This document shows, piece after piece, positions 1 through 57,755 of a DNA stretch of 57,755 nt. A model generated the notes under the pieces. The model saw only the letters and a program-made list of their open reading frames with translations. It was not told the origin of the DNA and searched no databases. Position 1 is the first letter of the stretch. Every line of letters begins with the position of its first letter. Source of the DNA: Candidatus Aminicenantota bacterium (GTDB lineage Bacteria > Acidobacteriota > Aminicenantia > Aminicenantales > Saccharicenantaceae); assembly GCA_013178315.1 (NCBI GenBank), contig JABLWX010000005.1, positions 1 through 57,755 of the forward strand, in the 5' to 3' direction. A program made the translations under genes and the position numbers.

Positions 1-1138
1 CAGCAGCCTCTAGGTACTCCAGCTTCCGCAGCAGCGATTCGATTTTTGATTCCTCGGCTGGCTCTTTTTTGCCTTCGGCTCTGGCCAGGTACCACTTTTC
101 CTGTTCCTGTCCCTTTTCCTTGATTTTTTCTCTGACCGCGGCCAGTTGCCAGCCTTCTTTCTTCAGGCTGATTCCTACCGCTTCCCAGGAATTAAAGCTG
201 GCCACCTTTTTCTCACGCAGCTCGTCTATTTTCTTGCCCAGGTCGGTGGCGATCTGGCTGTCCACCTCTATGATTTTCCGGGCCAGGGAACTGGTGGCCA
301 CGACTTTGCTATCTTTCCGGTTGATCAAGAAGACCAGTTCCTGGCTGTCCTGAAGGCCCAGGACCACGGTGAACTCCGGCCGGTCAAGACCGTATTGCTT
401 TAGTTTGTCCGGATCCTTTTCTTCGGCCAGGAATTCCCGGGCCCGCAGCCCGGACAGGCTGTCCAGCAGGTTATCGACCTGGTACTTAGAGGCCAGGGCG
501 GTCAGCGGTTGAACAAACTGCCAGGCCTCTCCCTCTTTCCGGACTTTCCAGTTTACATCCTTTGATTTCAACTCCACCGATTGCACCCTGGCCGTTTCGA
601 ACTTCAGGATATCCTTTTTTCTCAGGTCAAAAACCTTCTTGTCCAGGCTGTATTTCAGGTGCGAGGGCAGCAGCACCACCTGCTGGCGGTCAGCCCGGCG
701 GCCGTAGAGAGTGTTGTCCAGTGGATTTTCCATGCCGATTTGAATGACCACCGGCTGGGCCTGGCCCTTGAGCCACAGGCTGACCTCCTTTTTCGGGATT
801 TCGTAGAGGCCGGGGTCCTTGGCCTGCTCTTCCACCACCTTGTCCAGGCGGAGGCTGGCGAAGTTTTCGGCCAGGCTGTTGGCTTCGTATTCGTCGGCCT
901 CGGCTTCCAGCGGTTCAACTATCTGCCAGTGTCCCTGGTCGTCTTTTTTCAGGGTGATGACCGAGCCGTCCTCTTTCTTCAGGCTGAGCTTTTCCACCTC
1001 TGAGACCTTGAAATCGGTCAGCTTTTCGGCCGCCTCTTTTTTCTCCTGGACCTTTTCCGAGCGGTGCTCGACCAGGATGACCACCGCCAGGAGCAGGATA
1101 AAAACTGCCAGAAGAATTAGAGTCGTCCTGAATTTCAT
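1..1138 (-). CDS. DUF4340 domain protein, 3' end beyond window
   Basis: Reading frame is open from ATG at 1138 to the left window edge, so the C-terminus is missing (about 379 residues visible). The N-terminus has one hydrophobic segment (residues 4-24, MKFRTTLILLAVF onward), then a long soluble, Lys/Glu-rich part with repeated beta-strand blocks of the kind found in DUF4340 proteins (for example NPLDNTLYGRR and SGLRAREFLAEEKDP). The start overlaps the stop of the upstream GldG-like gene as ATGA, so translation is probably coupled. DUF4340 proteins usually follow GldG-like genes in such ABC clusters; the protein is presumably a membrane-anchored periplasmic accessory factor. Its biochemical role is unknown. 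Confidence 0.8.
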   Translation of the reverse strand, partial: MKFRTTLILLAVFILLLAVVILVEHRSEKVQEKKEAAEKLTDFKVSEVEKLSLKKEDGSVITLKKDDQGHWQIVEPLEAEADEYEANSLAENFASLRLDKVVEEQAKDPGLYEIPKKEVSLWLKGQAQPVVIQIGMENPLDNTLYGRRADRQQVVLLPSHLKYSLDKKVFDLRKKDILKFETARVQSVELKSKDVNWKVRKEGEAWQFVQPLTALASKYQVDNLLDSLSGLRAREFLAEEKDPDKLKQYGLDRPEFTVVLGLQDSQELVFLINRKDSKVVATSSLARKIIEVDSQIATDLGKKIDELREKKVASFNSWEAVGISLKKEGWQLAAVREKIKEKGQEQEKWYLARAEGKKEPAEESKIESLLRKLEYLEAA

Positions 1139-2748
1139 AACGACCTCCTTCTCGCCCAGATGGTCAAACCAGCGGCCAGCACGGCGACCGGGAGCAGGAT
1201 GATTGACAGGAACATCAGGAACCGGCCCTGGCTGGGCGTCAGGCTGATTGAACGGGGAGCCCTGGTCCTAGGCTGGATGGATATCAGGTCGGCTTCCTCG
1301 GTCAGCCAGTTGACCGTGTTCAGGAAGAAATTACCGTTGCCGGACAGGTTGTAGTACTTGTTGGCGATGAAGTCCGAGTCCCCGAAAACGGCCAGCCTGG
1401 CCTCCCGGGAGGTGGCGGGAGCTTCATCCTTTTTGGTTTCAGCCTTTTCTTCGCCCGGTTCTGCTTTTTCCTTATTCTCATCAGCTTTTTTCTCTTTTTC
1501 TTCCTCCTTGACTTCCACCTTCTGGCTTCCGACCACGGCCAGGGTAATCGGACCCTGCCGGTCTTTCCCCTGGTCGAAGGAGACCTCGGTTTTATCCAGC
1601 TGCTTTTCGGCCCAGGAGTTGGCGCTGGTCCGGGCCAGGTTGCTCAGGGTCATTCCCTCGGGCTTGGTTTCCGAAATTTCCACCGAGCGGGCCAGCGGGA
1701 AGAAGGTGGCGTAGCGGAAATTCTTGGTGATGTCATGGCTTTCGTACTCGGTGACCACCGGCATGAAGTAATCACCACCCAGCAACCTGGAAACGGTGTC
1801 CACCACCAGGTCGTTCTCCAGCTTGATTCCGTAATCGGCCAGGAAAGTCTCCAGCCCGGAGGAGGTTTCGGGGTCAACCATGAACAAAACCCGCCCGCCG
1901 CTCTTCAGGAAATTCTTCAGGGTCTCCAGCTCGTTGGGCAGAAGGCCCTTGCGCGGGCCGGGCACGATGAGCAGGGCACAGTCCTTGGGGAAGTTATCCG
2001 ACAGGGCCAGGCTCAGCTTCTTGACTTCGTAGCCGATTTTTTCCAGCTCGGTCTTGGCCGTGCTGAAGCCGACATCGCCGGTATCGTCGATGGAGTTTTC
2101 CCCGTGGCCCTCGAGAAAATAGATGACCTTCTTTGAGGCCCGGGTAACCTTGATCAGGGCGTTGGTGACATCCTCTTCCGAAGTGGTGGTGATCCGGTTC
2201 TCCTTGTCGCCGCACTCAAAAACAGTCGTCCCGTCCTGGGTGACGTCGTACTTCTTGACCAGGCCCGGGTTCTTGTCCGGGTCGATGAACTCGTACTTTA
2301 CCCGGGAAGAATGGTAGGCATAGTTTCGAAGCAGGCTCTCCATGGTCTGCCGGCTGACGTTGCTATCGCGGAAAAAGGCCTTGATGACCACCTCCTGCTT
2401 CAGGTTCTTGACCACGCTGACCGATTGTTCCGACAGGCTGTGGATCTTGGAGGCGGTGAAGTCCACCCGGTAATGGTGCCTGGCCAGGAAGAAATTCAGC
2501 ACCACCAGGATGGCCAGTACCAGCACTATTATCAGGAGCGTGTTGCTTGAGTAAATAAAAGAACGGCGCTTGAGTCCTTCTTTCAGTTCGGACAGGTTGA
2601 TGATCATATAAATGACAATGTCCACAATTCCGGTCGCCCCGACAATCCAGGCCACCGTCCGGTACTGGGGCCAGACAGCCAGGATGACAATGGCCAGGGC
2701 CAGCAATCCAAGGCTTATGTAATTTAAGTAGTTTTTCAGCCAGTTCAT
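1135..2748 (-). CDS. GldG-like ABC transporter auxiliary protein
   Basis: 537 residues. Three hydrophobic segments lie near the N-terminus (about 10-28, 32-50 and 70-90), followed by a large extracytoplasmic part that includes FLEGHGENS, LLIVPGPRKG and FMVDPETSSGLE, typical of the GldG/DUF7088 type of ABC-associated protein. A Lys/Glu-rich low-complexity stretch (about residues 413-445) precedes AVFGDSDFIANKYY, and a last membrane helix ends in WARRRSL. It lies 4 nt after the permease gene and overlaps the DUF4340 gene by 4 nt. In Bacteroidota GldF, GldG and GldA support gliding; outside that phylum the cargo is unknown, so no gliding role is claimed. Confidence 0.85.
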   Translation of the reverse strand: MNWLKNYLNYISLGLLALAIVILAVWPQYRTVAWIVGATGIVDIVIYMIINLSELKEGLKRRSFIYSSNTLLIIVLVLAILVVLNFFLARHHYRVDFTASKIHSLSEQSVSVVKNLKQEVVIKAFFRDSNVSRQTMESLLRNYAYHSSRVKYEFIDPDKNPGLVKKYDVTQDGTTVFECGDKENRITTTSEEDVTNALIKVTRASKKVIYFLEGHGENSIDDTGDVGFSTAKTELEKIGYEVKKLSLALSDNFPKDCALLIVPGPRKGLLPNELETLKNFLKSGGRVLFMVDPETSSGLETFLADYGIKLENDLVVDTVSRLLGGDYFMPVVTEYESHDITKNFRYATFFPLARSVEISETKPEGMTLSNLARTSANSWAEKQLDKTEVSFDQGKDRQGPITLAVVGSQKVEVKEEEKEKKADENKEKAEPGEEKAETKKDEAPATSREARLAVFGDSDFIANKYYNLSGNGNFFLNTVNWLTEEADLISIQPRTRAPRSISLTPSQGRFLMFLSIILLPVAVLAAGLTIWARRRSL

Positions 2749-2752
2749 GGTC

Positions 2753-3520
2753 TCACCTCCAGCGACGGAATTGAATCACGGAATGGGTCAGGAAAAGACC
2801 AAAAAAGGCGAAGCTCAGGTAATAGACGAGGTCGCTGGTATCCAGGATTCCCTTGGTCATTCCGTCAAAGTGCTCGAAGAACGACAGGTAGTTGAGAACA
2901 TCCTGCCAGAGCCCGCGGGCCGAGTAGGCCGCCCAGCTCAGGACCCAGAACAGGAGCAGGGTGCCGAAGGTCAGCACGGCCGAGACAATCTGGTTTTCGG
3001 TCAGGGCTGACCAGAAAAGGCCAAGCGCCAGGAAGGCCGCCCCCAGCAGGAACAGGCCAAGGTAGCCGAGCAGGTAGGGCACCGGCTCGGGGTTACCGTG
3101 GATGAAGGTGAAAATCGTGGGAATGGCGCTCAGAACCAGCATGGCCAGCAGGACGACCAGAGCTGCCAGGTACTTGCCCAGGATAATCTGGATGACCGAA
3201 ACCGGGGAGGTGAAAAGCAGCTCCTCCGTGCCCATCTTCTTTTCTTCGGAGAACAGCCTCATCGAGACCACCGGCAGCATCAGAAGCAGGATGATGCTCA
3301 GGTTGTGAAAGAGCGGGGCGAAAACCATCTGGTTGATGTTGACCTGCTGGAAGTAATACGGGTTCTGGGCCATCTGCATGGCCTGGGTGTTGAACCACCA
3401 GACCAGGCTGTAGAAGAAAAAGCCCGAGAGCAGGATGAAGATGGCAATGACGATGTAGGCGATGGGCGAGGTGAAATAGGAAACCAGTTCTTTCTTGCTT
3501 ATTGACCAGACGGCGCTCAT
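2753..3520 (-). CDS. ABC-2 type permease, GldF-like
   Basis: 255 residues with about six membrane helices. The N-terminus (SISKKELVSYFTSPIAYIV) and the cytoplasmic loop LFSEEKKMGTEELLFTSPV are typical of GldF/NosY-like ABC-2 permeases. The start overlaps the end of the ATPase gene by 4 nt (ATGA) and the gene ends 4 nt before the GldG-like gene, so ATPase, permease, GldG-like and DUF4340 genes form a tight operon. It is expected to be the membrane channel subunit of an exporter or membrane-remodelling ABC complex. The substrate cannot be read from the sequence. Confidence 0.87.
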   Translation of the reverse strand: MSAVWSISKKELVSYFTSPIAYIVIAIFILLSGFFFYSLVWWFNTQAMQMAQNPYYFQQVNINQMVFAPLFHNLSIILLLMLPVVSMRLFSEEKKMGTEELLFTSPVSVIQIILGKYLAALVVLLAMLVLSAIPTIFTFIHGNPEPVPYLLGYLGLFLLGAAFLALGLFWSALTENQIVSAVLTFGTLLLFWVLSWAAYSARGLWQDVLNYLSFFEHFDGMTKGILDTSDLVYYLSFAFFGLFLTHSVIQFRRWR

Positions 3521-4443
3521 TGTTCCATACCTCCCGAGACGATTCTCAGATAAAGCTCCTCGATGTTCATGGCCAGGGAGCGCATTTCTTTTATTTCCAG
3601 TTTCCTGTCAAGGCAGAGTTTCAGGACCTGGGTCCTCAAGTCCTGGCCCCAGGGCCATTCCAGCCTGATTTCGCTGCCATCCAGGGCCGCCTCCTTGAGA
3701 CCGGGAAGTTGCCGGAAGAGGTTCAGGACCTCGCCGTCGGCCCGGTCCAGCTTCAGGTAGACGCCGTCGTTCTGGCTGAAGCTCCTGGCCAGTTCCTCCA
3801 GCGAACCCGAGGCCATGAGCTTTCCCTCGTTGATGATCACCACCCCGTCGCAGACCTCCTTGACCTCGGCCAGGATGTGGGTGGAGAGCATGACCGTGTG
3901 TTCGCCCTTGAGCGACTTGATCAGGTCGCGGATTTCCTTGATCTGGGCCGGGTCCAGCCCGATGGTCGGCTCGTCCAGGATGACCACCCGGGGGTTGTGA
4001 ATCAGGGCCTGGGCGATGCCGGTCCGTTGCTTGTAACCGCGGGAGATGTTCCTGATCAACCTTTTTCTCACGGATTGCAGCCCGGCAATCTGTACCGCCC
4101 TGTCCACCGCGGCCTTCTTCCGGGCGGCCGGGACTTTCTTGATCTCGGCCACGAATCCCAGGTAGGATTCCACGGTCATTTCGGGATAGAGGGGCACGGT
4201 TTCCGGAAGATAGCCAATGGATTGCTTGACGGCCTCGGCCTGCTCAAAAACATCAAACCCGGCCACCGAGGCCCGTCCGGATGTGGCCGGGAGGTAGCCG
4301 GTCAGAATCCGCATGGTGGTGGTCTTGCCGGCGGCGTTGGGTCCGAGCAGGCCCCAGATCCGGCCTTCCTCCACCTTGAAGCTCAGGTTCTGGATGGCCA
4401 CCAGGTCGCCGTACTTTTTGGTTAGCTGTTCGGTCTCAATCAT
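3517..4443 (-). CDS. ABC transporter ATPase, GldA-like
   Basis: 308 residues. Walker A GPNAAGKT at 34-41, signature ISRGYKQR at 133-140, Walker B VVILDEPT at 153-160, followed by IGLDP and a switch histidine in LSTHIL. The C-terminal extension of about 80 residues is typical of GldA/NatA-type subunits. ATG at 4443 has a strong Shine-Dalgarno AAAGGAGG upstream. It begins 46 nt after the stop of argS on the same strand and may be partly transcribed from the argS promoter. It energises the permease encoded next to it. Confidence 0.92.
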   Translation of the reverse strand: MIETEQLTKKYGDLVAIQNLSFKVEEGRIWGLLGPNAAGKTTTMRILTGYLPATSGRASVAGFDVFEQAEAVKQSIGYLPETVPLYPEMTVESYLGFVAEIKKVPAARKKAAVDRAVQIAGLQSVRKRLIRNISRGYKQRTGIAQALIHNPRVVILDEPTIGLDPAQIKEIRDLIKSLKGEHTVMLSTHILAEVKEVCDGVVIINEGKLMASGSLEELARSFSQNDGVYLKLDRADGEVLNLFRQLPGLKEAALDGSEIRLEWPWGQDLRTQVLKLCLDRKLEIKEMRSLAMNIEELYLRIVSGGMEQ

Positions 4444-4489
4444 CGGCCAACCTCCTTTCTGAATTTGAAAGCTCGAGAAACGGAATTAG

Positions 4490-6427
4490 TTACATTTTAT
4501 CTGGAACCCGGATACCCATCAGGTCCAGGGCCTGACAGAGTATCTCGTGGATAAAATGTATGGTCAGAAGTCTCAGGGTTTGTAGATTCTGATCCTTTTC
4601 GGCCAGCACCGGGTAATGGTGGTAATAGCTGTTGAACTTCTGGCAGAGGTTAAAGGTGAACTTGGCCAGCCCGGCAAATTCCAAGGTGGCGATGGCCCGC
4701 AGCACTTCTTCATCCAGGCCGCAGGCATAGACCACCAGGTCCCAGAAATCCCGGGCCTCTTCCTCCGGCAGTCCAGACAGGCGGATGGATTCCGGGTCTA
4801 CCCGGCCAAGGAATTCCTGGCCGGAAATTCCAAAGCGCTCCTGGAACTTGCGGAAGATGCTGCGCAGGCGGACGGCCGTGTACTGCAGGTAAGGTCCGGT
4901 TTCGCCCTCAAAATTGAGGGCTTCGTCGAAGTCAAAAACTATGAGCGAGTTCCGGGCATACTTCAACATGAAATAGCGCACAGCCGAGGAGGCAATCTGG
5001 CGGGCGATTTCCCGGCGGGTGGCCTCCGGCAGGTCGGGGTTTCTCTTGTTGACCTCGGCCAGGGCCTTTTCTTCCAGGCGGTCCAGCAGGTCGTCGGCCT
5101 TGATGCCCACGCCCTTGCGTCCGGAAACTTCCAGGAAGGCTCTATCCCGGTCTTCTTCCGAAAGGTCAACTTTAATCTCGGCCAGGCTCCCGGGAGATAG
5201 GGCCACCATCTCGTAGGAAAAGTGGATGGATTTTTCCGCCTGTTCCAGGTATCCCAAGGATTTCAGTCCCTGGACCACCACCTTCTGCAGGTAGGACTGG
5301 CGGACATCTATAACGTTGTAAACCTTGCTCCCGGCTCCGAAATGAACATCGTAGGCAGTTGGCGTGGCCGAGGAAATCCAGACCGGGCGGCCGTCGTCCT
5401 GGAGGAAGGGTTCGTAATAAAAATCCTGGCCCAGGAGGCCAAACTTCCACATCTGGTAGGCGATGTCCTTGCCCACGTAGGTCACGGTGCCGTCGGAGCG
5501 GACGATTATCTTTTCCCGCTCGGGTTCATCCTCCAGCTTCATCACCCAGCAGCCGGCGTTTTCGCCTTCCGATGACAGGTAGATGGCTCCGCTTTCCCGG
5601 AGGCGGGCAAAGGCCTTTTCCCAGAACTTGAGTCGCAGGATGCTGCTCTCGCAGGGCAGAACATCGTAGCCGATATCCAGCCGTTTCATGGTGGCCAGGT
5701 GGGCCCGGAGGATGCGTCGGGACACCAGGTGAGCATAGTCGGCTTCCGGCGACTCTCCGTGTTCGATCTTTTTTAGGATGGCGGCTTTCCTGGCCTGGGC
5801 TTCCTGGTTCTCGGCCAGGTAGCGGGACACCCTGGTATAAAGGTCCCAGCAGTAATAATCAAACTTGCCGTCGATCCTGTCCAGGTCGGCCAGGGACTTT
5901 TTCTCCAGCTCCATCAACCCGAAAACCACGTCCACCACCTGGACCCCGGTGTCATCGATGTAATTCTGGACTTCAACTTTTTCACCCCGGTACCGGAGAC
6001 AGCGCACCAGGGTATCGCCCAGGCAGGCATTGCGCAGGTGCCCGACGTGGGCCGCCTTGTTGGGATTGATGTTGGTATGCTCGACTATTATTTTTTTCTC
6101 TTCCGGCTCCAGCCCGGTTCTCTTCTGGCTGGCCAGTTTTTTCCGGAAAAACTTTTCGCGGTCGAGGTAGAGGTTGATGTAGCCGGCCCCGGCCACCTCC
6201 ACCCGGCTCAAGCCCTCGATTCCGGACAGTAGCTCTGCGGCCCGGGCGGCAATCGTCCTGGGGCTGGTTTTAAGCTTCTTGGCCAGGGGGAAGGCGATGG
6301 ACAGGGCCAGGTCGCCCAGCTTCTGGTCGGGCGTCGAGGTAAGCTCCAGCTCGGCGGCGGTCAGCGGAAATTCCGCGCTCAGCCGGGCCGTTATTTCTTC
6401 TTTCAGTTCCTTCTTTGTTCTGAACAT
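4490..6427 (-). CDS. argS: Arginyl-tRNA synthetase
   Basis: 645 residues, a little longer than many bacterial class Ia arginyl-tRNA synthetases. It attaches arginine to tRNA-Arg in the cytoplasm. The N-terminal Arg-tRNA synthetase domain (LTSTPDQKLGDLALSIAFPL) is followed by the HIGH-like motif HVGH at 127-130 (in NPNKAAHVGHLRN). The KMSKS-equivalent loop reads VSGRKGVGIKADDLL, the relaxed form common in this enzyme. The C-terminal anticodon-binding DALR domain ends in DLMGIRVPDKM. ATG at 6427 is only 10 nt from a good -10 box, so the transcript may be nearly leaderless. Confidence 0.95.
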   Translation of the reverse strand: MFRTKKELKEEITARLSAEFPLTAAELELTSTPDQKLGDLALSIAFPLAKKLKTSPRTIAARAAELLSGIEGLSRVEVAGAGYINLYLDREKFFRKKLASQKRTGLEPEEKKIIVEHTNINPNKAAHVGHLRNACLGDTLVRCLRYRGEKVEVQNYIDDTGVQVVDVVFGLMELEKKSLADLDRIDGKFDYYCWDLYTRVSRYLAENQEAQARKAAILKKIEHGESPEADYAHLVSRRILRAHLATMKRLDIGYDVLPCESSILRLKFWEKAFARLRESGAIYLSSEGENAGCWVMKLEDEPEREKIIVRSDGTVTYVGKDIAYQMWKFGLLGQDFYYEPFLQDDGRPVWISSATPTAYDVHFGAGSKVYNVIDVRQSYLQKVVVQGLKSLGYLEQAEKSIHFSYEMVALSPGSLAEIKVDLSEEDRDRAFLEVSGRKGVGIKADDLLDRLEEKALAEVNKRNPDLPEATRREIARQIASSAVRYFMLKYARNSLIVFDFDEALNFEGETGPYLQYTAVRLRSIFRKFQERFGISGQEFLGRVDPESIRLSGLPEEEARDFWDLVVYACGLDEEVLRAIATLEFAGLAKFTFNLCQKFNSYYHHYPVLAEKDQNLQTLRLLTIHFIHEILCQALDLMGIRVPDKM

Positions 6428-6437
6428 CGTGCTTCTA

Positions 6438-6465
6438 ATTATAACAAAATTGGACCGGCTAACAA
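6438..6465 (-). promoter_or_regulatory. argS promoter, near-leaderless
   Basis: Reading the minus strand: TTGTTA at 6465-6460, a 16-nt spacer, then a perfect TATAAT at 6443-6438. Only 10 nt separate the -10 box from the argS ATG at 6427, so a normal start point would leave a leader of about 3 nt with no Shine-Dalgarno site. Confidence 0.55.
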
Positions 6466-6478
6466 GTTGCCCGAATAC

Positions 6479-6506
6479 TTGAAAGATGGCCGCGATTTGT
6501 GATACT
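6479..6506 (+). promoter_or_regulatory. Promoter of the gcv operon
   Basis: TTGAAA at 6479-6484, a 16-nt spacer, and GATACT at 6501-6506 preceded by TGT (extended -10). It lies about 40 nt before gcvT and back to back with the argS promoter. The leader is too short for a glycine riboswitch, and none is seen. Confidence 0.45.
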
Positions 6507-6546
6507 AATTTAGCTTAGTTTTATTAACAAACTGAAAGGAATCATT

Positions 6547-7641
6547 ATGAAAAAAACAAGATTGAATGCGGTTCATAAAGAAGCCGGGGCCAGGATGGTG
6601 GAATTCGCCGGTTTTGAGATGCCGGTGGAATATAAGGGAATCATCGACGAGCACCTGGCCGTCAGGACCAGGGCCGGCCTGTTCGATGTCAGCCACATGG
6701 GGGAAATCATCGTCGAGGGACCGGAGGCCCTGGCCTGCGTGCAGTACCTGACGCCCAACGATGCCGGTAAACTGGCCCCGGGCCAGGTCCAGTACACGGC
6801 CCTGACCACGCCCGAGGGAACCTTTGTCGATGATATGCTGGTCTACTGCCTGTCCGTTCCCGATAAATACCTTCTGGTGGTCAACGCCGCCAATACCGAC
6901 AAGGACTTTGCCTGGGTGAAAGAGAAGGCCGCTCCTTTCAGGGTCTTCGTCGTCAACCGGAGCGACGAACACTCCCAGCTGGCCCTGCAGGGTCCTCTGG
7001 CCCAAGAAATTCTTCAGCCGCTCACCGACCTGGACCTCGGCCAGATGAAGTCTTTTACCTTTGCCTTTGGAAAAGTGGCCGGGATTGATTGCCTGGTCTC
7101 CAGGACCGGTTATACCGGTGAAGACGGTTTTGAAATCTACACCCTGGCCCAAAACCCGGAAGTCATCTGGAAGGCCATCATAGCCCAGGGAACACCGAAG
7201 GGCCTGCTGCCGGTTGGTCTGGGAGCCCGCGATACCCTGCGCCTGGAAGCCAAGCTGATGCTCTACGGGAACGACATCAGCGATAAGACCACGGTGCTTG
7301 AAGCCGACCTGAAATGGATCGTTAAGTTCCAGAAAGGCGATTTCCTGGGCAAGTCCGTCTTGGAAAAACAACTCCAGGAAGGCCTCAAGAGAAAGCTGGT
7401 GGGTTTTGAGGTGGTGGACAAGGGCATCGCCCGGCCCCATTACCCGGTCTTTGCCGGCGGACGGCAGGTGTCAGAAGTCTGTTCGGGGACCTTTGCCCCG
7501 TACGTGAAGAAGGCCATCGGGCTGGTCTACCTGCCGATAGAATACACGGAAATCGGAACCGAGTTTGAAATCGGGGTCAGGGACAGAAAGCTTAAAGCCC
7601 GGGTCATCCCGACTCCATTTTACAAAAGGGAAAAGAAATAG
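6547..7641 (+). CDS. gcvT: Glycine cleavage T protein (aminomethyltransferase)
   Basis: 364 residues, the usual size. GcvT takes the aminomethyl group carried by lipoyl-GcvH, releases ammonia and forms 5,10-methylene-tetrahydrofolate. Recognisable family blocks are EFAGFEMPVEYKGI near the N-terminus, LFDVSHMGEI, SRTGYTGEDGFEIY and GLGARDTLRLEA in the folate-binding domain, and the C-terminal barrel ending in IPTPFYKREKK. ATG at 6547 follows GAAAGGAA. It is the first gene of gcvT-gcvH-gcvPA-gcvPB. The dihydrolipoyl dehydrogenase needed by the complex is not in this window. Confidence 0.96.
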   Translation: MKKTRLNAVHKEAGARMVEFAGFEMPVEYKGIIDEHLAVRTRAGLFDVSHMGEIIVEGPEALACVQYLTPNDAGKLAPGQVQYTALTTPEGTFVDDMLVYCLSVPDKYLLVVNAANTDKDFAWVKEKAAPFRVFVVNRSDEHSQLALQGPLAQEILQPLTDLDLGQMKSFTFAFGKVAGIDCLVSRTGYTGEDGFEIYTLAQNPEVIWKAIIAQGTPKGLLPVGLGARDTLRLEAKLMLYGNDISDKTTVLEADLKWIVKFQKGDFLGKSVLEKQLQEGLKRKLVGFEVVDKGIARPHYPVFAGGRQVSEVCSGTFAPYVKKAIGLVYLPIEYTEIGTEFEIGVRDRKLKARVIPTPFYKREKK

Positions 7642-7680
7642 TCTTAATTATTGGTAATTTTCAGGACAAAGGAGGAACTC

Positions 7681-8067
7681 ATGTATCCTGACAATCTTTA
7701 CTACACCAAAGACCACGAGTGGCTGAAGCTGGAAGGCGAGGAAGCCGTGGTCGGCATTACCGATTTTGCCCAGAAGCAGCTTGGCGACATCATCTACGTT
7801 GACCTGCCCCAGCCGGGTAAGGTCCTGGAAGCCCACCAGGCCATCGGCAGCGTGGAGTCGGTCAAATCGGTTTCCGACGTCTACTCTCCGATTTCAGGGG
7901 AAGTGCTGGCTGCCAACTCCGAGCTGGCCCAGACCCCGGACCTGATCAACAAGGATCCCCATGGCCAGGGCTGGATTGTCAGGCTTAAAATAAAGGACAA
8001 GTCCGAGCTGAACAACCTGATGAAAGCGGCCGATTACGAAAAGTACCTGGAAGGCCTGGAACATTAA
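7681..8067 (+). CDS. gcvH: Glycine cleavage H protein
   Basis: 128 residues, the standard length. The small lipoyl carrier shuttles the methylamine group from GcvP to GcvT. The lipoyl-accepting lysine is K62 in GSVESVKSVSDVY. ATG at 7681 is chosen because GGAGGA sits just upstream and the protein then starts MYPDNLYYTKDHEW, as in other H proteins; an in-frame TTG at 7651 would add ten unlikely residues. It follows gcvT by 39 nt. Confidence 0.96.
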   Translation: MYPDNLYYTKDHEWLKLEGEEAVVGITDFAQKQLGDIIYVDLPQPGKVLEAHQAIGSVESVKSVSDVYSPISGEVLAANSELAQTPDLINKDPHGQGWIVRLKIKDKSELNNLMKAADYEKYLEGLEH

Positions 8068-8121
8068 TCATTAAATCTTGCCCGCCGGGCCGGTTGCCCG
8101 CGGGGGAGACAGGGAGAAAAA

Positions 8122-9468
8122 ATGAGCTACATTCCTATCAGTGACCAGGACAAAAAAGAAATGCTGGCCCGGATCGGGGTGGAGTCGGTAGAAGACCTTT
8201 TCTGCTGCATTCCAGAAAGTATCAGGCTGAAAGGTCTGCTCAACCTGCCGGGTCCGCTGTCAGAACCGGAGATTCTCGAATACTTCGAAGAACGGGGAAA
8301 GAAGAACTCTTTCGACCGCTATCTTTCCTTCCTGGGCGGGGGAGCCTATGACCATTTCATTCCGGCCGTGGTCGATTACCTGAGCTCACGCGGAGAGTTT
8401 GTTTCTCCTTATACCCCTTACCAGCCGGAAGTCAGCCAGGGCACTCTCCAGGTCATCTTTGAGTTTCAGACCCTCATCTGCCAGCTGACCGGCCTGGACA
8501 TCGCCAACGCTTCTCTCTACGATGGAGCCACCGGGGCAGCCGAAGCGGTGCTGATGGCCAATCGGGTCAAGAACAAGAAAAGGCTGCTGGTGGCCTCCAA
8601 CGTTCATCCCGAGTACCGGCAGGTAATATACACCTATACCCGCAATTTAGGACTGGAAGTGGTGGAAATTCCCTACGACCGGCTGGGCCGGGTTGACCAG
8701 AAAGGCCTGGAATCGGCCATGAATTCACACACCTCGGTGTTGCTCTGCCAGTCTCCCAACTACTTTGGCGTGGTGGAAGACCTGAAATCGCTGGGCGAGC
8801 TGACTCACCGCCATGATGCCCTGCTGGCCGTGGTCATTTCTGAACCGCTATCCCTTGGGCTCTTGGAAGCTCCTGGAAAGCTGGGCGCGGACATCGTCAC
8901 CGGGGAGGCCCAGTCCTTTGGCCTGCCCCTGAGCTACGGCGGGCCCTACCTCGGCTTCATGGCCTGTAAAAAAGAGTTTGTCAGGCAGCTTCCGGGAAGA
9001 ATCGCCGGCCAGACGGTTGACGCCGAGGGGCGCCGGGGATTCGTCCTGACGCTTTCCACCCGCGAGCAGCACATCAGGCGGGAGAAGGCCACTTCCAACA
9101 TCTGCACCAACCAGGCCCACTGTGCTTTGAGGGCCACCATTTACCTGGAGACCCTCGGCCGGCAGGGACTGAAGAAGCTGGCCTGGCTCAACCTGCAGAA
9201 AGCCGCCTATGCCCTGGAGAAGCTGACCTCCATTCCCGGCGTCAGCCGCAAGTTCGGTGGCCCGGTCTTCAACGAGTTCGTGCTGGAATTTCCCACGGAC
9301 TGGAATCGCATAAAACAGAAGCTGGAAGAGAAGGGTATCCTGGGCGGACTGGCCCTGGGTGATGACTACCAGGGCCTGGAAAAATGTGCCCTGGTCACCA
9401 TCACCGAAAAGCACAGCCGGGAAAAGATTGACCGCTATGCCGAGGTTCTGAGGGAGGTGCTGAAATGA
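8122..9468 (+). CDS. gcvPA: Glycine dehydrogenase (decarboxylating) subunit 1
   Basis: 448 residues, the normal size of the N-terminal half of the split P protein. The start MSYIPISDQDKKEMLARIG and the block FLGGGAYDHFIPAVVDYL are hallmark GcvPA sequences, with YTPYQPEVSQGTLQ and ASLYDGATGAAEA further on. With GcvPB it forms the PLP enzyme that decarboxylates glycine onto the H protein lipoyl arm. A Shine-Dalgarno-like AGGGAG lies about 6 nt before ATG 8122. The gene overlaps gcvPB by 4 nt (ATGA), which fits equal subunit production. Confidence 0.96.
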   Translation: MSYIPISDQDKKEMLARIGVESVEDLFCCIPESIRLKGLLNLPGPLSEPEILEYFEERGKKNSFDRYLSFLGGGAYDHFIPAVVDYLSSRGEFVSPYTPYQPEVSQGTLQVIFEFQTLICQLTGLDIANASLYDGATGAAEAVLMANRVKNKKRLLVASNVHPEYRQVIYTYTRNLGLEVVEIPYDRLGRVDQKGLESAMNSHTSVLLCQSPNYFGVVEDLKSLGELTHRHDALLAVVISEPLSLGLLEAPGKLGADIVTGEAQSFGLPLSYGGPYLGFMACKKEFVRQLPGRIAGQTVDAEGRRGFVLTLSTREQHIRREKATSNICTNQAHCALRATIYLETLGRQGLKKLAWLNLQKAAYALEKLTSIPGVSRKFGGPVFNEFVLEFPTDWNRIKQKLEEKGILGGLALGDDYQGLEKCALVTITEKHSREKIDRYAEVLREVLK

Positions 9469-10919
9469 TCAATGTCATCCGCGAACCGCTGATTTTTGAG
9501 ATTAGCTCACCCGGAAAGAGCGGAGTCCGGCTGCCAGCCCTGGATGTTCCGGAAAAACTGGATGTCCTGGAAGGGCTGACCGTCCGGGAGGACCTCGAGG
9601 GCTTTCCTGAAGTCTCGGAAACAGAGGTCACCAGGCATTTCACCAGGCTGAGCCAGATGAATTACTGCGTCGATTTCGGCTTTTATCCTCTCGGCTCCTG
9701 TACCATGAAATATAACCCCAAGCTCAACGAGAAGGTGGCCGGTATGGCCAGCCTGGCCGGGGTCCATCCGCTGGCTCCTGAAAAGCTGGCCCAGGGCAAC
9801 CTGGAGCTGATGAAGACCCTGGAAAAACTGCTGTGCGAAATTACCGGGATGGACGCGGTTTCACTGCAACCGGCAGCCGGGGCCCACGGCGAGTTGACCG
9901 GGATGATGCTGATCCGGGCCTACCACGAGGCCCAGGGAAATCCCAGAAAGTATGTGCTCATTCCGGATTCTGCCCATGGCACCAATCCCTCTTCGGCCCA
10001 TATCTGCGGCTACGTGGTCAAGGAGATCAAGTCCAACGACAAGGGCACCATTTCCCTGGAAGACCTGGCCCGGGAGATGACCGAGGAAGTGGCTGCCCTG
10101 ATGGTCACCAACCCCAATACCCTGGGTGTTTTTGAGTCCGATATCTGCCAGATTGCCGACATCGTCCATGCCAAAGGCGGGTTTGTCTACATGGACGGGG
10201 CCAACCTCAATGCCCTGGCCGGCATCACCAGGCCGGGCGACATGAAGGTGGATGTCCTTCATCTTAACCTGCACAAGACTTTCTCCACTCCCCACGGCGG
10301 CGGCGGACCGGGTTCGGGCCCGGTGGCCGTGAAGAAGATACTGGAGCCATACCTGCCGGTGCCCATCATCGAGGAAAAGGACGGCCAGTATCACCTGAAC
10401 TACAACCGGCCGAAATCAATTGGCCGGGTGAAAAGCTTCTACGGGCAGTTCCTGGTGATGCTGAAAGCCCTAGCCTACATCCTGGCCCTCGGTCCGGCCG
10501 GCCTGCGGGAGATGACCGAGATAGCGGTCCTCAACTCCAATTACATCCGCAAGAGCCTGGATGGCATCTACCACCTCAAGTACGATTCGCCCACGCTCCA
10601 CGAGTGCGTTTTCTCGGATAAATTCCAGAAGGATTTTGGAGTCTCCAACCTGGATATTTCCAAGAGGCTGCTGGATTACGGGTTGCACCCGCCGACCATG
10701 TCCTTCCCGCTGATAGTGCACGGGGCACTGATGATTGAGCCGACGGAAACCGAAAGCCGCCGGGACCTGGACCTGTTCATCGAGGCCATGAAGGCCATCG
10801 ACCGCGAGGCCAGGGAAAATCCCGAGCTGCTGCGAACCGCGCCTCATATAACTTATGTCCGGCGCCTGGACGAAGTTCAGGCGGCTCGCAATCCGGTCCT
10901 GAGGTGGGAGAAAAAGTAA
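9465..10919 (+). CDS. gcvPB: Glycine dehydrogenase (decarboxylating) subunit 2
   Basis: 484 residues, the normal length of the C-terminal, PLP-carrying half of the split P protein. The PLP lysine is K271 in HLNLHKTFSTPHGGGG; other family blocks are FYPLGSCTMKYNPK, SAHGTNPSSAHI and HPPTMSFPLIVHGALM. It catalyses glycine decarboxylation together with GcvPA. The start overlaps the gcvPA stop. A 70-nt gap separates it from glyQ on the same strand. Confidence 0.96.
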   Translation: MINVIREPLIFEISSPGKSGVRLPALDVPEKLDVLEGLTVREDLEGFPEVSETEVTRHFTRLSQMNYCVDFGFYPLGSCTMKYNPKLNEKVAGMASLAGVHPLAPEKLAQGNLELMKTLEKLLCEITGMDAVSLQPAAGAHGELTGMMLIRAYHEAQGNPRKYVLIPDSAHGTNPSSAHICGYVVKEIKSNDKGTISLEDLAREMTEEVAALMVTNPNTLGVFESDICQIADIVHAKGGFVYMDGANLNALAGITRPGDMKVDVLHLNLHKTFSTPHGGGGPGSGPVAVKKILEPYLPVPIIEEKDGQYHLNYNRPKSIGRVKSFYGQFLVMLKALAYILALGPAGLREMTEIAVLNSNYIRKSLDGIYHLKYDSPTLHECVFSDKFQKDFGVSNLDISKRLLDYGLHPPTMSFPLIVHGALMIEPTETESRRDLDLFIEAMKAIDREARENPELLRTAPHITYVRRLDEVQAARNPVLRWEKK

Positions 10920-10989
10920 TACGGCTGAAAACTCTGTCTCCGAACCATAGATAAGACGGGCAGCTTTTTGGTGAAGGAAGAGACCGAAG

Positions 10990-11838
10990 ATGAGCATGCA
11001 GGAACTTTTCTTGAAACTCTATGATTTCTGGTCCAGGCAGGGCTGTTACCTGGCCCCCACCTACGACCTGGAAGTCGGGGCCGGGACCATGACCCCGGAC
11101 ACTTTTTTCCGCGTCCTGGGAAAGCGTCCCTGGAAGGTGGCCTATGTCCAGCCCTCCCGGCGCCCGACCGATGGCCGTTACGGCGAAAATCCCCACCGGG
11201 TGCAGAAACACTTCCAGTTCCAGGTGATTGTCAAGCCCTCGCCGGATAACATCCAGAGGGTCTACCTGGACAGCCTGACCTCCCTCGGGATAAACCTTAA
11301 GGAACACGACCTGAGGTTTGACGAGGACGACTGGGAATCCCCGACCATCGGGGCCTGGGGGGTGGGCTGGCAGGTGATGCTGGATGGCCTGGAAATCACC
11401 CAGTTCACTTATTTCCAGCAGGCCGGCGGCCTGGAGCTCTTTCCGGTCTCGGTGGAAATTACCTACGGCCTGGAAAGGCTGGAAATGTTCCTGGAGCAGA
11501 AAGATAACATCTACGACCTGCAATGGTCGTCAGGGGTCAGCTACCACGACCTGCGCTACCAGGAAGAGAAGGAATTCTCCGTATATAATTTTGAACAGGC
11601 TGATACCCAGATGTTGCACCGGGGTTTTGCCGCTGCCGAAAAAGAAGCCCAGCGCCTCATCGGGCTGGAACTGCTGCTTCCAGCCTACGACCAGTGCCTG
11701 AAATGCTCCCATTACTTTAACCTCCTGGACTCGCGCGGGGCCATCAGCGTGACCGAGCGGGTGAAGCTCATCGGTCAGGTGCGGGCCCTGGTCAACCAGA
11801 TCGCCAGGAAATTCGTGGAAAGGGAAGGAGAAGGCTGA
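10990..11838 (+). CDS. glyQ: Glycyl-tRNA synthetase alpha subunit
   Basis: 282 residues, close to the usual size. It is the catalytic class II subunit of the bacterial alpha2-beta2 glycyl-tRNA synthetase. Family blocks are [39 protein letters not shown], and WEVMLDG-like [19 protein letters not shown]. The stop codon overlaps the start of glyS by one base (TGATG), indicating coupled translation. It follows the glycine cleavage genes, so two glycine-using functions are adjacent. Confidence 0.96.
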
Positions 11839-13910
11839 TGGAATTCCTGCTGGAAATTATGACCGAGGAACTTCCTTCCAGCCATGTCCGCAGTGCTCTG
11901 GCCCAGCTGCAGGACAGCTTCCGGCAGGAATTGCAGGCGGCCCGGATCGGGGTGAATAGCCTGAGGACCCTGGGCACCTGCCGTCGACTGGTGGTGGTGG
12001 CCGACCTGGAAGCCGGGCAACCCGATGAAGAAGAAGTGGTGACCGGTCCGCCCCGGCAGGTGGCCGTTCAGCCTGACGGGAGTTACACCCAGGCGGCCCT
12101 GGGTTTCGCCCGGTCCCAGGGTGTCCCCGTGGAAAAGCTCGAGGTTATCAAGACGGCCAGGGGAGAGTACCTCAGTTTCAAACGGTTGAAGAAAGGCCGG
12201 CCGACGGAAGAAGTCATTACCGAAATTTTCCCGGCAGTTATCAACTCCTTGAGTTTTCCCAAGAACATGCGCTGGGGCGAAAAGAATTTCCGTTTCTCCC
12301 GGCCGATTAAGAACCTGCTGTGCCTGTTCGATGGCCGGGTGGTACCGCTGGAGCTGGCCGGAATCAGATCCAGCCGCCGGACGCGGGGTCATTTTATTCA
12401 TTCCCCGGTTGAGCTTGAAGTCAGCAATTTTGAAGACTACAAGAAAAAGCTTGGTGAGAACCAGGTGGTGGTCGAGCCGGAAGAGAGGCAGCAGTCCATC
12501 AGGCATCAATTCGAAGAAAAGCTGGTCGGCCTGAAGGCCGAGGTCTACCCGGACCAGGCCCTGCTGGAAAGGTTGCTGTGGAACGTGGAATGTCCCCTGG
12601 TCATCATGGGCAGCTTTCCGGAAAGTTATCTGGAGCTGCCGCTGGAAGTACTTTCCACGGCCATGAGGGAAGGGCAGAAGCTTTTTTCCGTGGTCAGCGG
12701 CCGGAAGCAACTGCCTTTGTTCCTGGGAATTGCCGATGCTCCAGCCGACCCCAGGAATCATATCGCTTCCGGAAACGAGCGGGTGCTCAAGGCTCGCCTG
12801 GAGGATGCCCGGTTCTTCTGGAAAAATGACCTGAAAGCAAGCCTGGCCGACCGGGTGCCGCAGCTCAAGAACGTCATCTTCCAGGAGAAGCTCGGCACTT
12901 ACGGCGATAAGGTGGGCCGGCTGCAGAAACTGGTGGCTTACCTGGCCGACCGGCTGGAAATGAAGAAAGAAAAAAAGGACCTGGTGGAGGCCGCCAGGCT
13001 GTGCAAGGCCGACCTTCTGACTGACATGGTCAGGGAATTTCCCGAGCTCCAGGGGAAAATGGGTGGACTTTATTCCCGCCAGCAGGGCTGGTCGGAAACC
13101 GTTTCCCGGGCCATTTACGAACACTACCTGCCCGAGGGCCTGGAAGACCCGGTTCCGTCCACGGCGGCCGGGGCAGTCCTGTCGCTGGCCGATAAGCTGG
13201 ACACGGTGGTCGGGGTGTTCGGAGTTGGCATAAGCATCAGCGGCTCCAGCGACCCCTTCGGTTTGCGCCGCCAGGCCCTGGCCATCTGCAAGATCCTGCT
13301 GGAAAAGAAATTCCAGATTTCCCTGCACCGCCTGCTGGATAAGGCCATGTTCCTGCTGTCAGACCGGCTGACTGTCCCCCGGGACCAGCTTAAAGCCAGC
13401 CTGCTGGAATTCTTCGAGGGTCGGCTCCGATTCATTTTTGAAAAGCAGGGATACCGTTATGACCTGGTAAACGCTGCCCTCGGTCCCGGGATAGAATTCC
13501 CGGTCCGGGCCGAGGCCCGGTTGAAAGCCCTCAATGAACTCAAGGAAAGTCCGAATTTCGAGCAGTTCATACTGATGGTCAAGAGGGTTAAGAACATAGT
13601 CAAGGAACCGCCCCGGAGCCGGTTGAACTCAGCCCTGCTCAGGGAAAAGGAAGAAAAGGAACTGTATTCGGCCCTTAAGATAATCAAGAAGAACGCGGAG
13701 GAAATGCTGGCCCGCAATGACTTTGCCTCGGCCCAGAAAATGGTTTTCCGCCTGCAGTCGCCGCTGAACAATTTCTTTGAGGGGGTGCTGGTGATGGCCG
13801 AGGACAAGAAGGTCCGGAACAACCGGCTGGCCCTGCTGTCCCAGATCCTGGAACTGACCGGTGAGCTGGCCGATTATTCCCAGGTGGTGGTGGAAAGCGA
13901 AAACCGCTGA
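11838..13910 (+). CDS. glyS: Glycyl-tRNA synthetase beta subunit
   Basis: 690 residues, the usual size. The beta subunit binds tRNA-Gly. Family blocks are [14 protein letters not shown] at the start, GPPRQVAVQPDGSYTQAA, NMRWGEKNFRFSRPIKN and ARFFWKNDLKASL, with the C-terminal DALR-type anticodon domain (VLVMAEDKKVRNNRLALL). The start ATG overlaps the glyQ stop by one base. It ends 23 nt before the convergent PilZ gene. Confidence 0.96.
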   Translation: MEFLLEIMTEELPSSHVRSALAQLQDSFRQELQAARIGVNSLRTLGTCRRLVVVADLEAGQPDEEEVVTGPPRQVAVQPDGSYTQAALGFARSQGVPVEKLEVIKTARGEYLSFKRLKKGRPTEEVITEIFPAVINSLSFPKNMRWGEKNFRFSRPIKNLLCLFDGRVVPLELAGIRSSRRTRGHFIHSPVELEVSNFEDYKKKLGENQVVVEPEERQQSIRHQFEEKLVGLKAEVYPDQALLERLLWNVECPLVIMGSFPESYLELPLEVLSTAMREGQKLFSVVSGRKQLPLFLGIADAPADPRNHIASGNERVLKARLEDARFFWKNDLKASLADRVPQLKNVIFQEKLGTYGDKVGRLQKLVAYLADRLEMKKEKKDLVEAARLCKADLLTDMVREFPELQGKMGGLYSRQQGWSETVSRAIYEHYLPEGLEDPVPSTAAGAVLSLADKLDTVVGVFGVGISISGSSDPFGLRRQALAICKILLEKKFQISLHRLLDKAMFLLSDRLTVPRDQLKASLLEFFEGRLRFIFEKQGYRYDLVNAALGPGIEFPVRAEARLKALNELKESPNFEQFILMVKRVKNIVKEPPRSRLNSALLREKEEKELYSALKIIKKNAEEMLARNDFASAQKMVFRLQSPLNNFFEGVLVMAEDKKVRNNRLALLSQILELTGELADYSQVVVESENR

Positions 13911-13933
13911 GTCCGGGACCGGGGCCTGAGAGT

Positions 13934-14386
13934 CTAGCCTTCTATCTTGTATTCATCAGCCTCGGATTCTTCGCCCGGCCCTTTCTTTTTTATTTCCGTA
14001 AACTTGTGTTCCAGGGCGATTATCTTGACCAGGTTGCCGGGATAGTTCTGTCCTTTCTGGTTGCCGTAGGCCTGGAACTGGACTCCGACCTTGAAAGGGT
14101 AAGAAGGATTATCCTGCCCGGCCGACCAGCGGACCTCGCCCAGCTGGGTTAAGGGAACCATTTCCCCCGGAATGGAAATCTGAATGGTCAGAGCCGTGCC
14201 TGGCTTCAGGTTTTGGCGGCAGCTGAAGCTGACCCCGCCGCGGCTTATGTTCTGGAGAGGGCAGAATTCTTCGTCGAATTCTTTCCGGGAGCCGAGCCAC
14301 CTTTCCTTGCGGTAGGAAACGGTAGCTCCTGGTATCATAAACCTCTCGCAGAGGCGCTTTTCTTCCGGGTAAATTTCCTGGCTCAT
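13934..14386 (-). CDS. PilZ domain protein
   Basis: 150 residues from ATG 14386; an alternative ATG at 14419 would give 161. The longer frame from TTG 14458 is excluded because that TTG is the -35 box of the promoter. The PilZ c-di-GMP motifs are intact: RLCER at 11-15 (RxxxR) and NISRGG at 46-51 (NxSxxG), followed by strand-rich sequence ending near PFKVGVQF. PilZ domains bind c-di-GMP and switch partner proteins; no output domain is attached. It is convergent with glyS and separated from the exported protein upstream by its own promoter. Confidence 0.85.
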   Translation of the reverse strand: MSQEIYPEEKRLCERFMIPGATVSYRKERWLGSRKEFDEEFCPLQNISRGGVSFSCRQNLKPGTALTIQISIPGEMVPLTQLGEVRWSAGQDNPSYPFKVGVQFQAYGNQKGQNYPGNLVKIIALEHKFTEIKKKGPGEESEADEYKIEG

Positions 14387-14429
14387 TCTCTTATCCGATT
14401 TGTTATCCGCAGCTGACATGTTGCTTATA

Positions 14430-14458
14430 TTTATATATAAGATGGGCCGATTTGTCAA
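14430..14458 (-). promoter_or_regulatory. Consensus promoter of the PilZ gene
   Basis: Minus strand: perfect TTGACA at 14458-14453, 17-nt spacer, TATAAA at 14435-14430. The first ATG (14419) is only 10 nt from the -10 box, so either that start is read from a nearly leaderless mRNA or ATG 14386 is used with a leader of about 37 nt. Confidence 0.7.
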
Positions 14459-14489
14459 AAAATCATGGCCCGGGCTTTGCCGGAGGCGG

Positions 14490-15554
14490 TCAATAGGGCA
14501 GGGATTCAGCCTTGACCGGCCGGAGCTTGATAGAAACGTCGGTCCTTATTTCCTGATTTTCCAGGCTGGTGAAGGAAAAATTGATTTCCGGTCTTTTGAC
14601 GAAGCTGGCCGGCACTTTTTCCGGTGGCTTTTTCTTCCAGTCCTTGATGGCCCCGGCGATGGCCGAAATAGCATCCAGGATGGAAACCCCACGGAAATAT
14701 GGCTGGTCCTTATCCGGAGCCATGTAGGGCTTGGTCCCCGGTGGGTTGGGCGGGGGTATGTAGACCTTGACCGGTATCTGTTTTTGCAGGTACTTGGTGG
14801 CCTTGTAAATCAAGGTGTCGCCGATGTAAAAGGCCACTTCTCCCTCGACGTTCTTGATGGGCGGGGATTCCTGTCTTTGAACCAGGAGCTCCCGGTTTTT
14901 CATGTTCCTTTTTTCGATTCCGAGCTCCAGGACAATTCGCTTCCTGATGGTGATACTCCTGGTCTTAAGGTAAAGGTCAACGTTCAGAGAGTAGGACTGG
15001 TCAAAATAAAATGGCAGGGGAAGCTGGATCAGGTGGGCTCCCTTGGTCCACAGGCCGCCCTCCAGCGGGTTGCCTTCCACCTGTATCTTGTAATAGGCAT
15101 CTGCCGACAGGTCAAAGCCAAGACGCAGGACCCCGGGAATGGTCTGGTCTTCGGAAGAGGCGGGAAGCAGAAAATTCAGGTTGCTGACCAGGGGAAAGTC
15201 TTCCCGCCAGCGCCCCCAGTATTCCAGGGCCTGGTTAAAGACGCTGAAATCCAGGAAGGACAGCAGCGGCTGGGCCTCCCCGAATTCCTCGAAGTAGTCG
15301 ATCAGGGCCTTTTTTTCTTCGGCCGGGAGGTTATTCTTGAAGTACAGGAATGGCAGGAGAGCCAGGGCATCCTGTTTTTCGGCCTGGTCCAGTCCGGACA
15401 GGGTGGTCTCCAGCAGGTTCAGGGCGGGCTCGTATTCCCTGTTTTTCAGCAGTTCGTTTATCTCCGATTTCCAGTCAGCCCGGGCCGAGACGGACAGGCA
15501 GAAAAAGCCCAGTATTAACAGGAGAACCAGCCGGGTCTTTTTAGGTTCAGTCAT
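14490..15554 (-). CDS. Exported protein of unknown function
   Basis: 354 residues. ATG 15554 is chosen because it starts a clear signal peptide (KKTRLVLLLILGFFCLSVSARA); upstream in-frame codons lie inside the TonB-like gene. The mature part begins with an alpha-helical segment (about 30-120, DWKSEINELLKNREYEPALN onward), followed by beta-rich sequence with GVLRLGFDLSADAYYKIQVEG and YSLNVDLYLKTRSITIRKR. No catalytic motif was recognised. It overlaps the TonB-like gene by 8 nt, so the two are probably made together and may act together in the envelope. Confidence 0.75.
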   Translation of the reverse strand: MTEPKKTRLVLLLILGFFCLSVSARADWKSEINELLKNREYEPALNLLETTLSGLDQAEKQDALALLPFLYFKNNLPAEEKKALIDYFEEFGEAQPLLSFLDFSVFNQALEYWGRWREDFPLVSNLNFLLPASSEDQTIPGVLRLGFDLSADAYYKIQVEGNPLEGGLWTKGAHLIQLPLPFYFDQSYSLNVDLYLKTRSITIRKRIVLELGIEKRNMKNRELLVQRQESPPIKNVEGEVAFYIGDTLIYKATKYLQKQIPVKVYIPPPNPPGTKPYMAPDKDQPYFRGVSILDAISAIAGAIKDWKKKPPEKVPASFVKRPEINFSFTSLENQEIRTDVSIKLRPVKAESLPY

Positions 15555-16542
15555 GGTAGGTGAACACCAGGTAGAATTCCAGGCTTTTTCCGGGAAAATC
15601 CTCGGGCAGAGGAGGGAAGGGAGCACAGAGCCGGACAGCGGTCAGGGCAGCCTGGTCCAGGATGTCGCTGGTGGTGGAAGTGGCAATTTCCAGCGATTGC
15701 AACTGTCCGTCCTTATCAACCAGCAGAATCAGGGCCACATTCTTGGTTTTCGGCATGACCGAGAGCTGGGGCAGGATCCACCTGGATTGAACCAGGTTGA
15801 CCACTTTTTCCGCCCAGGGTTTGATATTGTACCGGTAGCCGGCGACTGCCTGTGGAGTTACTGCTCCCGGGATTCCGGGACGGGCTCGCCCTGACTCGGT
15901 AAAGCGCAGGCCCCGGCCGGGCTTTTCGTAGGCCCGGGGGGCAGCATACTGCAGGACGTCACTCTTAAGAGAAGGGGCGGCTTCGCCGGTTTCACCAGTT
16001 TCAGGTTCTGGCCTGACCGTCAGCTTGAGGCTGAAACGGTATTTTCCAGAAACTGGCCTGATGCGCGAGAGATTAATTCTGACTCCGGAGGGAGTCTGGG
16101 ATTCTCCCCGGCCGGCAGCCAGGTAGGCTTCCAGGTCAAAGGGAATGGCCGGTTGCCCGGGCGCGGCAGCTTCGGAGGCGGAGCCGGCGGCTCCAGCCGC
16201 TTCGGTTCCCGGCCGGCCTCCGGGCTTCCCGGTTCCGGACTGGCCGGCACCCCCGGGCTGACCGCCAGCCTGTTCCTGGGTCACCGGCGGTTCTTTGATC
16301 ACTTCGGGCAGATAGGGGGGCGGGCCGGCTTCAGGGTAGGTGGCGATAACCACGTCAGTTTCTTTTATAAAAGGAAGTATCTTGACGATAATTTTTGCCT
16401 GTTTCAGGTAGAGAATTAGCAGGACGTGGAGCAGAACGGCTATGGTTAGGCTGATGACTTTAACCCAGGCTTCGCTCCGGTCCAGGCCGCGCCACCTGGA
16501 AGTCAGTTTCTGGAAGCTGGCCTTCAATCCAATATTTTTCAT
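15547..16542 (-). CDS. TonB-like energy transducer
   Basis: 331 residues. One N-terminal membrane helix (VKVISLTIAVLLHVLLILYL) is followed by a Gly/Pro/Ala-rich spacer (about 80-150) and a C-terminal TonB fold (KNVALILLVDKDGQLQSLEI, then FPPLPEDFPGKSLEFYLVF). TonB proteins transmit inner-membrane energy to outer-membrane receptors. No exbB, exbD or receptor gene is nearby. It overlaps the downstream exported-protein gene. Family assignment is good; the partner is unknown. Confidence 0.82.
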   Translation of the reverse strand: MKNIGLKASFQKLTSRWRGLDRSEAWVKVISLTIAVLLHVLLILYLKQAKIIVKILPFIKETDVVIATYPEAGPPPYLPEVIKEPPVTQEQAGGQPGGAGQSGTGKPGGRPGTEAAGAAGSASEAAAPGQPAIPFDLEAYLAAGRGESQTPSGVRINLSRIRPVSGKYRFSLKLTVRPEPETGETGEAAPSLKSDVLQYAAPRAYEKPGRGLRFTESGRARPGIPGAVTPQAVAGYRYNIKPWAEKVVNLVQSRWILPQLSVMPKTKNVALILLVDKDGQLQSLEIATSTTSDILDQAALTAVRLCAPFPPLPEDFPGKSLEFYLVFTYHD

Positions 16543-16619
16543 TAACCGGCTTTGTCTACCTTAAAATCGGAATACTTATTATATAGAAGCCAGCCTGAAA
16601 GAGAAAGTTGCACGGCTAA

Positions 16620-18797
16620 CTATTTGAAAACATAAAGCCTGAACAGTATGAAACCCAGGCAGAAGGAATTGACCAGCAACAGGAAGGTGAAAAGAAGCTC
16701 CAGTCCCAGCAGCGGAATGAAGACCGAGGTGGCCAGCAGGGCCCCGAGGAAGGAGCCGAATAGGTCCAGCGAATAGCCAAGACCGTATCTTATCTGGCTC
16801 TGAAGGTAGATGAAGTTGCTGACCACAAACAGGAAGCCGCCGAGAAAGCCCATCACCAGGAGCAGGCCGTAAAATGCCGGCTCGGGGGCGGCGGCCGGAG
16901 CCAGCCCGGCCAGGGCCAGCAAGATCACAAAGCCGGTCTGGACGGCTACCAGGTGCCGGGGACCCAGAGTGCTTGACAATCTTCGGGCCAGGCTGGAACC
17001 CAGGAATAACCCGGCCATGAAGATGGTAAACAAGAGCGATATCTTGCCGTAAACCAGGCCCAGCCGGCTCTGGAAGGCCAGGATCAGGGCCACTTCAGCC
17101 ACGATGGTGGTGAAACCCATGACCGTAATCGGCAGCAGGTAAATCGTTCCACCCTTTTTCCTGAAAGCAATCAGGAACATAATTAACAGCATAAACAGGA
17201 AAAGTGGCAGGTCAAAAAGCCAGAATCGGGTCTGGTGCTGCAGCTGGCCCAGCCCACGGCTGAGCGGCCCGTGGAATTGCTGGCTCCAGACCAGGGTCTG
17301 GTAGAAATAACTCACCGGGAGCCGGTCCGAATTCAGGCGGGGACTGTCCACGGTCTGCAGGCTGGAGCGAAGGTATTCCCTTTTCAGGGGATGAAGACGG
17401 CTTCGGAGGAATTCTGGCCTGAAAAAAACAGTCTTCAGCTGATAGCGGTCGAGCTTTTCGAGCAGGCTGTCCGTGGTGATATCCAGCGGACCGGCTGAGG
17501 CCAGCAATATGTTATTATCCCCAGGGATTATTTCCACCCGGGGAAAGACCGTCAGCAGGGAGTGGTAAATGGTGGCCAGGAGTATTGTCCTCTGCGGGGA
17601 AAGGTAGCTTTCAGAGGAGGGCAGAAGAAAGGAAAAAACGCCATCCTCGGCCAGCTTTTCCCGGACCTGTCTGAAAAACTCCACCGTGTAAAAACGGTTG
17701 ACCTGGGCGGTGGCCGGCTCAGGCAGGTTGCAGATGATGAGGTCGTAGCGATTCCGTGTTGCTCGCAGAAATTTCCTTCCGTCCTGGAGATTGATAGTAA
17801 CCCGCGGGTCTTCCAGTCCGGTCTGACGGTCGGGCAACACCTGGCGGGCCAGTCTGACCAGGGCCGGGTCCAGCTCCACGTAATCCACCCTGACCCGGGG
17901 ATACTGCAACGCCTGGGCCAGCGTGCCGTTGAGCCCGCCGCCGATGAGAAGCAACCTGGTCGCTTCCGGTCTCTGGAGGAAGGCAAAGTGGATGGCTTCC
18001 TCGGCCGAGGCCGGGTCGGGGAAGTTAAAGGCCAGGGAACTGTTGACGTAGAAAGAAACCAGTTCACCGGTCCTTACCACCTGGAGCCGGGCATAGGGCG
18101 AATCCCTGACCTCAACCAGGTGAAGCGGCTTCCAGTAAAATTTTTCGGTCGGCCGGTCTCCGAACCAGAGTCCGGCCGCCACCAGGACCGTAATGACCGT
18201 TGAGACCATTTGTTTTGAACCTGCCACCAGGTTGATGGCCAGCCCGGCCAGCAGGCTGATCAGGGCGGCCGCCTGCCAGCTGGAGAGGTGAGGGGTCAGG
18301 ACCAGGTAGACCAGCAGTCCACCGGCAGCTGCGCCCAGGGATTCCAGCTGGTAGACGGGTACGAGCCGGCCACGTTGCCAGAAGACGTTAAAGACGAACA
18401 GGGCCCCCAGCGGCAGGCTTAAGGCAAAAGAAATAAGCCAGGAGGTAAGCAGGAGAGGTCCGGGTCCGGTCATCTCCGCTGGCAGGGTGCCAAAAGCAAA
18501 CCTGGCCAGCCTGAGCAGGACCAGAAGGGCGGCCGTGATTATGATCATTCCCCGGTAGAAGACCACCGGGGAAATTTCAGCCTGGAATTTTTTCTCGGCC
18601 AGCAAACTTCCCAGCCCTCCACCCAGCAGCCAGAAAGCCAGGACCAGCCCGTAGACCAGCTCGTTGCCCTGGAAACGGACTTCGAATTCTCTGAGGATGA
18701 TCACCTGGAAAGAGGTGGCCAGAAAACCCAGGAGAAAGGGCCAGAAGGAATTCTTCAGCTCCAGACCCCGGCAATGACCTGACCGCAGTAACGGCAT
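16620..18797 (-). CDS. Membrane protein with spermidine-synthase-like domain
   Basis: 725 residues. About six membrane helices (20-210), a soluble aminopropyltransferase-like domain (about 225-440), then about seven more helices to the C-terminus. The SAM-binding site is visible as GGG at 286-288, ELD at 308-310 and DG at 339-340. The catalytic loop, in classical spermidine synthases DxxDP, reads NLPEP at 357-361, then ATAQVNRFYT, so both acidic positions differ (Asn and Glu). It is therefore uncertain that it makes spermidine. The frame overlaps the end of the radical SAM gene by 43 nt; no better start was found. Confidence 0.85.
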   Translation of the reverse strand: MPLLRSGHCRGLELKNSFWPFLLGFLATSFQVIILREFEVRFQGNELVYGLVLAFWLLGGGLGSLLAEKKFQAEISPVVFYRGMIIITAALLVLLRLARFAFGTLPAEMTGPGPLLLTSWLISFALSLPLGALFVFNVFWQRGRLVPVYQLESLGAAAGGLLVYLVLTPHLSSWQAAALISLLAGLAINLVAGSKQMVSTVITVLVAAGLWFGDRPTEKFYWKPLHLVEVRDSPYARLQVVRTGELVSFYVNSSLAFNFPDPASAEEAIHFAFLQRPEATRLLLIGGGLNGTLAQALQYPRVRVDYVELDPALVRLARQVLPDRQTGLEDPRVTINLQDGRKFLRATRNRYDLIICNLPEPATAQVNRFYTVEFFRQVREKLAEDGVFSFLLPSSESYLSPQRTILLATIYHSLLTVFPRVEIIPGDNNILLASAGPLDITTDSLLEKLDRYQLKTVFFRPEFLRSRLHPLKREYLRSSLQTVDSPRLNSDRLPVSYFYQTLVWSQQFHGPLSRGLGQLQHQTRFWLFDLPLFLFMLLIMFLIAFRKKGGTIYLLPITVMGFTTIVAEVALILAFQSRLGLVYGKISLLFTIFMAGLFLGSSLARRLSSTLGPRHLVAVQTGFVILLALAGLAPAAAPEPAFYGLLLVMGFLGGFLFVVSNFIYLQSQIRYGLGYSLDLFGSFLGALLATSVFIPLLGLELLFTFLLLVNSFCLGFILFRLYVFK

Positions 18798-19882
18798 TTG
18801 TTCCCGCTCATTTCCTTTTTTCTGATGACATAGCCGTATCGTTCGATTATTAATTTACCACATTTCGGGCAGTAGGTATTTTCCCCGGGATGACCGGGGA
18901 CATTACCAACGTAGACATGGTGCAGGCCTTCGGCCAGGGCCACTTCCCGGAGCTTTTCCAGTGTGGAGACCGGCGTTGGCGGCAGGTTCTTGACCAGGTA
19001 CATGGGGTGGAAGCGGGAAAAGTGAACCGGGTAATCCGGCCCTATTTCGCTTCTTAGGTAACGGCACATGTCACGTATTTCGGACGGGTTGTCGTTCAGG
19101 GTGGGAATGACCAGGTAAACTATTTCCAGCCAGGTTCCCGAGCGGGCGATCTGCTTGATGGTCTGGAGAACGGGCTGCAGTTCGCCCCGGACGTACTCGC
19201 TGTAAAAATTCTGGTTGAAGGCCTTGAGATCCACCTTGACCGCCTCGACCACCCGGAGCAGGTCGGCCAGGGGGTCCGGGTTGATATAGCCGGCAGTGAC
19301 CACCACGTTCCTGATACCCTTTTTCCTGGCCAGCAGGCTGCTGTCGTACATGTATTCAAAGAAGACCACCGGCTCGGTATAGGTATAGGCAATTACCGGG
19401 CAATCATAACGCTCGCAGGAAGCCACCAGGTCTTCTGGCGGCAGGCTGACGCTCTTGACCTGTTCCGGGCGCATCTGCGAAATTTCCCAGTTCTGGCAGA
19501 ACCTGCAGCTCAGGTTGCAGCCGGCCGTGGCCAGGGAAAAGGCCTCGGAGCCGGGCAGGAAATGGAAAAAGGGTTTCTTTTCTATGGGGTCGACGTTCAG
19601 GCTGGCCACCTGGCCGTAAACCAGGGTATAGTACCGGCCGTCCTGGTTTTCCCGGACCCCGCAGAAGCCTCTTTCTTTATCCCCGAGCTGGCAGAACCGC
19701 GGGCAGAGGTCGCACCTGATTTCCCGGTCAGGGAGCTTACGGTAGTAGCGGGCTTCCACCCGGGACAGACTGGCAGCGGACGGGGAAGAGCCGGCGAAGA
19801 AATTTCCGGCAGCAGAAATCCCGGGCAGCAGGCACAGGCTGCAACCGGAAAGAGAACATTTCAGAAAATCGCGGCGGTCCAT
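18755..19882 (-). CDS. amrS: AmrS-type radical SAM enzyme with Tat-like N-terminus
   Basis: 375 residues. The radical SAM cluster motif CxxxCxxC is C122, C126, C129 (GCNLSCRFCQNW). An N-terminal cysteine set (C57, C60, C64, C74) and a C-terminal zinc-ribbon (C338, C341, C363, C366) match the PflA-like/AmmeMemoRadiSam enzyme. The N-terminus reads MDRRDFLKCSLSGCSLCLL, a twin-arginine-like signal followed by a hydrophobic run, suggesting export. AMMECR1 and Memo partners, often nearby in other genomes, are not in this window. It lies 16 nt after the DUF362 gene and overlaps the membrane spermidine-synthase-like gene. Confidence 0.85.
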   Translation of the reverse strand: MDRRDFLKCSLSGCSLCLLPGISAAGNFFAGSSPSAASLSRVEARYYRKLPDREIRCDLCPRFCQLGDKERGFCGVRENQDGRYYTLVYGQVASLNVDPIEKKPFFHFLPGSEAFSLATAGCNLSCRFCQNWEISQMRPEQVKSVSLPPEDLVASCERYDCPVIAYTYTEPVVFFEYMYDSSLLARKKGIRNVVVTAGYINPDPLADLLRVVEAVKVDLKAFNQNFYSEYVRGELQPVLQTIKQIARSGTWLEIVYLVIPTLNDNPSEIRDMCRYLRSEIGPDYPVHFSRFHPMYLVKNLPPTPVSTLEKLREVALAEGLHHVYVGNVPGHPGENTYCPKCGKLIIERYGYVIRKKEMSGNKCRYCGQVIAGVWS

Positions 19883-19898
19883 ATTTCCTTTTATTTTA

Positions 19899-20795
19899 TT
19901 ATACCTCTTCTTCGATTATCTCGATATTTTCCAGCCGGGCCTGTCCGAGATTCAGTCTTTCCGCTGTCAGCAGGTAGCCCGGGGCCCGTCCTTCTTCTTT
20001 AAGCGAAGGCAGACCTTTTTGAGCCCTGAGCTCTTCTACGAGTTTCCAGCCGACGGTGTCGGCGGCCACCGGGTCCAGGCTGAAGATTAACTTCCGGGTG
20101 GGGGCCAGCCACTGCGGATGGTAGGAAGGACCGCGGTGGTACTGGACCCGCAGGGCGTCGAGTATGGTCAAACGATGTTTCTTGCGAATCGGGTCGGTTT
20201 CAAAAAGTTCGGCAATATATGGGTCGCAATTGGAATCGTGGTACTTATTGGGGTTATGTATGGCCCCGAAATAATTTTTAAGACCGGCGGTCACCCCGGC
20301 CAGGCCGTGGTCCTTGAGCAGGGCCAGGCTGATGCTGGCCTGGACCAGTTCCGCCTGGATGCGCGAAAAAAGGCTGCCCAGGTGGCGATGAGCGGTTGGT
20401 TCGGACTGGTAGCCGGCCCGGCGGTTGTCGGTGCCAAAGATTTTCAGGCTGCCCGGGGAGGTGGAGATTTTATAACCGGCCTCTTTGAGCTCCTCATCGG
20501 TTCTATCCCAGATGATGACATTTTCTTCCCGACCGACAGTCTGGCCGAGCCACAGGCCCAGGGCCAGGGCGGTTTCCGGACTGGTGCTCAGGGCCCGCCG
20601 GCCGATGGTGTTGACCTTGATCCCGATAGTTTCTTCAGGCCGGAACCACTGGCCCAGGGCCTCTTCCGCCCGGGCCGCACCGCTCAGGGACTGGATGCCT
20701 TTTTTCAGCATGGCCAGGATAATCCCCGGCTCGGGGCGGTTGATATCGGGAAAATTGCGTTTGCTGGTTACGATAACTACTCTGGCTTTATTCAT
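19899..20795 (-). CDS. DUF362 domain protein
   Basis: 298 residues. Family blocks are IGIKVNTIGRRALSTSPE, the ALLKDHGLAGVTAGLKN segment and NKYHDSNCDPYIAELFE, matching the DUF362 fold found alone or with ferredoxin domains. No iron-sulfur CxxC motif is present. Function is unknown. It is the first gene of the minus-strand run leading into the radical SAM gene, and has its own promoter close to the ATG. Confidence 0.85.
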   Translation of the reverse strand: MNKARVVIVTSKRNFPDINRPEPGIILAMLKKGIQSLSGAARAEEALGQWFRPEETIGIKVNTIGRRALSTSPETALALGLWLGQTVGREENVIIWDRTDEELKEAGYKISTSPGSLKIFGTDNRRAGYQSEPTAHRHLGSLFSRIQAELVQASISLALLKDHGLAGVTAGLKNYFGAIHNPNKYHDSNCDPYIAELFETDPIRKKHRLTILDALRVQYHRGPSYHPQWLAPTRKLIFSLDPVAADTVGWKLVEELRAQKGLPSLKEEGRAPGYLLTAERLNLGQARLENIEIIEEEV

Positions 20796-20809
20796 TTCCG
20801 GTCAGGATT

Positions 20810-20838
20810 ATGATGGTCTTTAACCCGGGGGTTGTCAA
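20810..20838 (-). promoter_or_regulatory. Promoter of the DUF362 gene
   Basis: Minus strand: TTGACA at 20838-20833, 17-nt spacer, CATCAT at 20815-20810. The ATG is 14 nt past the -10 box, so the predicted leader is about 8 nt. Confidence 0.45.
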
Positions 20839-20858
20839 TAGAAGAGGCCGGCCGGTGG

Positions 20859-20887
20859 TTGCAATTGAGCTTGAAACTGGATATATT
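20859..20887 (+). promoter_or_regulatory. Promoter of the DUF6599 gene
   Basis: TTGCAA at 20859-20864, 17-nt spacer, TATATT at 20882-20887. A strong Shine-Dalgarno GGAGGAG follows just before ATG 20908. The site is divergent from the DUF362 promoter. Confidence 0.5.
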
Positions 20888-20907
20888 GGATTCACACGGA
20901 GGAGATA

Positions 20908-21825
20908 ATGAAAGCCAGAAGAATTGTATCGCTTTCAGTGTTGATAAATCTTGGTTTAGCCCTGCTGTCTCTGGTCGCAGCCGGCAACGGCCCGGCCACC
21001 GTTTCTGACCTGAAGTCACTGTTGCCCAGGGTTGACGGCTGGAAATTTCAGGATGAACCGCAGCTCTTTTCGCCCGGGACTCTTTTCGAGTATATAGACG
21101 GAGCCGCCGAGGCCTACCTCAGCTATGATTTCAAAGAGCTGGTCGTGGCCCAGTACCAGAAGGATGGAACCGAGACCACCCTGACCCTGGAGATTTATGA
21201 CATGGGCCTGCCCCTGAACGCCTTCGGCATCTTCAGCTCCGAGCGTTACCCGGACAATCCCGACGTGAATATCGGCAATGCCGGTTACCTGGAAGAGGAG
21301 GTCCTGAATTTTATTTCCGGTAGCTATTACCTGAAGTTGATCTGCTATAACGGTGGAGAACAAACCGCAGACCACCTCAGGCAGTTTGCCCGGGAAGTCG
21401 AGTCCAGGATAAAGGATAAAGGAAGCCTGCCCGAAGTCTTCAGGCTGTTTCCGGCTGAGAACCGGGTCAAAAATTCAGAAAAATTCATAAAGAAAAATTT
21501 CATGGGCTTTGATTTCCTGAGCCAGGGCTATGTTGTCCTCTACCGCCAGGGACAGGCCGAATACGAGGCCCTGATAATTGATTGTGGTTCCCCGGCCGAA
21601 GCCGCTTCACGCTTGCAGAAGCTGGTGGCTTTCTATGCGGGGGAGAAAAACCCGTTCCTCAAGGAAGATTCCAGGTACCACCAGAAAAATGCCTACGGGC
21701 AACATGTGCTTCTGGCCCGGGCCGGAAGCTGCCTTTACGGTTTCAGCCGGGTACCTGACGACCTGCTGCCTTCGGTTCTCAAGCAATTTGAAAAGATGGG
21801 CCAGAAGCTGGCCGCCGCCAAGTAG
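20908..21825 (+). CDS. Exported DUF6599 family protein
   Basis: 305 residues with an N-terminal signal-like hydrophobic segment (IVSLSVLINLGLALLSLVAA). The body matches what I know as DUF6599: LLPRVDGWK, LFEYIDGAAEAYLSYDFKEL, then LNAFGIFSSERYP. Such proteins are common in Acidobacteriota-like genomes and have no assigned function. Eleven nucleotides separate it from the AI-2E family gene, so the two are probably co-transcribed. Confidence 0.75.
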   Translation: MKARRIVSLSVLINLGLALLSLVAAGNGPATVSDLKSLLPRVDGWKFQDEPQLFSPGTLFEYIDGAAEAYLSYDFKELVVAQYQKDGTETTLTLEIYDMGLPLNAFGIFSSERYPDNPDVNIGNAGYLEEEVLNFISGSYYLKLICYNGGEQTADHLRQFAREVESRIKDKGSLPEVFRLFPAENRVKNSEKFIKKNFMGFDFLSQGYVVLYRQGQAEYEALIIDCGSPAEAASRLQKLVAFYAGEKNPFLKEDSRYHQKNAYGQHVLLARAGSCLYGFSRVPDDLLPSVLKQFEKMGQKLAAAK

Positions 21826-21836
21826 GGGAGCAGTCC

Positions 21837-22856
21837 TTGGCCGAGTCCAGACTGACCAGAATTTCCCTGGTAATAATTGTTCTCTTTATCAGCGGCATCA
21901 TCTTGAAAATTGCCCGGCCGGTTCTGCTGCCGTTCCTGGTGGCTCTTTTTATTTCCTACTCCATTTCGCCGCTTCTGGACTGGCTGGTCCGGCTCAAAGT
22001 TCCAAAGCTTCTGGCCATCATTTCCATCCTGGTCCTGACCTTTGCTCTTCTCTATCTTTTCGGGCTGTTGATTTATTCCAGCGGCAAGTATTTTGCGGCC
22101 GAGTTTCCCAAGTATAACCGCCAGGTAGATTCCCTGATGGCCGAGCTGATTGCCTGGCTGGAACATCTGCCCTTCAAGGTCAGTGTTCCGACCATAATTT
22201 CCCAGCTCAACGTGGACAAGCTGACCGGCCTGCTACTGGGCACCCTGGGTTCCTTCCTGACCTTCCTGGGAAAATTATTGATAGTTTTTGTCTTTGTAAT
22301 TTTTATTCTCTCCGGCCGCGATAAGCTCCCGGCCAAGGTGGCCACGGCCCTGGCCGAGGAGCGGGCCGTTTACGTCAACCGAATGGTGGCCAGCATCAAC
22401 CGGCAGGTTCAAAAATACCTGGCCGTCAAGACCATGATTGCCCTGATGAACGGTTTGCTGGCGGCAGGCATCCTTATCTTATTTGGAGTGGACTTTGCCC
22501 TGTTGTTTGGCTTTCTGACCTTTGTCCTTGACTACATTCCGTCTGTGGGTTCTATCACGGCCACGGTCCTGGCCGGGTTGATGGCATTTTTCCAGTTTGG
22601 CAATTCACTGATTCCGGTCTGGATTTTCTTGTTGCTGGTGATAATGCAGACAATAATCGGCAATTTCCTCGAGCCCAAACTCATGGGGCGCAGCCTGAAC
22701 CTGAGCCCTCTGCTTGTCCTTTTTTCCTTAATTTTCTGGGGCTGGCTGTGGGGAATTGCCGGGATGTTCCTGGCCGTTCCCCTGCTGGCAGTGATCAAGA
22801 TAGTATTTGAAAATGTGCCCTCTCTTAAGTTCCTGGCGGTCCTGATGAGCAAGTGA
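21837..22856 (+). CDS. AI-2E family transporter (PerM-like)
   Basis: 339 residues with about seven to eight membrane helices. Family blocks are PVLLPFLVALFISYSISPLLD near the N-terminus and DYIPSVGSITATVLAGL with LEPKLMGRSLNLSPL near the C-terminus. The start is a TTG at 21837, preceded by AGGGGAG at a suitable distance. Members transport diverse small molecules or ions; the AI-2 label is only the family name. Confidence 0.88.
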   Translation: MAESRLTRISLVIIVLFISGIILKIARPVLLPFLVALFISYSISPLLDWLVRLKVPKLLAIISILVLTFALLYLFGLLIYSSGKYFAAEFPKYNRQVDSLMAELIAWLEHLPFKVSVPTIISQLNVDKLTGLLLGTLGSFLTFLGKLLIVFVFVIFILSGRDKLPAKVATALAEERAVYVNRMVASINRQVQKYLAVKTMIALMNGLLAAGILILFGVDFALLFGFLTFVLDYIPSVGSITATVLAGLMAFFQFGNSLIPVWIFLLLVIMQTIIGNFLEPKLMGRSLNLSPLLVLFSLIFWGWLWGIAGMFLAVPLLAVIKIVFENVPSLKFLAVLMSK

Positions 22857-22979
22857 AAGGCTTGACCGGGTCACTTCTTAAGAAAACGAGGCCTCTTAAA
22901 GCCTGGTCATTATTTCAGCTTGTGGTCGTTTTCTGGGCAGCCGGATGAGGGCGGTCAATCCGGAAAGATCCTGGAAGAA

Positions 22980-23774
22980 TTATGGCTGGCTGTCAACCTT
23001 TCCCTTTGATTTTTTGGGTACGGTTGGCAGCCCTTCGACCACCGCCTCCGGATTGAGGATGAAGGCTTCCTCGCTGAAGACCTTGAAGCTTCCCTTGAGC
23101 ATCTTCTTCAGGGCCTTCTGCGCGGCTTTCTGTTCGGCGCTTTTCTTGGAAGGACCGCTGGCCCTGGCCAGAACCTTGTCACCGGACAGCACCTCCACCG
23201 TGAATACCCGGTCGTGGGCCGGCCCGCTTTCGGTTACCGTCCGGTAGAACGGCCCGGGCAGCTTGTGCTGGCCAAAATATTCTTGAAGAGCCGACTTGAA
23301 GTTATTGATCTGGAAATTGTCCCGCGGCAATTTCTTAAAGTGCTTTTTAACCAGGGCCTGCAGTACCCGCCGGCTGGTCTCAAAGTCGCTGTCCAGGTAG
23401 ATCGCTCCCATCACGGCCTCGAAGGTGCCGGCCAGGATGCTCTTTTTCTTTCGGCCACCACTTTTTTCTTCCCCGCGACCCAGCAGGACGGCCCGATCCA
23501 GTCCCAGTTTTCTGGACAGTATGGAAAGGGAACTGGTGGAAACCAGGGCGGCCTTGAGCTTTGAAAGCTGGCCTTCTCCCAGTTCAGGGTAGGCCTGGCG
23601 GAGAAAATCGGCCAGGACCAGGCCCACCACCGAATCTCCCAGAAACTCCAGGATTTCGTTGTCCTGGACCCTGTCTTCCAGGTGTTCATAAGCATAGGAG
23701 CTGTGGGTCAGGGCCTGTTTCAGGAGAGCCGGATTCTGGAATTTGTAACCGAGTTTTTTTTCGATGGCGACCAA
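22980..23774 (-). CDS. rnc: Ribonuclease III
   Basis: 264 residues. The catalytic signature is NEILEFLGDSVVGLVLADFL (slightly changed from ERLEFLGDAVL), and the second acidic cluster is FEAVMGAIYLDSDF. The C-terminal double-stranded RNA-binding domain covers about 155-235 (FKSALQEYFGQ to KKAAQKALKKM-like AEQKAAQKALKKML). It processes rRNA precursors and structured RNAs. The start is a TTG at 23774, 21 nt after the pyrC stop; the ribosome site is weak and the start is uncertain by a few codons. Confidence 0.93.
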   Translation of the reverse strand: MVAIEKKLGYKFQNPALLKQALTHSSYAYEHLEDRVQDNEILEFLGDSVVGLVLADFLRQAYPELGEGQLSKLKAALVSTSSLSILSRKLGLDRAVLLGRGEEKSGGRKKKSILAGTFEAVMGAIYLDSDFETSRRVLQALVKKHFKKLPRDNFQINNFKSALQEYFGQHKLPGPFYRTVTESGPAHDRVFTVEVLSGDKVLARASGPSKKSAEQKAAQKALKKMLKGSFKVFSEEAFILNPEAVVEGLPTVPKKSKGKVDSQP

Positions 23775-23795
23775 GTGTATTTATGCCTTGTATAC

Positions 23796-25085
23796 TTAAT
23801 ATTTCATTTCGAAAGGGTAGGCCACTTTTCCGCCGACCAGGGTCATGACCACGGCTCCGTGGAAATCAGTGTTGAGGAATGGAGTGTTTTTACTCCGGGA
23901 CTGAAGGTCTTCCCGCCTGATCATGGCTTTTCCGCTGAGGTCGAGAAGGACCAGGTCGGCGTCAGCCCCGATTTTTATCCGCCCCTTATTCTCCAGCCCG
24001 AGTAACCGGGCCGGGGCTATGGTCAGGGCTTCTATCAGGCGTTCGAGAGGCAATTCTCCGCTCTTCACCAGCCTGTCCAGCAGGGAGGGGATGGCGGTTT
24101 CCAGCCCATTGAGGCCGAAGGGCGCCTTTTCCAGGCCCTGGTTTTTTTCCTGCTCGGCATGAGGAGCATGGTCGGTGGCGATGACCTCGATCAAACCGCG
24201 GCGCAGGGCCTGGAGCAGGGCCTGGCGGTCGGCCTCGGTTCGAAGGGGAGGGTTGACTTTATAAACCGGGTCCCGGGTTAGAAGCTGCTCTTCTGTCAGA
24301 AGAAGATGGTGAGGGGTGACTTCGGCTGAAACCGGTACTCCGGCCGCTTTTGCCCAGCCAAGCAGTTCTACCGAGCCGGCCGTGCTCAGGTGGGCCAGGT
24401 GGACCGGCCAGCCTGAATGCCTGGCCAGGATGAGGTCCCTGGCCACCATTATTTCCTCGGCCTCGGCCGGAATGCCCGGGAGGTTCAGGCTCCTGGACAC
24501 CCGACCCTCGTTTATTACTCCGCCCGCAGCCAGTGATTTTTCCTCGCAGTGGTCGATGAGCAACCGGCCCAGCCCGGCCGCTTTTTCCATGGCCAGCCTC
24601 ATCAGGGCACTGTTCCAGACGGGCTGGCCGTCGTCGGAGAAAGCGATAGCGCCGGCCGCGGCCAGTTCTTCCAGCGGGGCCAGCTCCTGTCCCTTCTGTC
24701 CCACACTAATAGCAGCCACCGGCAGGACGTTGACCACTGCGTCCTGGCTGGCTTTTTCTCTGATGAACCTGATTATCTCCACTGAATCAGCCACCGGGCT
24801 GGTATTGGGCATGCAGCAGACGGTGGTAAAGCCTCCCCGGGCGGCAGCCCGGCTGCCGCTGGCGATGGTCTCCTTGTGTTCGAAACCAGGTTCCCGCAGG
24901 TGGACGTGCAGGTCTATGAATCCTGGCGCCACCAGCAGGCCCCCCGCCTCCACCACCCGGTCAGCTTCAACCCGGATTTCAGGCTTGATTTCTACGATCC
25001 GACCATCGGCCAGAAGCAGGTCAAAGACCCCATCGATCTTCTGGCCCGGGTCCAGTATCCTTCCTTTTTTTATCAGAAGCTTCAA
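23796..25085 (-). CDS. pyrC: Dihydroorotase
   Basis: 429 residues, the size of class I dihydroorotase. It closes carbamoyl-aspartate to dihydroorotate in pyrimidine synthesis. Metal-binding HxH is in GFIDLHVHLREPGFEHKET; further ligands lie in HLAHLST and ATDHAPH. The start is TTG 25085 with CAGGAG seven bases upstream. It lies 27 nt after pyrR on the same strand, as in many pyrimidine operons; no pyrB is present here. Confidence 0.94.
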   Translation of the reverse strand: MKLLIKKGRILDPGQKIDGVFDLLLADGRIVEIKPEIRVEADRVVEAGGLLVAPGFIDLHVHLREPGFEHKETIASGSRAAARGGFTTVCCMPNTSPVADSVEIIRFIREKASQDAVVNVLPVAAISVGQKGQELAPLEELAAAGAIAFSDDGQPVWNSALMRLAMEKAAGLGRLLIDHCEEKSLAAGGVINEGRVSRSLNLPGIPAEAEEIMVARDLILARHSGWPVHLAHLSTAGSVELLGWAKAAGVPVSAEVTPHHLLLTEEQLLTRDPVYKVNPPLRTEADRQALLQALRRGLIEVIATDHAPHAEQEKNQGLEKAPFGLNGLETAIPSLLDRLVKSGELPLERLIEALTIAPARLLGLENKGRIKIGADADLVLLDLSGKAMIRREDLQSRSKNTPFLNTDFHGAVVMTLVGGKVAYPFEMKY

Positions 25086-25112
25086 GCCTGAACTCCTGCC
25101 ACCGATTATAAC

Positions 25113-25676
25113 CTATTTTTTATTGAGCTTGACCTGGGGTTCGGTAATCAGGACTTCATCAACCCCGTCGATTTCCTTCAGCCGAACTTCCACCCGCTCC
25201 CTGCGGGAGGTGGGGAGGAGCCGGCCGATATAATCGGGCCTGATCGGAAGTTCCCGGTGCCCGCGGTCGATGAGGACGGCCAGTTGAATCGTCCGGGGGC
25301 GACCGAGGTCAAAAATGGCCTCCATGGCCGCCCGGATGGTCCGGCCGGTAAAGAGGACGTCGTCTATCAGCAGGACGTCACGCCCGTCCAGCCTGGCCTT
25401 TATTTCGTTCTTATCCATTGATTTCTTTTTATCAGACTGCTTCAGGTCGTCCCGGTAGGGAGTTATGTCCAGGGTGAGAACCGGCACTTCCAGCCCTTCA
25501 TTCTGCTTTAGAATTTCGGCTATCCGGTTGACCAGGTAAATTCCCCTGGTCTTGATGCCCACCAGGACCAGGTTTTTCAGGTCCCGGTTGCGCTCGGCAA
25601 TTTCGGTGGCCATCCGCACCAGGGTCCTGCGGATTTTTCCGTTGTCCATCACCCGGGCTTTTACCTTATTTTTCAT
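25113..25676 (-). CDS. pyrR: PyrR pyrimidine operon regulator
   Basis: 187 residues, the usual length. The phosphoribosyltransferase PRPP loop is VLLIDDVLFTGRT, and the C-terminus has DYIGRLLPTSRRERVEV as in PyrR. It binds pyr mRNA leaders in response to uridine nucleotides and has uracil phosphoribosyltransferase activity. The 60-nt gap before it contains a possible TTGACT -35 box overlapping the end of ribF; no clear PyrR-binding loop was found. Followed by pyrC. Confidence 0.94.
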   Translation of the reverse strand: MKNKVKARVMDNGKIRRTLVRMATEIAERNRDLKNLVLVGIKTRGIYLVNRIAEILKQNEGLEVPVLTLDITPYRDDLKQSDKKKSMDKNEIKARLDGRDVLLIDDVLFTGRTIRAAMEAIFDLGRPRTIQLAVLIDRGHRELPIRPDYIGRLLPTSRRERVEVRLKEIDGVDEVLITEPQVKLNKK

Positions 25677-25736
25677 ATCGGCAACCTCACAGCTTATTGG
25701 TTGAAAGACTTATATTTAGATAAAACCGGCTAAAAG

Positions 25737-26681
25737 TCAAGGTTTGGAAAACCGGCCACGGCCAGCCCTGAAAAACTGTCTGGCCCGGAAGACATCGGCC
25801 GCAATTTGACGGCGGAGGCTTTCAACCGAAGGGAATCTCTTTTCGTTCCTCAGCTTTTTTAAGAGGTAAAGCCCGGCCTCCCGGCCGTAAAGTTTTCCAG
25901 AAAAATCCAGCAGGTGAGCCTCAACCGAGGATCCCCGTCCACCCAGGGTAGGGCGGAAGCCGATATTGGCCACGGCCCGGTAGGTGTTGTTACCAATTTT
26001 TACCAGGCTCAGGTAAACGCCGGGGGGCAGTATTTCGTTCCGCGTTTTCAGGTTGATGGTGGGGAAACCGAGAGTCCGGCCGAAGCCGCGTCCCCTGATT
26101 ATGGTTCCCCGTATTTCATAGGGACGACCCAGGAGACTGGCTGCCTGCTCCACCAGGCCTTTTTCCAGGAGGTTCCGGATTAGGCTGGAGCTGACCTGGG
26201 TTCCGCCCTTGGTCACCGGCCTGACCGCCATGACCCGGAAACCATAGCGACGGCCGAAATTCTCGAGTTCCCGTACCCCGCAGCGACGGTTGTGTCCGAA
26301 GCGAAAGTTTTTCCCGACCACCACCGCGCTGATGCCCAGTTGTTCCCTGAGGACTTTCCTGGCGAATTCCCGGCCACTCAGAGTGGCCAGGTCCTTTTCC
26401 AGGGGCAGGATAAGGCAGTAGTCCAGGCCCTGCTTCTCCAGCCACTCCAGTTTCTGCCGGCCGGTCTGAATCAACGGGATTCTCTTGTGGTTCAGGATAC
26501 GCTCAGGGTGGGGGCAAAAGGTCATCAGCCCGGCCGCCACTCCCAGCCGGCGGCCCTGCTTGATAAGATTTTTCAGAATCTTCTGGTGACCGAGGTGGCA
26601 GCCGTCAAAGATGCCTATGGCCAGGACGGAGTCCGCGGTCAGCCCTTTCAACCGGGGGGACAGGCGGCGGAAAACTTTCAT
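25737..26681 (-). CDS. ribF: Riboflavin kinase / FAD synthetase
   Basis: 314 residues, the normal size. The N-terminal adenylyltransferase has GIFDGCHLGH at 23-32; the C-terminal flavokinase has GRGFGRTLGFPTINL and PGVYLS. It makes FMN and FAD from riboflavin. It starts 5 nt after the DUF1844 gene, so the two are co-transcribed. Confidence 0.95.
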   Translation of the reverse strand: MKVFRRLSPRLKGLTADSVLAIGIFDGCHLGHQKILKNLIKQGRRLGVAAGLMTFCPHPERILNHKRIPLIQTGRQKLEWLEKQGLDYCLILPLEKDLATLSGREFARKVLREQLGISAVVVGKNFRFGHNRRCGVRELENFGRRYGFRVMAVRPVTKGGTQVSSSLIRNLLEKGLVEQAASLLGRPYEIRGTIIRGRGFGRTLGFPTINLKTRNEILPPGVYLSLVKIGNNTYRAVANIGFRPTLGGRGSSVEAHLLDFSGKLYGREAGLYLLKKLRNEKRFPSVESLRRQIAADVFRARQFFRAGRGRFSKP

Positions 26682-26686
26682 CGAGT

Positions 26687-26995
26687 TTAGAGCTTGATAG
26701 CTTCAACCTTTTTAAGATAGTTGAGCTTGAGCTGGGAGAGAACGGCTTCCAGGAAATTTTCTTCTTCTGGTTCCAGGTTGCCCTTGGTCCGGTCGCGCAG
26801 CAGGTCCAGGATGTCGATCAACCTCCTGGCGTATTCCAGGTTGGTCTCCAGCCGGTTGGTCCTGGGGTCCTCCAGCAGGCCGAGCTTGATCAGGGCCTGG
26901 GTGTAAATGGGGAAGACGATGGAACTGAACTCCAGCGGTGGCATGAATTCCCGGGATTCTTCCGGGTCCTGTCCGTTCTTGGTTCTGTCGTCCAT
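26687..26995 (-). CDS. DUF1844 domain protein
   Basis: 102 residues. Family features are FSSIVFPIYTQALIKLGLL followed by NLEYARRLIDILDLL and the helical C-terminus FLEAVLSQLKLNYLKKV. It is all alpha-helical in appearance, with a short acidic N-terminus. Function is unknown. It directly precedes ribF and is divergent from mazG. Confidence 0.85.
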   Translation of the reverse strand: MDDRTKNGQDPEESREFMPPLEFSSIVFPIYTQALIKLGLLEDPRTNRLETNLEYARRLIDILDLLRDRTKGNLEPEEENFLEAVLSQLKLNYLKKVEAIKL

Positions 26996-27035
26996 TATAG
27001 GCTTTATCCTCTATAAGATGGCCAAAAGTCCCGGG

Positions 27036-27064
27036 TTGAAAAAATACCGTCTTTAAGGTAACTT
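27036..27064 (+). promoter_or_regulatory. Candidate promoter of mazG
   Basis: TTGAAA at 27036-27041, 17-nt spacer, TAACTT at 27059-27064, about 54 nt before the GTG start. Confidence 0.4.
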
Positions 27065-27117
27065 ACGGACTTAAATCATAGCCATTATCCGAATAAAATT
27101 CAAGTGGAGGCCCGGGA

Positions 27118-27966
27118 GTGAAATCGTCAACTGAGGCCGGACGAGAGTTTCGCAAACTGGTAGAAATCATAGCCAGGCTGCGTTCGCCGGGGGGCTGTCC
27201 CTGGGACCGGGCCAGAAGCCGCCGGGACATACTGAATTATTTCCTGGAGGAAGTTTACGAAGCTGTGGAAGCCATATCCTCCAATCGTCCCGAGGCGGCC
27301 AGGGAAGAACTGGGGGATGTGCTGATGGAGGTGGTCTTCCTGGCCAGGTTTTACGAGGAAGAAGGCCTGTTCACCATGGCTGATGTCCTCAGGGGTATCA
27401 ACCGGAAAATGGTGGAACGCCATCCGCATGTCTTCGGACGAAAGACCGGCCTGAGCCCGGAGGCTGTCCTGGCCAGCTGGCAGGAAAACAAGCTGCGGGA
27501 AAAAAAGCGCCGGTCGATATTGGACGGGCTTCCGGCTTCGGCCCCTTCGCTGGTCTATGCTTTCATGCTCGGGCAGAGAGCGGCCGCCCATGGTTTTGAC
27601 TGGCCGGAAGCCGGCTCTGCCCTGGAGAAGGTCAAGGAGGAGATAGCCGAGCTGGATAAGTCCCTGAAGAAGAAGAAAAACCGGCAGGTGGCGGAAGAAC
27701 TGGGTGACACCATTTTTTCACTGGTCAATGTCTGCCGGCTGCTGGGCTATAATCCTGAAATTGTCCTGCGGCAGGCCGGGAGGAAGTTCGAACGGCGCTT
27801 CCGGCAACTGGAAAAAGAGCTGAAGAAAAAGGGCCGGGAAGTTAGGGACTGTTCTCTTGAAGAGCTCGACCGGGTCTGGGAAGCGGTCAAGAAAAATAAG
27901 CGGGCTGGTCGGAAAAATATTGAAAAGAACCACGGCGGGAAACCCCGGCGAAAGAAAAAGAGTTAA
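27118..27966 (+). CDS. mazG: MazG nucleoside triphosphate pyrophosphohydrolase
   Basis: 282 residues. The N-terminal MazG domain has SPGGCPWDR, NYFLEEVYEAVEAI and EELGDVLMEVVF; the second domain has KVKEEIAELDKSL and EELGDTIFSLVNVCRLL. The enzyme hydrolyses NTPs to NMP and pyrophosphate, cleaning damaged nucleotides. The start is GTG 27118 after GTGGAGG. The C-terminus is a basic Lys/Arg-rich tail (from about residue 260), unusual for the family. It is convergent with prfB. Confidence 0.93.
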   Translation: MKSSTEAGREFRKLVEIIARLRSPGGCPWDRARSRRDILNYFLEEVYEAVEAISSNRPEAAREELGDVLMEVVFLARFYEEEGLFTMADVLRGINRKMVERHPHVFGRKTGLSPEAVLASWQENKLREKKRRSILDGLPASAPSLVYAFMLGQRAAAHGFDWPEAGSALEKVKEEIAELDKSLKKKKNRQVAEELGDTIFSLVNVCRLLGYNPEIVLRQAGRKFERRFRQLEKELKKKGREVRDCSLEELDRVWEAVKKNKRAGRKNIEKNHGGKPRRKKKS

Positions 27967-28026
27967 GAAAGAGCCAAACGAGCAGAAGGGAAATCTGATA
28001 GAGATGGCCGGTGGGTCGCGCCGGCT

Positions 28027-29170
28027 TCAGTCTTTTCTCCCGGCCGCCAGCGCCTCTTTTTTCCTGAGGAGCAGAGAGGCCTTGATGAACTCGTCCAGGT
28101 CGCCGTCGAGGATGCGGTCAACGTCCCCCGTCTCCAGCCTGGTCCTCAGGTCCTTGATCATCTTGTAGGGGTGGAGAACATAGGAGCGGATCTGGTTGCC
28201 CCAGGCGATGTCCGACTTCGTGTCCTCCAGCCTGTCAATTTTTTCCAGCTTCTTCTTCCTTTCTATTTCATACAGCCTGGCTTTCAGCAGTTTCATGGCC
28301 CGGGCCTTGTTCTGGTGCTGGGAGCGCTCGTTCTGGCACTGGACGACGATGCCGGTCGGCAGGTGGGTGATCCTGACGGCCGAATCGGTCCGGTTGACGT
28401 GCTGGCCGCCCTTGCCCGAGGCCCGGTAGGTGTCTATCTTAAGGTCGTCCGGATTGATTTCGATTTCGATGTCTTCATCTATTTCCGGGTAGACGAAGAC
28501 CGCGGCAAAGGAAGTATGCCGCCGCTTGTTGGCATCGAAGGGCGAGATCCTGACCAGCCGGTGGACTCCCGATTCCTGGCTGAGCAACCCGAAGGCGTAA
28601 TCGCCTTCCATCCTGACGGTGGCGCTCTTCAGCCCGGCCTCCTCTCCCGGCTGGAAATCTATGACCTCGGTCTTGAAGCCCTTTCTCTCGGCAAACCGCA
28701 GGTACATCCGGAAGAGCATCTGGGCCCAGTCCTGGGATTCGGTGCCGCCGGCCCCGGGATGGATGGTCAGGATGGCGTTGCGGGGGTCATCTTCATCGAA
28801 GAAAAGCGTCCGGAGCTCGGCCTCCTGGAGTTCCTGCTCGAAGGAGCGCAGGGCCCGGTTGAGGTCGTCTATGACTTTTTCGCCTTCCTCGGCCAGCTCC
28901 AGCAGGACTTCTATTTCTTCCCGGTCATTTTTAAGCTTTTTGTAGAACTGGAGGTCTTTCTCCAGTTGCTTTTTCCTGATCTGCAGGGCCTGGAACTTTT
29001 TCTGGTCGTTCCAGGTTTCAGGGCTGGCCAGCTGACTGTTTATATCTTCTAATTCCCGGCTCTTGTTATCCAGGTCAAAGAAAACCTCGAACTTCTTCCA
29101 GTTTATGGAAGAGGCCGGCTGCTTTTTCCCGGCTTTCGGCCAGCTGTTCTAACCATCCAGTTTCGTTCAC
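28027..29170 (-). CDS. prfB: Peptide chain release factor 2 with programmed +1 frameshift
   Basis: 380 residues after frameshifting. GTG 29170 (AGGAG upstream) opens a 31-codon zero frame that ends in CTT TGA (29080-29075). The +1 shift skips T 29077, reads GAC at 29076 and continues to the stop at 28027. A Shine-Dalgarno-like GAGG lies just before the slip codon, as at known prfB sites. The downstream frame has [14 protein letters not shown], the RF2 specificity loop ISPFD, and the catalytic GGQ in [10 protein letters not shown]2 releases peptides at UGA and UAA, so the UGA in the shift site lets it control its own level. Confidence 0.96.
29074..29085 (-). promoter_or_regulatory. prfB +1 frameshift site
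   Basis: Minus strand CTT TGA C at 29080-29074, preceded by GAGG. CTT is the slippery P-site codon, TGA the in-frame stop read by RF2, and C the weak-termination context. Confidence 0.93.
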
Positions 29171-29192
29171 TTCTTTTTCTCCTGACAAGGGC

Positions 29193-29221
29193 AAGATAGA
29201 GGAGAAATGACTTCCTGTCAA
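29193..29221 (-). promoter_or_regulatory. Promoter of prfB
   Basis: Minus strand: perfect TTGACA at 29221-29216, 17-nt spacer, TATCTT at 29198-29193. It gives a leader of about 16 nt containing AGGAG before GTG 29170. Confidence 0.6.
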
Positions 29222-29298
29222 GATGGCCCGGTCGGGAAAAGGCTATCTCAAGCTTTCCCGGTTCCAGTCCAACCGGTGTAAAAGGGCCAGGTTCCCGG

Positions 29299-29973
29299 TT
29301 ACTGCTGCACTATGAAAAAGCCCGGGTTGCGGGCTGTCTTGCCGACCAGCTCGGACAGGGCTTTCTGGGCTTCCTCCCTGGTTCTGTAGCCGCCCAGCCA
29401 GACACGGTACAGCGGCTTCCGGTCCCTGGCAAACGGTTCCTGAACCACGGCGTTGTAACCCTGCTTCTTGTACTTCTCAGCTTCCAGCCTGGCGCTGGGC
29501 CGGTCATTGAAGGCCCCAACCTGGATGAAAAAGTTGCCTCCGGTGGCCGGCACTGTGGTCCTGGTGCCGGGGCTGGTCCTGGGGGTGGTCGCTGCCGGCT
29601 GCTCGGTGGTCCTGGCTGGAAGCGAAGCCGTCTGTTGGGTGGTTTTGGAAGCGGTCTGCCCGGCCGGCTTTTCGGCTGGCCTGGTTTCAGGCTGAGCCAG
29701 GCTCTGGACCGGAGTGGCGGTCGACTGCGTGGCTTGGCTTCCAGCCGTCCCTGAACTTTCTTCGGCGGCCGGGACTGGAACTGGAGCGCTAACCGTTTCT
29801 TCCGCTTTCTGGGCGGTCATGGTCTTGACCATCAGGTCGGCCTGTTTCTTGCCAACCTGGACTCCGATGAAAAAGATGACCGCGCCCAGGACGATTATTC
29901 CCAGGATGATAAAAACCAGTATGGTTGAAGAGACCTGTATTTCCCTGTAATTTCTCACCATGGAAGTTGTCAT
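29299..29973 (-). CDS. SPOR domain membrane protein
   Basis: 224 residues. One N-terminal membrane helix ([20 protein letters not shown]), a Ser/Thr/Ala/Pro-rich linker (about 60-145) and a C-terminal SPOR domain (about 147-222: [21 protein letters not shown], then [18 protein letters not shown]). SPOR domains bind denuded peptidoglycan glycans and place proteins at division sites. The start overlaps the slipin stop (ATGA), making it the last gene of the nfeD-slipin-SPOR run. Confidence 0.88.
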
Positions 29974-30728
29974 TTCTCCTTGGATTTATCGACGGAAAAG
30001 GCCCTCAGAATTTCCAGCGGCAGAGGGAAGATGATGGTCGAGTTCTTTTCCGTGGCGATTTCGGTCAGCGTACCCAGGAAGCGCAGCATGATGGTCTGGG
30101 GGTTCTGGGAGATGATGTCGGCGGCCTGGGCCAGCTTGGTCGAGGACTGGTATTCGCCGTCGGCATGGATAACCTTGGCCCTTCTTTCTCTTTCAGCTTC
30201 GGCCTGACGGGCGATAGCCCTGACCATGGTTTCCGGCAGGTCAATGTGCTTGATTTCCACCAGCTGGACTTTCACTCCCCAGGGGTCGGTGTGCTGGTCG
30301 ATGATTTCCTGGAGCTGGGTATTGAGCTTTTCCCTTTCCGAGAGCAGGTCATCCAGCTCCACCTGGCCCAGGACGCTCCGCAGGGTGGTCTGGGAGAGCT
30401 GGGAGGTGGCATAGAGGTAATCCTGGACTTCCAGCACGGCTTTGAGCGGGTCCATTACCCGGAAATAGAGAACGGCATTGACCTTGACCGAAACGTTATC
30501 CTTGGTGATGACATCCTGGGGTGGGATATCCATGACGATCAGCCTGAGGCTGATGCGGACCATGCGGTCAATCGGTGCAAAAACAAATATCAGGCCAGGG
30601 CCCTTGGGCCTGCCCAGCACCCGGCCCAGCCGGAAGATGACCCCTCTTTCGTATTCTTTCAGTATCTTGATGCAGTTCAGAAGATACAGAACCACGATGG
30701 CGGCCACGATGATAGGGAAAGTAATCAT
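29970..30728 (-). CDS. SPFH/band 7 protein (slipin)
   Basis: 252 residues. An N-terminal membrane anchor ([19 protein letters not shown]) is followed by the band 7 domain with [31 protein letters not shown] and [17 protein letters not shown], then a coiled-coil ([14 protein letters not shown]). Slipins form membrane microdomain scaffolds and are classically paired with NfeD proteases, as here. It lies 36 nt after the NfeD gene. Confidence 0.93.
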
Positions 30729-30764
30729 GTCAGACCTCCTTTTATGGACAGGTTGTCCTGCCCC

Positions 30765-32054
30765 CTATATCTTTTTAACCTTCAAGGTCAGGTTATTCTT
30801 GACTTCGACCACTTCCACCCGGTCCCCGCGCAGCAATGGGTCGTCGGCTACCGCTCGCCAGATCTCCCCGTGGACAAAAACCTTGCCTTCCTGCCCGGCC
30901 CAGGTCAGCACCTTCCCGGTTTCCCCGACCATTCCCTCTTTCCCGGTGATGGTCCTTCTGGTATGGGCCCTGATGACCAGGTAGACCAGGAAGATGAAGA
31001 CCAGGGAAACGCCCAGGGCCACCGGTATGATGAATTTCAGGCTGGGTCGCAACTCGGGAATCGGAGACCTGATTAGCATGATGGAACCGAGAAGCACCGA
31101 AACAATACCGCCCATGGTTAATGCTCCGTAACTGTGGACTTTGACTTCGAGTATGAACAGCACCGTGCCCAGAACTATCAACAGCAGGCCCACGTAGTTG
31201 ACCGGCAGGATCTGGAAGGAAAAGAAGGCCAGCAGCAGGCTGATTCCGCCCAGGACTCCCGGCAGGATGGCCCCGGGATTGGCAAACTCGAAATAAAGTC
31301 CAAGCAACCCGATCATCAACAGGATGTAAGCCAGGTTGGGGTTGGCTATGGTCATCAGTAATTTTTGCCGGAAGGTCAGGGGAATTTGATGGACCTCCCG
31401 GTCTGTCAACTTCAGCGTTTCCAGGCGGCCATCAAATCTCTTGATTTGACGGCCGTCGAGTGCCTGGATCAGGTCGCTTTCCGACCCGGCCACCAGGTCT
31501 ATGATTTTTCCTTTCAGCGCTTCCTGCTCGGTATAGCTCAGGCTCTGTCTGACCGCGTCCTCAGCCATCTTAATGTTGCGGCCTCTTTTTTCGGCCAGGG
31601 TCCTGATGTAGGCGGCGGCATCGTGCGTGACCTTCTCTTCCATGGTCTTGTCGGGCTGGCTCTGGCCGGCGATTCCGATGCTGACCGGATGGGCAGCCCC
31701 GGTGTTGGTACCCGGAGCCATGGCAAAGACATCGCAGGCCACGGCCATGAAAAATCCGGCCGAGGCTGCCCGGGCTCCAGAGGGGCTGACGTAGGCTACC
31801 ACCGGCACTGGCGAGTTAACGATGCCCTCTATTATTTCCCGCATGGAAGAGTCCAGTCCACCGGGGGTGTTAAGCTTGATTATCAGCAGGGAAGCCTGCT
31901 CGTCCCGGGCCTTCTCCAGGGCCTTGAGTATGAGTTCGGCAGTTACCGGATGGATGGGAGCGTTGATGGTGAGGCTCAGGATGCGGGCCTGCAGTTGAAC
32001 GGAGGCCGCCAGGAATAGGAACAGGCAAAGAAACAGAGCTGGAATCTTTTTCAC
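30765..32054 (-). CDS. NfeD-family membrane serine protease
   Basis: 429 residues. Signal or anchor segment at the N-terminus (IPALFLCLFLFLAASVQLQA), then a ClpP-like protease domain with NTPGGLDSSMREII and the nucleophile region SPSGARAASAGFFMA, four to five membrane helices (about 235-370), and a C-terminal OB-fold NfeD domain (KVLTWAGQEGKVFVHGEIW). Such proteases cut the C-terminus of the paired slipin. The start is GTG 32054, 9 nt past the -10 box of its promoter. Confidence 0.92.
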   Translation of the reverse strand: MKKIPALFLCLFLFLAASVQLQARILSLTINAPIHPVTAELILKALEKARDEQASLLIIKLNTPGGLDSSMREIIEGIVNSPVPVVAYVSPSGARAASAGFFMAVACDVFAMAPGTNTGAAHPVSIGIAGQSQPDKTMEEKVTHDAAAYIRTLAEKRGRNIKMAEDAVRQSLSYTEQEALKGKIIDLVAGSESDLIQALDGRQIKRFDGRLETLKLTDREVHQIPLTFRQKLLMTIANPNLAYILLMIGLLGLYFEFANPGAILPGVLGGISLLLAFFSFQILPVNYVGLLLIVLGTVLFILEVKVHSYGALTMGGIVSVLLGSIMLIRSPIPELRPSLKFIIPVALGVSLVFIFLVYLVIRAHTRRTITGKEGMVGETGKVLTWAGQEGKVFVHGEIWRAVADDPLLRGDRVEVVEVKNNLTLKVKKI

Positions 32055-32063
32055 GGTAAATTC

Positions 32064-32092
32064 ATTATAAAAAGGCCTGGCCTTTAAGTCAA
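32064..32092 (-). promoter_or_regulatory. nfeD promoter with palindromic spacer
   Basis: Minus strand: TTGACT at 32092-32087, 17-nt spacer, perfect TATAAT at 32069-32064. The spacer contains a 7-bp inverted repeat AAAGGCC/GGCCTTT with a 1-nt centre (32071-32085). Only 9 nt separate the -10 box from the GTG start. Confidence 0.65.
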
Positions 32093-32124
32093 TTTAATAA
32101 TTTCAACAAACCCCTGACATCGGC

Positions 32125-32153
32125 TTGACATTTTCTTTTCAATAAACTAATTT
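32125..32153 (+). promoter_or_regulatory. Promoter of the HU-like gene
   Basis: Perfect TTGACA at 32125-32130, 17-nt spacer, TAATTT at 32148-32153. It runs back to back with the nfeD promoter and gives a leader of about 38 nt with AAGGAG before ATG 32198. Confidence 0.65.
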
Positions 32154-32197
32154 TAGTCTATTCATTTTCCATTTGCTGGTTACTAAGGAGACCGTTG

Positions 32198-32485
32198 ATG
32201 ATCAAGAACGACCTGGCCAACCTGCTGGAAAGAAAAGCGAATTTCAGCCGGGCCAAGGCCGCGCTGACCGTAGAAACCATTCTGGAAACCATGAAGAAAG
32301 CCCTGCTGGCCGGGGAGAAGATAGAAATCCGGGGATTCGGCAGTTTCCGGGTTATGCCCAAGAAGACCGGCTTCGGCCGTGACATCAGGCGGAATCGCCA
32401 GATTCCAATTTCGGGCGGACGCCGGGTCAAATTTCGACCGGGCCAGGACTTCAAGAAACAGCTCAAGCAGCAGTCAATAGAATAG
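32198..32485 (+). CDS. HU/IHF family DNA-binding protein
   Basis: 95 residues, the family size. Features are MIKNDLANLLERKANFSRAKA at the start (helix bundle), EKIEIRGFGSFRVM and GRDIRRNRQIPISGGRRVKF, the DNA-embracing arm with the Pro in its tip. ATG 32198 is preferred to the adjacent TTG because AAGGAG then lies 7 nt upstream. It is a nucleoid or integration-host-type architectural protein; the sequence alone does not separate HU from IHF. Confidence 0.92.
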   Translation: MIKNDLANLLERKANFSRAKAALTVETILETMKKALLAGEKIEIRGFGSFRVMPKKTGFGRDIRRNRQIPISGGRRVKFRPGQDFKKQLKQQSIE

Positions 32486-32607
32486 GCAGGACTGAAAACC
32501 GGCGCGTTTATAGTCCTCTCAATTTTCTAATCTTTGTAATCGGAATTCTCACTGATAAGTCTATGTCCAAACAGGCAACGGCCCCTGGTTTTGCCTCTTG
32601 TTTTCGT

Positions 32608-33234
32608 TCAGAGCAACCCTGATTTTTTCAAAAGAACGTCCCGGTAGAGGTTGAGGTAAACCTCCTCGGTCTGCTCGATGGTTTCTTCCAGGCTGCCGGA
32701 GGTATCGATCAGGTAATGGGCCAGCGGAATCTTATCTTCGACCGGGCCCTGGGCTTTGATTTTTCGCAGGGCCTGTTCGGGACTTATTCCATCCCGGCGG
32801 CAGAGGCGTTCAACCTGGACCTCGAGCCGGCAGTGGGTCAGGATGAGACGATCGTAAAATTGGTGGAAGCCGGCCTCGATGACCAGGGCGGCCTCGGTAA
32901 TGTAAATATCGTAACCGCCCGTCTGTTCCAGCTCCCTGATAGTTTGCCGGACTTTTTCCAGGATCCTGGGGTGAGTCAGACGGTTCAGGTAGTCGCGTTC
33001 GGCCTGGTCCCGGAAGATTATCCCGCCCAGCTTCTGGCGGTCGATTTCCTGGCTTTCTTTGAGGATGGCCTGACCGAAATGCTCGACCAGCTCCTTCCAG
33101 ACTTCTCCGCCGGGAGACATCAGCTCGTGGGCAATGAGGTCGGCGTTCTGAATATAGCAGCCCTTCTGTCCCAGTATCCTGGCCACCACCGACTTGCCGG
33201 TGGCAATGCCTCCGGTCAGGGCTGCAACCAGCAC
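32608..33234 (-). CDS. coaE: Dephospho-CoA kinase
   Basis: 208 residues, the usual size. P-loop GGIATGKS at 8-15 and the family block LTHPRILEKVRQ, with LCRRDGISPEQALRKIKAQ near the C-terminus. It performs the last step of coenzyme A synthesis. The start is GTG 33234 after GAAGGA, 20 nt after the PilZ gene, so it is probably the last gene of a regulator-PilZ-coaE transcript. Confidence 0.95.
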   Translation of the reverse strand: MLVAALTGGIATGKSVVARILGQKGCYIQNADLIAHELMSPGGEVWKELVEHFGQAILKESQEIDRQKLGGIIFRDQAERDYLNRLTHPRILEKVRQTIRELEQTGGYDIYITEAALVIEAGFHQFYDRLILTHCRLEVQVERLCRRDGISPEQALRKIKAQGPVEDKIPLAHYLIDTSGSLEETIEQTEEVYLNLYRDVLLKKSGLL

Positions 33235-33254
33235 TTCAGTCCTTCAGCGGCCGG

Positions 33255-33653
33255 TCACTCTTCCACCTGGAAGCGGTAATCCTTGAACCTGACGGCCACC
33301 CCCTGTTTTCTTCCTTTCTGTCCCTTCTTTTCCAGCCGGACGGTTATTCCGTCCAGGCAGAGTTTAATTTTCTGGCCCTCGGTCAGTTCCGGCGGCAGCT
33401 CGATGGCCAGGTTGACCTTGGAGCCAACCACCAGGCTGCTGTCAAGGGTGAAATAGGCCCCGGTTGAAGAGATGTTTTCCAGGACCGTCTTTTCTTTGAA
33501 CTGTTTTCCCTGGGGCAGCTGACCCTCGATTTCGGCCGGCAGCGGCAGTTCAAACCTCCATTCCCGGCGGCGGTTGACATCGACCGCCGTCTTAACCTGC
33601 TTCCCGGCAGTCGCCTTTTTCTTTTTGATTTTAGCTTTAGTTTTTTCAACCAT
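33255..33653 (-). CDS. PilZ domain protein, intact c-di-GMP motif
   Basis: 132 residues. A Lys-rich N-terminal tail (about 1-22) is followed by a PilZ domain with RREWR at 29-33 (RxxxR) and NISSTG at 60-65 (NxSxxG), so c-di-GMP binding is plausible. The body ELPLPAEIEG, then LPPELTEGQKIKL is closely related to two further genes at 34572 and 35154, which have lost parts of the motif. It lies 21 nt after the pseudo-receiver regulator gene. Confidence 0.82.
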   Translation of the reverse strand: MVEKTKAKIKKKKATAGKQVKTAVDVNRRREWRFELPLPAEIEGQLPQGKQFKEKTVLENISSTGAYFTLDSSLVVGSKVNLAIELPPELTEGQKIKLCLDGITVRLEKKGQKGRKQGVAVRFKDYRFQVEE

Positions 33654-33674
33654 GATTTCCCTCTTTGCCCCTTC

Positions 33675-34385
33675 TTAAAATAATGCCGAATTGATGGCGT
33701 AGAGCGCCAGCTGCAGCCGGCTGTGAGTGTCCAGCTTGGAGTAGATGCTCTTGATATGAGAACGAACGGTGTTCTTGCTGATAAAAAGAATCTTGGCAAT
33801 TTCCTCGTTGCTCTTGCCCTGGCCGATCAGCCGCAGGACCTGGAACTCGGTCGGGGTCAGCTGGTCGAGCGTCTTTTCCTTCATGTCCCTTCCGACCACC
33901 GAGATGATCCGGTCCATGATGGAAGACATCTTGTCCCTTGGCAACCAGATTTCTCCCTTGTTGACGACACTGATGGCCTCGGTCAGCTGCTGGGAGGGGT
34001 CGTTGAGGTCGAAATAACCCCTGGCCCCGGCATTGATCAGGTTGATGATTTCCTCGTGGGAAGGTATGTTGCCCAGAAGCAGGAGCTGGGTCCTGACCTG
34101 GGGCTTGATCAGCTCCTTGATGGCCTTGCAGATTTCCTTGAGGTGGGGGAGTGGTTCCAGGTGGGCAAACAGGATGACCTGGGGCTGGAGCTGCTTGATG
34201 GCCTCCATGAAGTTCTCGATGGTGCCCTTTTCCACTGTCAGGATGTCGATTCTCTTGTCCGGTTCCAGGGCCCTTAAGATTCCAGCCAGCAAAAAGTCCG
34301 ATGGACAGTAGATGAGGACGGTGATTTTTTCCATCTTTGGAGGAGGAATTTTGGTTTCGGTCTTGTTGACTTGTTTCTTTGGCAT
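33675..34385 (-). CDS. LuxR-type regulator with a non-phosphorylatable receiver
   Basis: 236 residues. Receiver-like fold at about 21-140, linker, and a LuxR helix-turn-helix at about 175-220 (LTPTEFQVLRLIGQGKSNEEI, then FISKNTVRSHIKSIYSKL). The receiver lacks its active site: the acidic pair after strand 1 is C27/P28, the phosphoacceptor Asp is A74 (QVILFAH), the Thr/Ser after strand 4 is G105 and the Lys after strand 5 is L127. It cannot be switched by phosphotransfer in the usual way. No histidine kinase is adjacent. Its neighbours are PilZ genes, so it may sense or relay another signal. Confidence 0.88.
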   Translation of the reverse strand: MPKKQVNKTETKIPPPKMEKITVLIYCPSDFLLAGILRALEPDKRIDILTVEKGTIENFMEAIKQLQPQVILFAHLEPLPHLKEICKAIKELIKPQVRTQLLLLGNIPSHEEIINLINAGARGYFDLNDPSQQLTEAISVVNKGEIWLPRDKMSSIMDRIISVVGRDMKEKTLDQLTPTEFQVLRLIGQGKSNEEIAKILFISKNTVRSHIKSIYSKLDTHSRLQLALYAINSALF

Positions 34386-34413
34386 GCCCTTTTACCCCTT
34401 GCCAAAAATTTTC

Positions 34414-34426
34414 ATTCTTTAAGAAT
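34414..34426. promoter_or_regulatory. Palindrome at the regulator start point
   Basis: ATTCTT-T-AAGAAT, a perfect 6-bp inverted repeat. It lies just downstream of the -10 box (minus-strand TATAAT, 34436-34431), across the expected start of transcription of the LuxR-type gene. It could be a repressor or autoregulatory operator. Confidence 0.4.
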
Positions 34427-34571
34427 AAATATTATAACCAAAACAGGGTGTCAAGCAAATAATTGCTTCCGATCGGGCCAAAACCTTACCTGGAGATAAA
34501 CAAGATGCGGCCGGTCGGAGTTGAAGTGTGGAGTTGTTCGGGGGTAAATAGTCAGACCCGGTCTGGCCCCG

Positions 34572-34976
34572 TTACTGGGTGGCCAAGTCGACCGGTTGTA
34601 GCTGGAATTTTTTCCCCAGCTCCAGGGTGACCAGCTGCTGGTATGCCTTTTCTCCGTTGTATTCGATCCGCGACACCTGGCCGGAAATTTCCAGGTGAAG
34701 GGGATGAATCAACAGGGCCGTGGCTGGAATGTCCAGGCTGAGCTTGAGCACCGTGCCGATTTTTACCTGGTTCTTCAGCCGGAAGCGGGCCACCTCAGAA
34801 CTGATGGACAGGAGTTCGGTCGTCTCTCTAAACTTTCGGCCGGCAGCGTTTTCGCCCAGAACCAAAGCCGGAAGGGAGAGTTCCAGCAGGCGCTCTCCCC
34901 TCCGTTCTCCGGTTACGCCTTGAATGGAGGATTTATTAATATTTTGGTCAAAAACGCCGTTTTTCATTTCGTCCAT
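34572..34976 (-). CDS. PilZ-like protein, degenerate motif
   Basis: 134 residues. RRGER at 25-29 keeps RxxxR, but the second motif is SISSEV at 57-62 instead of NxSxxG, so binding is likely weakened. Sequence is related to the protein at 33255 (LSLPALVLG, KFRETTELLSIS, IPATALLIHPLHLEISG). It stands alone between intergenic gaps of 177 and 186 nt. ATG 34976 lies very near a possible -10 box, so the true start may be slightly downstream. Confidence 0.72.
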   Translation of the reverse strand: MDEMKNGVFDQNINKSSIQGVTGERRGERLLELSLPALVLGENAAGRKFRETTELLSISSEVARFRLKNQVKIGTVLKLSLDIPATALLIHPLHLEISGQVSRIEYNGEKAYQQLVTLELGKKFQLQPVDLATQ

Positions 34977-35153
34977 ATTCTTACCGGACCTCCCAATCGT
35001 GGCAATCCCTCAGGAGGATGAAGCCAAGGGTGATTTTTTGGCCGGCTGTTCTCACCTCTTTTTAACCTCGCCCGGTCTGTGTCCTGTCATCATCAAGAGA
35101 CGTCTGCCCGGCCAGGTTTTTCTCACCCGGCCCTTCATGAAAGTCAAAAAGGT

Positions 35154-35534
35154 TCAGGCCTCGCCGGACCCGATGAAGTAGCGGGAGTCGAGTTCCAGGA
35201 CCACCCGCCTTAGTTCTGGCTCACCCGGGACCTGTTCGCTGTTCCTGACCCGGCCCTTGATTACCAGGGCCAGGGGCTGACCGTCGGCCAGCTTCGGGGG
35301 AAGGGAAATTACCAGCTTGAGAACCGTTTTCCTCTCCACCCTGGTCCGCAGCAGGAAACTGGCCTGTTCGCTGCTGATGGTGGACAGGACAGAGTTTTCC
35401 TGGAATTCCTGTCCCCGGATGTCCAGCCCGGAGACGGTCATGGGCAGGGTCAGGCTGAATTCCCTGACCGTGGCCTGGTTGTTGTCCGGTTGGTCTGAAC
35501 CTGTGATTGTGGCCTTTCTGGCATTCATAGCCAC
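35154..35534 (-). CDS. PilZ-like protein, motif lost
   Basis: 126 residues. It aligns with the two PilZ proteins downstream (SLTLPMTVSGLDIRGQEF, then LPPKLADGQPLALVIKGRV), but RxxxR is gone (only R24 remains) and the second motif is TISSEQ at 52-57. It is therefore probably not a c-di-GMP receptor, unless through a changed site. A candidate promoter (TTGAAA, 16-nt spacer, TAAATT) lies upstream on the minus strand. Confidence 0.68.
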   Translation of the reverse strand: MAMNARKATITGSDQPDNNQATVREFSLTLPMTVSGLDIRGQEFQENSVLSTISSEQASFLLRTRVERKTVLKLVISLPPKLADGQPLALVIKGRVRNSEQVPGEPELRRVVLELDSRYFIGSGEA

Positions 35535-35597
35535 CGCTTCCTTTTCCTTAAAAACAAACTTCGCCCATAATTTATCAGGCGGTCAAGGCTTTTCAAT

Positions 35598-35611
35598 CAT
35601 CCCTCAGGATG
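35598..35611. promoter_or_regulatory. Inverted repeat upstream of the PilZ-like gene
   Basis: CATCC-CTCA-GGATG, a perfect 5-bp inverted repeat immediately 5' of the candidate -35 box of the gene at 35534. The core ATCCCTCAGGA recurs at 35005-35015, upstream of the PilZ-like gene at 34976. Confidence 0.3.
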
Positions 35612-35676
35612 AAAAACCGGGTTAAATTCATCTCACCCCTGTGCTTTTTGCGGCCGGGCCGGCCTCACCCCTTTCC

Positions 35677-35705
35677 TTGACAAAAAACGGTTGGCTGGCT
35701 ATCAT
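35677..35705 (+). promoter_or_regulatory. Promoter of proS
   Basis: Perfect TTGACA at 35677-35682, 17-nt spacer, TATCAT at 35700-35705. It leaves a leader of about 22 nt carrying TGGAGGT before GTG 35734. Confidence 0.7.
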
Positions 35706-35733
35706 TAGCCAAAGTGCTGGAGGTAATCCTGCG

Positions 35734-37182
35734 GTGAATGAAGAAAGATTGGTGACCCAGATCACTCCCAAGAGCGAAGATTTTTCCCGCTGGTACGTGG
35801 ACCTGATCCGGCGGGCCGAGCTGGCCGATTATGCGCCCATGAAGGGCATGATGGTCATCAGGCCTTACGGTTACGCCATATGGGAAAACATCCAGAGGTT
35901 ACTCGACCGTCGCATCAAGGCCGGCGGCCACGTCAATGCCTATTTTCCCGTGTTCATCCCGGAGAGTTTTCTGCGCAAGGAAATGGAGCACCTGAAAGGC
36001 TTTGCCCCGGAAGTGGCCTGGGTGACCCACGGCGGGGATGACGAGCTGGAAGAAAGGCTGGCCGTTCGACCGACTTCGGAAGCCATCATCGGCCACATGT
36101 ATTCCAAGTGGATCCAGTCCTGGAGGGACCTGCCGGTCCTGATCAACCAGTGGGCCAACGTCGTCCGCTGGGAAAAGGTGACCAGGCCCTTTCTTCGCAC
36201 CACGGAGTTCCTCTGGCAGGAAGGGCATACCGCCCACGAAACTTATGAGGAGGCCCAGGAAGAAACTTTACGCATCCTCCAGATGTACCGCGAGTTCGTG
36301 GAAACCGAGCTGGCCATCCCGGTAATTTACGGCCGGAAGACCGACCGGGAAAAGTTTGCCGGGGCCGAGGCCACCTACGCCATCGAGGCCCTGATGTCCG
36401 ACGGCAAGGCCCTGCAGATGGGCACCTCCCACAACCTCGGTCAGCATTTTGCCCGGGTGTTTGACATCAAGTTCGAGGACCGAAACCAGAAGCTGCAGTA
36501 CGTTTGGCAGACCTCGTGGGGAGTTTCCACCAGGATGATCGGGGCCCTGGTCATGTCCCACGGCGATGATTCCGGCCTGGTCTTTCCCCCTCAGGTGGCC
36601 CCCATCCAGGTGATAATAGTTCCTATCTCCATCGGAAACTGGAGGGAGAGCGTGCTGCCGGTGGCCCGGAAGCTCAAGGAGGCGTTGCAGCAGGCCGGCT
36701 GCCGGGTACACCTAGACGACCGGGCCGAATATACCCCGGGCTGGAAGTTTTCCGAATGGGAAATGAGGGGTGTCCCGCTGCGCCTGGAAATCGGGCCCCG
36801 GGATGTTAAGAATAACCAGGTAATTGCCGTCCGCCGGGATAACAAGGAAAAGATTGCCCTGGATATGAACGGAATTGAGGGCAGGGTTAAAGAGATGCTG
36901 GCCACCATCCAGAAATCCCTGTTCGACCGGGCCCTGGCTTTTCAGAAAGAGAACACCACTGAGGCCTGGAATTACGAAGAGTTCAAGAAGACGATAGAAG
37001 AAAAACGTGGTTTTATCCGGGCCCTGTGGTGCGGCCGCGAAGCCTGCGAAGCGAAGGTCAAGGAAGAAACCATGGCTACCATCCGGGTTATTCCTCTTGA
37101 CCAGGAGAAAGGCGTGGCCGGCCGCTGTGTCTGCTGCGGCCAGGAAGCCAGCAACCTGGCCTATTTTGCCCGGGCTTATTGA
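35734..37182 (+). CDS. proS: Prolyl-tRNA synthetase, archaeal/eukaryotic type
   Basis: 482 residues from GTG 35734, chosen because TGGAGGT lies upstream and a strong promoter covers the earlier in-frame codons. It is the short class II form without the bacterial editing insertion. Family blocks are ADYAPMKGMMVIRPYGYAIWE, VRPTSEAIIGHMYSKW, FLWQEGHTAHETYEEA and TSWGVSTRMIGALVM. A C-terminal zinc-like domain has CGREACEAK and CVCCGQEA, ending in the terminal tyrosine typical of this type. It charges tRNA-Pro. Confidence 0.95.
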   Translation: MNEERLVTQITPKSEDFSRWYVDLIRRAELADYAPMKGMMVIRPYGYAIWENIQRLLDRRIKAGGHVNAYFPVFIPESFLRKEMEHLKGFAPEVAWVTHGGDDELEERLAVRPTSEAIIGHMYSKWIQSWRDLPVLINQWANVVRWEKVTRPFLRTTEFLWQEGHTAHETYEEAQEETLRILQMYREFVETELAIPVIYGRKTDREKFAGAEATYAIEALMSDGKALQMGTSHNLGQHFARVFDIKFEDRNQKLQYVWQTSWGVSTRMIGALVMSHGDDSGLVFPPQVAPIQVIIVPISIGNWRESVLPVARKLKEALQQAGCRVHLDDRAEYTPGWKFSEWEMRGVPLRLEIGPRDVKNNQVIAVRRDNKEKIALDMNGIEGRVKEMLATIQKSLFDRALAFQKENTTEAWNYEEFKKTIEEKRGFIRALWCGREACEAKVKEETMATIRVIPLDQEKGVAGRCVCCGQEASNLAYFARAY

Positions 37183-37246
37183 GGCTACCCGTACCGTCCC
37201 GGCTTTTTTGAGCCGGCCTGATCATAACCGGCCCAGGGAGGGGGGC

Positions 37247-37885
37247 GTGAGCCAGGATTCGACCTACGACCGGGAAAGAAAGGAAATGGTCGAATTCCAG
37301 ATCAGGCGCCGGGGAGTCAAGGACAGGAAGGTCCTCAAAGCCATGCTCAAGGTGCCCCGCCATCTTTTTGTTCCCGAACAGATGAAGGAACTGGCCTACG
37401 GCGATGAACCCCTGCCCATTGGCGAAGGTCAGACCATTTCCCAGCCCTACATCGTGGCCTACATGACCGAAGCCCTAAGGCTCCGCGGCCGGGAAAGAGT
37501 ACTGGAGATCGGTACCGGCTCCGGTTACCAGACAGCCATCCTGGCTGAGATTGTCAGGGAAGTTTATACCGTGGAATTGATTCCGGAGCTGTCAGCGAGG
37601 GCCCGGGCCGTCCTGGAGAAGTTCGGTTACCGGAACATTCAGTTCCGGGTGGGCGACGGGACTCTCGGCTGGCCCGAGCATGCTCCCTATGATGCCATCC
37701 TGGTCTCGGCTGCTCCGGCTTCGGTCCCGCCGGCCCTGGTCGAGCAGCTGAAGACGGGCGGGCAGATGATTATCCCGGTGGGAACGGATTTTCAAGAACT
37801 GGTCCTGGTCACCAGGAAAGAAACCGGCTGGGATGAACAGAGGTTGATCGGGGTGAGGTTTGTACCTCTCATTACCGTCCATTGA
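37247..37885 (+). CDS. pcm: Protein-L-isoaspartate O-methyltransferase
   Basis: 212 residues. GTG 37247 follows a strong AGGGAGGGGG; an internal ATG (MVEFQIRRRGVKD) is the next option. SAM-binding block VLEIGTGSGYQTAILAE and the family sequence PLPIGEGQTISQPYIVAYM are clear. It repairs isoaspartyl residues in damaged proteins. Sixty-four nucleotides separate it from proS on the same strand. Confidence 0.94.
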   Translation: MSQDSTYDRERKEMVEFQIRRRGVKDRKVLKAMLKVPRHLFVPEQMKELAYGDEPLPIGEGQTISQPYIVAYMTEALRLRGRERVLEIGTGSGYQTAILAEIVREVYTVELIPELSARARAVLEKFGYRNIQFRVGDGTLGWPEHAPYDAILVSAAPASVPPALVEQLKTGGQMIIPVGTDFQELVLVTRKETGWDEQRLIGVRFVPLITVH

Positions 37886-37928
37886 AATTATCCTGGTTTC
37901 AGGGCAAAATGATGACAGGAGAAATGAG

Positions 37929-38414
37929 GTGAAGCAAGCAGCTCTCTTAAAGCGCGGACTGACCACGGTGGTTCTCTGCCTGGCGGTCATGGCCCAGCTT
38001 TACTGCCAGGCCACCCGACGCGACAAGTTCATCAAGGTTTTCCTTCCCGGGGGCCGGGAAATAAAGGCCGAACTGGCCGTCACCCCGGCCGAAAGGGAGC
38101 GTGGCCTGATGTTCCGGGAAAAACTGGAAGCGGACCAGGGCATGCTGTTTGTCTTCGAGGAAGAAGACCTGTATTCTTTCTGGATGAAGAATACCCTGAT
38201 CCCCCTGGACATAATCTGGCTTAATTCCCACCAGCAGATCGTTCATATAGAAAAAAATGTGCCGCCCTGCCGCCAGGACCCCTGCCCGGGCTACATGCCA
38301 CGCCAGCCAGCTCTATATGTTTTGGAACTCCAGGCCGGCCAGGCCGAGGCCAACGCCCTTCAGTTGTACCAGAGAATTTCTTTCGTGCTCCCGGCCTGGG
38401 TTAAAAAGAAATAG
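37929..38414 (+). CDS. Exported DUF192 protein
   Basis: 161 residues. GTG 37929 has AGGAG seven bases upstream. A signal peptide (about 1-28, LLKRGLTTVVLCLAVMAQLYC) precedes a DUF192 domain with ERERGLMFREKLEADQGMLF, FWMKNTLIPLDIIWL and ALYVLEL. A cysteine at the end of the hydrophobic run leaves a weak lipoprotein option. DUF192 proteins have no settled function. It follows pcm by 43 nt. Confidence 0.85.
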   Translation: MKQAALLKRGLTTVVLCLAVMAQLYCQATRRDKFIKVFLPGGREIKAELAVTPAERERGLMFREKLEADQGMLFVFEEEDLYSFWMKNTLIPLDIIWLNSHQQIVHIEKNVPPCRQDPCPGYMPRQPALYVLELQAGQAEANALQLYQRISFVLPAWVKKK

Positions 38415-38437
38415 GGAGACCGCTCAGACAGGTCCTC

Positions 38438-39070
38438 TTAATTTCCGGTCTGGTAAATCAATTGCGGCTTTTTACCGGCGCCCTGGCCGTGGTAAAAAAG
38501 CCATTTATTGTAGTACTCTTCATCCTGGTATATTTTTATTGATTTCTTATCGGACGAGCTGACCACGCCCACTATCTGCGGGTTCCTGATTTTTTTCAGG
38601 CTGTCTTCGGGGACCACCAGCAATCTGTCGGCGGACTGGGTCTCACCCGCGCGGACCGTCCCCCGGCCGGCCTCGGCCGATGAAGGGAGCAGCAGCAGGT
38701 TCCACTTACCGTTTTCTGACATGGGGTCCCGGTAAACCCGGCGCAGGCATTTTTCCTTGACCAGGTCTTCCAGGGCAGAAGGGTAGGACCCGGGTTTTTT
38801 CTGCTGATATAGCCTGATGGCCTCGACGTACTGTTTGCCCCGGAAAATCAACTCCTCTTCTTTTTCCCGGCGGAGCTGGGTTTCCAGGACTGGAACCGCT
38901 ACCAGCAACCCGAGGCTCATCACGAAAATGGCAATGAGCAGAAGGAGAAGGGTATAACCGGGGGGGCTGTAGAATCTCACTGATAAAGATTTGTTAAACG
39001 GCGCGGGCTTAAGACTGACCGGCTTCCTTATCCGAATCCGAAAGCGTTCAGGATTGTTTCCGGTTTTCAT
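38438..39070 (-). CDS. Pseudopilin-like protein lacking the conserved Glu
   Basis: 210 residues. A basic N-terminus of about 39 residues leads to PPGYTLLLLLIAIFVMSLGLL, a type IV prepilin-like cleavage and helix region. The fifth residue after the cleavage site is Leu instead of Glu. The rest (ETQLRREKEEELIFRGKQYVEAIRLYQ, then YPSALEDLV and YRDPM) resembles the GspG-type neighbours. It starts 11 nt after the middle gene, so the three form one transcription unit. Assignment as a minor pseudopilin is inferred. Confidence 0.72.
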   Translation of the reverse strand: MKTGNNPERFRIRIRKPVSLKPAPFNKSLSVRFYSPPGYTLLLLLIAIFVMSLGLLVAVPVLETQLRREKEEELIFRGKQYVEAIRLYQQKKPGSYPSALEDLVKEKCLRRVYRDPMSENGKWNLLLLPSSAEAGRGTVRAGETQSADRLLVVPEDSLKKIRNPQIVGVVSSSDKKSIKIYQDEEYYNKWLFYHGQGAGKKPQLIYQTGN

Positions 39071-39081
39071 TCCGGCGTCTT

Positions 39082-39495
39082 CTACCAGGTGTTATACGGC
39101 GTTCCGTCCAGGGCCTTGGCTTCCGAGCCGGACTTGACGTCCATCACACCCAGGTTTTCGTAGGGCACGTACTCATCGACGGGCGGCATCTGCCTGACTT
39201 CCACCCAGGTTTCGTTGGAACCGGTGATGGGGTCGATGGGTATGGTCTTGAGGTAATTTTCTTCGACCAGTGACTGAAGGGTCGGGGGGTATTTATGCTT
39301 GTCCTGGTAATACTGGTCGATCATCTTGCGCATGATGAACAGGTTTTCTTTAAGCACGGCTTCCCTGGCCCGCTTGACCGACATCTGGTACTGGGGCACG
39401 GCCAGTCCCAGCAGGATGCCGATGATGCTCAGCACAATCAGGATTTCTATCAGGGTGAAGCCCTGGTTTCTTCGATGGAAGCTGATGGTTCTCAT
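39082..39495 (-). CDS. GspG-like pseudopilin
   Basis: 137 residues. ATG 39495 directly follows the stop of the previous gene (TAAAATG) and gives a short basic leader before the prepilin site GFTLIEILIVLSIIGILL with Glu at +5. The C-terminal part (YYQDKHKYPPTLQSLVEENYL, then ALDGTPYNTW) matches major pseudopilins of type II secretion. No other secretion genes are in the window. Confidence 0.83.
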   Translation of the reverse strand: MRTISFHRRNQGFTLIEILIVLSIIGILLGLAVPQYQMSVKRAREAVLKENLFIMRKMIDQYYQDKHKYPPTLQSLVEENYLKTIPIDPITGSNETWVEVRQMPPVDEYVPYENLGVMDVKSGSEAKALDGTPYNTW

Positions 39496-39496
39496 T

Positions 39497-40009
39497 TTAC
39501 CAATCCCTGTATTTAGTCCCATCCAGAGCCGTTCCCTGGCTCCGGGTGTAGACGTCATAGACGTTATCTCCACCCCAGGTGTCGGAATCTGGCTTATCCT
39601 GGTAGGAGCGGAGTCCCCAGTCGTAAGAATTGGTCATCGGGTCCAGGGGAATTTTTCTCAGGAAGCGGACCAGGACCTTCTTGGTTGTTTTCCTTCCTGA
39701 TTCCTCGGTGACTTCCTGCTCAACTTCCACGCCGTTGACCAGGGTTTCCAGGTCGGGCGGGTAGCCGAAGCTGTCAGGGTCAACCTTGATTTTTTTCTCG
39801 TCGGCCAGCTTCTTGTAATCGTCGATGGCCTGCCTGAGCAGCCTCAGGCTCTGCTGCAACTGGATTTCCTTTTCCCGCTTGACCGAGGTGGTGATGACCG
39901 GGATGGCCACTGCCGTGAGCAGGGCCAGGATGGACAGGGTGACCACCATTTCCAGGAGGGTAAACCCCCGCTGCCTCCGTTTCCGGACGCCCCTGGACAA
40001 GTCTGTCAT
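39497..40009 (-). CDS. GspG-like pseudopilin
   Basis: 170 residues. ATG 40009 gives the leader MTDLSRGVRKRRQRGF before the prepilin helix (GFTLLEMVVTLSILALLTAV, Glu at +5). The C-terminus has YDVYTRSQGTALDGTKYRDW, related to the next gene and typical of GspG. It begins 10 nt after the pnp stop and is the first of three tandem pseudopilin-like genes. Confidence 0.84.
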   Translation of the reverse strand: MTDLSRGVRKRRQRGFTLLEMVVTLSILALLTAVAIPVITTSVKREKEIQLQQSLRLLRQAIDDYKKLADEKKIKVDPDSFGYPPDLETLVNGVEVEQEVTEESGRKTTKKVLVRFLRKIPLDPMTNSYDWGLRSYQDKPDSDTWGGDNVYDVYTRSQGTALDGTKYRDW

Positions 40010-40019
40010 TTTTATAATC

Positions 40020-42212
40020 TTAAAACCTGTTACGGTCACCCCTGGGACGGGAATGGCTGAAACCGTGCGGCCGGCGGTCATGGGAATGGCCGTGGCTGCG
40101 TCGCTCTCCTCCCTCGCCCGGGCGGCGGGGGGCGGTTTCTTCCAGGGCCTTCTTGCTGAGACGGATGCGGTTGTTCTCTTCGTCTATATCGATAACTTTA
40201 ACGGTGAGAGTCTGGCCCAGGCTGATCTCGTCCTTGATGCTGCGGACCCGGTAGGGAGCCACCTCGGAAATGTGGAGCAGGCCAACAATGTTGGGCAGGA
40301 TTTCGACAAAGGCCCCGTACTCTTCCAGCCTGACCACCTTGCCGGTATAGACCTGGCCCAGTTCAACCTCGGCTGTGATTTCCCTTATCATCTGCTTGGC
40401 CTTTTCGGCCGATTCCATGTCGGAAGAGGCAATGGTCACCTTGCCGGTTTCCTCGATGTCTATCTTGGCATTGGTCTGGGCCACGATTTTCTTGATCATC
40501 TTGCCGGCCGGGCCAATGACATCGGCCACCTTCTCCGGGTTGATGAACAGGATGATTATTCTCGGGGCGTAGGGAGAAAGTTCCGGCCTTGGCTCGGGCA
40601 GAACAGCCTTCATCTTTTCCAGGACCTGGAGCCTGGCTTCACGCGACTGCCACAGCGCTTCTCTCAGGATCTGGGGGGTCAGGTAGGGGAGCTTGAGGTC
40701 GAGCTGGATGGCGGTGATACCCTTCTCCGAGCCGGTTACCTTGAAGTCCATGTCGCCGTAGTGGTCTTCCAGCCCGGCGATGTCGGTCAGGATGGCGTAG
40801 CGATCGCCCTCCTTGACCAGGCCGGTGGCGATTCCGGCCACCACCATCTTGAGCGGCACCCCGGCATCCATCAGGGCCAGGACTCCGCCGCAGACGGTGG
40901 CCATGGAAGAAGAACCGTTGGATTCCAGAATGTCCGACACAATCCTGATGGTGTAGGGGAAGGTCTCCTCGTCGGGAATGGCCGGCAGGATGCCCTTTTC
41001 GGCCAGGGCCCCGTGACCGATTTCCCTTCGGCCCGGTGCCCTCATGAAAGACACCTCGCCCACACAGAAGGGCGGGAAATTATAATGGAGCATGAACCTC
41101 TTCTCGGCCTCTTCGCCCAGGCCGTCCAGGCGCTGGACGTCTTCAAAGGTGCCCAGGGTGACCGTGGCCAGGCTCTGGGTCTCGCCTCTGGTGAAGAGAG
41201 CCGAGCCGTGGGTCCTGGGCAACAGTCCGACCTCGATGCTTATGGGCCGCAGCTCGTTGAAGGCCCGGCCGTCGGCCCGGCGACCTTCGTTCAGTATCAA
41301 TTCCCGGACCAGCTTTTTCTGAAGATTGTAAAAGATTTCCTTGGTCTGGGATATTTCTTCCGTGTTCTCCTTGGGGATGGCGGCCAGCAGGCGGTTCAGA
41401 ATCTCATCGGCTGCCTTCTCGCTGGCCTTTTTCTGCTTGATCTGGATGGCCTGGAGAAGTTCTTCCCGGATTTCCTCCTCGATTTTCCTGACCTTTTCTG
41501 GGTCGGGAGCCTTGGCCTGGACCGGGAGCTTCTGGATATTAAGCTGGCTGAACAGCTCTTTCTGGGCCTGGACGATTTTCCTGATCTCTTCCTGGGCCAG
41601 GAGCAGTCCTTCCAGCACCTTTTCCTCTTCCACTTCCAGGGCGCCGGCCTCGATCATGCAGATGCCGTCTTCGTTTCCGGCCACCACCATGTTCAGAACT
41701 GAATTTTCCAGCTGGCTGGCTCTGGGGTTGATGATGAACTGGCCATCGACCAGCCCGACCTTGACCGCTCCCAGGGGAGTGGTGAACGGAATTTCCGAGA
41801 AGTACAGGGCGGCCGAGGCCCCGATGATTCCCAGGGTATCCGGTTCGTTTTCCAGGTCGGCCGACAGCAGCAGGGCCACCACCTGGGTGTCCTGGAAATA
41901 GCCCTCGGGGAACAGCGGCCGGATAGGCCGGTCGATCAGCCGGGCCACCAGGATTTCGCGCTCCGAGGGCTTGCCCTCGCGCTTGAAAAAGCCACCGGGG
42001 ATCTTGCCGGCGGCATAGGTGTTCTCTCGGTAATCGACAATCAGCGGCAGAAAATTCTTTTCGCCCGAAACTTCCTTCTTGCAGGTGGCGGTGACCAGCA
42101 TGATGGTATCGCCGTAGCGAACCAGGGCCGAACCGTCAGCCTGCTTTCCCACTTTGCCGAGCTCTACGGATAGAGTCCGGCCACCGATTTCAATATTGAT
42201 GGTATTTGACAT
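40020..42212 (-). CDS. pnp: Polynucleotide phosphorylase
   Basis: 730 residues, the usual size. Two RNase PH domains ([19 protein letters not shown] and GDDS-like catalytic region [26 protein letters not shown]), then a KH domain ([16 protein letters not shown]) and an S1 domain ([20 protein letters not shown]). A His/Arg-rich tail (from about 700) follows. It degrades RNA from the 3' end using phosphate. It lies 29 nt after rpsO, a widely conserved pairing. Confidence 0.95.
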
Positions 42213-42241
42213 GGTTAAAACTCGATTTTACGGCGGATGGC

Positions 42242-42508
42242 CTATTTTCTGAGATTCAATTTCTTGATAAGCGCCAGGTACCTCTCCTTGTCATTGTTCT
42301 TGAGGTATTCCAGCAGCCTTTTCCTCTGCCCGACCAGCTTCATCAGACCGCGCCGGGAATGAAAATCCTTCTTATGGGTCTGAAAATGGGTGATCAGCTG
42401 GTTAATCCTTTCAGTCAGGATGGCGATCTGAACTTCCGGAGAGCCGGAATCAGAGGGATGCACCTGATTGTCCTGAATGATTTTGGTCTTTACTTCTTTC
42501 GTTAACAC
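42242..42508 (-). CDS. rpsO: 30S ribosomal protein S15
   Basis: 88 residues, the exact family size. Typical blocks are [40 protein letters not shown] and [16 protein letters not shown]. It binds 16S rRNA in the small subunit. The start is GTG 42508 with AAGGAG upstream, followed by pnp. Confidence 0.96.
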
Positions 42509-42535
42509 TCTTCTTACTCCTTATTTTTCTCGATA

Positions 42536-42564
42536 ATGATACCAGAAATCGGTCAGAATGTAAA
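42536..42564 (-). promoter_or_regulatory. Promoter of rpsO-pnp
   Basis: Minus strand: TTTACA at 42564-42559, 17-nt spacer, TATCAT at 42541-42536. The leader before GTG 42508 is about 20 nt and carries AAGGAG. Confidence 0.6.
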
Positions 42565-42580
42565 ATGCCTAAGATATGTA

Positions 42581-42608
42581 TTTTCAGGGAATTATAATTT
42601 TCAGGGAA
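42581..42608. repeat. Two 11-bp direct repeats upstream of rpsO
   Basis: TTTTCAGGGAA at 42581-42591 and again at 42598-42608, a period of 17 bp, 17 nt upstream of the rpsO -35 box. It may be a protein-binding site; no function is shown by sequence. Confidence 0.4.
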
Positions 42609-42617
42609 GTGGCCGGG

Positions 42618-42788
42618 TTAATTGCTGCCGGTCAGGGCCTTTTTCCTGGCCAGCAGGGCCCGGGCATAGCGGGACTGCCAGCGGCCTTCGGCCTTCTTGA
42701 TTTCTTCCAGCCGGGCCTCAATCTCAGCCAGAGTCAGGCGGTTGATTTTCTTGTTCTTGCTGGTCTTGTCAGCAGCAGAATCAGCCAT
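42618..42788 (-). CDS. Short uncharacterised protein, 56 residues
   Basis: ATG 42788 has a strong GGAGG seven bases upstream and its own promoter (TTGCCA, 17 nt, TATTTT). The protein is MADSAADKTSKNKK, then INRLTLAEIEARLEEIKKAEG, RWQSRYARALLARKK and ALTGSN: a charged, Ala/Lys/Glu-rich, helical or coiled-coil protein with no cysteine and no membrane segment. It is too short for usual gene-calling limits. It lies 109 nt before rpsO on the same strand. I do not recognise a family; a ribosome- or RNA-linked role is only suggested by position. Confidence 0.7.
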   Translation of the reverse strand: MADSAADKTSKNKKINRLTLAEIEARLEEIKKAEGRWQSRYARALLARKKALTGSN

Positions 42789-42823
42789 GGTTTACCTCCG
42801 TCGGATGGAAAAAAGAGCTAATA

Positions 42824-42852
42824 AAAATAGCAAAAATGCCGGCGCCTGGCAA
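42824..42852 (-). promoter_or_regulatory. Promoter of the 56-residue gene
   Basis: Minus strand: TTGCCA at 42852-42847, 17-nt spacer, TATTTT at 42829-42824. The leader is about 30 nt with GGAGG. Confidence 0.5.
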
Positions 42853-42871
42853 GAGCCGGTAACCGAAGCCG

Positions 42872-42893
42872 GACCCGGCCGGCAAGCCGGGTC
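42872..42893. other. Perfect 8-bp stem-loop
   Basis: GACCCGGC and GCCGGGTC flank a 6-nt loop. No T-run follows on either strand, so it is not a simple terminator. It lies between the divergent small gene and the D-aminoacylase gene. Confidence 0.4.
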
Positions 42894-43004
42894 AGGACCG
42901 CCAGGAAGGATTTCCCGAACTTGAGAGAAAGTTGAAGCCAGGGAAATACTTCTTGCTAAAACCTGGAGGATTTATTAATTTTATAGGCTAAAAGGGAATA
43001 GCCG

Positions 43005-44690
43005 ATGGAAAATAAGTTTGACCGCAGGGAATTCCTGAAGCAGGCCACCCGGGCTGCCCTGGGCTCAGCCGGGGTGCTGATGCTGGACGGCTGCCGGAAG
43101 CAGCGCGACCTGGACCTGCTGGTCAGAGGGGCCCTGGTGGTCGACGGCAGCGGCCGGCCGGCCTACCAGGCCGATGTCGGGATCAGGGGTAAATATATTG
43201 TTTCGATCGGAAAACTAAGAAATGGCTCAGCCCGGCGGGTCATCGAGGCCGGGGGCCTGTGCCTGTCGCCCGGTTTTATAGACGTTCATACCCACACCGA
43301 CGTTGAGTTGCTGGTCTGCCCCACGGCCGACAGCCTGGTTCGCCAGGGAATAACCACGGCCATCGGTGGAAATTGCGGGTCCTCCCGCTTTCCCCTGACC
43401 CCGGAGATGCTGGAAACGGAGAACCGGTACCTGGGGGAAGAACTCGGGATTGAGGCTGACTGGACTGACCTGGCCGGATTTTTCCGGCGCCTTCTCCAGA
43501 AGGGAATTGGAATTAACTACGCCACCCTGGTTGGCCAGGGCACGGTCCGGGCAGCCGTCGTTGGCTATGACAACCGAGAGGCCTCGGCCGCAGATCTGTC
43601 GAGAATGAAAGAACTGGTCAGGCAGGCCCTGAAACAGGGGGCCCTGGGAATGTCCACCGGCCTGGAGTATGCTCCTGGAAGCTTTGCCTCCACGGGGGAG
43701 CTCGTAGAACTGGCCCGGGTTCTCCGGGAGTTCAATGGCCTCTATGCTACCCACATGCGCGATGAAGAGGACGGGGTCCTGGAAGCCGTGGACGAGGCCA
43801 TAACCATTGCCAGGCAGGCCGGGGTCGGCCTGGAAATTTCTCATCTCAAGGTCGGTTACCCCCGGAACTGGAACAAGATCGATGAGCTGCTAAGCAAAAT
43901 TGACGCGGCTGTGGCCGGGGGAGTAAGAGTTGCGGCTGACGTCTATCCTTACACCGCCTTTGCCACCGGCCTGAGCATCTTTTTCCCGCTCTGGGTCAGG
44001 GAAGGGAAGAAAGAAGATTTTCTCGGGCGACTGAGAAACAAGGAACTTCAACCCCGGCTGAGGGAAGCGGTCAGCGAGGCCGAAAAGAACGTCGGCACCT
44101 GGGATAAGGTTTTAATCTCTTCTGTCCGGACCGAAAAGAACCGCTGGCTGGAAGGCCTTAACCTGGAACAGGCCTCCAGGCTGCGGGGCCAGGACATTTT
44201 CACTTTCATCCGCGACCTGCTTCTGGACGAGGAAGGCCAGGTGTCCATGGTCTGCTTTGCCATGAGCGAGGACAACCTGAAAAAAATCCTGAGGCATCCG
44301 CTGACCTGCCTCTGCACCGACGGGGAGCTGGCCTCGACCTCCGGCGTTCTTTTCCGGGGAAAGCCACATCCGCGGTACTACGGCAGTTTTCCCCGGGCCG
44401 TTGCCGAGTACGTTCGGAAAGAAAAGTTGCTGCCCCTGGAAGAAATGGTCAGGAAGATGACCTCGGCCCCGGCCGAAAAGTTCGGTCTCAGGCGAAGGGG
44501 CAGAATAAAGGAAGGTTATTTCGCCGACCTCGTCCTTTTTGATTTCGAAAAAATCAGGGACAGGGCCACCTGGTCAGAACCGCATCAGTATCCCGAGGGC
44601 ATTCATTACGTTGTGGTCAACGGCCGGGTGGTGGTAGAAGAAGAACAATTTACCGGAGAGCTGCCCGGGGATATTCTGGGGCCTCAATGA
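43005..44690 (+). CDS. D-aminoacylase / N-acyl-D-amino-acid deacylase
   Basis: 561 residues. An N-terminal twin-arginine-like sequence (DRREFLKQATRAALGSAGVL) ends at LDGC, a possible lipoprotein site. The amidohydrolase body has metal-binding HTH in GFIDVHTHTD, Cys in GGNCGSS, His in THMRDE and EISHLK, and Asp in CTDGEL, as in D-aminoacylase. It hydrolyses N-acyl-D-amino acids outside the cytoplasm. It is followed 21 nt later by an M23 peptidase gene. Confidence 0.88.
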   Translation: MENKFDRREFLKQATRAALGSAGVLMLDGCRKQRDLDLLVRGALVVDGSGRPAYQADVGIRGKYIVSIGKLRNGSARRVIEAGGLCLSPGFIDVHTHTDVELLVCPTADSLVRQGITTAIGGNCGSSRFPLTPEMLETENRYLGEELGIEADWTDLAGFFRRLLQKGIGINYATLVGQGTVRAAVVGYDNREASAADLSRMKELVRQALKQGALGMSTGLEYAPGSFASTGELVELARVLREFNGLYATHMRDEEDGVLEAVDEAITIARQAGVGLEISHLKVGYPRNWNKIDELLSKIDAAVAGGVRVAADVYPYTAFATGLSIFFPLWVREGKKEDFLGRLRNKELQPRLREAVSEAEKNVGTWDKVLISSVRTEKNRWLEGLNLEQASRLRGQDIFTFIRDLLLDEEGQVSMVCFAMSEDNLKKILRHPLTCLCTDGELASTSGVLFRGKPHPRYYGSFPRAVAEYVRKEKLLPLEEMVRKMTSAPAEKFGLRRRGRIKEGYFADLVLFDFEKIRDRATWSEPHQYPEGIHYVVVNGRVVVEEEQFTGELPGDILGPQ

Positions 44691-44711
44691 GCGTAGAGGT
44701 GATGACCGGAA

Positions 44712-45677
44712 ATGATAGCCTTGAATAAATTGCCCGAGGGCGGGCAGGTTAACCCTGCTGGCCGCGAGCCGGGACGACCTGTCCAGGTTCTAATTTTCCT
44801 GGCCGGATTAATTCTGACGGCGTCCTTATCATTCCTGGTAAACCAGGCTGCGGCGGCCGAGAGCCGGAGGGTTGAAGCCGGTACGGGTGATGTTTTCGAG
44901 CTTCGCTACCGGCAGCTCCAGCCTGGTGAGCTGTTGCTTGTTATCTGGACCAGTACAGTCTCGGACTATGCCGGGATTTTCTTCGGCGAAAGCAGCCAGT
45001 GGTTGAAGAAAGGTAACTCCGGGCCTCAGTTCCTGGTGCTGGGCCTGGATGTGATGCTCAAGCCCGGGGAGCGGCTCCTGGAGCTTGAGCTGTGGTCGGG
45101 CGGTCGGCTGGCGGAAAAGCTGACCGTGAACCTGGATGTGGCCGGCCGGGATTTTCCCAGGAAAAAATTGACCGTGGACCAGAAGTATGTCACCCCGCCC
45201 CGGGAAGTCCTGGCCAGGATCAAGAGGGAATCGGAGCTGCTGGCCCTGGTTTATAGCTCCAGCAGCCCGGACTGGCTGGCCGAAGGCCCGTTCGTGCTGC
45301 CCTGCGAGGGAAATCTCTATCCAAACTTCGGGCAGCAGAGAATCTATAACAACGTCCCTCGCTCGGTGCATGCCGGGGTGGACATCGCCGTGCCGGCCGG
45401 TCATCCCGTCGCCGCCACCAATTCCGGACGGGTGGTCCTGGCTTCAGACCTCTATTATTCTGGAAAAACTGTAATTATCGATCACGGCCTGGGGCTTTTC
45501 AGCAGCTATTCCCATCTTTCCAAATTGCTGGTCAAGAGGGGAGAGGTGGTTAAAACCGGGCAGGTGGTGGGCCTGGCCGGCTCTACCGGTCTGTCCACCG
45601 GGCCCCATCTGCACTGGGCGGTCAGGGTTTACGAGGCCAGGATTGACCCCCTGTCTCTTCTGGAATTAGGGTTTTAA
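44712..45677 (+). CDS. M23 (LytM-like) peptidase
   Basis: 321 residues. One N-terminal membrane anchor (about 20-45), a beta-rich middle part, and an M23 domain at about 200-315 with zinc ligands H220 and D224 (HAGVDIAV) and the HLH pair at 299-301 (TGPHLHWAV). It cuts peptidoglycan cross-links or similar peptides in the envelope. Co-located with the D-aminoacylase gene, which can take D-amino-acid products. Confidence 0.88.
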   Translation: MIALNKLPEGGQVNPAGREPGRPVQVLIFLAGLILTASLSFLVNQAAAAESRRVEAGTGDVFELRYRQLQPGELLLVIWTSTVSDYAGIFFGESSQWLKKGNSGPQFLVLGLDVMLKPGERLLELELWSGGRLAEKLTVNLDVAGRDFPRKKLTVDQKYVTPPREVLARIKRESELLALVYSSSSPDWLAEGPFVLPCEGNLYPNFGQQRIYNNVPRSVHAGVDIAVPAGHPVAATNSGRVVLASDLYYSGKTVIIDHGLGLFSSYSHLSKLLVKRGEVVKTGQVVGLAGSTGLSTGPHLHWAVRVYEARIDPLSLLELGF

Positions 45678-46021
45678 GCCCGCCTTCTAAGACCTGCAAC
45701 GGATTGAAATCTCTCGACTGTGCGGATCTATAAACTATAAAGATGAATTTTTTTTATTATCGTTAAGCCCCGGAATTTAATTTGCGATTAAAAGGTTGAG
45801 ATTCATGTAAAGGTCAGGGGGGCAACTTTTATCAGTTTATGATCCCTCTTGTTAAAAATGCGAAGCCCGAGCCGGTCACAGTTTAAGCGGAGCCTAACCT
45901 TTTTTACCCGGATATCTTAAGGAATCCGGAGGAAACCACAGTCCACCAACCTCGCCCGGACTTATCTATTTATTTTTTTCTGAGCCTGCTCCAGGCTCGA
46001 GCCAATATCAACGGCGTTGGC
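45678..46021. other. 344-nt intergenic region
   Basis: AT-rich for this genome, between an M23 gene (plus) and an S9 peptidase gene (minus, ending here). I see no ORF with a ribosome site, no tRNA fold and no riboswitch. The only structure is a 7-bp hairpin at 45982-45998 without a following T-run. Confidence 0.6.
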
Positions 46022-48067
46022 TTATTTTTTTAGGTAAGTTGCCAGCCAGTCCAGAACCGTCTTCCACCACAACCGGGCGTTGAGCGGTTTCTGGATGAAA
46101 TGGTCTTCGTCCGGGAAGTAAAGCAACCGGCTGGGCACCCCCATCCGCTGCAACGAGGTAAAAAATTGCAAGCCCTGCTCCAGCGGCACCCGGAAGTCGT
46201 TGGCGCTGTGGATAACCAGGGTCGGGGTCTTGAAATTCTGGACGTAGTAGCTTGGAGAAAATTTCTGGTACATTTCCGGGTTGGTCCAGGGTGTGCCCCG
46301 GTACTCCCATTCCGGGAACCAGAGTTCCTCGGTGGCCCCGTACTCGGAGCGCAGGTCGAATACCCCGGAGTGGCTGATGAGGCAGTCGAAAATGTCGGTC
46401 TGGCCGGCAATCCAGTCAATCATGTAGCCGCCGTAGGAGGCCCCGGCCGCTCCCAGCCTGTCCCTGTCTATGAACGGGTAAGCGCCGTGGAGATAACCCA
46501 CGGCTTTGATGAGGTCACGGTAAGGCTTGCCACCCCAGTCACCGCTGATGGAATCGGTAAAGGCCTGGCCGTAACCGGTGCTGCCGTGGAAATTGACCAT
46601 GGCCACGACATAGCCGGGGGCGGCGAACATCTGGGCATTCCAGCGGTAATGAAAGTTGTCCTGCCAGGCTCCCTGGGGACCGCCATGAATCAACATCACC
46701 AGCGGGTATTTCTTATTCGGGTCAAAGAAGGGTGGCTTGAGCAACAGGCCGTGAACCCGATCGCCCTCCGATTCGAACCAGAAATCCTCGGCGGCGTTCA
46801 TCTCCAGCCCGGCCAGCAGCCCGGCATTGACGTCCGTGAGCTGTTTTAATTTCTTGCTGGCCAGGTCAATAGAATAGACATCGTTGGGATGATTGATGGT
46901 CTGTTTAAGGGCGTAGATGGTCCGGCCGTCTGGAGAAACCCGCAGGGCGCTCAGGTAATGGCCTTCCAGGATTTTCTCGATTTTGCCGCCGGCGAGGGCC
47001 ACTTTGAACAACGCGGTCCGGGCCTTCTCTTCGCACAGGAAATAGATGGCTTTGCTGTCCGGAGCCCAGAGGAATTCGCTCAGGGAATAATCAATTTTTT
47101 CCGTCAGGTTGGTAAAGGTCTTGTTCTGCCGGTCATATAGAATTAGGTCCAGCTTGTCAGCTTCAAAGCCGGGCCGGGCCATGGCCCGGTAGGCCAGGTA
47201 GCGGCCGTCCGGGGAATACTTGGGGTCGATATCGTTGGCCCGGCTGGTGGTCAGCTTTTCCAGTTTATTTCCTTCCGGCGCGGCCAGGAAAACGTCGTTA
47301 TTGGTGCCCAGGCCGAGCTTAAACTCCGGGTCGATGTTGCGCACCAGGGCGATTTCTTTTTCGTCGGGGGCCAGGCAGAAATCCAGCTCGCCGCCCAGGG
47401 CAACGGGCGGGGTATCGTAATCTCCCGGCGTCAGGTCCAGCGGCTTTCCGCCGTCCAGCGGAAACAAGAAAAGGTGGCTCCTGGTGCCGTCAAACCAGGA
47501 GTTCCAGTGGCGGAAAAGCAGGTGGTCATAGATCCTGGCCTTGACCTTGCTCGCTTCCCGCTCTTCGAATTTCTTCCGGTTGGCTTCAAGGTCCGGACAT
47601 TCCGGGAAAACCGAGCTGGTCACCAGCAGGAACTTTCCCGACCTGGACCAGCTGAAGGAACCAACCCCGCCGGGAAAATCGGTCACCTTCCGGGCCTCGC
47701 CGCCGCCGGCTGGTATCAGCCAGACCTGGGGCGAACCGCCCCGGGTAGAGATGAAGGCCAGGGTCCGGCCGTCGGGCGACCAGCGGGGGAAGAAGTCGGC
47801 CGCCGGGCTGAAAACGAATGGAACCGGTGTCCCGCCGGTGGCCGGCACCAGGTAGATATCGCTGTTGCCGCGGTTGGTTTCCAGGCTCATGGTCGTTACG
47901 ACCAGGGCCAGGTTTTTTCCGTCGGGCGCCAGCTGCGGGTCAGTAACCCTTTTAATCTTTATGAAATCGTCAAAGGTCAGAGCCTTCCTGTTCTGGGCCG
48001 GCGCCGTGGCCAGGCAGAGGCTCAGGCTGATGACCATGATGACCAGGTTTTTTAGTGCCCGTTTCAT
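46022..48067 (-). CDS. S9 family prolyl oligopeptidase-type peptidase
   Basis: 681 residues from ATG 48067 (AGGAGGA upstream); the longer frame includes 14 unlikely residues. A signal peptide (RALKNLVIMVISLSLCLATAPAQ) is followed by a beta-propeller with TolB-like repeats (FFPRWSPDGRTLAF, DPKYSPDGRYLAY) and a C-terminal hydrolase with Ser S544 in GASYGGYM, Asp in HSANDFRVP and His in FPDEDHFI. It cleaves acylated or short peptides outside the cytoplasm. It is divergent from the ABC cluster. Confidence 0.92.
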   Translation of the reverse strand: MKRALKNLVIMVISLSLCLATAPAQNRKALTFDDFIKIKRVTDPQLAPDGKNLALVVTTMSLETNRGNSDIYLVPATGGTPVPFVFSPAADFFPRWSPDGRTLAFISTRGGSPQVWLIPAGGGEARKVTDFPGGVGSFSWSRSGKFLLVTSSVFPECPDLEANRKKFEEREASKVKARIYDHLLFRHWNSWFDGTRSHLFLFPLDGGKPLDLTPGDYDTPPVALGGELDFCLAPDEKEIALVRNIDPEFKLGLGTNNDVFLAAPEGNKLEKLTTSRANDIDPKYSPDGRYLAYRAMARPGFEADKLDLILYDRQNKTFTNLTEKIDYSLSEFLWAPDSKAIYFLCEEKARTALFKVALAGGKIEKILEGHYLSALRVSPDGRTIYALKQTINHPNDVYSIDLASKKLKQLTDVNAGLLAGLEMNAAEDFWFESEGDRVHGLLLKPPFFDPNKKYPLVMLIHGGPQGAWQDNFHYRWNAQMFAAPGYVVAMVNFHGSTGYGQAFTDSISGDWGGKPYRDLIKAVGYLHGAYPFIDRDRLGAAGASYGGYMIDWIAGQTDIFDCLISHSGVFDLRSEYGATEELWFPEWEYRGTPWTNPEMYQKFSPSYYVQNFKTPTLVIHSANDFRVPLEQGLQFFTSLQRMGVPSRLLYFPDEDHFIQKPLNARLWWKTVLDWLATYLKK

Positions 48068-48237
48068 ATCCGTCCTCCTGAAAATTGTCGCTATATTTTT
48101 CCCGAGCATTATAAACTATCAGCTGGCCGCAGGCAAAAGCTGGTCCCGCAGAAAAATTTCAGAATTATTTTGCTGCCGACGGCTTTTTCTGGTAAAAGTG
48201 ATAAAATAAACTAAATTCAATCGAATTTCGTATTAAA

Positions 48238-48270
48238 ATGAAAGACTGGCTAAACCTGGACGGCGGATGA
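48238..48270 (+). CDS. Ten-codon mini-ORF overlapping an ABC gene start
   Basis: ATG at 48238 reads MKDWLNLDGG and stops at TGA 48268-48270, which overlaps the ATG of the ABC gene (48267) as ATGA. The ABC start itself has no good ribosome site. It may act as a translational coupling leader. No protein evidence exists, so it is a low-confidence call. Confidence 0.3.
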   Translation: MKDWLNLDGG

Positions 48271-49178
48271 GCATAGAGCTTCAGAACATCCATTATTCCT
48301 ACGGGAAGGTCAGAGCCCTGAACGGGGTCAGCCTGACTGTCGGGGAAGGGGCCACCGGTCTGCTGGGACCGAACGGGGCCGGAAAGAGCACCCTGATTAA
48401 AATCATGCTTGGCTTTCTAACACCGGCCGAGGGCCAGGGTAAAGTCCTCGGTTACGATGTCAGGAGCGAACAGAAGTTCATCCGGCGCCTGGTGGGCTAC
48501 ATGCCCGAGGACGAATGCTTCATTCCGGGACTGGACGCTGTCACCTTCACCGCGCTGATGGGCGAGCTGTCCGGCCTGCCGCGCCAGGAAGCCATGAAAC
48601 GGGCCCACGAAGTGCTGTTCTACGTCGGGCTGGGCGAGTCGCGCTACCGGCTGGTCGACACCTATTCTTCGGGGATGAAACAGCGGTTGAAACTGGCCCA
48701 GGCCCTGGTTCATGACCCCAAGCTCTTGTTCCTGGACGAGCCCACCTCCAACCTGGACCCGACCGGCCGGCAGGAAATCCTGGAGCTGATCGGGGAGGTC
48801 GCCTCGACCAAGGATATCCGGGTGCTGCTGTCCTCGCACATCCTGGCCGACATCGAGCTCATCTGCGACCGGGTGGTGATCATAAATAAAGGAGAAATTG
48901 CGGCCACCGGGCGCATAGAAGACCTGAAGATGGTCAATTACCAGCTCTATGAGCTCAGGCTTAAAGGAGAGCTAAACGGCTTCCGCCGGGAGCTGGAGGA
49001 GGCGGGTTGCCGGGTGGAAGAGACCGAAGACCGTCTGGTCAAAGTATATACCCCGCCGGGTTTTGACCGCCGGCGGATTTTTCTGAGTGCTGCCAGGAAC
49101 GGGGTCCAGGTCAGGCAGTTCGTCTGCAGCCAGACCTCGCTCGAAGACCTGTTCGCCCAGGTGGTGGGAGTCGACTGA
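48267..49178 (+). CDS. ABC transporter ATPase
   Basis: 303 residues. Walker A GPNGAGKS at 34-41, signature YSSGMKQR at 133-140, Walker B LLFLDEPT at 153-160. The C-terminal extension is of the NatA/CcmA-type used with ABC-2 permeases. The stop overlaps the next permease ATG by one base (TGATG), so the genes are coupled. Substrate unknown. Confidence 0.9.
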   Translation: MSIELQNIHYSYGKVRALNGVSLTVGEGATGLLGPNGAGKSTLIKIMLGFLTPAEGQGKVLGYDVRSEQKFIRRLVGYMPEDECFIPGLDAVTFTALMGELSGLPRQEAMKRAHEVLFYVGLGESRYRLVDTYSSGMKQRLKLAQALVHDPKLLFLDEPTSNLDPTGRQEILELIGEVASTKDIRVLLSSHILADIELICDRVVIINKGEIAATGRIEDLKMVNYQLYELRLKGELNGFRRELEEAGCRVEETEDRLVKVYTPPGFDRRRIFLSAARNGVQVRQFVCSQTSLEDLFAQVVGVD

Positions 49179-50050
49179 TGGCTGAAGTCCGCGAAAAGGG
49201 TTACCATCACTGGGAAGGCCAGCTCCAGGATAAGGGCCGGGCCTTCTGGCCCATCACCAGGACCGGCATCAAGCTGGCCTTCCAGCGCAAGCGCTTCAAG
49301 TTTCTTTTTGCCCTGTCCATGATGCCAGCCATTACCTTTGCCGTGGGCGTCTACATCTCCGAGCGCCTGGAAGATTTCAAGTTCATGGCCCAGGGAGCCG
49401 AGAGGACCCTCCAGGTCAATCCCGGGTTTTTCAGGACCTACCTCAGCCTGGATTTCATATTCTTCATGATTCTGCTGCTGATGGCCCTGGGCGGGGCCGG
49501 TCTCATTGCCGACGATTTCCGACACAAGGCCATCCAGCTGTATTTCGCCCGGCCGCTGACCAGGCTCGATTACCTGCTGGGCAAGGCCGGGGTGGTGATG
49601 TTTTTCGTCGGCCTGCTGACCCTGGTCCCGGCCCTCATCCTGTTTCTGCTGAAGCTTCTGTTCTCGGGTAGCTTCAAGTTCTTCCTGGACTATCCCTGGC
49701 TGCCCCTCTCCATTGTCATCTATTCTGCCTTCCTGATGATCTTCTTCACCTGCTATGTATTGCTGGCCTCTTCCGTCAGCAAGAATCGGAATTATGTCAT
49801 CGCCCTGATTTTTGCCGTCTATTATTTTTCAGAGATTGCCAGGGGAATATTCTACGTCATCTTCCGTTCCCCCTATTCCATCCTCCTGTCAATTCCGGGC
49901 AACCTGCAGCAGGTGGCCGCGGCCGTCTTTCAGGTCAAGCCGGTCCAGGCCGTGCCCTGGTACCTGTCGTTCCTGGTCCTGTCCGTTTTCTGCCTGCTGT
50001 CCATTTTCTTTTTAAGGCGCAAGCTCAGGGGAGTGGAGGTTATCCGGTGA
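49178..50050 (+). CDS. ABC-2 type permease
   Basis: 290 residues with about six to seven membrane helices (about 50-70, 98-115, 145-170, 180-205, 210-235, 262-282). The segment LIADDFRHKAIQLYFARPLTRLDYLLGKAG is characteristic of ABC-2 permeases. The gene overlaps the second ATPase gene by GTGA (4 nt). Confidence 0.85.
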   Translation: MAEVREKGYHHWEGQLQDKGRAFWPITRTGIKLAFQRKRFKFLFALSMMPAITFAVGVYISERLEDFKFMAQGAERTLQVNPGFFRTYLSLDFIFFMILLLMALGGAGLIADDFRHKAIQLYFARPLTRLDYLLGKAGVVMFFVGLLTLVPALILFLLKLLFSGSFKFFLDYPWLPLSIVIYSAFLMIFFTCYVLLASSVSKNRNYVIALIFAVYYFSEIARGIFYVIFRSPYSILLSIPGNLQQVAAAVFQVKPVQAVPWYLSFLVLSVFCLLSIFFLRRKLRGVEVIR

Positions 50051-50973
50051 GCGCGGTCATTGAGGCCAGGAATCTTTCCCGCTGGTACGGAAACGTCCTG
50101 GGCATCAGCGAGATCACCCTGGACATTGAGCCCGGGATAACCGCCCTGCTCGGGCCGAACGGGGCCGGCAAGTCAACCTTCATGAAAATCATAACCGGTC
50201 AGCTGAAGGCCAACATCGGCCAGGTCAGGATCTTCGGTCAGCCCGTCTGGAATAACCGGCACATCTTCCGGCGGCTCGGCTTCTGTCCGGAATCTGACGC
50301 CTTTTACGAAGAACTGGACGGCCTGGAATTCCTGACCGGGCTGCTGTCGCTTTACGGCTACGACCGGAAAGAGTGCCTGGACCGGGCCAACCGGGCCCTG
50401 GAGCTGGTGGAACTTAAAGATGCCAGCCGGAGACCCATCCGGAGTTATAGCCGTGGCATGCGCCAGAGAATCAAGATAGCCCAGACCATCGCCCACGACC
50501 CTGAAATACTGATCCTGGACGAACCGCTCAGCGGGCTGGACCCTCTCGGCAAGCGACGCATCATCAGGCTGATCAAGGAATTCCGGGATGCGGGGAAAAC
50601 GGTAGTGGTCTCCAGCCACGTGCTGCCTGAAGTGGAGGCCCTGACCTCGGAAATCATCCTGATCCATAACGGCAAAATCCTGGCCAGGGGAGATATCCAC
50701 TTCATCCGGGAGCTTTTGGACAGCCATCCCCACATGATCCGGATCAAATCGCCGCAGTACAGGGAACTGGCCAGGCTGCTGGCCCCCGAGGAGTATGTTC
50801 TCAATATCACCTTTGAACCGGAAGCCTCGGCCGTGGTCTTCGAGACTCACCACCGCGACCGCTTCTTCAACCGGTTGAACGAGCTGGTGCTCGACCCGGG
50901 TCTGGACCTGGAAGAAATCACCTCGCCCGACGACAACCTGCAGGCCGTGTTTGACTACCTGGTGGGAAGGTAA
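50047..50973 (+). CDS. ABC transporter ATPase
   Basis: 308 residues, GTG start. Walker A GPNGAGKS at 36-43, signature YSRGMRQR at 134-141, Walker B ILILDEPL at 154-161. It is related to the first ATPase in the cluster. The stop is followed one base later by the second permease ATG. Confidence 0.9.
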   Translation: MSAVIEARNLSRWYGNVLGISEITLDIEPGITALLGPNGAGKSTFMKIITGQLKANIGQVRIFGQPVWNNRHIFRRLGFCPESDAFYEELDGLEFLTGLLSLYGYDRKECLDRANRALELVELKDASRRPIRSYSRGMRQRIKIAQTIAHDPEILILDEPLSGLDPLGKRRIIRLIKEFRDAGKTVVVSSHVLPEVEALTSEIILIHNGKILARGDIHFIRELLDSHPHMIRIKSPQYRELARLLAPEEYVLNITFEPEASAVVFETHHRDRFFNRLNELVLDPGLDLEEITSPDDNLQAVFDYLVGR

Positions 50974-50974
50974 G

Positions 50975-51757
50975 ATGAAAGAAGAAATACTCAGCGTCTT
51001 TTCCTTTTACTTCTTCCTGGGCAGGAAGTCCGGCCGGACCAGGACCTTTTTCCTGCTGAGTTCAATGGCGGTGCTGATGGCCCTGGTCATCAGGGCCTAC
51101 CGGCTGGCCGGCCACTGGACCGAGGACGGGCAGGTCATCTTTCAGAATTTCCTGATGGTCTTTTTCCTGCAGTTCCTAATCGTGCTGCTTGGCCTCTTCT
51201 ACGGGAGCTCCATGGTGGTGGAAGAGCTTGACAACCGAACCCTGCCTTACCTGACCTCCAGGCCGGTGAGGCGGGTGGCCATCATCCTCGGCAAGTACCT
51301 GGCCTACCTGAGCCTGACCACCGTCATGCTGGTCTTTGCCGTTCTCCTGTCCTACCTGATACTCAACCTGGACGCGGAATTCCAGGCGAAGGACCTGCTG
51401 ACCGTCCTGCGCTACTCGGTCATCCTCTGGCTGGGCCTGGCCGCCTATCTTTCCTTTTTCAGTTTTCTCGGAACCTGGTTGAAGAAACCAATACTGGTGG
51501 GACTGGCCTTTGGCTTCGGCTGGGAAAGCGTCATCCAGTATTTCCCGGGGACCACCCAGAAACTGTCGGTGGCCCATTACCTGAAATCCCTTCTTCCCCA
51601 GTATACCAGCAGCAGCGGGAAGCTGGGCTTTCTTTTCATCAGGCTGGAACCGACCAGGCCGGCTCTGGCGATAATCATCCTGGCCGGGATAATCCTGGTT
51701 TTCCTGGTACTGGCCTGCCTGTTTTTTACCTACAAGGAATACCTGTTCGAAGACTGA
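50975..51757 (+). CDS. ABC-2 type permease
   Basis: 260 residues with about six helices. ATG 50975 is one base after the ATPase stop. The block MVVEELDNRTLPYLTSRPVRR is typical of NosY-like permeases. It completes the ATPase-permease-ATPase-permease quartet and is convergent with a lipoprotein gene. Confidence 0.85.
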   Translation: MKEEILSVFSFYFFLGRKSGRTRTFFLLSSMAVLMALVIRAYRLAGHWTEDGQVIFQNFLMVFFLQFLIVLLGLFYGSSMVVEELDNRTLPYLTSRPVRRVAIILGKYLAYLSLTTVMLVFAVLLSYLILNLDAEFQAKDLLTVLRYSVILWLGLAAYLSFFSFLGTWLKKPILVGLAFGFGWESVIQYFPGTTQKLSVAHYLKSLLPQYTSSSGKLGFLFIRLEPTRPALAIIILAGIILVFLVLACLFFTYKEYLFED

Positions 51758-51823
51758 ACCCGGATCGCAGACGGCTCAGCCCGGCTGAAAAATTTTTAGC
51801 CCGAACTCAGGGCCGGGTTTTTT
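51757..51823 (+). terminator. Terminator-like structure after the ABC quartet
   Basis: An inner hairpin TCAGC-CCG-GCTGA (51776-51788) is followed by T5. An outer stem CCCGG (51759-51763) with CCGGG (51813-51817) is followed by T6. It lies in the convergent gap and could end plus-strand transcripts. Confidence 0.5.
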
Positions 51824-52820
51824 CCTTCTGGACCAGACGGTCTCCGACCATTCTCTCCCTTATGATTTTCTTTAACCCGTCAATCAGGTCTTCTTTCAGG
51901 CTCAGGTAGAGTTTGACGTAACGTTCACTGGAGGTGATTTCCAACGAGTTGAGGGCCTGGCCGATTTCCGGGGCCTCGCCACCCAGGCCCAGTCCCAGGG
52001 CCTTTAACCCGCTCAGTGTTTCGGCGATCTTCTGGTGGCTGTCCCTGGAGTCAGCATAGACCTTGATCTCGGCTGTATAACTTGGCTGCCGGTAGTCGGT
52101 GAAAGAAGAAACGTAGCGCACTTTCTCCATCAGCTTGAAGGCAGGGTTGTCACCGCCCTCGGCCTTGAACAGGCCGGCCGGAACGCTCAGCCAGCCAAAG
52201 GTCAGGGAGTTCATGTTTATATCCTTGAGGTAGGGGCGCTTTTCCTTGCTGGCCAGCAGGTTGGGAACTTTGCCTTTATAAACCTCGATGATTTTCTTGA
52301 CCGCTTTTTCCGACCCGATGGCCAGGTTGGAGTCATCCAGGAAAGCCAGGCAACCGACCGCCGATTCTTCGATTTCGATAAAAGGGAAAAAGGGAATTCC
52401 CTCGTGGTATTCCAGGCTGGATTCCTGCTGGCTCTCGGCCGGAATCAACTTTGACCGGTCGTACTTGAGGTTAACCAGGAGAACGGCATTCTCGGCCGGC
52501 TTGGTCATGTCCCCGGCCACGGCCACGGCCACCAGGAAGACGTCCCTGGTCAGGTTGACAAAAGATTCAGCCTTTTTCCGGTAGGCAGCCAGCTCTTTTT
52601 CTTCCTCGATCGTTTTCTGGACGGCCTTGAGGTTCATCAGGCGGTTCCAGTCGGCCACCATGAAGGCCGAGGTATCGGCCGGCAGCAGGGTCAGCATGTC
52701 CTGGCCGCGAGCCTGACCGGCCACGGGAATCTTCGGGGTCGGGGCGCAGCTCAGAAACATTAAGGGGAGTACCAAAGAAAGGGAAAAAACGGCGAATAAC
52801 CTCTTTTTTATCGTGGACAT
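51807..52820 (-). CDS. Lipoprotein of unknown function
   Basis: 337 residues. A signal peptide ends in MFLSC, a lipobox. The rest is soluble, with LLPADTSAFMVADWNRLM near the N-terminus, a pattern resembling DUF3352-type proteins that carry a short repeat with Phe/Asp. No catalytic motif was seen. It is convergent with the ABC cluster and divergent from the M24 peptidase gene. Confidence 0.75.
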   Translation of the reverse strand: MSTIKKRLFAVFSLSLVLPLMFLSCAPTPKIPVAGQARGQDMLTLLPADTSAFMVADWNRLMNLKAVQKTIEEEKELAAYRKKAESFVNLTRDVFLVAVAVAGDMTKPAENAVLLVNLKYDRSKLIPAESQQESSLEYHEGIPFFPFIEIEESAVGCLAFLDDSNLAIGSEKAVKKIIEVYKGKVPNLLASKEKRPYLKDINMNSLTFGWLSVPAGLFKAEGGDNPAFKLMEKVRYVSSFTDYRQPSYTAEIKVYADSRDSHQKIAETLSGLKALGLGLGGEAPEIGQALNSLEITSSERYVKLYLSLKEDLIDGLKKIIRERMVGDRLVQKEKTRP

Positions 52821-52977
52821 AATTCTCTCCTTTGTTAATTTATACGAAAATGACCGGTGCCCGGTTCACCATTCTCTATCATATTACAGGACAGCAGCCG
52901 GGCACAATAAATCTCTTGCCAGAACGGCGCGGACTGGGTTTAAATAGTAAACCTGAATCCTGGCTGCTGGAGGTGCC

Positions 52978-54297
52978 ATGAAAAAAGCAACCGGCCTGAG
53001 CCTGCTATTGATAATTTTTACTTTCCTGGTAAGCGGGTTTCTATATTCAAAAGAAGGTCTGCCCCAAGTACTCCCGGTAAGGGAGCAGGCCCGGGTGGTT
53101 AACGCCTGGCTTGAAAAAAGGCTGGAAGTGATACTGCCGGAGATCATGAGAAGGGAAGGAGTGGATATGTGGCTGGTCGTCTGCCAGGAGTACAATGAAG
53201 ACCCTGTTTTCCTCACCCTGGTTCCCTTCGAGGATCTTTCGGCCCGACGGCTGTCGATGCTGGTCTTCTTTGACCGGGGGAAAGAAAAGGGCCTGGAGAA
53301 GTTTTCGGTCAGCCGCTATCCGATAGGCAACCTGTACCAGGCCGCCTGGAATCCAGATAAGGAACCGGACCAGTGGAAAGCCCTGGCCGACCAGGTCAGG
53401 GCCAGGAATCCCAGGAGGATCGCCGTTGACGAATCGGCTACCTTTGCCTTTGCCGACGGGCTGACCGCCACCAATAAACAACTCCTGGTCAGGTATCTCG
53501 GGCCGGAATATGCCAGAAAACTGGTTTCCGCCGAAAGGCTGGTGGTGGGCTGGCTGGAAAGAAGACTGCCGGAAGAAATTGAGGTCTACCACCAGCTGGC
53601 CCGCCTGGCCCATGGCCTGATAGAGGAGGCCTTTTCCAACGCGGTCATCACACCGGGTATCACCACCAGCGAAGACCTCGAGTGGTGGTTCTGGGAGAAG
53701 ATTCGCTCCCTGGGTCTCCAGCCCTGGTTCTCCCCGACGGTGGACATCCAGCGACCGAAGTCTTCTGCCCACAAGGACAATGTTATCAGAAGGGGAGACC
53801 TGCTCCATTGCGACGTCGGGATTACCTACCTTCGTTTGAACACCGACCACCAGGAGCTGGCCTATGTCCTCAGACCGGGTGAGACCGAACCTCCGGCCGG
53901 TCTGAAGGCAGCCCTCCGCTGTGGCAACCGCCTGCAGGATATCCTGGTTTCAGAATTCAAAGCCGGTCGCACCGGCAACGAAGTTCTGGCCGCCGCTCTG
54001 GGTAAGATGAGGGCCGAGGGAATAAAGGGCAGCATTTACACTCACCCTCTCGGCTTTCATGGTCATGCCGCCGGCCCGACCATCGGTCTCTGGGACAAGC
54101 AGGACGGGGTGCCGGGCCAGGGTGATTACCCGCTATTTTATGACACCTGTTATTCCATAGAGCTTAACTGCCGCAGCCAGGTGCCCGAGTGGGATAACCA
54201 GGAAGTGCTGATTGGCCTGGAGCAGGATGCTTCTTTCACCAGGGAAGGCCTGGTTTATCTTGACGGCCGGCAGACGACCCTGCACCTGATCCGTTAG
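52978..54297 (+). CDS. Exported M24 family metallopeptidase
   Basis: 439 residues with a signal peptide (ATGLSLLLIIFTFLVSGFLYS). The C-terminal pita-bread domain has candidate metal ligands in HCDVGITY, NTDHQEL, HPLGFHGH, SIELNC and GLEQDASF, as in Xaa-Pro aminopeptidases. It probably removes N-terminal residues before proline or is a related hydrolase. It is followed 211 nt later by a DPP IV-like gene. Confidence 0.86.
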   Translation: MKKATGLSLLLIIFTFLVSGFLYSKEGLPQVLPVREQARVVNAWLEKRLEVILPEIMRREGVDMWLVVCQEYNEDPVFLTLVPFEDLSARRLSMLVFFDRGKEKGLEKFSVSRYPIGNLYQAAWNPDKEPDQWKALADQVRARNPRRIAVDESATFAFADGLTATNKQLLVRYLGPEYARKLVSAERLVVGWLERRLPEEIEVYHQLARLAHGLIEEAFSNAVITPGITTSEDLEWWFWEKIRSLGLQPWFSPTVDIQRPKSSAHKDNVIRRGDLLHCDVGITYLRLNTDHQELAYVLRPGETEPPAGLKAALRCGNRLQDILVSEFKAGRTGNEVLAAALGKMRAEGIKGSIYTHPLGFHGHAAGPTIGLWDKQDGVPGQGDYPLFYDTCYSIELNCRSQVPEWDNQEVLIGLEQDASFTREGLVYLDGRQTTLHLIR

Positions 54298-54508
54298 TTG
54301 GGTTCATTTGTTCTCCGAGGCCGGAGGCTCTTTTCTGCCAGCGCAGGCCGGTTAGTTATTAATCACAAAGCGGAGCGACCGATCGGGCGCAACCCCCGGC
54401 CCGAGAAAATTCATAGTTCTTTCCGGAAGGTGGAGAGGAAATTATTTCGGTGAGATTTTTTTTGGAATTTTGTATCTTATTACAATAATAATTTTAAGGA
54501 GAATGTTA

Positions 54509-57148
54509 ATGATGATCAGGCTTAAACGTTCTTCAATTGCCAGAAGGGTCAATCTGGCGTTTTTCTTCCTGTTGCTGGTCTTCCAGGCAGGGCTGCCAAG
54601 CGCGGCTACCCCGGAAAAGGCCAACTATGACCTGGCTGCCCGCTGGACTCCGGCCCGGGTGGCCAGGCTGGTCTTTGACCTGTCGGTCGAACCGCGCTGG
54701 CTTAAGACCGGAGACCGGTTCTGGTATAGCTTCGAGACGCCGCAGGGCAAGAACTGGTACCTGGTGGACCCGGCGACCCGCAGTCGCCGGCCGCTGTTTG
54801 ACAACGCCAGGATGGCGGCCGAGCTGACCAGGATTCTGCTGACTCCATACGATGCCCAGCACCTGCCAATCAAGACCATAAAATTTGTTAAGAACGAGAC
54901 GGCCATCCAGTTTGAGGTCGAGGTTCCGCTCGACAACGAGGTTGCGGTCGACGGCCAGGTGATGAAAGTCAGCGAGCTTGAAAAGAGGTTCCTGGACCGG
55001 GAAAAGGAGAAGGAAAAGGAACAGGACACGGAAATGGATAAAACCCGGACCGAAAAAGAAAAGCCCAAGGAACCGGAAAAGAAGACCCGGGTTCTGGGCT
55101 TCGAGTACGACCTCAAGACTGCCAGGTTGAGCCTGATCAAGGACTACGAGGCCCGGCCCAAGAGACCGCGCTGGGCTTCTCTCTCACCAGATAAAAAATG
55201 GGTGGTCTTCGCCCGCGGGCATAACCTGTTCCTGATGGATGCCGAAAATTACGCCAGGGCCCTGAAGAAACCCGACGATAAGACCATCCAGGAAATCCAG
55301 CTGACCACTGACGGTGAAGAGTCCTACAGTTTCAGCCGGCGGCTCCGCGACGATGAAATCAAGGAACTGCAAAAGGATGAAAAAGACAGGAAGGATTTCC
55401 GTCGCCCGGCCATAATGATTTTCTGGTCGCAGGATTCCAAAAAGTTTGCCTGCATCCGCCAGGATGAGAGAAAGGTGGGGGAACTGTGGGTGATCAACAG
55501 CCTGGCCAGCCCCCGCCCGGTCCTGGAATCCTACAGGTACGGGATGCCGGGCGAGGAGAACCAGCCCCAGCCGGAGATCCTGGTGTTTGACCTGGCCACC
55601 AGGGACCGGCTAAAGGTCAAGGCCGAGAAATTCAAGGACCCCACCTTGAACATTTTCACCGCTCCCCGGCCGGCGGTGGTGGAAGACCCGGAGGAACCGC
55701 CTCCGGCCACCTGGGTCTCGGAGACCTCGGACCGGTTGTATTTTGGCCGCCAGACCCGGGACCTGCACGGCTTTGAAGTCTGCCTGGCCGACACCAGGAG
55801 CGGCGAGGTCCGGACCATCATCAGCGAGCGCCTGAACACCTACGTCGACTACCAACCGCTGCGGCTGATAAACGGCGGCCGCCAGATCATCTGGTGGTCG
55901 GAGAGGGACGGCTGGGGGCATTATTACCTTTATGACAGCGACGGCCGGCTGCTGAACCAGATTACCTCCGGGGAGTTCAACTGCCAGGAAGTGGTCAGGG
56001 TGGATGAAAAGAGCCGGCTGCTGTTTTTCACTGCCTGCGGGCGGGAGAAGGGTGAGGACCCGTACTATGAGCATCTCTACCGCGTCGGCCTGGACGGCAG
56101 CGGCCTCAAGTTGCTGAGCCCGGGCAATTTCAACCACTCCGTTTCCATGCCCGATTCGGCCCGGTTTTTCGTGGTCAACTACTCCCGGGTCGACACCGCC
56201 CCCAGGTCCGACCTGTACGATTCCGCCGGCAACCGGCTGCTGGAGCTGGAGACCGTGGATACCGGCCAGTTGCTGGCTGCCGGTTTCAAGTTCCCGGAAA
56301 CCTTTACCGTCAAGGCCGCCGACGGGGTTACCGACCTGTTCGGGGTGATGTACAAGCCGTTTGATTTTGACCCCGAAAAGAAGTATCCCATCATCGCCTA
56401 CGTCTATCCGGGTCCCCAGACCGAGAGCGTTTCCAAGAGCTTCTCTCCCCGGAACCAGAACGTGGCCCTGGCCCAGCTGGGCTTCGTGGTCATCGAGGTC
56501 GGAAACCGCGGCGGCAGTCCCATGCGTTCCAAGTGGTACCACAATTACGGCTACGGCAACCTGCGGGATTACGGCCTGGCCGATAAGAAGTATGCCATAG
56601 AGCAACTGGCTGCCCGACATCCATTCATAGATATAAACAGGGTGGGAATCTACGGCCATTCCGGGGGCGGTTTCATGACGGCGGCGGCCCTGCTGGTCTA
56701 TCCCGACTTCTTCAAGGTTGGGGTGTCTTCATCAGGAAACCACGAGAACAACATCTACAACCGCTGGTGGAGCGAAAAGCACCACGGGGTCAAGGAGGTG
56801 GTGGACAAGGACGGGCAGGTCAAGTTCGAGTACAGCATCGACAAGAACTCAGAGCTGGCCGGAAACTTAAAGGGCCACCTGCTCCTGGTTACCGGAGACA
56901 TAGACGACAACGTCCACCCGGCCAACACCTTTCGGCTGGCCGCAGCCCTGATCAAGGCCGGAAAGCGCTTTGACTTCTTCCTCTTCCCGGGGCAGCGCCA
57001 CGGCTACGGTGACATGAACGACTACTGGTTCTGGATAAGGGCCGATTACTTTGCCCGGCACCTGCTGGGCGATTATTCCCAGACGGTGGACCTGGTGGAA
57101 CTGCAGCGGGAAAAGGAGAAGAGCGGAGAAAAGAAGGCCGCCAAGTAA
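54509..57148 (+). CDS. S9 peptidase, dipeptidyl peptidase IV-like
   Basis: 879 residues from ATG 54509, chosen because AAGGAG lies seven bases upstream. Signal or anchor sequence at about 10-35, beta-propeller with a Lys/Glu-rich insertion (about 168-198), and a C-terminal catalytic domain: Ser S718 in GHSGGGF, Asp D799/D800 in GDIDDNVHP, His H831 in GQRHGYGD. The DDNVH signature is typical of dipeptidyl peptidase IV. It removes dipeptides, mainly after proline, outside the cytoplasm. Confidence 0.93.
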   Translation: MMIRLKRSSIARRVNLAFFFLLLVFQAGLPSAATPEKANYDLAARWTPARVARLVFDLSVEPRWLKTGDRFWYSFETPQGKNWYLVDPATRSRRPLFDNARMAAELTRILLTPYDAQHLPIKTIKFVKNETAIQFEVEVPLDNEVAVDGQVMKVSELEKRFLDREKEKEKEQDTEMDKTRTEKEKPKEPEKKTRVLGFEYDLKTARLSLIKDYEARPKRPRWASLSPDKKWVVFARGHNLFLMDAENYARALKKPDDKTIQEIQLTTDGEESYSFSRRLRDDEIKELQKDEKDRKDFRRPAIMIFWSQDSKKFACIRQDERKVGELWVINSLASPRPVLESYRYGMPGEENQPQPEILVFDLATRDRLKVKAEKFKDPTLNIFTAPRPAVVEDPEEPPPATWVSETSDRLYFGRQTRDLHGFEVCLADTRSGEVRTIISERLNTYVDYQPLRLINGGRQIIWWSERDGWGHYYLYDSDGRLLNQITSGEFNCQEVVRVDEKSRLLFFTACGREKGEDPYYEHLYRVGLDGSGLKLLSPGNFNHSVSMPDSARFFVVNYSRVDTAPRSDLYDSAGNRLLELETVDTGQLLAAGFKFPETFTVKAADGVTDLFGVMYKPFDFDPEKKYPIIAYVYPGPQTESVSKSFSPRNQNVALAQLGFVVIEVGNRGGSPMRSKWYHNYGYGNLRDYGLADKKYAIEQLAARHPFIDINRVGIYGHSGGGFMTAAALLVYPDFFKVGVSSSGNHENNIYNRWWSEKHHGVKEVVDKDGQVKFEYSIDKNSELAGNLKGHLLLVTGDIDDNVHPANTFRLAAALIKAGKRFDFFLFPGQRHGYGDMNDYWFWIRADYFARHLLGDYSQTVDLVELQREKEKSGEKKAAK

Positions 57149-57238
57149 ATTTACTGGGCCAGATGAGCTGAGTTGGAGCCGGAGTTTTTTCTGGTAAAAT
57201 AAGTTTCTGTATTAACGGCAAGAAAAGGAGAAAACCGG

Positions 57239-57755
57239 ATGACCCTGGATGAAATCATAGGACACCGCCGCAGCATCCGCCGCTATACTCCACAACCGGT
57301 CGAGCGGGAAAAAATCCTGGCCTGCCTGGAAGCAGCCCGGCTGGCCCCGTCGGCTCACAATGCCCAGCCCTGGCGCTTCCTGGTGATAGATGAGCCCGGG
57401 CTTAAAAACCAGGTGGCCGAAAAAGCTTTTACCGGTATCTATTCCTCCTGTAAGTTCGCAGCCCAGGCCCCGGTGCTGGTTCTGCTGCTGGCCGAAATGG
57501 ATTTCGTGGCCAACCGGCTGGCCCGGGTGGTGCAGGGGACGCAGTTCTACCTGCTGGACATGGGGATAGCCGGCGAGCATTTCGTTCTGAAAGCCGAGGA
57601 GCTGGGGCTCAGCACCTGCTGGATTGGCTGGTTCAGCCTCAAAGGAGTCAGGAAAGTCCTGAAAATCCCGAGAAGATACCGCCCGGTGGCCATCATCTCA
57701 CTGGGCTATGCTGCCAGCCGGCCACCCAGAGACCATATCCGGAAGAACCTGGAGG
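57239..57755 (+). CDS. Nitroreductase family protein, cut by window end
   Basis: 172 residues visible, C-terminus beyond the window. ATG 57239 has AAGGAG upstream. Family blocks are IIGHRRSIRRYTPQPV, ARLAPSAHNAQPWRFLV and STCWIGWF, the FMN-binding fold. It is an NAD(P)H-dependent flavin enzyme; substrate unknown. Confidence 0.88.
   Translation, partial: MTLDEIIGHRRSIRRYTPQPVEREKILACLEAARLAPSAHNAQPWRFLVIDEPGLKNQVAEKAFTGIYSSCKFAAQAPVLVLLLAEMDFVANRLARVVQGTQFYLLDMGIAGEHFVLKAEELGLSTCWIGWFSLKGVRKVLKIPRRYRPVAIISLGYAASRPPRDHIRKNLE

Follow-up and report, generated by a model that had tools for sequence, protein, structure and literature searches.

A conserved gene set for a Tat-signal AmrS, a DUF362 protein and a 14-TM membrane protein in Aminicenantia, probably the local part of an extracytoplasmic AmmeMemoRadiSam system

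Memo, AMMECR1 and AmrS, the members of the AmmeMemoRadiSam system (Memo/AmrB, AMMECR1/AmrA and AmrS; TIGR04335, TIGR04336 and TIGR04337), are widespread and include homologues of human disease-related proteins, and their function is, to our knowledge, unexplained; we know of no biochemical activity for any member. Burroughs et al. are said to have linked Memo contexts, in 2019, to nucleotide-base and isoprenoid modification. The AmmeMemoRadiSam literature that we found held nothing on the system's function, judging by titles and abstracts, and a literature search that did not extend to the main study of the gene neighbourhoods of Memo returned no report of an exported or periplasmic radical-SAM system. 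The locus described here raises the question of what an AmrS with a twin-arginine (Tat) type signal does beside a DUF362 protein and a membrane protein with an S-adenosyl-methionine (SAM)-binding domain. It lies in a stretch of 57,755 nt of contig JABLWX010000005.1 of a Candidatus Aminicenantota bacterium (hereafter the window), in which an initial annotation, made from the sequence alone, had taken the three genes as a hint of an envelope-linked modification pathway that would use SAM twice. The genes concerned are as follows:

19899..20795, (-) strand: DUF362 protein, 298 aa (ORF and PF04015 profile)
18755..19882, (-) strand: AmrS, AmmeMemoRadiSam radical SAM enzyme of the Tat-signal type, 375 aa (TIGR04337)
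16620..18797, (-) strand: membrane protein, 725 aa, seven TM helices, a spermidine-synthase-like Rossmann domain and seven more TM helices
20908..21825, (+) strand: DUF6599 protein, divergent gene with a Sec-type signal, a possible further member (PF20244, 171 bits)

The arrangement reported in the initial annotation, three co-directional genes separated first by 16 nt and then overlapping by 43 nt, was reproduced, all three open reading frames being found on the (-) strand at these coordinates: the gap separates the DUF362 and AmrS genes, and AmrS overlaps the membrane protein gene by 43 nt if the ATG at 18797 is the start. The first ~13 residues of the membrane protein are poorly conserved in the orthologue alignment, and its exact start is therefore unsure. 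The family calls also stood, all scores lying above their cut-offs: 60.8 bits against 24 for DUF362 (Pfam profile search with PF04015), 379 bits against 220 for AmrS (TIGR04337), and 82.8 bits against 22.9 for the central domain of the membrane protein (Spermine_synth, PF01564). An identical DUF362 protein is encoded on a contig of Candidatus Saccharicenans subterraneus (Aminicenantes).

Linkage was counted over 80 named-genome loci with a DUF362 orthologue, only loci with enough sequence entering each denominator. AmrS is the next gene after DUF362 in 77/77 loci with room and the membrane protein is present in 71/71, which is the outcome of the gene-neighbourhood survey that had been suggested for the three; the divergent DUF6599 gene is linked in 61/65 relatives with room. 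Three of the 80 loci belong to Zixibacteria and the rest of the conserved order is in Aminicenantia. The three-gene arrangement is far beyond chance. An order unique to the source genome, the outcome against which the earlier idea had been set, is ruled out by the same order in Aminicenantia and Zixibacteria, that is, across two phyla. A DUF362 orthologue, with roughly half to full identity, was found in about 82/94 genomes of the order.

In Acidobacteriota outside Aminicenantia the genes are rearranged yet still together. A profile search with the membrane protein gave matches in 257/396 Acidobacteriota genomes, many of them covering only part of the profile, and 40 loci chosen for long matches to the 14-TM protein were then inspected for neighbours. 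AmrS is near 23 of these, a Memo-AMMECR1 fusion near 17 and DUF362 near 8, in parallel, convergent and spaced gene orders, and four-gene cassettes are present at three Acidobacteriota loci (L250, L255, L272); at 15/40 none of AmrS, Memo-AMMECR1 and DUF362 is nearby, some of these loci being at contig ends. In Zixibacteria, 74/132 genomes carry a DUF362 orthologue. Among the sampled loci Tat-AmrS adjoins DUF362 in 32/39 genomes (our own count), a signal-bearing Memo-AMMECR1 gene is divergent to DUF362 in 17/39, and four-gene cassettes were again found (e.g. L344, L346, L351-L354); 7 of the 39 genomes have DUF362 without the other members. At L317-L323 and L339-L343 Zixibacteria have a DUF362 gene of the same kind, but neither AmrS nor the membrane protein is encoded nearby. 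Secreted DUF6599 proteins also occur near set members outside Aminicenantia (L265:8535-9425, L347:4998-5969).

The AmrS protein carries three conserved elements:

19805..19882, (-) strand: Tat signal, MDRRDFLKCSLSGCSLCLLPGISAAG, with R3, R4 and F6 the same in all 78 orthologues
19496..19519, (-) strand: radical SAM cluster motif C122-x3-C126-x2-C129, invariant
18785..18871, (-) strand: C-terminal four-cysteine motif C338, C341, C363 and C366, 99-100% conserved

Tat signals were judged by a twin arginine followed by a hydrophobic stretch at the N-terminus. In the 78 orthologues the N-terminus diverges elsewhere while R3, R4 and F6 stay invariant. The AmrS sampled comprise 137 distinct RR-type sequences and 11 signal-less ones, the signal-less type being shorter than the Tat-signal type of the cluster. 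A TIGR04337 match was found in every genome of the order (over the cut-off in 92/94), most genomes having several. In a tree built from the radical SAM core, with the signal left out and with a small, mostly Aminicenantia sample of cytosolic sequences, the 55 signal-bearing sequences are split off from the others by a branch whose support is 97/87. The 14-TM neighbour is absent at the cytosolic AmrS loci (L185, L188-192, L196, L201, L202, L204). The source genome encodes TatC (234.5 bits). A chance Tat-like motif is ruled out by the invariance of the signal together with the contrast to the signal-less paralogues.

Nine AmrS of one subclade (support 100/100; L253, L257, L259, L261, L263, L267, L268, L274, L277) have a CxxCH motif that follows the Tat signal and precedes the radical SAM domain; the motif has a single origin and is absent from the AmrS of the window. 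CxxCH is the attachment motif for c-type haem, and since haem c is attached outside the cytoplasm, export is supported for this subclade, in which the motif could be a built-in electron carrier.

The set is, judging by its profile matches, of the AmmeMemoRadiSam kind, with an exported Memo-AMMECR1 protein as its putative missing partner, a point absent from the initial annotation. AmrS, Memo and AMMECR1 all score over their cut-offs, Memo and AMMECR1 being fused here; the features that set it apart from the known system are the Tat signal on AmrS, the signal peptide on Memo-AMMECR1, and the presence of the 14-TM protein and DUF362. We regard the putatively exported set as a variant of that known system. 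No Memo or AMMECR1 gene is next to AmrS in the cluster of the window, such genes being seen beside AmrS in other Acidobacteriota and in Zixibacteria; the fusion of the source genome, with a signal peptide, is on another contig (G000:C1, L187:7261-8718), and scores 266.8 against 26 for TIGR04336 and 182 against 99 for TIGR04335. In the fusions both domains were confirmed by Pfam and NCBIfam. Those adjoining Tat-AmrS mostly start with signal peptides, several having lipobox-like cysteines, and a hydrophobic N-terminus is present in 18/20 sampled relatives (the two exceptions include a stand-alone Memo). A signal-less Memo (L186) and a signal-less AmrS (L185) are encoded separately in the source genome, which thus seems to hold the system in both a cytosolic and an exported version. 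On a Segatella hominis plasmid (NZ_CP137560.1, L358) a Memo-AMMECR1 gene with an N-terminal signal-like stretch adjoins a signal-less AmrS, so the two proteins need not always be exported together. In Ideonella dechloratans neither Memo-AMMECR1 nor AmrS has a signal, and when plasmids were searched for cultured relatives, every AmrS in the four records examined lacked a signal.

The membrane protein is divided into three parts:

18135..18752, (-) strand: first block of seven TM helices, about residues 16-221 (hydropathy and AlphaFold)
17283..18122, (-) strand: spermidine-synthase-like domain, about residues 226-505, predicted to lie outside the membrane
16632..17228, (-) strand: second block of seven TM helices, about residues 524-722 (hydropathy and AlphaFold)

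An AlphaFold model made with 61 sequences (pLDDT 91.7, pTM 0.90) has seven helices, the domain and seven helices, a count that reads the last long helix of the model as two membrane spans. Helix borders were set by hand from hydropathy and Lys and Arg were counted in the loops. With the N-terminus placed inside, more Lys/Arg are on the inner side in 71/71 orthologues and in 56/56 more distant sequences (127/127), and the excess is also found in each half of the protein separately. With the N-terminus inside and seven helices before the domain, the SAM-type domain is therefore predicted to face outward. Position 289, the acidic residue of the GxG(D/E)G motif in spermidine synthases, is hydrophobic in 68/71 orthologues, and position 357, the catalytic Asp of SpeE, is Asn in 55/71 and Asp in only 8/71, the protein of the window having both replacements; in the wider set of 56, where the alignment is less sure, the catalytic Asp is present in 6/56 and Glu is at the motif column in 7. 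The initial annotation, in calling the protein spermidine-synthase-like, had not noted that these hallmarks are absent. The NCBIfam cut-offs for spermidine synthase equivalogs were all missed by a wide margin, and NF037959, for the fused MFS/spermidine synthase subfamily, scored 44.9 against a cut-off of 40. The best PDB structural matches of the domain are aminopropyltransferases, with TM-scores up to 0.79 by target length.

A comparable architecture is known in the fungal N-terminal histidine methyltransferase (NHMT), in which seven TM helices precede a spermidine-synthase-like domain and a hydrophobic residue replaces the D/E of GxG(D/E)G; the enzyme, located in the ER, acts on secreted proteins by methylating their N-terminal histidine, and its TM domain has been reported from fungi alone (PMC10349129). 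The present membrane protein shares with NHMT a block of seven TM helices ahead of a spermidine-synthase-like domain without this D/E, and differs from it in the second seven-TM block, the bacterial host and the linked radical SAM enzyme. The SAM-binding domain is probably methyltransferase-like; NHMT may serve as a precedent for how such a protein could work, relatedness not being implied.

In the DUF362 protein the invariant residues include K60, W96-D97-R98, K161-D162-H163, K173, H180-N-P-N-K-Y-H186, C190 and D246. It has no signal peptide in the source cluster, nor do its Aminicenantia orthologues, whereas DUF362 proteins with their own Tat signal are encoded at L250, L255 and L272, and one with a weaker signal at L275. 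Its structure model (pLDDT 94.5) gave significant matches that are nearly all LarA-like enzymes, at a TM-score of about 0.47; sequence search for relatives of solved structure found none. DUF362 and LarA are in the same Pfam clan, CL0471 (PMC11770544). The likeness to LarA and the nickel-pincer-nucleotide enzymes is one of remote fold only, with about 12% identity and a different length. LarC is present in the source genome.

We propose, at a probability of about 0.7, that the three genes are the local part of an extracytoplasmic AmmeMemoRadiSam system, with a probable role in modifying a substrate that is secreted or in the envelope. AmrS would acquire its fold and its Fe-S clusters in the cytoplasm before export by Tat, and DUF362, here without a signal of its own, might travel with it, perhaps as a Tat hitchhiker, which is a guess. 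The 14-TM protein would expose its SAM-binding domain at the outer side of the inner membrane and perhaps also let SAM across, and the signal-bearing Memo-AMMECR1 fusion encoded elsewhere in the source genome would complete the set, which together would most likely carry out a SAM-dependent modification. The envelope link suggested in the initial annotation gains from the Tat signal being universal in the AmrS clade, from the predicted outward position of the SAM-type domain and from the signal peptide of Memo-AMMECR1. The composition, conservation and predicted location of the system are well supported by such sequence features, together with the gene association and the intact radical SAM motif; we infer its substrate and chemistry, the supply of SAM and of electrons, the role of DUF362, and the joint action and radical chemistry outside the cytoplasm. 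A complete radical-SAM pathway outside the cytoplasm, in which a Tat-exported AmrS with exported Memo-AMMECR1 and DUF362 receives SAM via the 14-TM protein and modifies envelope lipids or exported proteins, is put forward tentatively, at clearly less than even odds; we are aware of no means by which SAM or low-potential electrons would reach the periplasm.

The set could instead work in the cytoplasm or on the cytoplasmic side of the membrane, with an AmrS that acts before export, is anchored by its signal or leaves the Tat motif unused, and with the SAM-type domain in the cytoplasm, where SAM is available. All radical SAM enzymes known to us do work in the cytoplasm, and the signal-less DUF362 of the Aminicenantia lineage and the S. 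hominis gene pair would fit such a scheme, but we consider it unlikely, given a twin arginine that never varies in an otherwise divergent N-terminus, an outward topology predicted in 127/127 sequences and from both halves, the CxxCH of the nine AmrS, and cassettes in which Memo-AMMECR1 bears a signal peptide and DUF362 a Tat signal. A polyamine pathway, with the membrane protein a true spermidine synthase that makes or exports polyamines and AmrS and DUF362 in support, has a much smaller chance still. The Spermine_synth and NF037959 scores and the aminopropyltransferase matches agree with it, and the domain shares the Rossmann fold with spermidine synthase and the membrane-bound polyamine aminopropyltransferases (PRK03612, NF037959); here, however, it lies between two TM blocks and misses every equivalog cut-off, and polyamine synthesis as the main role was rejected for lack of the hallmark acidic residues. 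That the genes are functionally unrelated and together only through slow rearrangement of the lineage is the least credible of these possibilities: the whole neighbourhood is quite conserved within Aminicenantia, but in other classes and in a second phylum these genes are still grouped although their order and orientation differ, whereas neighbours specific to one family, for example the TonB and PilZ genes, are lost.

If the extracytoplasmic reading is right, a defined compartment, recurring partners and a methyltransferase-like member would limit the candidate substrates to molecules that are secreted or in the envelope. Were AmrS to work outside the cytoplasm, radical SAM enzymes and SAM itself could no longer be taken as strictly cytoplasmic, and a source of electrons would then be suggested by the haem-motif subclade.

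Two further arrangements were observed. Downstream of the set in the window (13934-16542), genes for TonB-like, unknown secreted and PilZ proteins are conserved no further than the closest family. Some Aminicenantia (L194, L197, L199, L200, L203 and L251) have another kind of pair, in which the membrane protein gene is upstream of a Tat-signal AmrS gene without DUF362, and at L251 two such AmrS genes are in tandem.
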